Positions 1 through 64,000 of a stretch of DNA of 64,000 nucleotides are shown here, in pieces. A program made the translations under genes and the position numbers. This DNA is from Mesodorylaimus sp. YZB2_4 (Eukaryota > Nematoda > Enoplea > Dorylaimida > Dorylaimidae). Each line of letters opens with the position of its first letter. Within the stretch, counting starts at the first letter, position 1. The notes below the pieces were generated by a model. That model did not search any database and was not told the DNA's origin. It saw only the letters and a program-made list of their open reading frames with translations. Where the stretch lies: the NCBI GenBank assembly GCA_030248295.1, contig JASANH010000908.1, positions 248,001 to 312,000 of the forward strand. The letters are read 5' to 3'.

Positions 1-284
1 TCAACCACAAATCCCTGATGCTACTGAAACTAGAAAGAGATAGGACTTGCCAGGTTGTAGGAAACCCCACGAATGTATTGATTGACATGCATCGATTTCA
101 TTGTTATCAAATTTGTTTTGCAACGTCAAAAGCATTTATTTACGTTTGCAATAACATCCTGATTGAACTAAGGGTCAGCTTGAACTGAGGCCTAAGAGTC
201 AAACTTTTGAATTGGAAAGCCCGAGCCGGCCCTGAGAGAAACCCTGTCCGCGATGATCGATCCAAGTCCGATCTGACGTGCAAC

Positions 285-610
285 AATAAAGGCAGCCGAG
301 GTGATTCGGCATTCGCCCCTCCGTATTGCTTGGGAGGCTGGAGTCGTCCTATAGGTTCAATTCCCACTGAAGAAGCTCAGTTTGCGACCTAGCCAACCTG
401 TAGATAAACTCGCTGACCTTGCACGCCAGGGCGTGGGTGACTCCCCGGTACCTTCTACGGGGCAGGGGCGGGGCGGGGTAGGTGCTCCGATTGGAGAGAT
501 GGAACCAAAGCGAGAGGGCAGTCTTAGCTATCGAACACCGACAGCGTTCAAAGCCCACCCGCCATCGTGCGAGGAAGCCGGTGTCCAGTCCAGGATGCCC
601 TCGCCCCTCA
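285..610 (+). repeat. tRNA-derived SINE, copy 1 (degraded)
   Basis: This stretch resembles 13165-13450 along most of its length: shared blocks include the box B region, a cgccagg-cgtgggtgac block near 430 and a cccacccgccatcgt-cgaggaag block near 558. The internal RNA polymerase III box B (GTTCAATTC, 355-363) fits the GWTCRANNC consensus. The box A position is degenerate. The tail differs from copy 2, so this copy looks older. Confidence 0.6.
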
Positions 611-656
611 GATATCAGGTTTATCACGTGTCAATCCAGTTTGAAGCAGGTTCGCC

Positions 657-806
657 GAAATGGCGCTAATGGAAACAGCGCAAGTGCAAACGGCGCATCT
701 GAGGCACAGCGCAAGTGAGAGCGGCGGAACTGAGTGATGGCGCAGTCGGGAAATGGCGCAATCGGGATCAGCGCAAATCAAACAACGCCATTGGGAACGG
801 CGCACT
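657..806. repeat. GC-rich tandem array of about 15-bp units
   Basis: About ten degenerate copies of a 14-16-bp unit built around GGCGCA or AGCGCA followed by a G/A-rich spacer run head to tail. The array stands out in otherwise AT-rich DNA. It continues into a pair of inverted arms (676-699 and 808-817 against 901-934). Confidence 0.7.
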
Positions 807-807
807 T

Positions 808-934
808 GGCCTACACCCGCTGCAGCTGTCTGCATAGTACTTCAACTGCCATGTTCTGTTTCAGTACAGTAAAACCTATTATTTTCGGGGGTCAATTTTT
901 GGTGTAGGCCGATGCGCCGTTTCCAGTTGCGCTG
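808..934. repeat. inverted-repeat arm closing the tandem array
   Basis: GGCCTACACC at 808-817 is inverted exactly at 901-910. The next 24 bases (911-934) are the reverse complement of 676-699 with two mismatches. The segment could fold into a long imperfect hairpin with a loop near 818-900. No terminal target duplication was found, so the class of element is unknown. Confidence 0.6.
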
Positions 935-940
935 GGGAAT

Positions 941-1060
941 AAAAGTTTCGAAGTGGTGAGCATAGCCGACTGAATAAGGCTGCAGACACCATTAAGACAC
1001 CCGTCGTCTGCTTCACTTGCGCAGTGAAGGATGTTTGAAAGGTGACCGCTGTACATAACA
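941..1060 (-). pseudogene. duplicated fragment of the neighbouring four-unit gene
   Basis: About 120 bases closely match 2579-2699, which lies inside the second unit of the protein encoded at 1477-3147. Several substitutions and small indels interrupt the reading frame, so it is a dead fragment. It starts seven bases after the inverted-repeat arm ending at 934, suggesting that the duplication and the repeat have a common origin. Confidence 0.75.
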
Positions 1061-1476
1061 TACCTACTGCACTACTCCTGGCGCAAAGATTAACGAACAT
1101 TTGAGTACGTAATATCTGCTTTCTTTATCCTCCCAAGAGTCCACGATCAAATAATCGCTCAATCACCCTTCCATATAAAATTAGCATTCGGCCTACTCCA
1201 TCAATTTACAACGAAATCTGGCAAGCAACGGGCTCTTCCATCTCGCCCACGCAGTTGTTTTCACCTGCCCAAATTAATTATACATACTCTCATAGCAACG
1301 GGTCAATTGGCCAAACCATGTTTGCATTGTTCTTTGAACAAACGGGCCTAATCTATGTTTTGATGAAAATATGTAAAAACAAGAACAGTAAAAATAGCAT
1401 GCGTCATTATTTACATAACCTTCTCGTCTACTTTTTTAGTCACTTGACGAGGACTGTGATCGAATTACGAATAAAG

Positions 1477-3147
1477 TCATTGGCCAGCCCTGGCCAGTGA
1501 ATTATGCCTCGATCCATTGACATTTGCTAAAATTAGACTGTTTACATCCAATGGCATACTTTCCTCGCCAGCCGTCACGCAACTGCCGCAAGATCTGCCT
1601 GAATTATTTCTGACAGTCGATCCACTCGACGGTTTCCTTTTGTACTTGACCCTTGCAGCCAAATCCAAGCTGATCACCGTATCCCAACCGCGAAATCTCA
1701 ATGCTATCAATAATTTTTGCAGCAGAGCACGAGCTTCTAAGTGGTCATAATCGGTTGCTTTATTTTCACGATGTCCACTTATCTGATTATTATTTTGATA
1801 GTTGGCCAAACTAATTGTGCACCAGGGATCGCCTCGTAGGGTCAAAAATGGCCAGCCCCCTTTCGCGTTAATTTTCGATACTTTGCCTTTCAGGTTGGAA
1901 GGTCTGCAGACTAGATCTAGGACGTAATCGCGTAGATCTTCTTCAGCATTGATCAAATGTAATTCATTCGAGTCAAGCAGTCCTAAACACATGTGAGGCC
2001 GATAGGCTGGTTTTTCTTTCCTCAAAATAATAGAACTTCGATCCTTAAATGTGCGTGTCATTTGCACACTGGCCACGGGTTTCCAACCGCGAGCCAGATA
2101 TGTCTGTAAGAGAGTGGAGACCATTGAGTAACTCTGTACTGCATCGGCCGCGCGTGATGCCCAGGGGAAAGTACTAAATTGAAATTCGTGCCAGTTCGGA
2201 TAAACTGATTCCGATTCGACTCCTTGGGGTAAATGTTGGTTTAATAAGAGTCTGGTCACGTCCACAAGATCTTTGGGTGCTTCGTATAGACGTAATAAAT
2301 CCCAACGATTAGCACTTATCATACAGTATGTTTCTAAGTGATGCGCAGGTTTGCAATTGGACTTAATAAAAAATAATGTATCAGCATTTCCACGAAGATC
2401 GATACAAATCGATAATCGATAACCGCGATTTTCCAATTGCCATACAATTTCTAAGAGAAATCGACGACTCAAGATTGAATCAGGCAAAGTAACAGTGCGC
2501 CACAGATTACAAGAGACCGTTAGTTTGCGAGTGCGATCAGAAGATGACATTGAGGTGATTTCAATCTTTTCCACATGTAAAAGTTTCGAAGTGGTGAGCA
2601 GAGCCGACTGGATGAGGCTGCAAATACTATCGAGACACCCGTCGTCGTTGCTTGTCACTTGCACAGTGAATGGTGTTTGAAAGGTGACAGATACAACATC
2701 GGCATTTTCGCACTCCGAATTCGATATAGAAGGTGAATGAATCGATTTTTGAAAATAGCATGTCGAAAGATCACAAAATGGGGACAGATTTACGGCCAAA
2801 TGTGGTTGCCAATGTTGATTATGTAATGCAGCCAAAAAGTGACAGAAAGACACATCGATCGATTGAGTGCCTTCTTCAACATTTGATTGGTCTGAAAATG
2901 GCGATCCAGAGAATTCAATTTCGTAACAGTTGGCATGCCAAATCGGCCTCACACATTTTGCTGTTTCACCAAGAATCTGTAACAAATCTTGTAAGATTTC
3001 TCGAGGAGCATCGACCACTTGTAATAAATTTGGGGCTCGAATATTAATAAAGAAGCGATCAGTCGGCGATTGAAGCCATTTATGGATTTCCTCATCAAAA
3101 TTTTCACAATTCTTTTTCCCAGTCTCTGTCGAATGTGAACCACCCAT
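1477..3147 (-). CDS. unrecognised four-unit protein, predicted N-myristoylated
   Basis: An uninterrupted reading frame of 556 codons plus stop. I chose the ATG at 3147 because it gives Met-Gly-Gly-Ser-His-Ser, which fits the N-myristoylation pattern MGxxxS/T; an upstream in-frame Met at 3168 would add seven residues and bury it. The protein is four similar segments of about 120-140 residues. Each ends in a stretch of the form two leucines, a few residues, then a Gly-Trp/Gly-Tyr/His-Trp turn, a hydrophobic strand and a charged end (for example ARGWKPVASVQMTR, RFRGWDTVISLDLAAR and ENRGYRLSICIDLRG). There is no signal peptide or membrane segment. I do not recognise the family; the lipid anchor suggests the inner face of a membrane. 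No intron is apparent, which is unusual beside its multi-exon neighbours. Confidence 0.75.
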   Translation of the reverse strand: MGGSHSTETGKKNCENFDEEIHKWLQSPTDRFFINIRAPNLLQVVDAPREILQDLLQILGETAKCVRPIWHANCYEIEFSGSPFSDQSNVEEGTQSIDVSFCHFLAALHNQHWQPHLAVNLSPFCDLSTCYFQKSIHSPSISNSECENADVVSVTFQTPFTVQVTSNDDGCLDSICSLIQSALLTTSKLLHVEKIEITSMSSSDRTRKLTVSCNLWRTVTLPDSILSRRFLLEIVWQLENRGYRLSICIDLRGNADTLFFIKSNCKPAHHLETYCMISANRWDLLRLYEAPKDLVDVTRLLLNQHLPQGVESESVYPNWHEFQFSTFPWASRAADAVQSYSMVSTLLQTYLARGWKPVASVQMTRTFKDRSSIILRKEKPAYRPHMCLGLLDSNELHLINAEEDLRDYVLDLVCRPSNLKGKVSKINAKGGWPFLTLRGDPWCTISLANYQNNNQISGHRENKATDYDHLEARALLQKLLIALRFRGWDTVISLDLAARVKYKRKPSSGSTVRNNSGRSCGSCVTAGEESMPLDVNSLILANVNGSRHNSLARAGQ

Positions 3148-3169
3148 CGTGAGGAAAAAAGTTTTCACC

Positions 3170-4640
3170 TTACAGCCGAATGTATCGCGTGCTTTAAGGT
3201 TAGGGCGTTTTTAAGACGAAACTGCCGTTTGATGAACTCGAAGAACGATGAACAGCTGGCCTGAACTCGTTCCACAAATCGACTCTCCAAACCTATTCCT
3301 CATAGCCTTCTACTTTCCGGCTTGGTGGTGGCCTTTTTCTTCTGGGCTCAGCGAAATGTCTAAACTGCACGTTTCGAATTTCTATGCACTGGCAGCATAC
3401 AAACGGGCGGCTTCTTGGATCACCCTCGCCGTCGTTATTACCTCGGCAGTCGGGCCAAAACCGACGCGTCGCCTTGACGCTTAGCTAACGAGAAAACATT
3501 CATGACAAAAGGCCCGAGCGCAGAAGACAGTGGAAATAAATCACCTGGTGGTCCCTAGAAAACACCATCCTTTTTTCACAGACTATTCTTTAGGAACACT
3601 TATACCTAAATTGAACTGGTTCCGGGCTCGTGTCGCGACTAGAGGCTAGACACTCATCCGGAAGCTCAGGTAGACGGAAATACAATTAGAGAATGTCCAA
3701 GAAGGCTTATTGTCTCCTTTTCCAGACTCGCTTCCCAATTTCGTTTCTTTTTTTTAAAATCAGCTTTGCGACTCGAGAATAACAATCTAAATAGATGTAA
3801 AAATAGACGCATAAAAGTATTTTGGAATGACTCAAGGGCAAAGAATGTGGTCAATAAAGAAGCATTTGCAGAATTCCGAGCGTAATTGGGAAAATAATGT
3901 TCACGTCAGCTGTTGTCCAAAAGTCAGCCACACGCAACGATGGCTATTGGTAGCATGACAAATTTGACTCTGGAGAGCCTGTTCACAAACAAACTCCAAT
4001 AACTCACGTTGCGGGGGCGTTGATGGGACGTGGGTGGCTACTAGTCGACACGGTTCCCACGAGCATATATTTGGCACTAACCTATTTCTAGTCTCGTATA
4101 TTCTTGATCAACACTCAACTCGAAACGCAATTTGGCTAGCAAGTAGGAAAAGCTGACCAATATATTGCGTCTGGCGGCCATGCGTAAACTAGTGCGCTAT
4201 AACTAGATGAGCTTCGCCTCGAGGAGGTTTCACAAACTGGCATGTTGAGACTACCAAACCTTCTTGCTTGATTGGATTCGAGATTGTGTTGTGATAAACG
4301 TGTTGTTTTTTTAATTTATCGACTTGGAAAATAAGCCAAGTTTATCATGTTTAGACCGTTCTCTTATTTTGATGAAAAATAGTTTTTTCTATCCAAATAT
4401 AGTCGAAACGTTCTTTAGATGAAATCAAGAAAATTTTTCGTACCCGGCTGCTTCTCTGGAAACTTTGCTCACTATATGTTCGGAACGTATGCATATGAAT
4501 ATGCTGGGAAGTATTTTGCGTGCCGGGGATAGAATGCTCTTAATAGCCTGCAACAGTTTCCATGAAGTCAAATACTAGTCAGCCCAAAGTCTTGTCATTA
4601 CTCGCACCATATACGGTATACCAGGGCCTACAAGAAGCTT
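3170..4640. other. intergenic, no gene supported
   Basis: Only short ORFs without recognisable domains occur here, including a 78-codon plus-strand ORF at 3248-3484 that begins divergently from the four-unit gene. The rest is AT-rich with no repeat that I could match inside the window. Confidence 0.4.
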
Positions 4641-4725
4641 TAGCCATTAGCGGGAATCGAACCCGCGTCGTAGGGTCATTGGTTTGGTGTGCTGTATCCA
4701 TATAATGCAAAGAAGACATTTGGCA
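4640..4725 (-). pseudogene. tRNA-like remnant with intact T-arm
   Basis: The minus strand has a perfect five-base-pair T-arm with a TTCGATT loop at 4650-4666, including a box B match (GGTTCGATTCC). The expected acceptor-stem partner and a pairing anticodon stem are not visible upstream. It is more likely a tRNA-derived repeat head or decayed tRNA than a working gene. Confidence 0.35.
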
Positions 4726-4816
4726 CAGGACATAATGGATGTTCAAATGGATTTTTTAAATGTCTTATTTTTTCGCCAATTGATGTGTAATTAAATCCTA
4801 GTGTTTATTCAAGTCT

Positions 4817-4885
4817 CCACCCCCCCTCCCCCCCGAATAGCTACTGTCCGAGCCCTTCCGAATGACCCCCCCCCCCCTAAAAGGC
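4817..4885. repeat. cytosine-run low-complexity tract
   Basis: Two C-rich tracts (near 4819-4834 and 4866-4879) contain runs of six to fourteen cytosines. The opposite strand therefore carries G-runs with quadruplex potential. No gene overlaps. Confidence 0.7.
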
Positions 4886-5233
4886 CCCCGTTTGAGAGCC
4901 TGGCCAAGTCTATTGCATGAGAGGATATGCGCAATATAAATATCTGCGTGTGATCCATATCGTTTGTTTGTGTGTGCGATGCATGGGTCACTGGGCATCG
5001 ACCGATCCGGCCCTAGGCATGGATCCCGATCCCGATTCCGCTTCATAAAATACAAGATTGGTGGGGATGACGGCATTGGCACTGAATCCTCACCAACCTG
5101 CCTTATTTCTTCTCTGTAACTCTATCAGACCACTCCAAAGACACAGGAGACATAACCAGCGCCTAAAGTGGATTAAATGCTGATTTGAGAGAAAAAACGG
5201 GGCTTTCTCATTAGTATGCCACATTTTATTATT

Positions 5234-6100
5234 TCAGAGCAGAGCAGATCGGATCGGGAATGATCCGCCGATGATCGGCGACAAAAAGTTTTCGCTGCTG
5301 GCGATATGGTCGATGCTGGCTAAGCCAACACCTTGGGCGCTCCCTGAGCCACTGATGCCAATGGCTGATATTGCCACGAACTTTGATTCTTCGAGTACCG
5401 ATTTCTTCCCATGTCCTAAGTCATATTCTCTCTTGACACTGCTGTTTTCGATTCCTGCTACCACATATAGTGAAGGGGCAGTGATCCAGTCTGGAGAATG
5501 TTAACCTTATGATATAGAAATTTTCGACCCTTCTGAAGTAAAGTCCCACTTGCCTCGAAGTCTGGGATTAGGACTGAGGGTCAAGCTTGGGCTGAGTCTG
5601 GGATCAGGCTGGTATGCTGTGCGGTTAAAGGTAGTACTATGGAGTCAGGGGGACTGTTGTGCAGGAGTATCCAATATGTGCTATGTAGGGCAGAAGATGG
5701 GTTTGTCAGCGTGAGTACGACTCCTCTTGGCGAAGCATAAATCTCTGTACACTCAGGCTTTAACGTGGGGCCACTGTTGGCAGTGCCTGTGCATGTACAG
5801 CAGCCTGTAAAATTAGGGCCAAGCATACAGTGTGATGTAGTTGTGTAGGATTGCGTCAGTGAACATGGTACACGTATTTTTCTTTCACAGAGTCTTCTTC
5901 CAGCTATGGAACTCAAAATAAATGAGTGAATCGCCAGGAGTGAATCACTTCTGATCCTAATATACAGTATATAGATAAAAATCAAAACCACCGCTTCGCC
6001 TCGATTCTGAATCGCATATAGTGTAACCAGCGCATACATGGTGGGGGACGTGAGGAGCAAAGTCTCTGGGAACATCTCCGACCAGGAGTACTTTCCAGGC
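5234..6100 (-). CDS. possible two-exon secreted protein (tentative)
   Basis: Two minus-strand stretches look coding but are not proven. The lower one (5234-5494) follows a good acceptor (ATTCTCCAG), reads about 86 open codons rich in Ser, Gly and Ile, and stops at 5234. The upper one follows an acceptor-like TTCCATAG near 5906 and reads a cysteine-rich segment (CERKIRVPC, then GCCTCTG) to a stop at 5581. A hydrophobic stretch precedes it in the same frame and could be a signal peptide. I could not find a donor that joins the two in phase, so they may be separate or spurious. Function unknown. Confidence 0.3.
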
Positions 6101-6164
6101 AAGCTGGAAAGACTGCTGAGCGGACTGGTCCGCCGGGAAAGAGGGTCGCTCCCCTGACCGCCAA

Positions 6165-7691
6165 TCAGAATCTAGTAATTTGAATATCTGGACCCATGTC
6201 CTCCTCCTGATCCCCATGTCCTTCTTCGCGACAGATGACATCCTTGTGCAAAAATTCACTCATCAAAGCCATGCCCCCGATTGCATAACCGCACAGCAAT
6301 GCCCAGAATACCAACTGCAGGCTCATAGTGTGCACTTTGTTCAGTGGGGATCCGTTTTCTTGTTGCTGTTGTTCCAGCTGAAGGGCAGCCATACTCTGAT
6401 CAGATTGGTGTTCGCATCGTCGCCCAGATCCATATTTTTCTTGCAGTCGTTCCACGTAGTAGCCTTGTTCCAAAAAGTTAAGGATAACTTTTGTGAACAA
6501 AGCCGCGTGCGGACTTCCAGCTCTGAACGCATAACTGAGTGCTTGGGCCTTGCCTAACCTAATGATAGTCACATTGCAATCGCCACCCGCCAGTGATCCT
6601 AACGTGATATGGGACCCGTACAAAAGTACTTCTTCGGGCATACCCCACTCGATTTCCGTCATTGCTGAGCTCACGTTCCTGACGAAAAATGGCCGCGCAG
6701 CTGCCTCAGATTTTCGAAAAGACTCGTACAAATGTGATGAAACCGATGGCCAATCATCTAATTGCCTCAAAAAATATGCATCGTGGCCAATGGCCATCAG
6801 TCGAGATTCGGGTCTCTGCAACAAGAAATTTCCAAATTCATCCATGTTCTCAAATGGCTTGACCATTTCGGGTGCCATTCTCCTGCTAACCAGGCAAGCC
6901 GAATACGTGGTGCAAAGTAGAACTGATGCAAAGCCCCACGCGAACACCAAAACTCGCCTCGACCATTCGACTATTGGTTGGTCAAAACTGGAATTGCGCT
7001 GGCAAAGGACGCCAGCCTGGTAAATGGAAGTGCTCTCCACTTCGCGACAATACAATGACCAAAACGACCCCCGTCCGCTCCTGCCCTTCCCACTTCGTTG
7101 TCTTCTCCTCGAACACGCAGCCACGAAACGACACGCCGCATCAGCGAACACTACTGCCAACAGGGTCAGGATTATAGCTGCCCATACGAGTGGGTGGAAT
7201 GGCTTGACCAGGAAAGTGTCATCATTGGGGTGCACGAACTGGGTCTTCATCAATACTGAATCCTCGGCAGAGAAGACAGGTAGGGTGTGGACCAGAGGTG
7301 ATTTGGTGTTGGTGGTGTGGTCAACTGCGAAAATTGGCAGCGTGGTATCAAATTCTTTACTGAGAATAGATTCCTTGAGTACCGACTGCGGATCCGTTGA
7401 ATATAGATTTGGTTCGTTCGATGATGTCGTCCAATTTAATAATTTCCATTCGCAAGTGAGTCCTAGTCGTTCGCATACTGCACTCGTAAACTCAATTCCT
7501 AAACCAGGTTTGGCCAAGCAGGCTGGACTGTTGGGTGTGTAGAAGAAACAAGGATTGGCCCAAGGTTGTAAGGGCGGTACACCAACTCTGAGATATGGAT
7601 GATTCCGCTGGGCATTTCGCAGTAATTTTAGTTCTTCTGGTAGCCATCCATCAGGCGCATATTGAATTTTCCGTACTGTCATGTGAGACAT
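6165..7691 (-). CDS. ionotropic glutamate receptor-like channel subunit
   Basis: The 508-codon frame (from the ATG at 7691) has the layout of a ligand-gated glutamate receptor without an amino-terminal domain. There is a first ligand-binding half (residues about 30-155), membrane segment 1 (WAAIILTLLAVVFADAA), a Ser/Arg/Gly-rich loop where the pore helix should be, membrane segment 3 (VLVFAWGFASVLLCTTYSA), a second ligand-binding half and a last membrane helix (LQLVFWALLCGYAIGGMAL). The receptor signature SYTANLAAF is represented only by TTYSACLVS, so gating and permeation are uncertain. No signal peptide starts the frame; GTG at 7703 and ATGs at 7691 and 7682 are in frame, and an unseen upstream exon may supply the true start. 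It belongs with the divergent nematode receptor-like (IR-type) members rather than AMPA or kainate receptors. Confidence 0.75.
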   Translation of the reverse strand: MSHMTVRKIQYAPDGWLPEELKLLRNAQRNHPYLRVGVPPLQPWANPCFFYTPNSPACLAKPGLGIEFTSAVCERLGLTCEWKLLNWTTSSNEPNLYSTDPQSVLKESILSKEFDTTLPIFAVDHTTNTKSPLVHTLPVFSAEDSVLMKTQFVHPNDDTFLVKPFHPLVWAAIILTLLAVVFADAACRFVAACSRRRQRSGKGRSGRGSFWSLYCREVESTSIYQAGVLCQRNSSFDQPIVEWSRRVLVFAWGFASVLLCTTYSACLVSRRMAPEMVKPFENMDEFGNFLLQRPESRLMAIGHDAYFLRQLDDWPSVSSHLYESFRKSEAAARPFFVRNVSSAMTEIEWGMPEEVLLYGSHITLGSLAGGDCNVTIIRLGKAQALSYAFRAGSPHAALFTKVILNFLEQGYYVERLQEKYGSGRRCEHQSDQSMAALQLEQQQQENGSPLNKVHTMSLQLVFWALLCGYAIGGMALMSEFLHKDVICREEGHGDQEEDMGPDIQITRF

Positions 7692-7709
7692 GGTTCGGGT
7701 CACAAGAAT

Positions 7710-10100
7710 AAGCAGTCACTTGTCCACTGGAACCTGCCAAATAACAGCTTCTTTTATGCCCATTTGCTTTTTGTTCGAATAAAACAGATCTGACTCACTA
7801 TCGGACAGATTTTAGTGGCATCCTGTGAAAAATGCCCCACGTCACACTCAGATTAATGGACGCTTCCGGCAGGGAGTGGGTGAAGTCTTCCGGCTACGTG
7901 GGCTCTACATTAGGTTCTAGAGAATTGTACTTGGTGTTGGAGTGATAATACGATACATACGGGCGTGCCACATACGATGTCACCATTATCATATGCACTG
8001 CGATTGCATGTAGCTGTTTTGAGTTCGCCTAAAGAGCAACTGATGAAGTCCGTGCGTTGCAGTTTTTGTGCAAGGCATGGACTGCAAGGAAGTTACAGGC
8101 GGCCTCTCATCCAGCAGCGTGGAACAACACCTGCTGACATGTTATGGACAGTTTCCTTATGGAAGAAATCGGGCGCCATACAGCTATGCAGGTGCAAGTA
8201 AGGACTGTTCAGACCTCGTAACAAGCATTCCCAGGTTGTCGGACATCGTTATCTGACTTCGTGGCCTGGTATGGCTTCAGGCTTAGGGGTCTGCCTCCAA
8301 CGCTGGCGGTGTACTCACGAGTGAAGTGTGCCCAGTTACCAGTTATAAAGGTGGTGCAACAGGCTGAATGGCCCTACATTGGAGAAGGTAGATGGGGGGA
8401 GGGGGCTGATGGTCTCAAAAACACGCCCGACAAGCCTCCTAGTCGCAGGAGCAAGAGATATGAACCCGACGGGTTTATGCGTCGCCCGGAGAGAGTGTAT
8501 CGAGTGGCCGACGAAGGCAATCCAATACAAACAACCATCCTCAGGCCAAACACGCCTATTACAGTATCCCGACGAGCAACAACTGCCAGGTCCGACAGCC
8601 ACCGAATATTCTAGATGAATAGAAGAACTAGATAGAATAGTGATGACCTGTAATGTTCAATTATATGCAAACCGGACTAGTTGAAAGGGCTTTCTGGGCG
8701 GTGCCGTGGCCTAATAAAGACCTAGTCACATCTTCACTCTCGAGTGCATGCTAACTAAATGTACTGTACGAGTATGCACTTATAGACCCTGCTTACACGA
8801 TTTCAAAGTTCTAATATGTGAGTGGGGCGGACCCTTTGGCGAAAGTTTTGCATCCAGAGCCGAGGTAGGGGCTACCATCCAATAGACCCGCGTCCCAAGG
8901 CTTATATGAGTGGAGGCCACTATGTTCAAAACAGCACACCGGAGTTCAAAGCCATATTTTACTCACCGCCCAAGCAAATACATGCACTCTAGGAGCGTGA
9001 GACAGCTTTGGTGCGGGGGTTAAGAAATGAGTAGCCCATCATTTGGTTTCGCCTCGTTGTTTCTGCTATACGTACAATCAATGTCTGTCCCAGCAAAGAC
9101 GCTCTTCGCCACACTTTACAGGCACACCAACATGACATGGCATAACCTACCCCTGTCTCCTTTAGGATGCAGAACTGGCCTGAACTGATGAAATTTATAA
9201 TAGTGCAATTGTGCTGCCCTCTGCCCTCGTCTTCTTTAAGAGAGCCCTATTTTCGTATGGGTGCAGCATGTTTTCGCACACGCCTGGAACAACAAGAATG
9301 ATGATATCCTTCGAAAGCAACCCAGCAACCTGAGCAAACACGTGGTTTACACGTTTGCAAGGCAAAGTGCACGCACACGAAGGCTATTACATTGAATGCA
9401 TTGCTGATTGTGATTCACTCGAAAAAAGCAAAAATGTACTGCGCAAATTCAAGTCATTTGCATCGATAAGTGCATTAGATCGAGGTGCTGGTATCTCTTG
9501 TGTTGTCCCCCGCCGCACTGTCATGACATTGCCCTTTCTGAAAATAACGAGACAAATAAAAAGTTTGAAGGTCCAAGAATAAATCACAGATAAAAATCGA
9601 CACCCACTCAAACTCAGATGTTTGTTAGGCCTGATATTTCATCATCTTTTCAAGATCGAAGCAAACATCAGTTGGACATAGGACGTGGCGGTGCACCCAT
9701 CTACGTATTTATGCTTCACGTTTTTAGGCCAAGGTCATTTGCAAGTGACGTACAGTAAAAAACTCAAAGATTGTCAGTTCTAGTCAGTCGCTAAGAGAGA
9801 TGAGCAACCAGAAATCCAGGTCGGGCCAGGCTGGAATGCCTGTACTGTATGCAGTTATAAACGCCATGCCTGGACTGCACGTTGTCATAAACCAGTTTTA
9901 GTTTGCAGTCTAGCCCCAGAAATCTAGACTTTGGGGATCGTCCTGTTGTGGGCTGGTCGATCAGGGTGGCGATCTTATTTAAGTTATAGACAGTGAGCAG
10001 ATGACAAATCGATGCCCTCAACAAACAACGTAACTTCGAGTCCGTGTTCCAGACGGTTCAGCGCCTGAAGGCACCTGGACGAGCGTGCCATCCGCCCACC
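7710..10100. other. intergenic, no gene supported
   Basis: Several ORFs of 60-117 codons overlap in different frames around 7965-8620 without recognisable motifs. GTGGCCTAAT-like segments near 8703 recur near 23699 and 34330. I see nothing else. Confidence 0.4.
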
Positions 10101-10108
10101 GAAAATGG

Positions 10109-10116
10109 TATATAAG
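10109..10116 (+). promoter_or_regulatory. TATA box of the serpin gene
   Basis: TATATAAG lies 120 bases upstream of the serpin ATG at 10236. Transcription would be expected to start about 25-35 bases downstream, giving a 5' leader of roughly 90 bases. Confidence 0.55.
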
Positions 10117-10235
10117 CAGGTGGATGGACGAGTCAAGTTGTCCGTACCCAACGGTTCCTATACGGTGACGTCGTACGCCTTCTCCAAGCTGATCATTTCC
10201 GTTTGCTCTCGTCTACAGTATACACAATACTGAAG

Positions 10236-12317
10236 ATGCGCTGCCTAATTGTGATCGCCTTGTGCTTCGTTCTGGCCAGTAAGTTTCCAAGCCTCCTACA
10301 AGCTCGATTTAAATTGCATGATTGTTCATTTTAGATGCCTTCATGCCATCCTACAACAAGAACCGTTTCCAACGGCTCTTGAACCGCTACCAGAATCGCT
10401 TCGATTTTGGTGACAACCTGCTCGGTTCTGATGAAGTCGACGACTACATCGATGACTACGTTGACCAGATCCGTCGTGAACGCATGTTCGAGCGCGACCA
10501 ATGCCCACGGGATCTCGAGGACATCTTGGGCTACGAAGATGAAGATTGGACTGGCGAGATGGACGACTTTTCTCGCGGCACTCAAAACTGGGGCTGGAAC
10601 TGGGGCTGGGGCGAGCAAGAATCCGAAATCCGCTCCCCATTGCTCAAGGAAGTGGAAGATGCCAACGTGAAATTGTGCAGCCAGCTGTACGAACAATCGA
10701 AGAACGATAAGGATGACAAGAACATCGTCGTCTCTCCTCTTTCCATCCAGTTGGCCTTGGCCGCTTTGAACATGGGTGCCCGTGGAAACACCAGACGCCA
10801 AATCAACCGTGTTCTCGGTGGTCGCTTGCAAACCCAAGCAAGCAAACAAGTCTTGAAGACTTTGCTGCGCCATTTGAAAGGACTTCGCAGCATTGACTAC
10901 AGGTACACCCGAGCATTCATTGTCCTCCACCCTCTGTACAATAGCGTTCTTTTCAGCACTGGCCAACATTCGACCAAGATCAACTGCGTGACTGGCATCT
11001 TCGTGTCCCAGACCACTCGTGCTCAACAACAATTTATCCAACAAATCAAGTCCAACTTGGGTGCCTCTGTCAAGCACTGCAGCTTCTCTCAGCAACCCCA
11101 ACAATGCCGCTCCAGCATCAACCAATGGATGGCCCAGAAGACGCACCACAAGATCAACCGCATCGTGCCCCAAGACGGCATCACCGACAACACCAAGATG
11201 GTTTTGGTGAATGCCTTGGAAATGAAAGCTCTCTGGGGACCTCAGATGCGCCGCCATGTTACCAAGGAAGCCAAATTCTACCCGCTCGACACCAAGAAAG
11301 TCAAAATCGTTGAGGTAAGCTCCCATTTCTGCAAAAATGACCCGCCTCGTTTGGTGCCTCTCTGTCGAAGGCAGAAAATGATAGCCTCAGATCAACAGAC
11401 ATGCAAAGCCTGTAAAGTAACTTGATTTAAAAACGACTCTACGTCATGTTTCAGGTCATGGAAACCGAGGGCCGTTTCAAGTACTACGAAGACGAATTGG
11501 TGAAAATTGTTGGCGTGCCCACGAAAGAACAAGAACTCACTTTGTACGCCATCGTGCCCAAGGACAAGGACGGATTGACCGAAGTTGAGAAATTGCACTT
11601 GCAAGATAGCGTGCAACTGAAACAACTTTTGGACAAGACCGATAAAAGAGTGCGCCGCGTCGAATTGCAATTGCCGAAATTCCAAATCAAGCACAAGATT
11701 GACGTTCGTCGCACTTTGCGCAAACAAGGTGTCACCGATGCATTCGACTCGCAGCGAGCCGACTTTTCGGGCATCACTGGCATCAGCAAGTACGAACAAG
11801 ACGAAATGGATGACAGCTACCAACAAATCAATCGCTTCCGTCGCACTCCATTCTTGGATACCGAATCCGAATATGGCTTTGTCGGGGACGAATGGACTGG
11901 CAGACGCGACACCAAACTGCACTTAAACAAGTTCATCCATCAATGCACCATCAAGGTACGAAAAGACCAGTTTTATCCTGTTTCAAAACAATGACTGAAA
12001 GGATGTCTTTTTAGATTACCGAAAATGGAATCACAGCCACGTCTGGCAGCCAAATGGATGAAGAATACGAACGCACCCAATATGGTCGCTGGATGGGCGG
12101 CTTGGAACTCGAAGGAATGGACATGTTCGATGAAATCTCTGGCTTGTACCGCCGTGAACCAAGTGGAGAGAAAGTAGTGAAGGCCAACCGCGCTTTCGCT
12201 TTCGTGCTGAAACACAACCCAACCAATCAAGTGGTCATGGTCGGTCGTGTCATCGACGCTGCCCAGAAGAAAGTCAATGAATTCGACCAAACCATCAACG
12301 TCGTCGATCAATTCTAA
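10236..12317 (+). CDS. secreted serpin with acidic tail and extended loop
   Basis: Four exons (10236-10278, 10335-11314, 11455-11955, 12015-12317) join in phase to 608 codons plus stop. Exon 1 encodes a signal peptide (MRCLIVIALCFVLA). Residues about 16-110 form an acidic, Tyr- and Trp-rich extension (VDDYIDDYVDQ, YEDEDWTGEMDD). The serpin fold follows: SPLSIQLALAALNMGARG, then LPKFQIKHKID, ADFSGITG and the C-terminal NRAFAFVLKHNPTNQ with VVMVGRVID. The protein is about 200 residues longer than a usual serpin. Besides the tail there is an insert of about 40 residues before the strand leading into the reactive loop, and the loop itself (after TENGITATS) is roughly 30 residues longer than in alpha-1-antitrypsin. 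The hinge does not match the small-residue pattern of inhibitory serpins well, so inhibitory activity is uncertain. Confidence 0.9.
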
Positions 12318-12319
12318 GA

Positions 12320-13160
12320 AGGCTTTCCTTCACTTTTGCCTACACCAGGCAATCTACGGTTTTGACAGATTATATCTGATTAAGTAGCTAAATACTAATT
12401 CTGTAGTTCTGCCTCGAACTCGCACAACCCTGATCTTTTTATATTTTGGTAGTCGAAACATGTAGAAGTTGGTGGGAATAAGTAAAAAGCAATCGTATGA
12501 AGTGTATCAGCTGTAAACAACACTACATACATACTGTACGCCAGCCCACAGTTGCTACTTTTCACGGATAACATATATCGATGCACATTACACCGTATAT
12601 GCATAAGCTGTAGTGGAGTACATGCGATCGTGTCTTGCTTGTCTCGGACTGATTACAAGCGAGCGTCCAAGCAAACGTCTCCTGCAGCCAATGCCAGCTT
12701 ATTCTGCAGAGTACCAACCGCTGAGGCCGTGACTCCTAAACAACGTGAATCCCCGGTGTGCCTGCAACTGTTCTACAGTATACACTAGCCTGGCTGCTGA
12801 TAGAATGCACCGAGTCCTAAGATGCCCACGCTGGCGACCAGTTTCACTGTCGATAACACAGTAAAGACCAAAGTCAACACCAAAGGATCCTTTACGAGCG
12901 CATCAATGCACGACGATGTCTCAATAGTCCTAGACTATCCCCGCAGACAAATACGCAAATAAACCAAGTACCTGACCTAGAGTCAACTCCTGGATTCTTC
13001 CAGTATGAACCAAAGGAAAGGACGACCGCAAAGACCCTTTGAGAGCATGCTAATCAAAGTCCCTTGCTAGCACTTGGCCCAAACCACATTTGTGCCATAT
13101 GGGGTGGACAGACTCGCAGGGTTAAATAGAGCGAGCGAGAACAATGGAGAGCACCAACCT
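12320..13160. other. serpin 3' flank, no gene supported
   Basis: AT-rich DNA with no recognisable ORF. No AATAAA signal was found close to the serpin stop; the nearest variants lie around 12475. Confidence 0.35.
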
Positions 13161-13164
13161 CATC

Positions 13165-13450
13165 CAGCGGCCGCGGTGGTGAAGCGGTTCAGCATTCGTC
13201 TCTCTGTATTGCTTTACAGCGAGTGGCTGGACTCGTGTCGGGTTCGATCCCCAGAGATGGAGGTCAGTTTGCGAACCGTAAACCCTCGCTGGCCTTGCAT
13301 GCCAGGCCGTGGGTGACCCGAGGCGCTCCGAGTGGAGAGACGGAAGCCAAACGAGCAGACAGTCTCGGCTGTCGATCAGGGACTGGGTTCACAGCCCACC
13401 CGCCATCGTCCGAGGAAGTCGGTGTCGTCCAGGATGCATTGGAGGTGCTC
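13165..13450 (+). repeat. tRNA-derived SINE, copy 2
   Basis: The head carries both internal polymerase III promoter boxes: box A TGGTGAAGCGG (13177-13187) fits TRGYNNARNNG and box B GTTCGATCC (13242-13250) fits GWTCRANNC, about 55 bases apart as in tRNA genes. The body matches the copy at 285-610. Short ORFs on both strands across it are artefacts of the repeat. Confidence 0.75.
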
Positions 13451-13569
13451 CTAGTAAAGACACGAAGAGGAGCGCTGCCGGGAGAGCTGGTCCCCACATA
13501 CCCTTGCCTATAAGTTTTGACTTCTTGCTGGCTAGAGGCAAAATGGGTATCAGCCCACGAACGCCTTGA

Positions 13570-15200
13570 CCGCGCTTGGCCACGACCTGGGTGTACGATG
13601 ATCCATTATAATCAAATAGCCTTGATCGAAACGGTCCTCTTCCTTTTCGAGATAGGAATCGCCGTTGATTCTTGAGGAAATTAGAATTCAAAGTAAGAAA
13701 AAACCACGCCGGAAAATAATTTCTGGGTCGACAAGTTCGCCTGCAAATGTTCACGCTCAAAATCATAGTAAAGTCACTGCACTGCCGCTCGACGGTTACT
13801 CTGCGTCGACCGATTATGTATTTTGACGTCGGTGCTTCCCATTTGTTTCTGCTTCCTTTGATGTTGTTTATGATTCCCAGGATATTTGTGCAAATAATTT
13901 TTTTTGTTAGAATGTTCTGCTGTTTATATTTTGTCCAGGATGTTTTGACCGCACCGGAACGGAACATCCTTTCCACAGGTCTGATTAAAACAGCGTCCAG
14001 GTAATGCTGCCGTTGCACTTGGGTGTTTGTTCAAGTCCAGATGCACTTCTGGCCAGAAAATACGCAGAATATTTCCCTCAGCAGTCATTTCTGGTACAGC
14101 GTGTCCTGGGTATAAATCGGTTCCACCTCCGAGAATCCCCACTAAGATGGTGCCTGAAATTATTTCCTTTTGCCATGATGAGGAAAAGCGCGATCATTGC
14201 ATTTTTCTTTTCCTGTTTTCCAAGTTTTCTGCATGACTGAAGGAGGAGCATCTGGAGCTGGTTGGGTTCGTGCTATAGGATTCAAAAGATGGTTTTCATC
14301 GTAGCTGTGCTCTTATACTGGTGCATTGCCAAGCATATATTTGTCCCACTTACGGTGCACAACAGCGTGGTGTTTATTGCGCATTGATACACTGATACTC
14401 ATTGACATGGGGCATTCCGTTAGCTAATTTTCCAGTCAAATCTCCTCTCATCAGCGCAACTGTTGAATCATGCATCATGCATTCTATACTTTCTCGAAGC
14501 ACCCGACTATTTATTGTAGTTTCGCTGACTGTGACTATCTGACAAAAGTGATTGATTCACAATAAACGCAAGAATTTCTTTGATTCCGGAACTGTTTCCT
14601 CATTCGTGCAGACTGACTTAGGTTTAGAAATTCAGGCTTCCGCGTCGTAGCTTTCCCAACTCACACATTTTGAGGTAGTCAGCGCTTCCACTCCCCCGCA
14701 TGATGTAATATACTTCAGGCTGTAATTTATATAATTTACTTTGTTCCCTCTTCCAGAAAACGCTTAGAGAGAATCGATATTGAATTTGTGTCACACTGGG
14801 TTAATTTAGGGGGGTGACATTCCCGATCCGACCCGCTGATCTATTATTTCCAAAAGAAACAAAAATTGACGTGTCATGCAACAAGATTTCTACTCAAAAA
14901 ACCTGGGTGACGGCCCACGAGACATTCCCCGCTGTTATTGCTTTTTACCATAATTATAGTAGTTTTCATATTCGTATCAAAAACACGAGCCTCCTCGACG
15001 AAGCTGACGAACCTGCTCGTGCAGATTCAAACTCGACAGGGCTACTTTTCGTATGTAATATAAGGGGTGCGGTCACGATGCTGAGGCTAATGAACTTAGG
15101 CCGTCGCTTATCACTTTGCTTTTGGCCGCAGGAAAGGTCATTGTCAGCTTAGGAAGCTTGGCGTCGACGAAGAGTCCCGTTAGTCGGTCGTGTCACGAAG
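13570..15200. other. intergenic, no gene supported
   Basis: A minus-strand ORF of 209 codons (13389-14018) overlaps the SINE and has no recognisable domain, so I do not call it. The rest is AT-rich. Confidence 0.4.
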
Positions 15201-15225
15201 CTCGAAGTAAAGCTTGGTCGAGAAG

Positions 15226-17039
15226 ATGGCTCTGCTGGCCAAGTATTATCTAAGTTACAATAGCCCTATGGACATCGGGCACGACTCTGATGCTACTCGA
15301 CGCCGAGCTTACAACGCCGACGGTTCTTATAGACCATCACTGGCAGCACACGGCCACAATAATGGACCATCTTCTGTGCCGAACAGTCCGAGAAATCTTC
15401 GCAAAAGCACTTGGCATACATCTGGTAATCAAAAAAAAATTAAGTATTTGCTTTGATGTATTTTAATTTTAGGCAATCGTGGATCTTGCGAAAATGGCGA
15501 GACGTTTCAGACTGTGCAACCAACGCACACTCCTCGACGATCCGGTTCGGTACGAGTCACCAGTAACTCAGCGCGAGTCACCGCTGTCAGACGAAGCGGC
15601 TCGATCAGACGCGGTTATGGTCGACGAGACATTGTCGAGATAGATGGAGCTCCGGCCTCGGCTCCGGCGAGTCCTCATTTCGGACTAGGTATGCTCTTTC
15701 GCCATCTGGTCGGAGCCTCGCCATAGTTTTCTGACACGTTTAGATAAAAGTGATTCAAGCACCAAAATCCAAGGCGTGACACCACGTGCAGAGAAGTCCA
15801 TGCCGTCCTCTCCTTCGCAGTCCAGTGGCAGCGAGCACATGCAAATCAAAGAGTCGCCGTCATCAAAAAGTGATTCGGTAAGAAACTCGAAATTGTCAAA
15901 AAACCTGAACAAAAGCACTCTATTCTAAATCTGGTGTCTCTTTACATTACCTAAGTTCTTTGCTAAAGGTCACACCTGGCTCGAAGCTCGAGGACACAGT
16001 TGTCTCCCTTTCTTTCGTAGCTCCACGCAGCGCTCATTAGCACCCTCAATCTAGAATAGGCGTATGGGCCCCCTGTGTACTTAGTGACATTTCCATTGTG
16101 CAATTCTGCTTCAATGCACTCTATGCTGTGATAAGCAGACATGACCCCGACTCTTACGTCAGATTTCCCATCGCCGATCACAATTCGCCTCTCAACGTCG
16201 TTCGCATAAAAACCAATCCTTCGCTGGCGTCACCACGAGCGAATTTGATGTCAAGTCAGCAACACCACCACCACCTGACCCCAGTCAAGCAGACGGTCAA
16301 TCGAGCAAGGGAAAGGACACGAATGACGTGGTTGAGACCCGCAGAAGATGCTCGTCCGGAGCATTGAACGAAGATGAGAAACCAAAAACGGTAATCTTTA
16401 ACTCATTCCAAAACAAACTATGAATGGCAAATTTTTCAAAATTTAGGACCGGGTTCAACCTTGCACGCCAGAATTATTGATTACTTTGAGCTACTCGAAC
16501 AGTAAGAAGACATCATTTATCACTGCGACTATAAACGAAGCCAAAAATTTATCAGAAAGCTCTGGTAAGCTTTAGGAAATTACTGTAACCTTGATTCTTT
16601 AAAATCTTTTATCTTTTCTGCATTTTTTCAAGCTCATAGTAGTTTATTAAACTTTGTTTTATTACTGAGAAACTACCTTATTCAGGTTCAAGTGCATTTG
16701 CCAAGATGCACTTGTACGAAGGAGCCAAACCGATCAGTATGAAAAAGACGTACATTACTTCTGGAACCGATGCTGAAAGAGCATTTACCTTGAGCTTACC
16801 CAAAGACACGCTCTTGTCCACTCACCTTTTAATCGAAGTAGGTCCCTGCTCACTTCTTAAACGCACCTGCCCCAACCTCACGGTTCTTACAGGTTTATGA
16901 ACAAGATATGATTGGAAACGAGTGTAAATACGGCGATATTGTGATCGGCCCGAAAGCGGGTGGGAATGGATTTCTACAGTGGCGACAAATTTGCACTCAC
17001 CCAAACATCCCTTGTAGCATGTGGCACACTGTTGTGTGA
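15226..17039 (+). CDS. synaptotagmin-like single C2-domain protein
   Basis: Seven exons (15226-15424, 15473-15688, 15744-15877, 16163-16390, 16447-16564, 16686-16837, 16893-17039) join in frame to 397 codons plus stop. Residues 1-255 are disordered, rich in Ser and Arg with repeated RRSGS-type sites that suit basophilic kinases. Residues about 265-397 form one C2 domain: LLITLSYSNSKKTSFITATI, then a strand with KMHLYEG, THLLIEVYEQDMIGNE and a synaptotagmin-like end (GFLQW, MWHTVV). The loops that hold calcium-binding aspartates read SSAFAKM and YEQDMIGNEC, so most of them are missing and calcium binding is unlikely. No transmembrane segment is seen. A role in vesicle or membrane trafficking is inferred from the family only. 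The exon 4 acceptor (GTCAG at 16162) was chosen for phase. Confidence 0.75.
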
Positions 17040-17124
17040 TTATTATAAGACCACTATGAACACTGTGCTGTGCTTGTGTGCGACATCAACCTGGATTTCT
17101 TGTCTGCCTATTTGTGTAATGTAC

Positions 17125-17130
17125 AATAAA
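17125..17130 (+). terminator. polyadenylation signal of the C2 gene
   Basis: AATAAA lies 86 bases after the stop codon of the C2-domain gene, a normal distance for a nematode 3' end. Confidence 0.6.
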
Positions 17131-17169
17131 TCGATTTTGTTTTCATCCATTGATCACATACAGTGAACT

Positions 17170-19150
17170 CCTTCGTGTCGTCTGACTAACTTCGATTTGA
17201 TGTTTTTGAGACCATTATATAGTGCAGCAGGAAGTCCTTTTTTAATGGGCTGTCTTTAACAATGCCAGACCCTATTATCCCCTATATTCACATGATCCCA
17301 CCAGAGTGCCTATTCATAGCCGATGGTAAAGGTCTCGGCGATGGCAAGTTGCTTTGACCTTTCTGACAAACTTAAAAAGAGGCTGGAGGGGAAATCTTTC
17401 AAAGACGAGCTATTTCAGAAGGAACTCAGGTCACGTTATTACTCGTAAATGCCACTTGTGTTCCAGTTCGAAAATGTCATTTTCGATTAGAGTAAGAGTA
17501 AAAAATCTAAAAGAACAAGTATGCGAGGTGGACTTTTGGTAGGGCGAATTTTCGTGCTTACTGATTGAGATTCTGATAGCATATGCTCACTGTCAGTTTG
17601 AACTTTAACCTAAAAAAACAGTTCTACGCTACGAGATCCTTCAGTGCATCCCATGATTTCAATGCGCTAAAAGTTTCCATGCAGTGAAAACGATTATGAG
17701 CTGTTTCCTCCGCTGAGACAATTACCCCCAAGACACGGCGGAGAATCGACGAACTGAGAGATTGCGAGTTTCCACTACGATTTCCCGCCTGATAAGTGGG
17801 TACAGTATGGCGGAAAAAGGCTGTATTTCAAAAGGCCTCACTCAAGCGAACTTGCAAGCCGATGAGAGTATCAAAAGAGGTCGAAATTCCACAAGTATAT
17901 TCCGAATCTTTTGGGAAGTACTGACCATCTGTGTCTGTTCAGAGACGGAATCCACATTTTCGATGTCCAGAATTCGCTAAATTGAATCAATTCGGGAAAC
18001 ATCACATGACCGTAAACAAAGCAGAGGTCCCAGTGACTCGCGTCAAAGAGTATAAAAGATAAAATGCCTATTTTTGGTGTAATGCATAAAGACGAAACAA
18101 AATGTCAAAATATTTTTGTGTTTAAAAACTCTACTTTCTAAACTTTCATATTTTTCAAACTTTTGTATACAACATAGAGGCGGGAGAAATAGCAAACATA
18201 AAATTCATGGACGCGCTGGGATTCTTTACAGGAATGTCCATTTGCAACGTTTTATGTCCTAGTTGATGACCATACAAGAATCGGCGCATTCAGGCTTTGT
18301 GCACTGTTTATTCAATGAAGAAAACTCCATGCGAATATTGTTGAACAAGTGTTAAACTAGTTACCCAGTTAAAAATCGGTAATCCAGCCTTTGATGGGGC
18401 TATTTTAGACCAGATTATTTCATTGATGCGCGCAAAAAGACGTGCTCAATAGAACATATCGGAATGGATCGCACGGAAATAATAATTTATGACGCATTGT
18501 GTTGGAGCAAGTGACGCGAAAAAAAGCGATATCGCACTAGTTAGTCAACCAATGGTTGGAAGAAATATGCCTATAGGCAAAATTAGGAAGGCGATGTTTC
18601 TTATTGATATAGATAATCGAAAAGTAACAAAACCGGTCCTTATATAACTGGAACTTGACATTTTCGAACGCACTATTTGTGGACAGTCTATGTACATTAT
18701 TCCGCCAACAAAAGTCTCGCCTTGTAACAATGACCTTGTTCCTCGAAGAAGGATGATGAGATTTCTTCGCTCTTCTTTCAATGGCCACCGGACTCAGACT
18801 CGTGCTCTGATTGCAATCGTGTGATCTAGAGCAATGCTTCGGTGTTAACATTGTTAAACGAGCCCCCACCCGTCCAGGGCTCAGTGCCATCTAGAGGAAG
18901 TGAGGAGACTGGTGACACGGGGATGTCTGTCCTGGGACTATTACCTGATTGAGATGCTTCCGCTCCCGTTCCCAAATTCTAAGATCTGTGACAATATTTT
19001 TCCTCGTCATTCCTCCAAGAAGTGTAGCCTTCCGTGTATAGCTTCGGCTGAGGCGGGGGGCAGGGGGGAGTTAGCTACTTTGTACAGGAATTATCCTAAG
19101 CTAAATAAACTTGGAACCAGGCTTTTTATCGGATTGTTGTTTTAGGCAAA
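17170..19150. other. intergenic, no gene supported
   Basis: AT-rich. A TATAAAAG at 18053-18060 has no gene close downstream that I can identify. A TTTTAG acceptor-like site lies 13 bases before the first collagen ATG and could be a 5' leader splice or trans-splice site. Confidence 0.35.
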
Positions 19151-19158
19151 GCAAGAAG

Positions 19159-20184
19159 ATGTCGATTAGACTGATAGAAACCGAGATGGAGGACTCGAGG
19201 GAGAAAGCGTACCGTTTTGTGGCATATACGGCCGGCATTTTCAGTATGGTGGCCATCCTGTCAACCTGCTGCACTTTGCCTTTGGTCAACAACTACGTTA
19301 ATACCTTGCAAGCCCGTACAATCGAGGGCTTGCACGCATGTCAGCTCTCAGCCGAAAATATCTTGGACGAAGCGAGCCAATACAAAGAGGCGAAAAAAGT
19401 CGTTCAGCAGCTCGCTGCACCTGCATCGAATCGCACACTGAGCAAGAGGCAAGCAGCCACCTGCGGTTGCTGCCTTCCTGGCGACCCTGGCCCAGCCGGT
19501 CGGCCTGGAAAGCCTGGTAGACCAGGAAGGGGTGGGCATGCCGGCCCGCCTGGCCCACCTGGTCAGCCGCCAAAATCTGTTTGCGAAAATCCGACCCCAC
19601 GACCATGCAATGCGTGCCCAGCAGGTCAGCCAGGCACATCAGGCCCTCCTGGACCAGAAGGTAACCCTGGAAAGCCAGGCGCTAATGGTAACCCTGGTAA
19701 AGATGGTGCCCCAGGTGCTAAAGGTAAGCCGTATGGACTGGAAATCGTAGACTGAAGTAGTATGATGTGATACGATTTTAGGCCCACCTGGCCCACCTGG
19801 CCCACCAGGATCGAACGGAATTAATGGACTTAAGGGCGAGCCAGGCACTCCAGCCCCGACGCCTATTTACTTCCCGCCACCTCCTGGACCCCCTGTAAGT
19901 CACCACTGCAAGATTACTTTGCAAATAATAGTCACTGGTGATTTATTTAGGGCCCACCTGGCAGCCCAGGCCTTCCTGGTCCCTCTGGTCCTAAAGGAAA
20001 CGACGGCGCCCAAGGACCTGCAGGTACAAAGGGTCCAACTGGTCCAGTCGGCGGACCCGGACCTGATGGTGCCCCCGGAGATAAAGGCCCACCTGGCAAT
20101 GATGGAACAGCGGGCAACCGCGGTATTTGTCCCAAGTACTGCGGGCTCGACGGAGGCATCTTTTTTGATGGGACTCGACGATAA
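19159..20184 (+). CDS. cuticle collagen 1 (nematode type)
   Basis: Three exons (19159-19723, 19782-19894, 19951-20184) give 303 codons plus stop. The start gives a short cytoplasmic end and a signal-anchor helix (residues about 18-42, [20 protein letters not shown]) typical of nematode cuticle collagens. A basic proprotein-cleavage-like site (LSKRQ) precedes the CGCC cysteines, then Gly-X-Y blocks are interrupted by cysteine knots ([12 protein letters not shown]). The end [19 protein letters not shown] closely resembles the conserved C-terminus of one cuticle collagen group. Both introns fall in Gly-X-Y stretches. The product would be secreted, trimerised and cross-linked into the cuticle. 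It lies in the same orientation as collagen 2, 1.75 kb upstream of it. Confidence 0.93.
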
Positions 20185-20289
20185 GAGTGAGGTGAAATAA
20201 TATTCGCACACGCTGCCACTGCGCAGATTTTGCTTATTATATGCTTTTTATAGATCGCTGTTCAAACCACTATCAACAGACGAGACTCA

Positions 20290-21835
20290 ATGAAGTTCAA
20301 TTGTGACATTTCCCAAAGAAAATGCCGTCTTTTTCTTTTAAGACGCACAAAAAATCCAATACAAACTTGTTTCCGTTTACTTGTTAGTTTCGCGCTACAT
20401 CTTATCGTTAGGCGCAGCAGTAAATCTAATATTCCACTGACAGATGCACAGATCGATGATCATTCTTTGGTATCAGCACAGTCTCACAGACCACTGCTGA
20501 ACTACAGTGGAACATGAAACAATCATAGTAAGCATAGCAGATATCGCAGATGATACGCGTAAGTGGAAACTGGGCTCTTAAGCACTGTTGAATGGACAAA
20601 AATGGCAGTGTAGAAGCAATAATTTGTCAAATAACTGAAAGCAAATTTGGCAAACTTTGTACTTGACCCGGACCATGTGTGTGGACCAATGTACTTACAG
20701 TCTATCTGCTCCTGTCTGCCCTGTTCCGTGCTGCATTGCGATCCCTATATTTTTAAGTCAGGCAAGATCATCGGCACATACTCGGACCTGAAGCCATGTC
20801 AACTTACACTTAGATATCCTCATGACGTGCTCATTGGGACGCACAAAGTGCCATGCACAAAGTACGGTTCTCTTATGGAAGGATAGATGTCACGGTGTGC
20901 TGTTGTGGCTAAAGAAATTCATATCATGTTGGCAAGGACGTTCCAGAGTCTACACTGCAGATAAGACACAGGACGACTACGGGACATAAAGCTCGAATTT
21001 CAAACTCGGCCACAACCATTTCTTGATTTACCGCCAAACGAAGAGTTCCAAGGCATCTTCAAGGGGGAGCTCCTTGAGGATGCCAGCCCGAAAAGTGCTG
21101 CATGTAGCAGAATTTGCAGAACTACAAGAAGAATAGCAGAACAACAAAAATGTGAACAATGTGGCAATAAAAATCAATCATTTTTTGACACTATAACCAC
21201 TTTTTCATAATCAGTCACCTTCCTCACTTTCGCAACATCAGGGCTACGAACCGTCTTTGCAAAAACCGTTGATGCTAACGATGACCTTATGCTCATTTCA
21301 TAAGAAACCGCTCACTTTCACTTGAAATCCCAGGAGAAAGAACACTCTCAAAACAAAAACTTTTAGGATTGTCCATCGCCGGCAGCCTCAGTCGCCTTTC
21401 CCACATCGACTGCAATGACAGAAGAACGAACTCGTGGTCGCAGTCGTCGTTTAGAATTCAGGATTGCAGTCTTAGTTCTTAGTTGGTCGAAAGAGAGCGG
21501 AACTTAGTCACTTTCTCACTTTCTACAGTCTGTAATCTGTAAACCGTAAATTCAGTTTTTGGCACGTCGTTTCGAGTGATCAACTAGGTTACCACTAGTG
21601 CGTAACATGAATGACTCGGAGAATATGAGATAATATCGGGTCCATATACGAAACCCCAACACGTTGCGGCAATCTTTCAAAAAACTGGGCCAAAAGGGCA
21701 CTTTGCAAAACGCACTAAAAACAAAGCGACACGAAGACTGGTCTTTCGGGTGGAACTAAAAGTCATTCTACTGTGACAAGTACGTACCACCGGTTCTGAA
21801 TCATTGACCTATTCCCCTCGTTTTTGACTGCGAAA
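20290..21835. other. intergenic between the two collagens
   Basis: No supportable gene. Short ORFs have no collagen or other recognisable motifs. Confidence 0.4.
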
Positions 21836-21840
21836 ATAGT

Positions 21841-21848
21841 TATATAAA
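21841..21848 (+). promoter_or_regulatory. TATA box of collagen 2
   Basis: TATATAAA lies 86 bases upstream of the collagen 2 ATG, leaving a leader of about 55-60 bases. Confidence 0.55.
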
Positions 21849-21933
21849 GGAATTGAAAACTGAAATTTTTATTGCCACCTGGACAACCAGGAGGAAAGCG
21901 TTTTCAGTATTGTAATCGTGTTGAAGAACAAAG

Positions 21934-23164
21934 ATGGAGACGAGCAAGATCGTGGCGTTGAGCGCCGTCGGATTCAGCTCCTTGGCTATGCTGGCTTGCG
22001 TAATCGTCGTGCCAACTATGTACGAGCAAATCAACGAGTTGCACGATGACATCATGTCGGAAATGAGCGAGTTCAGGGTAAGGACAATGTCAAGCCCACC
22101 AGGCCCACCTTATCAAATTAAACAATTTTAGATTCTGGCTGATGACATGTGGAAGGACATGATGGAAATGCGGACCAAGGCTGGCAGTGTGAACAAAGTG
22201 CCAATGATGGAACGCCAAATCGATGGAGCATCGCAGTCGTTCAGTTTCGCTGATGTCTTTTCTCGCAAAAAGCGTTTATCTCCTCCTGCTCCTGGGAAAT
22301 GCCGTAAGTCCCATGCATGTACCTAGACGCCTGGCATGACAGTTTCAGACACAATGATTATATCTTAGAATGCAATGCCAACAACAAATGCCCAGCTGGT
22401 CCTTCAGGCCCACCTGGTGGTGCCGGCTCAGACGGCTCACCAGGAGAACCTGGTAAACCAGGATCGCCAGGCAAAGACTATACACCAGGACCTGACTGCG
22501 AAAAGAACAAAACCCCACCGCCAGTTACGCCAGGCCAAGGCCCTCCAGGCCCTCCTGGACCTCCAGGTATGGTCAATGTAGAATTTTAGAGGAGCAATAC
22601 CTCAAACTGGCGATTACTATAGGTCCCGCCGGCCCGAAGGGGGCTCCAGGTGGTCCTGGAACCCCAGGAAAAGGTGGCGGCGTTGGTCCTCCTGGTCCGC
22701 CTGGACCTCCTGGCACACCTGGACCAGATGTAAGGAAACACGGCATTTTGTGTATGAACAAGGAGCATATCTCCTCAGTAACTTTAGGGAAAGCCTGGCC
22801 CGAAAGGTCCACCTGGTCAAAACTCTATTGGAGGAAAAGGTCAGAAAGGCCCGAAGGGCCCACCTGGACCAACTGGCCCACCTGGTCCGAAAGGACCACC
22901 AGGACCACCAGCTACTGGAGGCGGCGGTGTTGGCCCACCCGGACCAGCTGTAAGTCTAAGATAGCATCTTTGACATACTCTTCCTAATCATAACTGTCAT
23001 AGGGACCACCCGGAGGACCTGGACAAAACGGAAACCCAGGCGAACAAGGACCTCAGGGCCCGCCCGGCGACCCAGGTCCGGATGCCCAGTACTGCCCATG
23101 CCCACCAAGGAGTGGGTTGGTCAATCGCCGACGCGCTTTCTCGCTCCTCCGCAATTTCAATTAA
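21934..23164 (+). CDS. cuticle collagen 2 (nematode type)
   Basis: Six exons (21934-22077, 22132-22303, 22369-22566, 22623-22729, 22788-22949, 23003-23164) give 314 codons plus stop, all joining in phase. The N-terminus holds a signal-anchor helix ([21 protein letters not shown]). A basic site (RKKRL) before the first Gly-X-Y block fits subtilisin-type propeptide cleavage. Gly-X-Y blocks are separated by short cysteine segments (CNANNKC), and the end is [12 protein letters not shown] followed by an Arg-rich tail, a C-terminus known from a different cuticle collagen group than collagen 1. Introns are 52-65 bases and every one after the second lies in collagen repeats. Confidence 0.93.
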
Positions 23165-23274
23165 ACGCAGAATGCTCGAAACAACAGCAGCTGTTACGAA
23201 TACACCTCTGTTCTCACCTATGCGTAGCTGCCGGTCAGATGGCACCGCAATCCCACTTCTTTCTTTTTAAAGTA

Positions 23275-23280
23275 AATAAA
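23275..23280 (+). terminator. polyadenylation signal of collagen 2
   Basis: AATAAA lies 111 bases after the collagen 2 stop. Confidence 0.5.
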
Positions 23281-23369
23281 ATAATGCAGGACACTGGTTT
23301 TCTGGATTTCGCTGAGCCCACTAACACATCCCAACCTTATATCCACATATTGCATCCACTCTGAGCTCG

Positions 23370-23454
23370 AACTTGGCGGCTCCTTGAAGATCTCCTGTCA
23401 GGCAACCACCATTCCTGCTTGGGGTTGGGTGGGAGACCATCATGATTTATGCCC
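23370..23454 (+). pseudogene. 5S rRNA-like fragment (tentative)
   Basis: A segment with the order CTTGAAGATCTCCTGTCAGG, CAACCAC, GCTTGGGGTTGGGTGGGAGA and CC resembles the middle and box C part of 5S rRNA (the block corresponding to ACTTGGATGGGAGACC). The 5' half and terminal stem are not recognisable, so this is a decayed copy or a 5S-derived SINE head. Confidence 0.35.
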
Positions 23455-23459
23455 TTTGT

Positions 23460-24860
23460 TATGTCAGAAACATTCGGTCCCAATCAGCTTCAAGTACTGA
23501 ATTAGACACAACGATATTCAGTACATTCGAGGAAAACAATGTTTGAAAGCTCCAAATTATGGATAGGAACAAGCTAGCCATGGACAAAATCAGCTAGACT
23601 CTTACTTACACAAACAGGATCAGGCTTACATACTATGAAACAAGCGTTAAAATGATAGTCAAACTTCACATAGCTGGCACAGTTTCGTGCTTTGCCTTGT
23701 GGCCTAATTACGAGTACATAGAGTCGGTCGCTCCTCTGTATAAGCCTCATGCCTGGCGGCGGTTTTCAGCAAGTGGGAGAGAATTATTAATCTCCTTTGG
23801 CTGGGGAACATCAACCCCTCGGGTTAATGTTTCAGCCGCAAGACTCGCCTCACTGCGATCGACCACCTTTTCCTCTGTGAGTGCCAGGCTTGGTTTCACC
23901 TGTCGCATGGCAGATCCATGCGCACTCTCTCATAATCACTCTCATGAGTCGCTGAAAATATTCAAGCTCTCAGATACTCTAACTTATCAGTAAGCCTTGA
24001 TGGCTTTCGACCGGGGGGGGGGGGGGGAAGGGGGCCCTCTCTCCGCATCAAACAAACGAAACGGACCTCTGGTCGAAGTACCTTTTCCACATGGATGTGT
24101 GAGTAAATACGGTATGTACATACCTACAGTGCAATAAATGCCTGTGACCAAGTTTGGCAGGTGCCTAAGTTAGCGGGACAAAAACTCCGACTGGAGCTGC
24201 GTAAACCCTGTCGGCTGAAACGTCACGATGTCTCTCCCCTCGAATGTAACCTATCTGGAACCTATTCCAAGTGATACGGACACTCGAATATGCTCCCTTG
24301 GGACCTTATATGAGACTTGCGGCTCAGGCTTTCCCTAGTTTCGCTTCATTAGGTTAGTGCACTCTGGTCCAGGATCTCAGAAGGAGTTTCTGGAAGTACA
24401 AATAAATGGAAGATTCAGGATTATGCTTCATCGATTATAAAAACTGGTCCAAAATGGGTCCTGACGCTCACCCCGAATGTGCCCTCACACATGTCTCATC
24501 TGTATCCCAATTAAAATTTCATCTCAGCCAGAACCTTTGGAACGCAACGGCTTCTGGAGCAGAAGGTGTGCCGAGGGCTATTCTAGAAACTCTTTCTTTA
24601 AGGAAATCCATCAGCAAACATTATAAGTAAAAATATCTAATATGGCCCAGTGCAACAACAATTCGCTATAAATGTCAAAAAATGTACAAAAATTGGCACG
24701 TGAAACCGTTTGAAGCTGATGAGGAGCATCACATTACATTACGCCGTATAGACACTATAATTCTCTTTAGAAAAAAAGCGAAATATTTTTTAAAGACGGA
24801 AAGCGATGAACAAGTGCGCCGTGGAGGGAAAACAAGAGAAAATGCAATGGAAAAGAAACA
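23460..24860. other. intergenic between collagen 2 and CAPS
   Basis: The two genes converge here. A guanine run of about fourteen bases starts near 24012. A segment at 24364-24430 weakly resembles 51557-51625 (both contain TTTCTGGAAGTA), perhaps an old dispersed repeat. No gene seen. Confidence 0.4.
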
Positions 24861-24865
24861 AATCG

Positions 24866-27800
24866 CTAGCTCTTTCCGGGCCCATTAAAAATAGCAAAGC
24901 GGGATTTGCTTGAACTCTCCGATAACGAAGCATTTGTTTCTTCCAAATGTATACGTTTGCATATGCTCTGGTAAGTCTTGGAATTCAATTTTTCCTCATC
25001 GATACCATGAAGTTCGAAATCCGTGTAGACTTTCTGAAAATGCAAAGGATTCATATGCAAATTGAGATGGGAATTCGACGTGCAAAGATTGGATAGAACA
25101 CCAGAATGCATGACAGTACGTGTCAGAAACACCCAGGCCCAGATCCTGTGGCCATCACCCGCCTGCCGACCTGCTGAGGGAACAAAAACAAATAGCCCAA
25201 ACCAATGTGATCCATTGCAGTCATAATGCTTATAAAATTCCTACCTTTACAATGAATGACAAGCAGGTCAGCTGATAACTGGACAAGGAACGATCCAAAC
25301 GTTCCGTCATCCAATTATTCACCAACTTCATCTGCCCATCGTACCAATGCTAAAACGAGAAAAACCATAGGCGAACTCTATCCAAATGCAAATTTCATTC
25401 TTTTACCTCGAACAAGCGATTGACGTAAAGCTCATCGACCACGATCTGTCTCAATTGTTCCGAACAAGCGCGAACGAAAGTGACGTATTCATTGCCCATG
25501 TGACTACTTGACTGCGGTTTCGCTTGCTGTCTCTGCGTTAGGAAAAACAGATAAACGCAGACAATGCCAAATATAATCACGAACATGCAACATCGAAAAC
25601 GCAACCTGGTGATCGCAATACAAACAAATACAGAACCAAAAGCACCTGCTGCTGTGGTCGAACTGACTGCTTGTCAGTGCCAGCCGACGAAATTGACTCG
25701 CGAAAGCTATCAAACGAGTTCTGACGGGAATCAACGCTTTTGTGAGACGCAATACTGGTACGTGTACTCAAGGGCTGCTTCGTACTCGATGGGTCTTGAG
25801 AGCTGAACAAGCCATTGAAACGCCACTAAGCACAAACACAACAAAGGCTCAGTCAATACTAGCCAACTAAGGCTATTCATGCACAATGCAGTCATGCTTG
25901 CCTTGCTTGTAAGCCGTGCCATAACAAGACGGTGTAAAGGACAACACTTGAGACACGCCACACAGACGTACAGCACAGGCTCAATACACATACAGTAGGC
26001 ATTGCCAGTGTGTACCTGTTGAGCTGCCTGAGGCGATGTTCCTTGCGCTAACATAGGCGCCTCACTAACGAACGATTTCACCTTAAAAACGTACTTTCCA
26101 TGGAAACATCTGACAACCTTATCGAACATTGGGGAGAGAAGGACTCCACAAATTACCCCTACTGTTCGTTGGGACTAATCCCGACGAAATCACGGATTTG
26201 TACAGCACTACTAAGAACAACACACACAACATCCATGTCTGACATGGCTCACCTTTGCGAATATGTTGTTTGGCTTAGGCTGTAGAGAATTTGATTGCTT
26301 AGAAAAGTTGTTCAGATGAGCGATAGAAATCATACTCACAGCTATGGACAATATGGTACCCAGCGGGTTGCCTTCGTCATATCTAGCCATCTTTGATAAC
26401 AGCGCTTCCAGAACACCCAACAGCTAAAGCACAGAAAATAGCCAAAAAATCTCTACACTGGAAGAAAGATTCGTACCTTCTCAACCACGACTCGCTCCAT
26501 CTCCCGCAAAGCTTTCTCCAACATGTCATCCACTTTGTTGTGGTACTTGTGCTAAAATTAGCACCCTGATGCCACCATATGGGACACCAACACAATGCAC
26601 GTACCACATCCACTCCGTCGACTGAGCACAGTTTCACGGCTTGGTTCTTGGCATCGAATATCACATTGATCATCACGCATACCTCGGACGGAAGAATATA
26701 ATCTGTCGAACGCTTAGCTCGGTTCACGAATTGCTCGAAGCATTGAAGTGTGCTGAAAAGAGGGTTGGATATCAAATCCTGGAAAAGGTCCTCCTGAGTC
26801 AGGCTGCGTCATGTCTTACAATTCCACACATTTGCTTATCATATCAGACGCCAACGCTTTCATTCGCTTTTGCAAATGTTTCCCGAATTCTTCTTCGGGC
26901 CAATGCAAATCAGCGATGAATTGTTGCAATGCACTGAGTTTCCAAAATATATCTTCCGATGTTGCACAGCCATTTCTATAACGATCACAAGATAGGGCGC
27001 AGACAGGGTTTGGCTTGGGGATGTAGAGGCTCGACTGGCAATCGATACTCTGCACGGAGCCGGCAGCTGGGAGCGTCATTCGTCAGGGTGACGTTTCAGC
27101 CATGTACTAGGTCGGAAGACTTGGTAGGCTGCCCTGGGTTTTTGGCGTGGTGCAAAAGCTCCACCGGTCACTCCCTCCAGTAATACGGACCCAGTCGTAT
27201 TACAAATAATTACCCTCGCGATTCCCACTTCTCTTTGGCAAATCCTTTCTCTATCGATTGATCAATCGAATGCTCCATTAGGTCAGCATATCGAACTACC
27301 ATTGGTGCAAAGATCTCAACTAATCGCCGATGGAATGCACCGTTCTTAAGCGATGCTGAAAAATAGGCAATTGTGACTCCCAGCAGTGCCGAGGGCATTC
27401 AGGTACCCCTTTGCCCCATAAACCACAAAGACATACACTCATTTCGAAGATAATCATTCAACAGTTGGAACAGGGGAAATGCATCCCAGGTATCTGAAGG
27501 TTGAACTTGAAGTGCATCTTCCATATCGACAGCAAATAATGACCAAAAAATTTCGGCGTGCTCCATCAATAAATCGCTGAACCATGCAAATGCCTAAAAT
27601 CAAACATATAAGGTCATATTCCGATAGAATACAAAATGTTTAGCTCGCTATCTAGAGCAGACTAAGGCAAATTTTGTTAGGCTGATACAGGACAAGTTAG
27701 ACACCATGTTAGGACAGAGCACGCGCACATCAGGGGCAGGCACAACGTTATCACATGCACCACGCTACTATACAAACGAGCTGGAAAACTTTCACTTACG

Positions 27801-30800
27801 GTTCGGAATTGCTGCAAAGTGGACAAAAGAAAAACGAAGAAACGTATACAATACGATTACAGGTATCAAATGACTGGACATTATACACCACATACACTCG
27901 TACCTAACGATATGGCGTATTGGTCGTGTGTACCAGAGACATAGAATTTCAAGGGGTGGCGCCGACATATGGCCCTTCGACTGTCGACGTGTTTTTTAGG
28001 TGCAGTAGGTAATGCATGCAGCTGGTGACGAGCAACAAGATGTTTTCGGTGCACGATATACCTTATCCCTTCGTACAAGCTAGCATCCTCTACGTCAGTT
28101 TTGCGCAAGCGGTCAAATCATCGTGCTACCCCCTAAGTGATCTGTTGGCTTTAAGCATACAGCACTGCCATGCCGTGACCCACCTCAGTCTTGCATGCTT
28201 CATTAATCGTGCGCCCATCTTACGATCAGCGATCAAGAAGAGGAGTGTGTCTCACAAGGCGATGTGAAGTAACACTATGCTCGTTAGCGCAAGCTATGCG
28301 AACATGTCCAATACAGGGGCCTGTACATACTTCCAAACACCAATGCCCCTCAACGGGCTCTCAAAGGTGGGCTGCCCAGCACTACATACTTGTACGTGCT
28401 TTCGACCAGCATCAAATATGCTCTGCTTTCCACAATTTCCTTGCAGCCCCTTGTGCTCGCATTCGACGAGTCGGTGCAGGACAATGCGGAACACTCGTCA
28501 CACTGAGACACGAATGCCATGCATGCAGGCAGGCACTACGTCCGACAGTTCGTGTTGATACCCACTTATTGCACTGATGCTATGTTATGTGCTATTTTCA
28601 CCCAGAAGACTTGAGCTCATGCTTACCTCGCCATGGTGTTCTTCACTCTCCTTCAATAAATCGATACACAATTCAGCGATTCGTATCATATCTTCGATTC
28701 TTTGTTGATGGGTCACCTCACTGCCGATTCTTTCTGCAAAAGTTTAAAAATACTTCGCGTGCATTTCACAAGTGGACTAAATGATAAGTGATATGCACAA
28801 CACTTGCATCTATGATCGGCAACACTCTAAGACGGTGATGGTGGCTTTGAGCAGCGTGAAGATGCTTGATGCCAATACGTACAAAGCTGCAGCATGTTTG
28901 CAGAATGGATGCAAAAGCACTATGCGCACATGAACGTACTATAACACCCACACCTTGCGTATTGCCATATGGTAAGAGTGCTAGCCACATGCAAAAGAAA
29001 GAAGGAAGATAAGAAACAGATCGAACAAAAAGCCTCATGAGTAGGTTTCTGGGAATGCCAGTAATCATAGAGCCTATTAGATTTGCATGCGCCCTAGTAA
29101 TGCTTGACAATAGTGAATGGCACTACATAAAGAGTGTTTCTCAGCATCTCAGCCTTTCTAACTTTCACTGTTAGCGGTGTATTAGCAGCTTCACATACAG
29201 TATCTCTGCACAAATGTTTTTCTGCTTTGCAGCTTAATCATTCTAGCATGCCCAGCCTTGCTGTGACCACTGCCAAGATAATCCAGCCGTGCAGCACACG
29301 CCAGTTACAACTTGCATATTTGCACAGATGCAAACTGAGGACTACGAAGTGGCGGGATCGATACAGAGAGCGAACAAGTACAGTAGTATGAACATCGACC
29401 ATTACCGTGTTGATTTTGGGCCCCGCTAGCAGCACCGCCTATTGGTCGACCAGCTTGAATGAAAAGCATAAGGAGAAGAGAAGAAAAGATAAAGTATTAT
29501 GAATAAACTCGCCAGCAGCCGCACATGAATAAGGCGTTGCAAAAATCGCACATTTTTGTACTTTATAAAAACCTGCAAGCTGTTACCCGCCCCGAGTCGA
29601 CCCATATTGGATATACGGTAGATTCGTAAACCCTCCTTGGGACAAAGATTAAGCTAAGGCATTACCTTCCAATCTAGCTTCGTTGCATATACGCGTGTAA
29701 TTGACCAAGGCTGCACTAGCCAAACATTTCTTGATAACAGCTCGCACTTCTTCCGGAGGCACTGGCGTGACAACATCCTTCATCAGGACACGTTCCAAAA
29801 GGGATAATGTCGATTTCAAAGCGCCTTCAGGTCTCCCGAATGGAAAACAGTATCTATAAATGCTCATTTTACAATTTTTCAGTGATATGAAAAATTCAAA
29901 TGCTATGATTACCGATAATTGATAATCTGCTTCTCTAACAGCGTCCTTAAGCGTGTCTTGACCTTATCAAACTTTTCTCTTTCTTCTACTGTTACTGTGC
30001 CAACACCATCCGGCCTGAAATACACATAAAAGCTTTACAGTACTTTTCGAAAATTACAATAAAAATACAGAAATGTGTTTCGAGCCACGAGGCACAACCA
30101 CGACGTCCAAGAGGACTGGGACTAGGAGAGACTGATGGGGGTTTGCCTGAGGGGTTCGGCGAATCTAGGAATCCTACATCACCTTACCAATCACAACGCA
30201 CAAACCAATCTCACTGCACACTTTCTTCTTCAAATTATAATTTTTTGTTTTATAGTCACGTCAAAAGAAATTGAAAGATAGAGAAGAAAATTTTGACGAA
30301 CAAGAGAGGCTTCCATCCAAAGCTAGAAGAACATAGAGGTATGTTATGGCAGCTAGCACCACCGCCCTAGAAGGAAGGTACCATTTGGTCAACAAGTTTC
30401 AGATAGTGCCAAATGCAGAGGGGGAAGGCCAGCAAACACACACAACAGTGCTAAAATGCATGCCTATGCTGAGCACATAGAACAAGCTATACGGCCAGAC
30501 GGGCACACAGAACAGTGGAAGTGATTAAGTGGACCAAAGAGACGAGACGAAACGAGACGAGACAACACAGCATTTGAAAGACGACAGGGTGAATATATGG
30601 AAGGACATTGAACGATAAAGCACACGTGCTTCTGTGCAAGTATCGATTACCTTTGATGACCTTTGCCACTCGTGGCAGCCTTTAGCTTTTCACTGAAACA
30701 ATGCATTAAAGGATGCAAAAAAGGGGAAACAATTGTTTCGCGTATGCAGGCGACAAAAGAACATACAGCACGCATAAACATGAATTCGAATGACAAACAG

Positions 30801-33800
30801 TTGGAAACTACAGAAAATATTAAAACAGTTTTCAAAGTGAGTAAGTGGTCGGTCTACGGTTTGTGTAGTATTCATAACCCATCATGCAAAAAAATCTTCC
30901 ATTTCTTCACCTCTTCCATCCAAATCAGGCATCTAGCATTTGCATGGATCGAAATGCAGTGCGTGTATGTTACAGGCGTGAGGATCAAAACCTGGCTCGT
31001 GAATACGAACATATTCGGTGCGGGCATAACGTGTACATTGAGGGGTAAGATGTGCAAGTTGCAGTACCTGTTGCCGCTGGTCCTGGACCACGTTCTATGA
31101 ATCTGCACTAAAGGCTATACCGTACTCCAATTTGGCTATTCTACTCGTATGTGTGGACTAAGCTGCCAGGCTACGAAGCTCTGTTAATTCATGGCAATTG
31201 AAGATTTCGATGGCGAGGAATCATCAATTTACAAAACGTCACGTTAAAAAACAGGCATAGGCACGACTTACCTGTTTCCATGCACGTGGGAAGCGCAGAA
31301 GGCAAAGCTGTAATGCATCAGAGTCGGATCAATGACGTGGTCGTTTTCGGCTTTGTTCAACAAATCGTTGAGCAAACAAACGTGCCGATGGCAACCGCGC
31401 ACCATGTATCGAGCACAATACTCGTCAAGCACGAAGATTTGACCAGGCGAAAACCATCCCTAAACACGCAAATTACAGCTTTTCCTAGCTTACTATGGAT
31501 ACTCGGTTTTATGGCCAGTTTTAGAGTGCCTATATCTCAAGGCCAGTCCGTAACAAATGGGACGTACCAAAGAGCATATAGGCTCGTTTAGTCGATAATC
31601 GAGGGTTAGGAATTGCAATTTGGCGAATAGTTGATCATGAGGGAACTTGACAGGATCGGCCTGGATATAATCATCCATTCCATGCTTTTTAGCTTTGTCT
31701 GCTTCTAAAAAAATTCGGAAATTAGAGGTTAATTCAGGACTACTGTGGCCATGATACACTGGCAGATAGGATGCACCAGCAGGAGACAGCCGAGCTTACC
31801 ACTAGACGGTCTCAACGTAGAGCCCTGTTTCGGAGGCACGGGTTTATGAGCCTGTCCTGTGGCCCTGTACAGGGCCTGAACCCACAAATGTCGCTCATTG
31901 TCGTCCTCGGTTGCGAATTTGATTTCCTCTCCTTCTTTCAAGGCACTGAAGAAATATTTGCCGCCCATCTGGTAGAGATCTAAAAAATGGATCTTAACAT
32001 TAGCTACAAAATTTAGGGGGCATAGTGCAGGCACTCACCTCCATCAGGTTCTGCATAGTCAACTGTGAAACCATCCAACTGCATAAATTCGGTGGGCTCT
32101 GATTTTCTTTCTTTATAACTGCACATGGCGAACGTGTACTGCGATACTTGGACAAGACAAAAATATCGCTTTTTCCACCTTTTCCATACAACTTTGCCCA
32201 ATGCATAGCAATACCTAAAAACGATTTGCATTTATGTCAAAAATATTTTTAATGTCGATCATAAATTCCAAAAAGACGTGACATTCTTACCCGCAATATT
32301 TGAGATTCTGTGGCTTTTCCATGCGCACTGCGATTCGTATTCGTAGGCTTTGGTCGGTCGAATTTTTGGGCACGGTCATCTTATACCATTCTGGCGCCTT
32401 TGAACTATTTGGTGTCGGTCGTATGACAACTTTTCCAAGTTCCTTATCTTCAAATCTAAGCATGCCCGTATTTTCAGCGAATAATTTCACTTTGACAATT
32501 GGCAACGAATGAGGAGTAGTGAAATCGCCTTGCGTATCCCAACTTGGTTTCGACGCTTCTGAACTGCCTGTTTGTAATTTCTCACTGCCTTCTACTTCCA
32601 TGGTGCAATAAAGAACTCGACTCGGTTGGACTGATTTCAAATTTTGGACCTCCATAACTACGACCTAGGAAACTTGAGCTTTTCGTATCACGTTATCAGT
32701 TCGATCATTCGTGCTTACTTCGAGGTTAAAGTTCAGCACCACATCATTCTTGCTCAACGTGGGTTCATTCTCGTCGCCGTCTTTATTCAACGAGTGAGTC
32801 GATGAACGTCGTTTCAAGCTTAAAAAAAGACAGATAGCGAATGAAATCGAGTTCGACGAGGCGTATATGACGCTACTGATAAGGTACCGTGAAGGGCGAG
32901 GCTTGTGATTCCAAAACCAAGCATACTACAAATGCATTCTACCCGGACGAACATTGCCAGAAAAGAGAGATAACCGCATACGCAAGAAAAAATGCAACGC
33001 TAAAAATATGCAGTCACGCATAAAGTGCAGCTACGAATTTTATATTTCAACCCTACCACCAAGGCTAAAGGGTTTTGCTAAATACCCGCCACGCTTGCAC
33101 CTTTTATTCAGGCAGGCAAAAAGTGCAGAAGAAAAGTGAAGGCGAAAGAGGATACGATCAATCCAAACGTGTCCCATTTCCCACGACATCGAGGGAAAGA
33201 ACTGAACGTGACATCACCACGCTCTACTGATAGCTGTACAAAAACCAGACACATTCAGAAACCAAGAACAGAAAAGCATAAGGGTTCTATACAAACAACC
33301 AAAGAACAGTCTGATCGAAGAGTGAAAGAGTAAAGAATTTGTGAAAGTGGCAGTGCACCGAACGAGCGGGTCCGAAATTTTGATCAGGCCAGCATTCAGG
33401 CAGCCGCTAATTGCAGAGAATGAAAAACTAGAAGACATTCACTTTGTGCACACGGCACGGCATTAGCAGCTGGCGCTAAGGGCAGGTTGCAAAAAAGTCT
33501 CGTTAGCGAACCTGTTAAACAGGAAAGTATCCTGGGCGCCGAAGGAACGTGTTCTGCAAGAAAAACGTCCAATATTTTGTTATCTACAGTACATCGAATC
33601 AATATTTTTGTGTACTTGGCAAAAAAGCGCTTGACAAGGTATTGTTAGCGCACAATGTTAAAAATTTGGCACATGAAGCTATACTCTATAAAGCTTACCA
33701 TGAAAACTGTAAAAAGCACCTCCACTGCTAGGCCACATCCGCCTCTTACCTCCCTCTGGACCGCTCACGGAATGACTTCTTGGCCGTGGAAGAACCTTTG

Positions 33801-36800
33801 GGATTGACGGGCACGGATTCGAGGTTGGCCACTAATAAATTAACCGAGGCGCGATATTCGTCCAAATACAACGCTTCCATATCTTTGACTACGAATTTTG
33901 GCATCAATTTACGATCCTGTACAAATGCAAAGCACATTATTTTCTGGGAACTTGCCAATCTGCCATTCTCGTTTTGTGATCGAATGTCAGAACAAGGAGA
34001 AGTACTACTTCATGTCAAATTAAGATTGATAAATTATTGGGTGCTTTATTTTACTCAAAAAGAAAATCAATACAATCTTCTGTTTTGTCATTCCTAAATT
34101 TGGCCCATTCCCCACCCAAAAATGTGCATGCCTCATTTTAAAGGGGTCAAAAAATTGCGTAGTCTTGTCATTGCGAATTGTGCTCACTCATAGCTTTAGT
34201 CTGAACATAAGGCCATACCCGTATGTAAATGATATTTCCGCACAGCCTATACATTTTTCTTGTCCAATTTACTTTCCTAGCCGACATAAAAAAATTCAAT
34301 AAAGACAGCGTCAATTGGGCGGTAGGCGGTGTGGTGGCCTGATTACGGCAGCGCTTGAAGGGCTAGTCACTTGCCAATATACAAGACGTGCCAACTCGGC
34401 CCAAGACGGTTGTATTTCACTCGAAAAACTCGTTATACCAACATGAGCACAAAGGCTGCTACTATAAAAAGTGCTGTGCATAAATCTAAAGAACAAAAGC
34501 CCGATGTATGCTCAGTTTTTATTCCGGCTAGTTTAGACCGATGCTTGTATAACACAATCGAATAACAGACCCCATGGTGACTCGCACTCGAAAAGACCGC
34601 TCGCCTATGCAAAAACGGGTTCTCATTTTGAAAAGCGTAGAAAATACAATTGAGAAAGCTATCTGAAAAACCAGCTGCGAAGCCAATGTTTTTTTTTCAA
34701 GCAAACTAATCAACACCAGGCATAACTAACACCAAAAAGGGGAAAATTGACTTTTTTAACTGGAACTTCATTTGCATCGTTATACTCTGATGGTAGATGA
34801 GACCAGGCAGCTAGAGAGCATGAATTGAGCTAATCTAGTAGCTAACTGGGAAGTCGCAGAGTAAGTGACAAAGGCTGCAAACTGAGCTAATAAACCAGCA
34901 AAAAAGTGTACAATATTTTTTTAAGTGTCTGTTGTATCACCGCGACCTGTGCAATACAAAAGCTGTAATAGCCACGAATCTAATCGTAAGCCCTTTGTCC
35001 CAAGTTGTGTTATCCTAATATTACCCCTGCATGTACGCACTTTTCCTGTACATGCGTTTTTCCCTAGAAAAAATATCGGAAATATTTCTTGTTAGCTTAA
35101 TGCAGAGGACAGAGATAAGGGACTGCATGCATCCCTAAAGGGTCCAGTCTTGCATTAAAGAGCTCGAGAATGTTGCGAAACGTCCAAGTCGTTCAGTTAA
35201 AAGGTTTCTTTAGTCAGTTTTAATGCTGTGTGTCCATCAGCTTACCCTCATCATTTCCTGAACCAATTGCATCCTGCTGTCCAATTCTCGTCTGATGGCG
35301 GCGGCCTGTTCGTCTGGATTATCCAGCTAGAAATAACCGAAAGCAAGGTTTACTGTAGACAAGAATGGAAAGTGACAATATAAAATGGATACGTCGTTTA
35401 GATGGCGATTTTTGCTGTCCATTTTAAGCGAAATAGGCTCATACGTCTTTTGCAACACATGTCAGTCTACTATTCATCGAATGGAAAAATCCCCTAACCA
35501 CTCTCTCCAGAGAAATAATTTAGCACATTCCCGACAAAAGTTCCGTTTCCTCTTTTTTAATGACAAGAGAACACGGGTCTCATTGCAGGCCAGGCCTATT
35601 GGATCACTTGTGCCAGAATGAGCCGTAATGGAAAATGACCATTTACAGGCAAAAAGGTCGGAAGTATTGAAAACATCAAAAATTATCTTACTTGCAATGC
35701 ATTGAAAATGAGTTGATGTTCGAACTTTTTGACGCCAAGAATTTGCTGGAACATATCGTATAACTGTTCTTTACTCAATATCAAATCCGTATTGCCTTGT
35801 TGAGTGCCACGAACTTTGGCGGGCTGTTTGCCAGCGGCTGCACCCCGGGCGCCAGGTCCGGTCGTGGCCTCGTCTTCTCCACGCATAATTGTATCGAATT
35901 TTGTCATCCAAGAATTCAAAACCGTTTCTTTGCTCAATCCATCGATTTCGGGTAACGAGCGAATACGTTTTTCAATATTGCCTTTAAAAACTTCACGAAA
36001 ATCGTGCGATGAGAAACCACCAGCGTGTACGATATTGGCCACACGTTCGGAACGTAAGAATACTTCGTAATAGGATTTGACAGCGTTCGTAAACGCTTCG
36101 TCGGCAGCGATTTGAGTCTCGCCGCGTAGAAAGGCTTGGAAACGCTCCCTGATTCGATTCAGTTCATGTTTTGTGACTTTAGTTTGTCGCCTGGCCATGT
36201 CTGTTGGCTGTTTGGCGTTGAAATGGTACGCGATACAACGTGCCACGAATACGTAAAGTTGTAATCTCTTTTTTCGCTCTTCTTCTTCCTCTTCTGCTTT
36301 TATTCTAGAAATAGCATTTTCTACTTGCATTCTTTCAGAGTCTTAAATTTTGGCGTCCTCCAGGTGTCGCTCATGTAAGGTTACTGTACTGCGGCCTAAG
36401 CCTAATTTTGAACCCTGCCGAGCAGGTGGGTGGTTGCCCAGTTTAGAACAGACTTCCTGTTTGGCCCCTTGCGGCGATACAGGCCGTTGTGTCTGCTTAC
36501 GATCAGCAGGCTAGCTTATTTGAAGCATGCATAGTCACAAGCCGAAAGCACTGTGGCAGCAGCTGCATGGGCGACCTGGTGCTGGCTGCCAACTTCGTCA
36601 GGTTTTCTTGCATGAAATGTGGTCAATCTGGGCATGGAGGTACGTAATTTGTAGCCCACGCGTGCAAGAAAGGCTCACGGAATGGCACGCATGGCTTACC
36701 TTTCCTCCTCCTCTTTGGAAACCCGTGGCGTAACCGTATCCGGTGTTGACACTTCATTGACGCTGACCAGCGACGAAGCGTTGACTGCTCGTTTCTCGGA

Positions 36801-37214
36801 CAAAGTCGATATCGAACGCATAGAAGGTGATGGCGACAAGGACCCCGTCTGACTGGTTGTCCTGTGATGGCCACCCATGGGCGTGGTTGCATGTCCGCTG
36901 GCCGCACCGGTGCTACCCATATGGCCCCCGTCTGGGTGTCCTGGCTGCCGGAAACTGCTGCCTCGATACACACCGGGACCACCGGGAAAGCCATTACCAG
37001 TGGCGTGCAGTCCACCTCCCTTGATCGAGCCGCACATGCTGACACCATCAGATTCGGTGGGACTAATCGATCGGATCGATCGAAAACTGGTCTTGCGATT
37101 GGGTGGAGCATTGGGCACTGGTTGCACCAATATTTCCGACACATCATCACGATCGGTACTAGCGTAATTATAATAATCGTCGTCCTCTTCTTCGCTACTA
37201 CTCGCCCCCAGCAT
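24866..37214 (-). CDS. unc-31: calcium-dependent secretion activator (CAPS/UNC-31)
   Basis: Twenty-three exons join to 1384 codons plus stop: 37214-36700, 36304-35692, 35326-35246, 33916-33750, 32818-32719, 32664-32291, 32214-32039, 31979-31800, 31704-31568, 31459-31272, 30014-29913, 29853-29666, 28733-28627, 27593-27437, 27355-27214, 26975-26820, 26752-26605, 26551-26477, 26423-26340, 26081-26016, 25532-25407, 25349-25245, 25033-24866. The family promotes dense-core vesicle priming and exocytosis in neurons. In order: an acidic/Ser-rich N-terminus ([10 protein letters not shown]), the conserved [15 protein letters not shown] region, a C2 domain (about 490-605), a PH domain (about 618-725, [20 protein letters not shown]) and the MUN-like domain (about 870-1300, [11 protein letters not shown]). 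The C-terminus is divergent. The linker rich in Asn-Leu-Pro repeats that vertebrates carry before the SEDLFWKL region is absent. Exon 21 has two tandem possible acceptors, at 25532 and 25526. Confidence 0.95.
30651..30692 (-). other. candidate 42-nt cassette exon of CAPS
   Basis: Inside the intron between the tenth and eleventh CAPS exons, a 42-base segment follows a strong acceptor (ATTGTTTCAG) and precedes a donor (GTAATC). The flanking exons meet in phase 2, and this segment enters and leaves in phase 2, so inclusion adds exactly 14 residues between the GN and RPDG residues of a conserved segment, mostly Lys, Ala, Gly and Thr, without a stop. Confidence 0.5.
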
Positions 37215-40200
37215 AGTCCGAGATTAAGTGCCAATAATAATCGATCACGCAGCTAAAATTATTTACCAAACCAATAATTGTTAATATGCAAACGAAGGCC
37301 GTTTCCGTAGCGCACTCCTAAAAACGAGGCACGAAAATTGCTTTAGCGACAAAAAATTTCAAATTTTTCTTCCACCGCGCCCTCTTTTCTCATAACTAGG
37401 CTCACAAGTCTTCGATCGGCTTCCGCCCCTCGAGATTCCGCCCAGTGCGCAACAAGTTGGAAAAAGTTGTGGTTCTATATTCTAGAAAGAATATCAATAC
37501 AGTAGGACGACTTGACCCAGGCGAGGTGGTAATAGCAGGGCAGTGTGAACGGGTCGGCATAAATCAGTCTCATTTATGGCAGTCAGGCTTGCTCTTCGAT
37601 CGAATATAGGTTGGAAAGCGGTGGGTGCTCTGCTACAGTCACCTCTTCATTTATGAACTTGCAGATTCCAGTTTTCCGGCTGCAAGAACTTTGTGGTGAG
37701 CATTTGGGCGAGGAAGGCACGCAGCTAAAGGCTAAATGGCTACTCTTGGAAGGGATTAGCAGCAAGAAGACGGATCGGGAGAAGACTACACGCTGGCTAA
37801 GTCAGTCGGTGCACGAGGAGTAGGGCGCTAGGTAGGACAATAAATGGCATCCTAAAAGGTCGGCTCTATTTCTAAGAAACGTTTTAGCCGATGCTGATAT
37901 GACCACGGGCGAGGACTAGTTCTATTGAAGAAGAGTAGGCAATAAGGGTTGAAAAAGAGGTAGCAGATGAAAGTGAGAGTGGGTGAAGGCGACGAGAAGA
38001 AAAGGGAGCTCTGTGGTTCGTGAGAACGACGGCAAGCTGGCATTCGCGCCCACCCTCGCTCGACGACTAATCGCTAAACGCCAAGAACGAGGTTTTTTGC
38101 TCGTCCTCGGAACCATATACGGCTAGGTACGTATGCAAAGACGCATTTATATAGGCTCGCGGATCACGTTTCCCGCGGCGCCACTTTGCTGGTCTGATAT
38201 AGCTGATGCCCTATAAGCCACATGCGCGTCCTCATCGCTCCCTCGTGTGCCTAGCCGACCAGCCTCGATTCAACGTCCTCGCAGCTTTTTTGGACTCGGT
38301 CTCTAAAGTGATCGCCTTCAAAGAGCTCGTGACGTCATGTTAGCTCGGCCAATACTAGTATAAGAGACCGCAATTAGAAGCGCGTCATTTGATCATCTTG
38401 TACAACTCGGGCCAGCCCAGTGCCAAGGTCGACTTTGATACTGGAACACGCATCAAAGTAAACAGACTCGCCAAGAACATAAAAAACAACAAGACATACC
38501 GAGTGCTCTAAAGCGCGTTGCGTGGTGTCATGGACGATGAATCAGTGGTCTTGTTGAACCCAGGACATCTGCCCTTCTATGCAATCTTGCATTCAATGGC
38601 TGACGATGAGCCAATGTGATGAAGCCGTCGGATAAGAGGAAAACCGGAAACAAGTAAAAAGGCTCTACTCTACGTTTATGATTCAGGAAAAGACTGTTTG
38701 CACTCACGCCTCGTGTCTGTGAAAAGCGATTTTATAACTCTGGATGCCATTAGACATTACACCATAATATCGAATTTCCATCTATTTTTTCGTATGGAGC
38801 AGATCAAAGTGCGCAATGGTTTACTTGCATTTATCGAGGATTGAAAGTCCAAGTGACGAGGCCTGTCAATGAGTCTGTGTCTGTTGCCTGACACCGTGAC
38901 AAAGAGAACACCTGAATTGATTTTATTTACAGGCAACTGTCAGATCATTGATTAAAAAGGGCCCTAAATTGATTGCGGCGCAGCCAGGTACGTCCCTCAC
39001 CTTGAATGTCAGAAGGCGAGCGAGTATCCAAGTCACACATTCAATTCGGGTCAGGCAATTTAGTTGATAGCTCGCTTCTCGTTTGATGAGAAAGTCGTAA
39101 TCAGCGTCATGGAAACAGAGTTTATGAAAAGTGCCAGCAAACGGTCGTCATCGTTGCCTCTATTTCAAAGTGCCATATTTCTGTGCCAATAAGGTGCTAG
39201 AATGATTGTGTGAGGTACCTACATGAATCAGGGTGGACGAGGAGACGCCCACCGTTTGTGTCAACTAATCATGGTCTCGGTTCGTGGAAAAGACCGATAT
39301 GCGCCTACCCGAATCACCTGCTCGCCACGATATGGTTACGTAAGGACTGGCTCGGCTGTGTGTTTACCTGAGCCGTGCTCGGTTCCCGGGGTGAAAGGAG
39401 ACATTTCCGCGAGAAAGGAAGGAGACAGAGGCCGTCTTCCGACGAGGTGTGGATGACAATAGGGGCAACATTCGCGAAACAGGACAAAGAGGGACTGGGG
39501 CACAAGTTCGAACTCAGATCCTCTGTTGCTTTCTTTCTCCGCCCCTTCAGGCTTCTATGGACTTGAACTGCTCATACAAACACCACCACTGCCGCCATAG
39601 AGAAAATCGCTCGTGTGAAAACAATCAAGAAAAACGCGCCTCGAATACGAACACCACAAACTCGTCTGAGCTCATGTGTCTACTCGTAGGCGCGTATGTT
39701 GGATGTGCGCGGACGAGCCGATGGCGAAACCGTTGATTGGAGAAAATCAATTTGCGACGACAGACGCCCGAACCAGCCGTACTAGAGTCCGCTGTGACAA
39801 AGAACACTGGCTGACTCGAGTCCGAAGTGTTCGTCCAACCGCGAGAGCAGAAAGCAGTCAGCACTGACAAATCCAACTATTCCTTAAAAGTCGACCAGTC
39901 ATAAACGAATGTGACCCCGAAATCGCCAGCTTCCCAAAAGACACGCAACGTTATCGCGATCCAAACCTAAAATTAGCTGCAGAGCTGCGCCAGCCCAGAC
40001 CGCATAACTAATATCCTTATAGTATGAATATTTTTCCAGCCCTAACCGAAAAATCCCGCCACATACTGTCCTTACTTTTCAGATAATGTATAACATCAAA
40101 TAACACCGACTAAAAATTGCAAATTCGAAGCAGGGTCGGAGCGGTGAGAAGTAGAAAAATTTACGACTTACTTTCATCACCGGTGATGGGTTGGAGGGGC

Positions 40201-42259
40201 AGAAAGGGTCTGTTCACATGCTAACATGCTTTGTAAATTCGAATGAATGACCCTGTTAGGGCGATTGGACTTGATGGAATGAGCGATGAGGCAGAACAAT
40301 AACGAGCGTGGGATGGACAGAGGGCGTTCGATTCTTGAATTCCACGAGCAAATCGATAAGATGGTGCGGAGGTAAAAGGTAGATAAATGATAATAAAATT
40401 ACTCGACCCACTCGACCGCCCTGAAGGCGTTCATTTGAGATAAGATGAGCCAAAGTGCTAAGGCTGTATAAATAAGGTCAAGGAACTATTTGTGTAGACA
40501 TAAAACACATTCCTGGGGCAAACCAGACATACGACCAAAAAAGCACGTTCCAGTAAGCGGATGTCGATTTTTAGCATCATCCAGTAAGCAAACTTGCCAC
40601 TCCCACATTTTCCGGCGGGGGCGACGGCTAATAATGGGATACGATCAGCTATGATGGCAGCGCCAATACCAGGGTCCGTCATACCTTTCAACATCTATTA
40701 GCCCAGTCCCATATCTTATCTGAGCTAGCCGCGGGCCACTTCCTGCACCCGCCCTCTCGCAAGAACGTTTTTGATGGCGGGTCCTGGCCAGAATATGCCG
40801 TCAATGGCACGAGGCTAAAATGGCCGACCGCTAGCGTCATGGTAGCCACAGTCGACTGAAAAGCGAAAGTGATGCGCCTGCACTTTTCTACAATGTTAGC
40901 TAGCTGGCGTCGAAGCAGCCCTTTGCCGATTCCTTCCAACGTGGCACCCGATCTCGCAAAACGACCCTTAGCCTAGCCACTTCTCTTTCACTCCCTATAT
41001 GGAAACACGAGCGATACTACACAGTTCACCCTGTAAAGCACGCACGCAATATATGTCCATATAAGCTAAACGTAATATTTCCAAGATAGCGAGATCAAGC
41101 CGCGGTTAGCGATGACGGGCTGAGGTGCTGGACGCGCTAGGTGCGCCTTCGAATAAACGTGACGACGACGACAACGATGAGGAAACTGGCCGCGTATCGT
41201 TCGATAAAACGACACGGCCTAGTCGGCGCAGCGTTAAGCTGAGCAAACGCTAACATGCAGCCCGACCGAACCTTTATTAGAAGAATGGTCGCCAGCCAGC
41301 TTCCAGGGCCTCGGCGACGAAGCGCAGGATCGATAGGCGTCCAAGGTTTGTACACAGAGTATACGGCCTATCCATATATGGATCGCCAGTAAGCTAGCTG
41401 TCTTCTCGCTCGGTAGGCGAACACTTTTCCCTTGGCCGCCTAGCGGAGGAGACGTCTCTCGCGCACAAAATGTCGACCAATAGATTGAACCAGGTCGCAT
41501 TATCCGAAAAGTATGCCTTGGAGAAAGTTCATAATCATAAATACAAGCGCGTCGAAAAAGCCACTGGAGAATGTGGGTCCCGTTTTTGCAAAGCTCCAGT
41601 TCTCCTTGAACTTGCATAGTGTTTAACATTGAGTTGACCAGAACTGCGGGCAACCGTAAAACAAGAAAATAGAAACGCTCCTAAATGCATTCTCCAGAGG
41701 AAAATGAGAACGGGCATTGCATAAATGAGAAGTCTTTTGGCTAAAAATCAGCTCACTCTACCATGACCTACAATGACTTTGACGCTTTTATCAGAATACA
41801 TCTCGTATGCACGAAGTGATAGTCGGCACAAAGCTAGCTCCATTTATTGACTTTACATATTTATGAACGCGTGACATACCGAGAAAGGCAACGAGCCATG
41901 GCGATCAGCTCGAGAACCGTAAATCAAGTTTGCATGCAGCTTTTGAGAAGGACTCGCACCGCAAAGACTGCAAATTATGTACATACAGCACTGTCTCTTA
42001 TCTTATCAGTGTTGAAAAAGGAAGACTCTGCCAACAGGGATTACCATGCCAGCGCTCTTCAAGCCTGTCATGGTCGCTGCTGTGTAGTGATCTTTTGTTG
42101 TCGCAGAGGCTTTTATGAATTGCAGTACAGTAATTACAGCGAACATTGGTGAATGCGGCCTCATTATTGTGGATACCTTCGCTGCATCACAGACCAGAGA
42201 GCCCCAGAAATGTAAGATTATTAGCGAGCATAAGAGAATTACCCGAAATTAGCGAAGAC
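37215..42259. other. intergenic, no gene supported
   Basis: Five kilobases upstream of CAPS and up to the retrotransposon. ORFs of 60-139 codons overlap in several frames without recognisable domains. This stretch must hold the CAPS promoter, but I find no clear TATA box near 37214. Confidence 0.4.
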
Positions 42260-42263
42260 ACCA
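42260..42263. repeat. target-site duplication, copy 1
   Basis: ACCA directly abuts the outer end of one LTR and recurs at 50518-50521 beyond the other LTR. Four to six bases is normal for Ty3/Gypsy integration. Confidence 0.8.
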
Positions 42264-42497
42264 TGTAGTCGTGTAGGTATCCTACCTTGCCACGGGTCTG
42301 ATCCGGTGTTCGGTCTACGTGAAGACAAGAGACGAAGAGAAGGCGGCTGTTCTTGGCACAGGCAGCAACAGAGAGTGAGTAGGAAAAAAGGCATCCACAT
42401 GAACCAAAGAACGAGACAGGCCCAAACTGGTTAGACGCATAAATGAGACTTATGCTAATGAACAACCGGTTAGGCCATAAACCCCATTATCACTACA
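42264..42497 (-). repeat. 3' LTR
   Basis: 234 bases with TGTAG/CTACA inverted ends; identical to 50284-50517 except two transitions. It is the 3' LTR because the coding frames and the polypurine tract run on the minus strand. Confidence 0.97.
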
Positions 42498-43535
42498 ATG
42501 CCCCCTCCTGTATGTGCACACCCCGTTGTGCACCAAGAAACACTCCAAACATCGAAAAGCAAAAACAAACAAAACCAAAACCGTATGGGGCAAAAAGGAA
42601 AAAAAAGAAAAAGCAACGTTATCAACGACGACGACGACGACTGCTGCGTGGACGGTGATGGCTTCTGGGCTTATGCTGGTCCCTGCGACCGTGGCTGGAT
42701 TGCTGATCATTGCGCGAGGGAGATGGTGAGCGAGGGCGGGAGGAACGAAAACGGTCGTAACGTGGACGCTTGGACTTGGAGACTGAGAGGCGAGGCGATG
42801 AGGAGGTAATTGAGCCGATTCCGGTGACGGTGACCACTGATAACTGGCGGGTGATGGCCTACGCCCACCGGGCGATATACCGATTGCAATTGTGGATGAG
42901 GACGGCGAGGAGCATTCTGAACGAACCTCAACTGGCTCCAGGAGTTGATAAGTGCGATCCCGATCCTCCCGCGGCCCCACCAAGGCGCCACACGAAAAAG
43001 AATCGAACTCCAAACGGCGAAGACGCTGCTTGACCAGACGAGGAATCGCCTCATGCCTTGCTAGACCCCGGAAAGCCAAGAATCGCAAGCATAAGAATTC
43101 GAATCTGTCCCGATTCAGACCTGCCTCCCAAAAGGAACAAGCCGCCCAAACCAAGTAAGAATGCTCAAATTCACGCAGGTTCTTTCGAGACAACCCAGAA
43201 TTATCGAAATCCCGTAGGGTACGGATGGCAGGGGACCTGTAGACGCGATAAGCCCGTTTCAAAAGATCCCTTTCTCGATTAGAAACTGTGGTGCCCTTTA
43301 AAGGTGTCTCCCAGAATTTCGGGAACTGTGCATCCAGATCCTCTGATCCAGGACCCGGCAATGGAGGAAGATCTCGGGCCGAGGGAGGGGTCGCTATAGG
43401 AACCCCTGACGATAGCCGTCCACGATAGTTGTTGGTCGCTTGAGTGAATCGTCCCGACGGTGCGCCTACCAGGCGTGATTGAGGACGACTGACAGACTGG
43501 CGCCAACGACACTGACGCCCGAAACGATGACTCAT
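42450..43535 (-). CDS. third ORF in env position, Arg/Ser-rich tail out of frame
   Basis: A 361-codon frame after pol. Its ATG at 43535 is preceded immediately by a splice-acceptor-like tract (TTTTTGTGTGGTTATAG), and the LTR has a donor-like GCAAGGTAGGA, so expression from a spliced subgenomic RNA is plausible. The N-terminal 210 residues are basic and helical-looking (RDLLKRAYRVYRSPAIRTLR), not like a known env. The next part is Ser/Pro-rich. From about 42800 the neighbouring frame becomes strongly Arg/Ser-rich (RPRSPSPSRNDQQSSHGRRD, ending in five Arg at 42622), while the open frame turns hydrophobic and runs into the LTR. The Arg/Ser frame is probably the genuine C-terminus, which implies a one-base indel or frameshift. 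No signal peptide. Function unknown. Confidence 0.55.
   Translation of the reverse strand: MSHRFGRQCRWRQSVSRPQSRLVGAPSGRFTQATNNYRGRLSSGVPIATPPSARDLPPLPGPGSEDLDAQFPKFWETPLKGTTVSNRERDLLKRAYRVYRSPAIRTLRDFDNSGLSRKNLREFEHSYLVWAACSFWEAGLNRDRFEFLCLRFLAFRGLARHEAIPRLVKQRLRRLEFDSFSCGALVGPREDRDRTYQLLEPVEVRSECSSPSSSTIAIGISPGGRRPSPASYQWSPSPESAQLPPHRLASQSPSPSVHVTTVFVPPALAHHLPRAMISNPATVAGTSISPEAITVHAAVVVVVVDNVAFSFFSFLPHTVLVLFVFAFRCLECFLVHNGVCTYRRGHCSDNGVYGLTGCSLA
42501..42509 (-). promoter_or_regulatory. polypurine tract
   Basis: On the minus strand AGGAGGGGG lies three bases before the 3' LTR, where the plus-strand DNA primer of LTR retroelements is expected. Confidence 0.8.
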
Positions 43536-43670
43536 CTATAACCACACAAAAATAAAGATTAGTGATCATTTCAAACTCTGGAAGGACAACACAAAATTAA
43601 GTAATGCACTCCGGACAGCCGCCGCTAAACCGAAAACACAACACACAAAGTTCTATCAGAGCTGCAAAAA

Positions 43671-45494
43671 TCACTCCGATTCTATAGCTAAATTGCGAGC
43701 TTGCGATTCCGCGAATTGTTCCAGTTCTGCCATAGCCACTAGCAGGTGCTTTTTCTTTGGGAAGAGTCTATCTTTGTTAGCGAAATACTCCACAGTATCT
43801 TTCTGATGCACAAACGCCTGCCTGTCGTGATCTTTGAAGAAACAGACCAAGACCCACGGACCTTTGGATGATGGTTTGGGACATAGCGCTTCCGATTCAG
43901 GCAAGACGCGAGCAGGCCACCAAGGCAGATACTTCATTTTAGCCCATACCAAAGATCCAGGTTGATATGTCACTGACCCAGTGTTATCCGAATGATCCTC
44001 ATCCCCGTCTTCGGCATCGACCCATTGGTCATCTTGCACTGCATCTGCTGAACACGCTGCTATCGATTCCGATTCTGTCGCGGGTGTATGTGTTTTACCA
44101 CCAACTTCGCCTTGGTACAGTTGCAAGTGATTGACATGAACCACTTTGTCTGCTCCAGGTTGCATGATAGGTCGGATACATGCGGTGACTGGTGATGGCA
44201 TAGCGATAATACGATAAGGTCCCAAAAATCGGTCCAGTAGTTTGGTCGATAAACCTCGAGATGCCGCCAAACGGCTGATCATGACCAGAGAGCCAACTCT
44301 GAAGGGAATCTGATGAATCGACTTGTTGTACTGCCGAGCCTGTGCTTGTTGAGCCTTCTTGATTTCCTGAGTGACTACAGTGTACGCTTCCGCTAACTGC
44401 TGCTTCATCTGGACCACGTAATCGATATGCAAAAATTGTTGACTGCTATCCAACCCAAACGCGCGATTGAATGGAAAAGCCATGTCACGTCCATACACGA
44501 GCATTGCAGGCGAGTACCCGGTCGAAGAATGAACACTCGTGCGGAATGCGAACAAGGAATAAACAAGTCCCAATCCTGTTGATGTGCACTCGTATACACG
44601 GCTATGCAATCGATCAAAACTTTGTTGTATCTTTCGACCTGACCATCACACTGCGGATGATAAGCTGTGGTTGACAGTTTGCGAATATTCAGAAACTGAT
44701 AGATGCCTTTCATAAGTTCCGATGTGAACTGTGCATCCAGATCAGTTAAAATTGAGCGCGGACATCCAAAGCGACAGATAATGTCCGGCTCACTGCGGCC
44801 CCACGATGTCCATGCTCACTCGCTCGAATGGTGCTCCAACCGGAATCGAAATCAATGGTGCTTTACCCCACTGATGAGGAGACTTCCTTCTTGCGCAGAT
44901 CAGACACGATTCGCGGTACTGGTAAACATCTTTGCGCATACTTGACCAATACACCCGCTGTTTCAGACGTGTAAAAGTGCGATCTACGTCCATGTGACCA
45001 GCTAAAGGATCATTATGAAAGGCTGTCAAGACTTCTTGTTGCAAACTGACTGGCAATGCGATGACGGAACCCTCCGTGACTCGACCACGAGTGCGATAAA
45101 TAACATGATAACGCAAAACCGATCCAGGTCCATTTTGAAGAAAGTATGATTCCGCTAGCTTTGCCAACTCCTGATCTCCTGCCTCTCCCTCCTTCGTTTC
45201 CAGGAAGGTGATAATACGACCCAGAAAGGGGTCTTCGCGCTGAGCCTCTGTCAAAAGTGTATCGTCGATGAAAGCCAATTCATCCTCCGAAACGTGATTA
45301 TCCGACTTCATCTGATTTTCCTGCACAGTCTCTGCCTCCAAAGCTGCCAACCTGGCGTTGTAACACGCTGAAACTGAAACCAAATTGACTACGGGCACGT
45401 CCGATGTAGATGCAACTGGAAGGCGAGATAGTGCATCCGCATGACAGTGATTTTTACCAGGCTGATAGACGACTTTGAAATCGTACCCTTGCAA
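43671..45494 (-). pseudogene. integrase with C-terminal PWWP domain, broken core
   Basis: The N-terminal zinc-binding region is intact (HMDVDRTFTRLKQRVYW, then CLICARR). The core is damaged: only about 20 residues separate the first and second catalytic acidic positions where 55-60 are usual, so roughly 110 bases are missing near 44790. The middle segment (44405-44760) reads in another frame and the original frame resumes near 44570. The third catalytic residue region is present (HPQCDGQVER). A GPY/F-type module follows (LLDRFLGPYRI). Then a linker of about 60 acidic residues leads to a PWWP domain: GSLVWAKMKYLPWWPARVL at about 43957-43902, VCFFKDHDRQAFV and a helical end to the stop at 43671. 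PWWP domains bind methylated H3K36 nucleosomes in host proteins. Confidence 0.85.
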
Positions 45495-45497
45495 GCG

Positions 45498-48107
45498 TTA
45501 AACAAAACGACCCCAACGCGGGCTATCTTCGACCTCTTTTGTTGTATGCCAAGCAGTCAAAGCACGGTGATCCGTGTACACAATGGAATGACGAACCATC
45601 AGATAAGTGCGAAATTTCTTGACTCCAAAGAAGACTGCTAATGCTTCGCGATCTGTCGTGCTGTAATTCTTCTCTGCTGAACTGAGTGAGCGAGATGCAT
45701 ATGCGACGACCCACCGGGCGTCTGGCTCTTCTGGATGATATTGTTCCAAAACTGCACCCAGTCCCTCGCCTGATGCATCTGTACTAAGCGCGAATGGCAA
45801 GTTGAAATCTGGAAAGCGCAGAATAGGTTCTGATAACAAGACATCACGGAGAATTGTGAAAGCACGCGAACACTGCTCAGTCCATACGAATGCAGCTCCC
45901 TTCTTTTGCAAGTGAAACAGAGGCGACGCGAGAGCAGCAAAATTTTTGACGAGTCGGCGGTAATGATTGGCCAAGCCCAAAAACGAACTGAGTGATCTGA
46001 GGTCCGTCGGTTCGATCATGTTGCGTAATGGCGCTGTGGTCTCAGGGTCCGGACGAATACCATGTCGACTGACGATGTGGCCCAAAAATGGAACCTCTGC
46101 GCGACCAAAGTGGCACTTTGTGGGCTTGAGCTTCAGATTAGCACCACGAAATCGATCGAATACCATCTGCAGATCATGGATGTGATGATCGACTGATGAG
46201 GAAAAGATGATAATATCGTCCAGGTAAGCCAAGCACTGTTTCCAAGTCAACCCAGCGAGAAGAAAGTCCACCGCTCTTGCAAAAGTAGCCGGTGCGTTAG
46301 TCAAGCCAAAAGGCATGCGAGTCCACTCAAACAGTCCATATTCGCAGATGAACGCGGTCTTCTCGCGAGAACGTGGATCTGAAGGAATTTGCCAATATCC
46401 AGACTGCATATCGCATACGCTAAAGATGACACTGCCTTGCAAACGATTCAACAAGTCTTCGATTCGAGGTAATGGAAAAACATCCTTTTTAGTAACTGCA
46501 TTTAGCGCGCGATAGTCCACGCAAAACCGCCATGAGGAATCTGCCTCCTTGACCAATAGTGCCGGGGCAGCCCAGTCGCTGCATGAGTGTTGCAAAACCC
46601 CAGTCTCCAAGCATGCGTCGATCTGGCGTCGTAGTTCTTCTTGCTTAGCTTGGGGAACACGATAAGGCTGTCGGCGAACAGGAGGTGCGTCTTCAGTATC
46701 GATATAGTGATGAACGCCGGGCATACAACCCAAATCAGCGTCAGATTCTGCGAAGATGTCCGCATTATGACAAAGCAAGTCCAAGACCCTAGCACGCTCT
46801 TCCTCATTCAGACACTCGGATGAAATATCAAACCTAGGTCGCAGTCGGTTGACGCGAGCTGGATCTTGCTCTTCAGGAGGAGGTACCGACTTTGGTAGTT
46901 CTTGATACCGTTGCGCTAGTTCTTGAACGTGTCGATCAGTTGCATCCTCCATGTGACTCCCTTGAGCTCTGTGTACATTAGCAAGCGCACCGCGCGTGTG
47001 ATCATTGCCAGTGAATGCCTCGACTCCAAAACGAGATCGGATTTGCGCTAGAAGTGACTTAGGTGCTAAGTTGACGGTGTCAGCCACGTGCAATACCTCC
47101 CCTTCGATGTACGCTGGTGACTCCACCCGTCCGCAAGGTATACTGTCAGTCACAATCAATTCAGAATCACGGAAGTTAGTCACGCACACTGGAATGCAGC
47201 CATCCACATCAGGTTCGACCAACTCTGTAGGAATCGCGACACTGTACTGTTTTTCGAAAGCAGGATCCGGGGTGAACACCAAAGCATCTTTCATGGTAGC
47301 ATCGACTTTTGCTGGAAAAATTCTTTGACTCCTAGGAGGAATCTTCAACGGTTCCGCAGTGAGTCTCATCAAGCGAACATACGCTGATGCTCGACACAAG
47401 TCTGGTTGTACGAATGGAACTGTCTGTCCGTCCAACGGTGCTCTCGTGCATTTTACTGTATTTGATCCATAAGAAATTTCAGCACCAAATGCATGTAAGA
47501 AATCTGAACCGATGATCGCGCCACGATAACTACCACATATGACGTGTACTGGCCACTCAACGGTAACTGAGCCGAATGTGAGACCAACCAAAGATACACC
47601 CAAAAGGGGAACTTCGTCGCCAGTAGCAGCCTTGCAACTCCACAGCCCTTTGAAAAGCTTTACAGGCACCTTCCCACGATGTAGAACGTCGATGTGAACC
47701 AAAGACAACTCAGCACCAGAATCGACCAAAGCAACGACTTCGGCTCCGTTGACGTGCACCGTAACTTCGGGTGAGGATACTAGCTTAGCCACTGAACCAG
47801 ATGAATTCTCGTAGTTGACTCCATATGCATTTGAGATGACAGTATGAGCCAATGATGCTGGTAAACGAGGCGACTGCGGTGGTCGAATGATACCAGAGAA
47901 CATGTTCACGTGTCGCGACTGATGTGGCTGCGGAATGCCCACATCAGGCGGTGGTGCTGATGGTGTCGCGTATTGATATTGTTGTTGCGAAGCCTGTTGA
48001 GGGTGCGCGCTAGCTTGAGGCGGACAGTAAGTTGGTTGATACTGGTATGATGAACCACGTCCCCCGGACGTAGGAAGATCGCCACCGCGACCACGTGAAC
48101 TGTGCAA
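45498..48107 (-). pseudogene. protease, reverse transcriptase and RNase H segment of pol
   Basis: An open stretch of 869 codons bounded by in-frame TAA codons at 48108-48110 and 45498-45500. The aspartic protease motif is VALVDSGAELS (residue about 128). Reverse transcriptase shows FCVDYRALNAVTKKD and the catalytic YLDDII (about 628). RNase H shows LSTDASGEGLGAVLEQ (about 774) and continues past the 45498 stop in the same frame. Motif order and wording are those of Ty3/Gypsy elements. The domains themselves look intact; only the stops break it. Confidence 0.9.
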
Positions 48108-49869
48108 TTAAGGGCAAGACCGTCGGCTATGACCAAACCTATTACATTCTGGACATGGCACACGAACTGGACAGTGAGCGATCAAGTGACCCGGCTGCTT
48201 GCATTATGTGCAAATTTGCTGAGGGCGCTGTTGTTGTCGCTGATGCATGCGACCACTCGAACAGTTACGGCTGATGTGACCAGGCTGATGACACGAGTAA
48301 CACAATTGTTGGTCGGATGGCGATGCCTGCTGTGCACTCGAACCAGTCTGCCGCTGGAACTGCGCAAAATCACTAGAGATTGTACCATACTGTGCTGATG
48401 GTGGTATAAAAGATGTAGGCAACCCTGTCTTTGCGGATGTAGATGCACTTTGTTGGTTTGATTTCAGATAGGATTCCCAATGACGCGCGGCGTTGATCAA
48501 TTCGTCGAGAGTGTAGTTGTTACCCATGCGATCCTGAGCTACCCTGTCGGCGACATCAGCACGTAGATTTACACGCATGGTATCTCGAATCATCTTGTCA
48601 CGAGATGACTATAAGACCACTTGTCTCATTTGCATAACTTGGTCTTCATTCCCCCTTACATGACGACGGCACGTCCGGGTACGCTTTAGATGCTAAAGAC
48701 TGCAATTGCGATGCGAATTCCTGAACTGATTCCGAATGACCCTGCTTCCTGGTTTGAAATGCATCGACTCGCGTCTGCTCCGTGTCCTCGCGAATGTACA
48801 GTCGACGTAGGCGATTTCGAGCAACCTGCCAACAAGCGCGCTCGCTATCCGGCCATTCCGAAAAATCGATCAAAGGCTGACCTCGAAGATACAGATACAA
48901 ACCACGCACGCGATCGTGATCAGTCCAATCCATCATACTCGCGCCATTTTCGTAAGCAACAAGCCATCCCCTGAAATCTTGAGTAGGTAAATTCTCAAAA
49001 GGCGGAACCTCTGGCTTGATTGGACGAAACGATTTAGGAGCAGCTGATGCCGTAGGTGCACGTGACGGATCAGCCTTCGGCTGTTGCGTAACCACGGTTG
49101 GTTGAAGAACATACGGAAGCAACGATTGTGGGAGCTGCGAATGTAGTATGCGATCTTTGTTGTCCGACTCACGACTACTGCTACGCTGATCAGCAACCTG
49201 CTGTTGAGCCAACCGAGCTTTCAAATCACGAATCTCACCCTCGAGTTCCTTCTGCTTACAATGAGCGTGATGCAACTCTGTTAACTGACGCATGTTCTCC
49301 TCAATCGATGGTCGAAGCTGGTCGACGTCGCGACGATTGAGTGGTGGCGAATTGTGACGCTGATCTTGAAACTGCACTGGATGACGAGTGGGCCCGGCAT
49401 TCAGAAAGTCACGTTCCAACTGCGGCAACCCCTCGCGAGTAGGTATCGGAGTCAGATTTTGAACTGGGGAAAAAGACTGACCAGGAGAACGATTGCCCAT
49501 GGGCGGGTCGGCGTACAGAAGATCGAACCTACAGCCGTCCAAAAAGGCATCATCAATCAAAAAATTTGGGTTCAGACGAGCAATGTCTTCCCGGAAACGA
49601 GCGCGAATTCGAACGATCAGTTCGTCTCGACCAATGCGAGAATTGTCCAAAAGATTGTCGAGAGAAATACCCTTGTGTCCGCAGAAATTGATCAAGTACC
49701 TCTGAGGCAAACGATGCAAATCACGAAGAAAGTACTGCTGCGCGAGATCCACGTCATCAAGTGCTAACACTAGATTCGAACCATCGCCATCGCCATCTCC
49801 CTCTCCCTGCTGATCCTGAGCCTGTCCTGCCAACCTGGCGTTCACACTGAGATCCAGAGCATTCGCCAT
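48108..49869 (-). pseudogene. gag with CCHC zinc knuckles, frameshifted
   Basis: The first part (49869-48646) has an acidic N-terminus and a capsid-like region (WLVAYENGASMMDWTDHDR, ARNRLRRLYI, ESVQEFASQL) typical of retrotransposon gag. A frame change near 48650 and an in-frame TAG at 48609-48611 interrupt it. The downstream part (48593-48108) carries a clear CCHC knuckle (CYSCHQPGHISRNC), a second knuckle split by TAA at 48204-48206, and a third (CPECNRFGHSRRSC) just before the TAA at 48108-48110. This downstream part is in the same frame as pol. Confidence 0.88.
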
Positions 49870-50263
49870 TGAAGCCGGAGTAATGCCAAAAACCACCCGA
49901 TAATAGTCCAGCGCTGATGGTTGTTGGTCTCTCCCAAAAATATCTCCTGCGCCTTATCCACCGTGTCTACACTCAGAGAGAAAATCTTGTCATACCTGTG
50001 ATCAGCCAGCCACCGGCTGTATTGACGATACGAGCGTGTTGGCGATCACTGACCAGTTGCGCTTGCTTGACCGACTGGAGAACGACCGAATTGACCACCG
50101 TTCGTCCACTGACAAACGTCCGAATAACTGACTACTGACTGACCTAATGATGCTGACCAGTCACGTTTTGTCCAAAAAGATTGTCGATGATCGATTTGGG
50201 AGATTGATGCACAAGCCGCCGGCCGTGTGTTGCTAGGAAAAAGAAAAATCGGCAGAACGAAAG

Positions 50264-50281
50264 AACCGGGCCGACGCACCA
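50264..50281 (-). promoter_or_regulatory. tRNA primer binding site
   Basis: Two bases after the 5' LTR the minus strand reads TGGTGCGTCGGCCCGGTT. Its complement ends in CCA, as a tRNA 3' end must. Which tRNA is used cannot be told from the window. Confidence 0.65.
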
Positions 50282-50283
50282 GT

Positions 50284-50517
50284 TGTAGTCGTGTAGGTAT
50301 CCTACCTTGCCACGGGTCTGACCCGGTGTTCGGTCTACGTGAAGACAAGAGACGAAGAGAAGGCGGCTGTTCTTGGCACAGGCAGCAACAGAGAGTGAGT
50401 AGGAAAAAAGGCATCCACATGAACCAAAGAACGAGACAGGCCCAAACTGGTTAGACGCATAAATGAGACTTATGCTAATGAGCAACCGGTTAGGCCATAA
50501 ACCCCATTATCACTACA
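50284..50517 (-). repeat. 5' LTR
   Basis: 234 bases, ends TGTAG/CTACA, two mismatches against 42264-42497. Near its inner end the minus strand contains GCAAGGTAGGA, a candidate splice donor for the third ORF. Confidence 0.97.
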
Positions 50518-50521
50518 ACCA
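50518..50521. repeat. target-site duplication, copy 2
   Basis: ACCA directly follows the 5' LTR and matches 42260-42263. Confidence 0.8.
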
Positions 50522-50524
50522 TAC

Positions 50525-53500
50525 TATACTCGCCTTTCTCCTCAGACACGTATCGTATCCCTGTTGCTGTCCTGATTTATTTGATGTGTAACGGATAAGT
50601 GAATGGGTCGTATAGAGATACTCGTACATTGGTAAATACGTACGACATACAAACCTCCGTACAGATATGGTTTTTCATTTTTGAAGTAGATATCTCTGAT
50701 AAAACTAATGTCGCAGGGAAGGGATAAAAAAGTTCTGCTGGTGACGCGTATTTCAACGTGGTCAGCAGTTTCTCAGACGCCTCGGATTTCGTAAAATTTC
50801 TCTTCGTTCAAGGTGGTCAGACTCACTCTATGTCCTGACCTGGGAGACCAGCGTTCATTTGCCTCGACCGGGTATTCATGATCAGGAAACTTCACTTCAC
50901 ACGATACGTATATCCCACGATCAGTCTAGGCCACTGGCGCTTGTTCAAGAAACACGTCTAAACAACCTAGAATAAATTCCAAAATGCTAAGCGATATGGA
51001 TGGTGTGAAAAATTCCACAAACTGCATATAGCGGTGCTTGAAAAATTATGAATACGTGCAAGTACAGCATGCAGTATATGCAGACAAACAAACAAGCCAG
51101 CTGACAACACAGCGTGCCTAATCAAGCACTAATCGATTAGGCACGCGAACGGTAACGGAATAGAAACAAAATGACACAAGTCTGACACATAAAGAAATCA
51201 TAGTACAGCTTGGTTATCCTTTGATCGTCAATAGGCTGCTCTAATTTTTCTTCATCCTCGCCTCAGCCTACTTTGAGCAAAGAACCTGCCTGTGGTATAT
51301 GCCTTTACAAATGCACTGCTAACTTTAACTGGAAAGAAATTGGTCAGCGTGTGGAATATTCGTCCTGCAAATGTAAAAGAACATTGCTAACTAGGTCTTT
51401 TGCACAATACAGATTCTCTGCCTTCAACCTGGCGAAGCAAAGCAGCCCCGAATGCAGTCTCTGCCTCGAATACGTTATGTCCTCTGAAATCTGAGACTCA
51501 AGCTTGCTGTGGATTCACTTGGCACAGCTGAAATGGGCAATTAGCTAGTTAATTGTGGTCTGAGGATCTCTGAAGAGCTTTCTGGAAGTAGATGGAAGCT
51601 GCTGTACTTATTCAGGATTTCCCGCTGAGTTGCAAAAATCGCTTCAAAGAAACTTACAACAAGTGCACTAGTACCCATTTAAAAAATTTAAGCCCCTTCC
51701 GAATGTGTCTTGTTACCCAACACATATGCCGCGTCTGCACCAGAATTGAAATTTATCTTCACTGGGGACCTTTAAGTAAGCACGATAATCCTGTAGTATA
51801 TCTGCTTCCAAATAGCATTGACCCTTGCTGCCTCTTGCTCCCACAGCTGGATGCGCAGGAGGTTTTATCACTACTTCCTCAAAAAGGGCAAATGCAGCTG
51901 GCACTTCAGCCCATACTCGCTACTTTAATCTGTACAATAGTCGATTCTGTTAATGTTACAGTTGGCTGCAATGCTTTTTTAAAGTAGTTCTTTATGCAGT
52001 ATGTATGTAGTTAGTCGGCATGGGGAACAACAAATTCTACAAGTTTCTGGTGCCTATGTCTTGTATGGCTCTTATCTCTAGCCAAGTTTAGTGCCATGCC
52101 GCTGGAGATTTTTCGTCGTGTACCCGAAGCAGTAACGACTTCATACTTGTACTGTACTGTACGACCGCTCGATGAAGCGTGCCTAACGTAAAGGAGCCCT
52201 AAGTGCCAATAATTTTGTTTATGGTCTTGTTTATCAGTGCATGAAACAGCATTTATACTTGGCTGCTCTGCTACTGACTGATTTTCTGTATTTATGTCAC
52301 AGTGGTTCTTATTGACTTGCGACTCGTAATTTTAATGCAGTGGCAGAAAAAACGGCCAAAGATTTATAGTTATTACCTTTTAGACCAGCTGTATGTTTCC
52401 ATCAAAGTTAGTAGCTCTTGCTTCAGGCTTCAGGCTTCAGATTTTTCCTTCTTCGCACACCAAAAGAAAAATGCCTAAATTAGGGCCAGTATTTGCCCAA
52501 CGATCGCTTGACTGCTTCAAGTTTTAATGCGGTCTTGTGAAAGTCGTTTTTTTTGGTCATGCTGCAAATATATTTTACGGGAGCTTGTATGGTGTGAAAT
52601 GCTCATAGCTAAAGTATGCCTGATTGAATGTGTCACATACTGTGCTCCTTCACTCAATGCTACTGTCTGCAAGAATAATTTTTGTTGGCAGGAGCACTCG
52701 AAAAAAATATGCACTCCTGTGTTTTAGGTGTTTTTTCCCTCGGAGCGTGTTTTGGTTTGGAAACGGAACACACCAAAAACGGTTTGACGATGTACCGATT
52801 TACTTAGCAAACTGTATACATCATACAATAGCTATCGAATAAAAGCTTCTGCTCAGCAAAAAAGTCATATTGTCAGAAAACTTGTTAGGGGCATGTTTTA
52901 CCTCCATCTGACGATGAGTGATGAAGAATTGCGACCAGCTCCGTGCATACTCCCACTCTACAGGCATGACCATCCGCTGCTGCCAAAATCAGACGGATAT
53001 CACAAAAAATGGTTAGTTGAACTTGGTTGAATAGCCCGCTATAACTAGCCAACAAGGTGAAAGTCTAGTTTAGGAGAGCGCTCCCTGATTTTTTAGCTTT
53101 CTGTGTTGGAACATCAAGCGCGTTAAAAATGTTTGAGCCAAGATGTCACTCAAGACAGGTGCAGCATGATGCATCATGTCATCGTTCTATAGTACCAACT
53201 ACCGCTGTTTCGGTATTTATGTCTGTGGCGCAATTTTAGTGTACCCTACAGTTTGAGAGAATGCCCTAGTTTCGAGCTGTCCTACGCATAGGTGTATATA
53301 CAGAATAATAGACGGAAGAGAATGGCAGGATGAATTGAATAGGCACTGCCTGATACGCATAGGTACGGTAGTTGCAAGGCTGCTCCTTGGTAGCTATCTG
53401 TGTATCGTCTCACTGTCACTAACTTCTCTTGCGCAGCTGGTTGGCGTAATATGTTGCTACAGTATATTTCTATCAAGTTCAACTATGACACGGCCCAAGT

Positions 53501-54300
53501 CGACTTGTATATACAGTAGACTAATTCGCTCATTTCATTTTAAAACGTTCAATGGATGTTGAAGTTTAAACGGGTCCGCCAGTTGACCTAAATTCCTGAG
53601 CAAGAACCTGTTTCGGCGAAGGGTAAACGCGTAAAAACAATGTCACTGTCGGCAATCAGCATTAGAAAGTCGTTACGGCGTCATCAGTCACCATTTACTG
53701 CTGGTGTCGTCTCATAAGAGTGACTCGTACGAAGACAAAAACGTTCGGCCTTTTGACTTTTGTTCCGTAAGTTAAAGAATGTGAGTACATAGGAATCTGT
53801 CGGGTTTTTCAAATGTGGACTCCAACCATAAATATCCTGTATGTTGTACATACTTCTGGATTTTAAGTGTTGTTTTGACCTATCTACAGTAAGAGCCTGA
53901 AGCGACTCCCTATTCTGCACGTACTTGGCACACAAAATTTATGACTAACAGCTGTCTTAATATAACTGCCGTCTTTGGCGAGACCACCACCGGAGCTATA
54001 GATTTCTATCGAAACTTGAGGTGGGCGCTTACTTTAGATAATACGTTTGGGTCAGGTTGAAAAAGTACACAAAATTCAAATACTTTTTATCACACGCTAC
54101 TCGTAGTAGTCACTAACACGCAAGGCAAGCGAAAGCAATAAAGGAGAAACTAAGACTCACAAATTAAGTGTCTACAAAAACTGGACACTAGAATGTACAT
54201 ACAAAGCTTTTGAGGCTATCATATCAGAACAACAAAAATTTCTACAGTCATCGATTTTGACAGGTCCTTGAAACTATTGACTATCTAAAACGCTAATTCA
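50525..54300. other. intergenic, no gene supported
   Basis: AT-rich with only short ORFs. The longest (51592-51987, 131 codons, plus) has no recognisable motif. No cysteine-module exon of the downstream family was found here. Confidence 0.4.
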
Positions 54301-54304
54301 TATT

Positions 54305-57300
54305 TTACTGAGGCTTACCAAACCAAGGATTATTGAACATGAAGGGAGAAGGAGTTTGCGGCAGGAAACTAAATTTGGGCTGTTCAGGCTGGGCTGGGAA
54401 TTGCGCCTGGACTGGAGGTTGTTGGGGTTGTGGAGGGAAGAAAGCCTGCATTGGTGGCTGCTCAGGATGGAAAGGAAGCTGTAGCTCAAAACCCTGAGTA
54501 AATTCTAGCATGGGCGGCTGTGACGGAACTGACCCTATAGGTTCCATTAGCCCCTGTTGAAGTATTGGAACTTCAGGAACAAACAGATTTTGCGCCCTGG
54601 GCTGATTTTCGCTTTGACCCTCCTTGACGAAAAGTTGGGAAGGATCAGGTTGGGCCAAAGCATGGGCTTCTCTAAGGAAGTATTGGGACTGTGATTCATC
54701 AGCAGTCATTTCAGGTTTAAGCTCAGTTTCTTGCACCAGGAAAAATTTTGGAGGTGTTGGCAGACCTTCTGGCGTTGTAGCTGGTGGTAAAGAGTAAGTC
54801 TCATTGCCAGCTGGCGTCGTCGCTCTCTCTGTCGCATTACCAGCCGGCTCAGTCGCATTTCCTGCTGGTGTTGCGGCCCCCTCAGTGGCGCTGTCAGCTG
54901 GTGTGGCTGCTCCCTCGGTCGCGTTGCCAGCCGGTGTAGTGGCTTCGTCAGTGGCGTTGCCAGCTGGTGTGGTTGCTCCCCCCGTGGCATTTCCGGCTGG
55001 TGTTGTGGCTTCCTCAGTTGCATTTCCTGCTGGTGTTTTGGCCTCCTCAGTGGCGTTGCCACCTGGTGTTGTGGCCTCCACGGTAGCATTTACTGCTGGC
55101 GTTGTGGCTTCCTCAGTCGCATTTCCTGCTGGCGTTGTGGCTGCTTCTGTGGCATTTCCTGCTGGCGTTGTGGCCTCCTCTGTGGCGTTGCCTGCTGGCG
55201 TTGTGGCTTCCTCAGTGGCATTTCCTGCTGGCGTTGCGGCTTCCTCAGTGGCGTTGCCAGCTGGTGTGGTTGCTCCCCCCGTGGCATTTCCGGCTGGTGT
55301 TGTGGCTTCCTCAGTCGCATTTCCTGCTGGTGTTGTGGCCTCCACAGTAGCATTGGCTGCTGGCGTTGTGGCTTCCTCAGTGGCATTTCGTGCTGGCGTT
55401 GCGGCTTCCTCAGTGGCATTGCCAGCTGGCGTTGTGGCTTCCTCAGTGGCATTGCCAGCTGGCGTTGTGGCTTCCTCAGTGGCATTTCCTGCTGGCTTTG
55501 TGGCCTCCTCTGTGGCGTTGCCTGCTGGCGTTGTGGCCTCCTCTGTTGCGTTGCCTGCTGGCGTTGTGGCTTCCTCAGTGGCATTTCCTGCTGGCGTTGT
55601 GGCTTCCTCTGTCGCATTTGCTGCTGGCGTTGTGGCTGCTTCTGTCGCATTTCCTGCTGGCGTTGTGGCTTCCTCAGTGGCATTTCCTGCTGGCGTTGCG
55701 GCTTCCTCAGTGGCGTTGCCAGCTGGTGTGGTTGCTCCCCCCGTGGCATTTCCTGCTGGCGTTGTGGCCTCCTCTGTTGCGTTGCCTGCTGGCGTTGTGG
55801 CTTCCTCAGTGGCATTTCCTGCTGGCGTTGTGGCTTCCTCTGTCGCATTTCCTGCTGGCGTTGTGGCTGCTTCTGTAGCATTTCCTGCTGGCGTTGTGGC
55901 CTCCACAGTAGCATTGGCTGTTGGCGTTGTGGCTTCCTCTGTAGCGTTTCCTGCTGGCGTTGTGGCCTCCTCTGTGGCGTTGCCTGCTGGCGTTGCGGCT
56001 TCCTCAGTCGCATTTCCTGCTGGCGTTGTGGCTTCCTCAGTGGCATTGCCAGCTGGTGAGGCTGTTTCCTCGGTCGCGTTGCCAGCCGGTGTTGTAGCCT
56101 CCTTTGTAGCATTTCCTGCTGGTGTTGTGGCCTCCCCAGTGGCGTTACCAGCCGCTGTAGCCGCTCCCTCAGTCGCATTTCCAGCTGGTGTTGTTGCTTC
56201 CTCAGTGGCGTTGCTTGCTGGTGTGGCTGCTCCCTCTGTGGCATTGCTTGCTGGTGTTGTGGCCTGCTCAGTGGCATTGCCACCTGGTGTGGTTACCCCT
56301 TCAGTCGCATTGCCAGCTGGCGTTGTGGCTGCCTCTGTAGCATTGCCTGATGGTGTCGTCGCTCCCTCAGTAGCATTAGCAGCTGGCGTTGTGGCTTCCT
56401 CAGTCGCATTTCCTGCGGGTGTTGTGGCTGTTTCTGTAGCATTTCCTGCTGGCGTTGTGGCCTCCCCTGTGGCGTTGCCTGCTGGCGTTGTGGCTTCCTC
56501 AGTCGCATTTCCTGCGGACATTGTGGCTGCTTCTGTAGCATTTCCTGCTGGCGTCGTGACCTCCCCTGTGGCGTTGCCTCCTGGCGTTGTGGCTTCCTCA
56601 GTCGCATTTCCTGCTGGTGTTGTTGCCTCCACAGTAGCATTGGCTGCTGGCGTTGTGGCTTCCTCAGTGGCATTGGCTGCTGGCGTTGTGGCTTCCTCAG
56701 TTGCATTTCCTGCTGGCGCTGTGGCTGCTTCTGTAGCATTTCCTGCTGGCGTTGTGGCTTCCTCAGTGGCGTTGCCTGCCGGCGTCATAGCTTTCTCAGT
56801 GGCATTGCCAGCTGGTGAGGCTGTTCCCTCGGTCGCGTTGCCAGCCGGTGTTGTAGCCTCCTCTGTAGCATTTCTTGCTGGTGTTGTGGCCTCCCCAGTG
56901 GCGTTGCCTGCTGGCGTTGTGGCTTCCTCAGTGGCATTGTCAGCTGGTGTGGCTGCTCCCCCGGTCGCATTGCCAGCTGGTGTTGTAGTTTCCTCTGTAG
57001 CATTGCCAGCTGGTGTCGTTGCTTCCTCAGTGGCGTTGCCTGCTGGTGTGGCCGCTCCCTCCGTGGCATTGCGTGCTGTCGTTGCGGGCTTCCCAGTGGC
57101 ATTGCCAGCTGGTGTGGTTACCCCTTCAGTCGCATTGCCAGCTGGCGTTGTGGCTCCTTCAGTGGCATTAGCTGCTTGTGTTGTTGGGGCCTCTGTCGCG
57201 TTGACTGTTGGCGTTGTGGCTCCATCAGTTGCATTGGCAGCTGGCGTGGTCGCTCCTTCAGTGGCATTGGCACCTGGTGTGGTCGCTCCTTCAGTGGCAT

Positions 57301-58538
57301 TAGCTGCTGGTGTTGTTGGAGCCTCTGTCGCGTTGAATGCTGGTGTTGTGGCTCCTTCAGTAGCATTAGCAGCTGGCGTTGTGGTGCCTGCAGTTGCATT
57401 GGCAGCTGGTGTGGTCACTCCCTCAGTGGCATTAGCAGCTGGCGTTGTTGGAGTCTCCGTCACGTTGACTGCTTGTGTTGTGGCTCCTTCAGTCGGAATG
57501 CTTTTTGGGGTAGTTGCCTCAGTAGCATTTTTAGCTGATGGCGTTGTAGCATTTTTGGATGGCTCTTCAGTCACTGGCGAAACGATGAATGTGGCATTGT
57601 GTTCAGGAGCTGTTCCTTTCGTGACTTTAGGTTCTGGCGTTACTTGTTCAGTTGCGTTCAGCGTTGGTGTTGTACCTCGTGTAGTTCCACGTGGTGTTCC
57701 GAAAGGCACTGTGGCTGTGGCATTTCCTCCAGGGGTCATTTGAATACCTTTTGTTGGATTTGATGTTGCTGTAACTGTGGAACCCGTTGCCCCTGTGGGA
57801 GCTACAGTGGGAGACGTTGATCCTTCTTCTCCTGGTGTTGGTCTCTTCTTTCCGATAAGGCATGTCGTCTTGCTCTTCTCACTGCAGTCAGTATATTGAG
57901 TTACAGAGGAAGATTCACGCTCAATCACGCATTTTAGAAGTTTTGCGTCGCAGAAGCAACCCTTGTCCCTGAAAGATAGAGATTCGTAGGTCCTATCTGA
58001 GCGTCATATTGGCATCCGTCTGTGGTACTTACGAGAATCTGTCATTCTCTTTTAATGGACACCAATCGTTTGGCTCTCGCAATGAATAACAATCTGTGTT
58101 GTGCGCACATGTCTTAGATTGACCAGACGATGGCACATAAACACTATTTGGTTGTAATGACTTCAGTTGAGTACCAGACGCATCCTCTGGCTGAGGTTGA
58201 GGCGCTGGCTGTGGTTGAGCAGCTGGCTGAGGTTGAGGCGCTGGCTGTGGCTGAGGAGCTGGCTGAGGTTGAGGCGCTGGCTGTGGCTGAGGAGCTGGCT
58301 GAGGTTGAGGCGCTGGCTGAGGTTGAGGCTCAGGTGGCGGTTGGGGTTTTGGCTGCGGCTTAGGCTCTGGTTGTTGGGCTCCTGGATCATCAATATTCGG
58401 CCTTGGCGGTTGTCCGTTCGGTGCCACTCCATTGATAATTAAAGGATAAACACGCTGGGCATTGGCAAGCCATATTTGAAGGATGTATACGTATATGCAC
58501 AATAGTGCGCACGAATTCCAAACTGTGCGGGAGCTCAT
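54305..58538 (-). CDS. secreted mucin-like protein with eight-cysteine module (gene A)
   Basis: Two exons (58538-58033 and 57968-54305) join in phase 2 to 1389 codons plus stop. The ATG at 58538 is preferred over 58562 because a TATA box lies only 37-44 bases above the latter. A signal peptide ends near WLANAQR. The mature start (VYPLIINGVAPNGQPP) resembles gene B. Then come Pro/Gln repeats (QPAPQPQP), the eight-cysteine module (DCYSLREPNDWCP, intron, DKGCFCDAK, CVIER, YTDCS), and about 85-90 repeats of an eleven-residue unit close to TTPAGNATEEA. Most units contain the N-glycosylation sequon Asn-Ala-Thr next to Thr and Pro suited to O-glycosylation. A Pro/Gln/Phe-rich tail closes the protein. 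It would be a heavily glycosylated surface or secreted mucin. The module family is unknown to me. Confidence 0.88.
54790..57740 (-). repeat. 33-bp minisatellite coding for NAT repeats
   Basis: About 85-90 tandem copies of a 33-base unit encode the eleven-residue glycosylation repeat. Units differ by point changes (Glu/Gly/Ala/Val variants), and larger higher-order blocks recur, as expected from unequal exchange. The unit lacks stops in several frames, which creates long spurious ORFs on both strands. Confidence 0.95.
58163..58370 (-). repeat. Pro/Gln-coding short repeat in gene A exon 1
   Basis: Eighteen- and thirty-base units alternating CTGAGG and CTGGCTG motifs encode QPQPAP-type repeats, about seven copies, directly before the cysteine module. 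Confidence 0.8.
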
Positions 58539-58598
58539 CTCAGGTTGAGATTTGACACACAAATGTTTTGGTTACTAGTGAAAGTGTTGGATACTTTG

Positions 58599-58606
58599 CT
58601 TTTATA
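58599..58606 (-). promoter_or_regulatory. TATA box of gene A
   Basis: TATAAAAG on the minus strand, about 60 bases above the ATG at 58538. Confidence 0.5.
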
Positions 58607-58609
58607 TTT

Positions 58610-59330
58610 ACTATGTCGATGCGCCTTTCCGGTTGTTGTTTCTTCATGCCTAAAGGGGTTTATCGTCACCTTTTTTCGCCTTTAACGTCCCACATTCCAG
58701 TCTTGCATCAGAAGCAAAGATCTTCACTCCTTTTTCGGACTACTCATCAGACATTCGTGCCCACTGGTGCGAAGCATGGGGCGACATGGTTGAGATTCTT
58801 TATGCGCAACGGAGCCCCATAGTGAATGTGTTTATGACGATTATAACTTCCACCATCTTCCTAGTACACCCTTTTACGGTACAGTTACATACTCTTGTCA
58901 CATCCGACCGCGCCAGTACTTGTTCACTTGCATATGAGTAGGTACGTTTCTTCCACTTTTAAATTTTCTCCGCACCTGTCCCTTCTAAATATAACGACCT
59001 ACCCGATTTGAAGATACTTGATCATCGGCCCCGTTTTTGGCACTTGTTCGGCCCACAGTCCCATGCATCAACTTTCACTGAACATGAACTTGGTCGAACG
59101 AAGCGACGCATCGACCGACTTTTTCATGCATGTAATACTCTGCCTACCCGCCCCTATTGCGTCTTTTTGCCTGGGGGAAAGTAATTCAGTCGTAATAAAA
59201 ATTTTGAGACTCTTCATTCTTCATTACATCGCATGCAGCATTTGACTTTTACGCCTGATGATGCACCACACACTACAAACATTTCATTTTTTTCATTTTA
59301 AATTGCATCATTTCACCGACCTTGTCCCAC
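58610..59330. other. spacer between gene A and gene B
   Basis: About 700 bases with no supportable ORF; it contains the 3' flank of gene B and the promoter region of gene A. Confidence 0.5.
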
Positions 59331-59333
59331 TGA

Positions 59334-61741
59334 TCACAACCTGACGCAGGAGGACGCTGACTTTTCACTGCAGTCCGTGTATTCACTTCCTCCAGGTACT
59401 TCGCGCTCGATAGTGCAAACGCTTCGCGCATAATCGCAGAAACATCCTTTCTCACTGAAAAATAATTAAAGAAATTGCTGAAAAGTCGAATGTTTTAATT
59501 GAAGCAACCTTTTTCTAAATCTTATCTTCTCTGTCCATAAATTTTTTTTGTGCAAAGAACGGGCCATACTTCAACTTAAAATGTGTAATCGAGTAATCGA
59601 TAAAAGCCAAAACTACGGAGTTCAGGTAGAGGTGCTTTAGGGTGTGGACAGTTCTACCAGAAGGCGATGCAGCCAACTCCTGACAGATAGTTAAACCACC
59701 GAATAACAGTTGATTTACCGTCCTCTTTCCATAGGCTTCAGAATCGAAGTTTAATGGAGTGCTCCGAATTAGAAGTCGAGACTCATATTGTGTATGAAAA
59801 AAAGTTTGAGGAAGAATTTGAGCGTATCTGAGATTGATGATAGAAAAGTTTTTATCGCACTCTGCCGTTTTCTACCAGCCATTCGTCGAGTGAAGCATTC
59901 TGTTCCAGCCTAATTATGGAAGTGGCAAGCCAGACCCTCGGCTTACATAAATTTAAAATGGGGCCAGATATAGTTTATACCGCAAGCTCAGTCCCGAACT
60001 ATGTGGTGCAATGTAGGTATGTTTCCACATTGCCCTATAAAGGAATCTAGCACAAGTCCGCAAGCAGCTAGCTCATGTATGCTAGCTGAGTTTTCTGAGG
60101 CTAACCAAAGAATTTAATGACACTTACTAATAACGATCAGTGGACGGCATTGGACACCACTCGTTTGGTTCCCGCATTTGATAGCAGTCTCGATGATACA
60201 GGCACGGAGTTGGATGTCCAGACGTAGCTAAATATTTGCCTTGTGCGGAAACAGTAAGCAAACCTAAGCTGCTTGTCCACCACACATTTTTCCGCCTCTT
60301 TTCATCGGACTTGCTCTTTTGGTCTTCAGCACTAATCTTTTGAATATCAGAATATTGTGCACTGATCACAACCTGACACTTTGAAGTTGCCTTGGGAGAG
60401 CAATCGGAATATTCGCTGCCAGTTGGTGTTTGCCTCTCAATGAAACATCGCTGATCAGCGGCATTGCAGAAACAGCCTTTTTCACTAAAACACATACAGC
60501 AAGCTCTATATTATGAAATCGCAGGCAGCACTGACATATTGACAGCACATACTGTATTTTGTGACTGGATAATTCCCGAAAGACTTCCCACGGAGGACAA
60601 ATGCCCTCATATGACACATGTACTTTGTGTCAAATGTGCCCCGAAAGCTAACAGGGGAGTTGTCACCTACAGTAGAGGTCCTACACACATGTTTGGTACA
60701 GTATAGTACGTACTGTATGCTACTACGGTAACTTTCAGTGTACTGGCTTGTGATTCCATCACATGCGGATCACTGGTATGGTGATCGATCAGGCATCAGT
60801 CAATAAAACAATGTTCAACTTACTAATATTTATCCTCGGGTGCCAGGGGGCACCATTCATCAGGCTCCCTCAGCGCGTAACAGTCGTCGTGAATCTTACA
60901 GTATTTGGCTTTACCACTGGTTTTCACATACTCACTGTGGGGTGAGAGTGCGAAGATAAGCCTCTTATCTTCAGTGGACTTGCTGCTGGGGGCGACAATA
61001 TCGTTGCTGTTGGCACTATTCCCACTCGACACTTCAGAAAATTGAATGTCTGGTCCAACGGCACTGCCACTTCGGGAGCATCGCGACAGGCTTTTCTCAG
61101 TGCAGTCAGTATACTCGATGCCAGATGGAATTTGACGCTCTATCACGCATTGACCACGAGATTGTTCGCAAAAGCAACCTTTGTCGCTGAAATAGAAGTT
61201 TGATAGCTCTTACTCTGACCTCGTTCTTTGTCAGTCTCGTTTCTTTTACATGACCTTAGGCAAACATCATGAGAAGGCTCTGTATACAGCCAATCACGCT
61301 GACTATATGTACTGTATGCATTCTAACCCAACGTGGTCCGTCTGATCTGCTGCAATCCCATTGCGACCCTCTCTGCCTGACTACTCAACCTTGACAGCTG
61401 GGCCCATGGTGCACCACTTACTATTTTTGTTCATATGCGGGAGACCAGCACCATTCATCAGGTTCACGCAAACCATAGCAATCGCTGTGATGCTTGCACA
61501 GCTTTAAGCCCCCAGACGTTTTGACAAATTGACTGTTGGCAGAAAGCGCATAGGTGGTCCTCCTTAATTCTTCCCCTGCCGACCCTACCGTTTTGGATGG
61601 CTCGTCATTGTTAGCACCAACTCCGCTGATTCGGGCGCCATTGGGAGCAAGTCCTTTGATGATCAAGGGGTATACAGGTCGTTGGGCATGCACAGCCAGA
61701 TCAACCAAGAAGAGCAGGGCAGTGAAAACGAAGACTACCAT
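59334..61741 (-). CDS. secreted protein with three eight-cysteine modules (gene B)
   Basis: Four exons (61741-61422, 61186-60824, 60484-60128, 59454-59334) join to 386 codons plus stop, every intron in phase 2. Met at 61741 starts a signal peptide (MVVFVFTALLFLVDLAVHA) and lies 60 bases below a TATATA (61802-61807). The mature start (QRPVYPLIIKGLAPNG) matches gene A. Three modules follow; each pairs a first half (KHHSDCYGLREPDEWC, KIHDDCYALREPDEWC, HRDCYQMREPNEWC) with a second half in the next exon (DKGCFCEQS, EKGCFCNAA, EKGCFCDYA, then CxIER and a DC-containing end). Linkers of 40-55 residues are Ser/Lys-rich. Each internal exon holds the second half of one module and the first half of the next, so modules were likely gained by exon duplication. 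No mucin repeats. Function unknown. Confidence 0.85.
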
Positions 61742-61801
61742 TATTATGAACAGTCTTGAAATCGACAACTTGGTCGTTCCTGAAGCCGCAAAACTGATGC
61801 C

Positions 61802-61807
61802 TATATA
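61802..61807 (-). promoter_or_regulatory. TATA-like box of gene B
   Basis: TATATA, palindromic, 61-66 bases above the chosen ATG of gene B. Confidence 0.4.
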
Positions 61808-61809
61808 GG

Positions 61810-63050
61810 CAAGAAAAGAGTCATGAATTAACTGAAGACTGTGGCGCTGGAGAGTCATTGCACTTAAAAGAACTTTTTTGACGCCTTCATTGGAGTTCAA
61901 GCGGGGTCTTAATCTACAAGTTTCTCTCAAGGGCAAATTTGAGACGTGCTCGAAAATCTAACTGTGTAGATACTGAAGGGCGTAGCTGACTAATCTTGAC
62001 AAAAACTGATTTCATATTTACAAAGTGAAAGTGGCCTTGGACAAAGAATTTTCTGCAATACTTGTTTCGTTATCCGCGAAGTTGAGATGTCAAGGGGCAC
62101 TTACCTTCTACACGACAGCAAGGGTGAAAAATCGAGCGAGAAAAATCCTGAGGTGGATCACCTTTGGGAGAGCTGCCCAATCGCATATTGAATGTTATAT
62201 GTCATTTGGCATTAGTAGTTTCGAATGTGCTTTTTTACTTGGGCAGATACATCTTTTTACATTACACACGCATGAGTAAGTCTATTGAGGAATCAATGCG
62301 ATGCGCCAGGAACGTGCTTTTTATATTCCTTCGTGATGAACAGAACTACAGCTTGCTAACAAGACTACAATTTACAGGTCTCACGTGTGCGCGGCATGAA
62401 TGTAACTTTGCTCCACATTTCAATTCATACTGACCGGATGCGAAATATTGCGAAAATTGCTACTTCCTGGGCATCAGCCGCTCGAGCGAGTAGATTGGTA
62501 TTGACCTCCTTTCATGGTAGAAGAAAATAGAATAATCCCAGTGCAGGAATAAAAATGTACGAGTTGAATGAAAACCCTTTATTCTTTGGTGCCACAAAAA
62601 CTGGTACAACTTTCATGGTCTTGTTGTCGGTAAAGATAAAATATGCGGCCATTTTTACCACTTGAACATGTTTTATCTTTTCCTTATCAAATCACAAATT
62701 GCTGTGCAGTAGCTTAGGATTAATAGCTATAGGCTGCAAATGGCGGCATCAGATTGACTGGAAGGCGCCACACAATGAGTGGAGTGGAGTATATACTGCA
62801 CAGTACTTGGGGATCATCTTGCTATGGCGAAAAGATCTATCTTATTATACTGTCTGTACATCCGAATTCCAGAAACGAAGTGGAAAATTTTATTTTCGCA
62901 CCATCGATAGAATTTGTGATTGCGACGACAGAAAAACAAGTTGTGCAAGACAGATACAGACTTTCAATACTACTCTAAAGAGAAACAACAGAAACTCAGC
63001 CACCTTTTCCAGTTTAGAAAAATGAACAGGAAACTGAGATGCGATATGCA
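61810..63050. other. spacer between gene B and gene C
   Basis: About 1.2 kb, AT-rich, with no supportable gene; short ORFs only. Confidence 0.5.
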
Positions 63051-63055
63051 ACAGA

Positions 63056-64000
63056 TTACGAATGTGGTTTTCGTTGATTTTTCATAACCTTTTCGCTGAG
63101 GCAGCTAGAAAGTGACTTCGGCGTGCAGTCGGTGAATTGACTGGCTCCAGAAATGCTTGATCGTTCAATAACGCATGCCTGAGACTTGGCATCACAGAAA
63201 CAACCTTTGTCCCTGAAAACAAGAAGGAAGTTGACCGGAGGAGTCGGCAGGATGTTCAAAACACATAATTAAACAAGCATTGTCGGGGAACTTACATGTA
63301 AGCATCACCATGCGGCAATGGGCACCACTCATTGGGTTCTCGAAGGTCGAAACAATCGGACTCGTGTTTGCAGGGCTTCTTAATTCCTGACGTCTTCACG
63401 TAGACGCTTCCAGGTTTCAGTGACAGCCGCTGAGATACAGATTCTTTTTCGATGGCTAGCACAGCATTAGATTCTTTGATTGAAGCTTCTTCATTGTGAG
63501 GGGAATCAGCAGCCTTTTCTGCCACATATTTTGGCGTCCCTGCCGGCGCTGGCGTTGGATAACCAGGCGGTGGTGGTGTGGGGTATCCACCAGGGGTCGA
63601 CACCTCTGGGGGTGGTGGAGTGGGGTATCCACCAGGGGTTGACACCTCTGGGGGTGGTGGAGTGGGGTATCCACCAGGGGTCGAAACTTCTGGGGGTGGT
63701 GGAGTAGGGTATCCAGCTGGCGTTGAAACCTCAGGAGGAGGCGGCGTGGGGTATCCACCAGGGGTCGAAACTTCTGGGGGTGGTGGAGTGGGGTATCCAC
63801 CAGGGGTTGACACCTCTGGGGGTGGTGGAGTGGGGTATCCACCAGGGGTCGAAACATCTGGGGGTGGTGGAGTCGGGTATCCACCAGGCGTAGAAACATC
63901 AGGAGGAGGAGTCGTGGGGTATCCACCAGGGGTCGAAACTTCTGGGGGTGGTGGAGTGGGGTACCCACCAGGGGTCGACACCTCTGGGGGTGGTGGAGTG
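63056..64000 (-). CDS. secreted-type Pro-rich protein with eight-cysteine module (gene C, 5' end missing)
   Basis: Two exons are visible: a last exon 63212-63056 and a penultimate one from 63296 to beyond the window. They join in phase 2, at the same place in the module as in genes A and B. The penultimate exon starts off-window, runs through about ten copies of a 14-residue unit close to VSTPGGYPTPPPPE, then a linker, then the first half of the module (KHESDCFDLREPNEWCP). The last exon carries the second half (DKGCFCDAK, ACVIER, FTDCTPK, SSC) and a short basic tail. Signal peptide and start are outside the window. As the third tandem copy in the same orientation it extends the family. Confidence 0.85.
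63549..64000 (-). repeat. 42-bp minisatellite coding for Pro/Gly repeats
   Basis: About ten tandem 42-base units encode the 14-residue Ser-Thr-Pro-Gly-Gly-Tyr-Pro unit of gene C, continuing past the window edge. Units are very alike, which suggests recent homogenisation. Confidence 0.95.

What the first reader, a model, noticed from the sequence alone, without database searches (positions are those of the whole stretch)
43671..44000. Retrotransposon integrase carrying a PWWP chromatin-reader domain
After the GPY/F-type module of a Ty3/Gypsy integrase, the same reading frame continues through an acidic linker into a textbook PWWP start (VWAKMK, then LPWWPARV) and a FF-x-D-x-D-x-Q strand. Known Ty3/Gypsy targeting tails are chromodomains, which read H3K9 methylation. 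PWWP domains read H3K36 methylation in transcribed genes, and host LEDGF uses one to tether lentiviral integrase. An element with its own PWWP would be steered to active gene bodies without a host tether. I do not recall a described example.
Basis: partly seen in the sequence, partly recalled or inferred. Interest (0 to 1): 0.88.

Follow-up and report, generated by a model that had tools for sequence, protein, structure and literature searches.

The report
Jumping genes with a chromatin-reading tail
In this nematode genome a large group of virus-like jumping genes carries, at the end of the enzyme that pastes them into DNA, a PWWP domain, a module that in other proteins grips chromatin, which suggests that these elements choose their own landing sites.

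Summary
A PWWP domain (Pfam PF00855, E 9.8e-14) follows the C-terminal module of a Ty3/Gypsy integrase in frame, at 43737-43958 minus. It is not a one-off: the window's genome has 149 PWWP matches, 35 in open frames of 1000 aa or more, and 82 of 149 lie within 1.5 kb downstream of an integrase match. Nine of ten scanned frames, from eight groups, hold both integrase core and PWWP. Of eight pairs with measurable dS, five give a PWWP dN/dS of 0.08-0.22 and three 0.33-0.78. The window copy is a broken, fairly recent insertion.

The likeliest role is a built-in chromatin tether, as chromodomains are in chromoviruses. The H3K36me3 gene-body claim is weaker: LEDGF cage residue Y18 is L, V or I in the window's group, and only one of ten groups keeps aromatics at 18, 21 and 44. 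Insertions could not be mapped against genes. The papers listed by my searches show no such fusion, and none of 120 listed outside integrase relatives (of 495) has a PWWP. New variant of a known kind.

The parts
43737..43958 (-). PWWP domain (residues 230-303 of frame 43671-44645)
   Evidence: PF00855 E 9.8e-14, 52.1 bits over cut-off 25.6; LEDGF first in PDB phmmer, E 2.5e-8
43671..44645 (-). Open frame holding the integrase C-terminal part and PWWP; its first residues are probably out of frame with the integrase
   Evidence: most near relatives align from residue 25-27 on
43959..44102 (-). Acidic linker between GPY/F module and PWWP
   Evidence: read; net charge -11 over the 55 residues before PWWP in the relative L003
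44115..44255 (-). GPY/F-type integrase C-terminal (SH3-like) module
   Evidence: Integrase_p58_C E 8.1e-5, SH3_Tf2-1 E 0.019, both below curated cut-off
44880..45053 (-). Integrase H2C2 zinc-binding domain
   Evidence: PF17921 E 1.2e-19
45513..45884 (-). RNase H domain
   Evidence: PF17919 E 7.2e-31, PF17917 E 4.3e-28
46071..46550 (-). Reverse transcriptase domain
   Evidence: PF00078 E 2.2e-34
47493..47765 (-). Retroviral-type aspartyl protease
   Evidence: PF13975 E 4.8e-6, 27.5 bits just below cut-off 28.2
48258..48305 (-). Gag CCHC zinc knuckle
   Evidence: PF00098 E 4.2e-5, 23.9 bits over cut-off 20.8
48646..49953 (-). Gag-like frame (435 aa)
   Evidence: weak PF03732 match, E 0.028, below cut-off; position
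42450..43535 (-). Extra ORF (361 aa) downstream of the PWWP frame, function unknown
   Evidence: no credible Pfam match; 53 match rows in own genome including itself, the others at 36-96% identity
50284..50517 (-). 5' LTR (TGTAGTGA...CGACTACA)
42264..42497 (-). 3' LTR
   Evidence: 2 differences from the 5' LTR in 234 positions
50518..50521 (-). Target site duplication TGGT (5' side)
42260..42263 (-). Target site duplication TGGT (3' side)
50266..50281 (-). Probable tRNA primer-binding site (starts TGG, 2 bases after the 5' LTR)
   Evidence: read; not tested against a tRNA

Best explanation
These are Ty3/Gypsy LTR retrotransposons whose integrase ends in a PWWP domain that acts as a built-in chromatin tether. 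As part of the intasome, the domain would bind nucleosomes (DNA plus histone tail) and so bias where the element copy is inserted, in the place and role that a chromodomain has in chromoviruses. Shown here: the domain, its place after the integrase C-terminal module in many families, agreement of its divergence with that of the integrase, and purifying selection in the better-preserved pairs. Inferred: nucleosome binding, targeting, and the mark that is read. The mark probably differs between groups, because the cage residues do.
For: PWWP match E 9.8e-14 in frame after the integrase C-terminal module. 149 PWWP matches in the genome, 148 flagged over cut-off, one of these only with its neighbours; 72 of 149 in open frames of 400 aa or more and 35 in frames of 1000 aa or more. 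82 of 149 PWWP rows lie within 1.5 kb downstream, same strand, of an integrase row. rve and PWWP both at E <= 0.001 in 9 of 10 scanned frames, from groups A-H; in L098 the rve match, cut by the end of the locus, is below its cut-off. PWWP dN/dS 0.08 (L061/L063), 0.13 (L097/L098), 0.18 and 0.22 (group C). Integrase and PWWP distances agree: Mantel r 0.85 over 14 rows, 0 of 5000 permutations as high; r 0.47 over 8 group representatives, 91 of 5000. Chromovirus integrases bear their chromodomain at the same C-terminal place (PMC3605345, start of abstract in the listing).
Against: No binding or insertion-site data. Of eight pairs with measurable PWWP dS, three give 0.33, 0.58 and 0.78 and one (0.08) rests on a near-saturated dS; ten of 18 pairs are saturated. 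The cage is incomplete in nine of ten groups, and W21 is lost in B1 and G. 67 of 149 PWWP rows have no integrase row upstream; some of these do share a frame with integrase, the rest were not examined and some will be host genes. The single-sequence fold model is too poor to use (mean pLDDT 44.8). No PWWP-bearing relative was found outside this genome.
Confidence: 0.68

Rival explanations
1. One reading: the PWWP is a canonical H3K36me3 reader that steers insertion into bodies of active genes.
For: Among the closest solved relatives are LEDGF, MSH6, HDGF-related, DNMT3B and NSD2 PWWP domains. W21 and F44 equivalents are kept in the window's group, and group D has aromatics at 18, 21 and 44.
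Against: Y18 equivalent is L/V/I in the window's group, H in B and F, Q in C and H. In LEDGF, Y18A strongly reduces H3K36me3 specificity with much less effect on affinity (PMC3663649, passages).
Confidence: 0.27
2. The PWWP is a general nucleosome or DNA clamp without mark specificity; it raises integration efficiency but gives little targeting.
For: Cage incomplete in nine of ten groups while the domain is under constraint in several. LEDGF PWWP recognition of nucleosomes is driven by DNA binding (PMC3663649, title and passages).
Against: Net charge of PWWP plus tail is low in several groups (+1, +2, -1). Conservation of W21 and F44 may mean reading, though both are also core residues.
Confidence: 0.25
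3. The domain is a passenger: a chance capture of a host exon that spread by hitch-hiking and has no function.
For: The window copy is broken; two PWWP pairs have dN/dS of 0.58 and 0.78.
Against: Many divergent families with open frames, and low dN/dS in the domain in five of eight measurable pairs.
Confidence: 0.04
4. The PWWP serves a step other than target choice, such as Gag-Pol assembly, nuclear import or keeping the intasome off the element's own DNA.
For: Not excluded by any search; PWWP evolves faster than the integrase (for L069/L082 identity 0.35 against 0.78).
Against: The named PDB matches are chromatin-associated proteins (their roles recalled); the position equals that of chromodomains.
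Confidence: 0.1

Closest known systems
Chromoviruses (Ty3/Gypsy elements with an integrase chromodomain)
   Same: Ty3/Gypsy pol; a histone-reader-type domain at the C-terminus of integrase (PMC3605345, start of abstract)
   Different: The domain is PWWP, not a chromodomain; no PF00385 match in the window frames scanned or in the ten related frames
Lentiviral integrase with host LEDGF/p75 or HRP2
   Same: A PWWP domain links integrase to chromatin
   Different: There the PWWP is on a host cofactor with an integrase-binding domain (PMC4176367, passages); here it is fused to the integrase itself
Integrase tails that bind host chromatin proteins (Ty5 with Sir4p, MoMLV with BET proteins)
   Same: Integration targeting through the C-terminal tail of integrase (PMC4176367, passages)
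   Different: Those tails bind a host chromatin protein; here the tail is itself a folded reader-type domain
P0049, an integrase protein of unnamed source with a zf-CW domain
   Same: Another chromatin-reader-type domain behind a Gypsy-type integrase (Pfam as listed)
   Different: CW zinc finger, not PWWP; one protein of 120 listed, not followed up

Membership tests
Ty3/Gypsy LTR retrotransposon | Two LTRs with short target site duplication | tested here: met
   234-bp LTRs, TGGT duplication; 12 of 17 further LTR sites read show an exact 4-bp duplication
Ty3/Gypsy LTR retrotransposon | pol order protease, RT, RNase H, integrase | tested here: met
   Order read from Pfam matches; protease just under cut-off
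Ty3/Gypsy LTR retrotransposon | Integrase H2C2, rve core and GPY/F module | tested here: met
   H2C2 in the window; rve core not found in the broken window copy, found in 9 of 10 related frames; C-terminal module below cut-off
Ty3/Gypsy LTR retrotransposon | RT phylogeny within Ty3/Gypsy, and clade | not tested
   RT tree not built
Chromovirus | Chromodomain at the integrase C-terminus | tested here: not met
   No PF00385 match; PWWP in that place
PWWP domain | Match to PF00855 above curated cut-off | tested here: met
   52.1 bits against 25.6
Canonical H3K36me reader PWWP | Aromatic cage equivalent to LEDGF Y18, W21, F44 | tested here: not met
   Window's group has L/V/I at 18; W21 and F44 kept; only group D has all three aromatic
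Canonical H3K36me reader PWWP | Binds H3K36-methylated nucleosomes | not testable with these tools
   needs protein and nucleosomes

The most novel reading that the evidence does not exclude
An old, radiating clade of nematode Ty3/Gypsy elements replaced the usual integrase tail by a PWWP domain and then diversified its methyl-lysine pocket. Each family would read a different chromatin state and occupy its own genomic niche: retrotransposons with a self-encoded, evolving chromatin address.
Probability: 0.35. Interest if true: 0.92.

Novelty: new variant of a known kind. Interest (0 to 1): 0.8.

Why it matters
To my knowledge (recalled) the chromodomain is the one well-described folded reader domain on retrotransposon integrases. 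A second reader-type fold in the same place, in many families of one genome, would show that integrase tails can be exchanged for different chromatin readers. It would also give a natural counterpart to the LEDGF-integrase partnership in a single protein.

Tried and rejected
Chance match: rejected (E 9.8e-14; recurrence). One-off host capture: rejected. Host gene beside an element: rejected, because integrase core and PWWP share one frame in 9 of 10 frames scanned. L099 is the exception: PWWP 24.5 bits, below cut-off, and no rve match.

Relatives elsewhere: the 324-aa frame had 1070 candidates, none at E <= 0.001. A profile of 12 integrase-PWWP pieces found 495 proteins among 7994 scored candidates, of which 120 were listed; none of the 120 bears PF00855 or matches a PWWP model built here; the other 375 were not seen. 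A PWWP-only search had 85 candidates, none at E <= 0.001. These searches take only proteins of 0.55-1.75 times the query length, so full polyproteins would be missed. Viral contigs gave no relative. Genome contigs gave 7 integrase-like loci in bacterial records, not examined for PWWP.

Structure: one AlphaFold job on the window domain alone gave mean pLDDT 44.8; it was not used further. Loci of the genome search are not on that tool's stated list, so none was sent.

Species: no exact match to the 22-nt nematode SL1 leader, recalled from memory; COX1 copies found; a cuticle collagen domain supports nematode. The species was not identified.

Other Gypsy integrases of this genome: L070-L073, L075 and L077-L079 have tails of 56 to 193 aa after the integrase match with no visible PWWP, and one search lists no PWWP at those places.

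Full report
What is there. On the minus strand between 42264 and 50517 lies a Ty3/Gypsy LTR retrotransposon. Its LTRs are 234 bp long and differ at 2 positions; both start TGTAGTGA and end CGACTACA, and they are flanked by a TGGT duplication. Pfam finds a Gag zinc knuckle, a protease just under its cut-off, reverse transcriptase, RNase H and the integrase H2C2 domain in order. The copy is broken: frames stop at 45498 and 44790, the frame shifts within the integrase, and no rve core match is found in the frames scanned.

The PWWP domain. The 324-aa frame 43671-44645 holds the integrase C-terminal module (Integrase_p58_C 23.1 bits and SH3_Tf2-1 15.5 bits, both below cut-off) and then PF00855 PWWP at residues 230-303, E 9.8e-14. 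PDB phmmer lists LEDGF first (E 2.5e-8), with MSH6 and HDGF-related PWWP domains close behind.

Recurrence. A search of the window's genome (145,146,385 bases, 1067 contigs) with the 324-aa frame gives 145 match rows. They include copies at 95-96% identity over most of the frame, groups at 53-80%, and distant ones at 25-36% of which many still reach the PWWP part. A search with PF00855 gives 149 rows, 148 flagged over cut-off, one of them only with its neighbours; 72 lie in open frames of at least 400 aa, 35 of at least 1000 and 17 of at least 1600. Of the 149 rows, 82 lie within 1.5 kb downstream, on the same strand, of one of the 116 rows that I took as integrase; seen from the other side, 85 of these 116 integrase rows have a PWWP row downstream. 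The other 67 PWWP rows have no such partner. Several of them (for example L082, L084, L089, L098) do share a frame with an integrase core that is too unlike the window's to appear; the rest were not examined, and some are probably host genes; L100 may be one.

Families. Reading domains in context in 34 loci, and the copies of the window's group, gives at least eight groups, A to H. A is the window's group; B to H differ in the signature around the PWWP motif. Two weaker groups are I (L095) and J (L099). Pfam on ten frames finds rve and PWWP together in nine, from groups A to H (in L098 the rve match is cut by the locus end and below its cut-off); the tenth (L099) has only a sub-threshold PWWP. 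In an integrase tree of 21 rows the 15 PWWP rows lie on one side of a branch against 6 rows without PWWP, with support 62/86, which is not strong. Of 25 PWWP rows considered, seven were left out because less than 200 aa of frame lie before the domain in the piece held, and three (L083, L090, L095) because their upstream sequence is out of frame or not integrase. One gain is possible but not shown. Integrase and PWWP distances correlate (Mantel r 0.85 for 14 rows, 0 of 5000 permutations as high; r 0.47 for 8 representatives, 91 of 5000; L099 left out). The PWWP tree alone is poorly resolved (2 of 12 inner branches starred).

Selection. I computed dN/dS by my own script (Nei-Gojobori counting). 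Of 18 pairs, PWWP dS was measurable in 8; the other 10 are saturated. The ratios are 0.08 (L006/L016, dS 2.55, near saturation), 0.08 (L061/L063), 0.13 (L097/L098), 0.18 (L086/L087), 0.22 (L087/L089), 0.33 (L083/L050), 0.58 (L084/L090, dS 0.04) and 0.78 (L065/L076, dS 0.11). The last two say little or point to decay. In L061/L063 and L097/L098 the domain is constrained about as strongly as the integrase (0.08 against 0.08, 0.13 against 0.11). Over longer distances the PWWP changes faster than the integrase: identity 0.35 against 0.78 for L069/L082, and 0.70 against 0.96 for L097/L098.

In LEDGF the cage is M15, Y18, W21 and F44. Ala changes of M15 and Y18 strongly reduce H3K36me3 specificity with much less effect on affinity, and changes of W21 or F44 abolish binding, perhaps through misfolding (PMC3663649, passages seen). 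In the alignment of 20 element rows the Y18 position is L/V/I in group A, H in B and F, Q in C and H, F in D and G, Y in E, K in I and G in J. W21 is kept except in B1 (L) and G (A). F44 is kept except in B2 and E (L) and J (Y). Only group D has aromatics at all three of 18, 21 and 44. At position 17, where LEDGF has glycine, groups A, B and C have Y, F or H. Whether that residue takes over the cage role is unknown. So a PWWP fold is clear by sequence, and canonical H3K36me3 reading is not.

Mobility. The LTR search gives 41 match rows. Of 17 sites read with 40 bases of flank, 12 show an exact 4-bp duplication. Identical PWWP stretches in L006, L007, L008 and L009, with open frames up to 2153 aa, indicate recent spread in a related group. 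No copy is singled out here.

Host. A cuticle collagen N-terminal domain in the window (PF01484) supports a nematode. The species is not identified; an exact SL1 match is absent.

Known or new. Seven full-text searches meant to find such a fusion list no paper that I could recognise, from titles and abstract starts, as describing a PWWP on a retrotransposon integrase. The lists were not always complete: one search showed 21 of 22, 25 of 34, and 15 of 318, none of those 15 holding the word PWWP. One candidate (PMC3978060, passages) concerns a fungal host gene. No bioRxiv preprints are held and most subscription papers are missing. In the protein collection none of the 120 listed integrase relatives (of 495) bears PWWP, while five are listed with a chromodomain and one (P0049) with a CW domain. 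Length limits mean that full polyproteins could be missed.

Judgement. The sequence finding is solid. The role as a chromatin tether of integrase is the best inference, by position (as with chromodomains) and by constraint. The histone mark and the genomic target remain open.

Noticed in passing
window 42450-43535, minus strand: A 361-aa ORF follows the PWWP frame; no credible Pfam match, yet 53 match rows in the genome including itself, the others at 36-96% identity; in the less similar copies the match lies mostly within residues 1-246. It may be a third element gene.
   Followed up: partly
P0049: A 713-aa integrase protein of an unnamed source is listed with a zf-CW domain (PF07496) besides rve and H2C2: another chromatin-reader-type domain on a Gypsy-type integrase.
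   Followed up: no
G000:C73:251445-254668, C273, C741, C47, C1 and others: 15 COX1-like match rows, many short or with stops; some lie on contigs of nuclear size, so they are probably nuclear copies of mitochondrial DNA.
   Followed up: no
window 54308-58003, both strands: Very long open frames on both strands over the same stretch (1232 aa minus, 981 aa plus), apparently repetitive.
   Followed up: no
window 10322-11991: Serpin matches in two frames on the plus strand.
   Followed up: no
L069 and L082 (groups D and E): The integrases are 78% identical but the PWWP domains only 35%: the tail changes much faster than the enzyme.
   Followed up: partly
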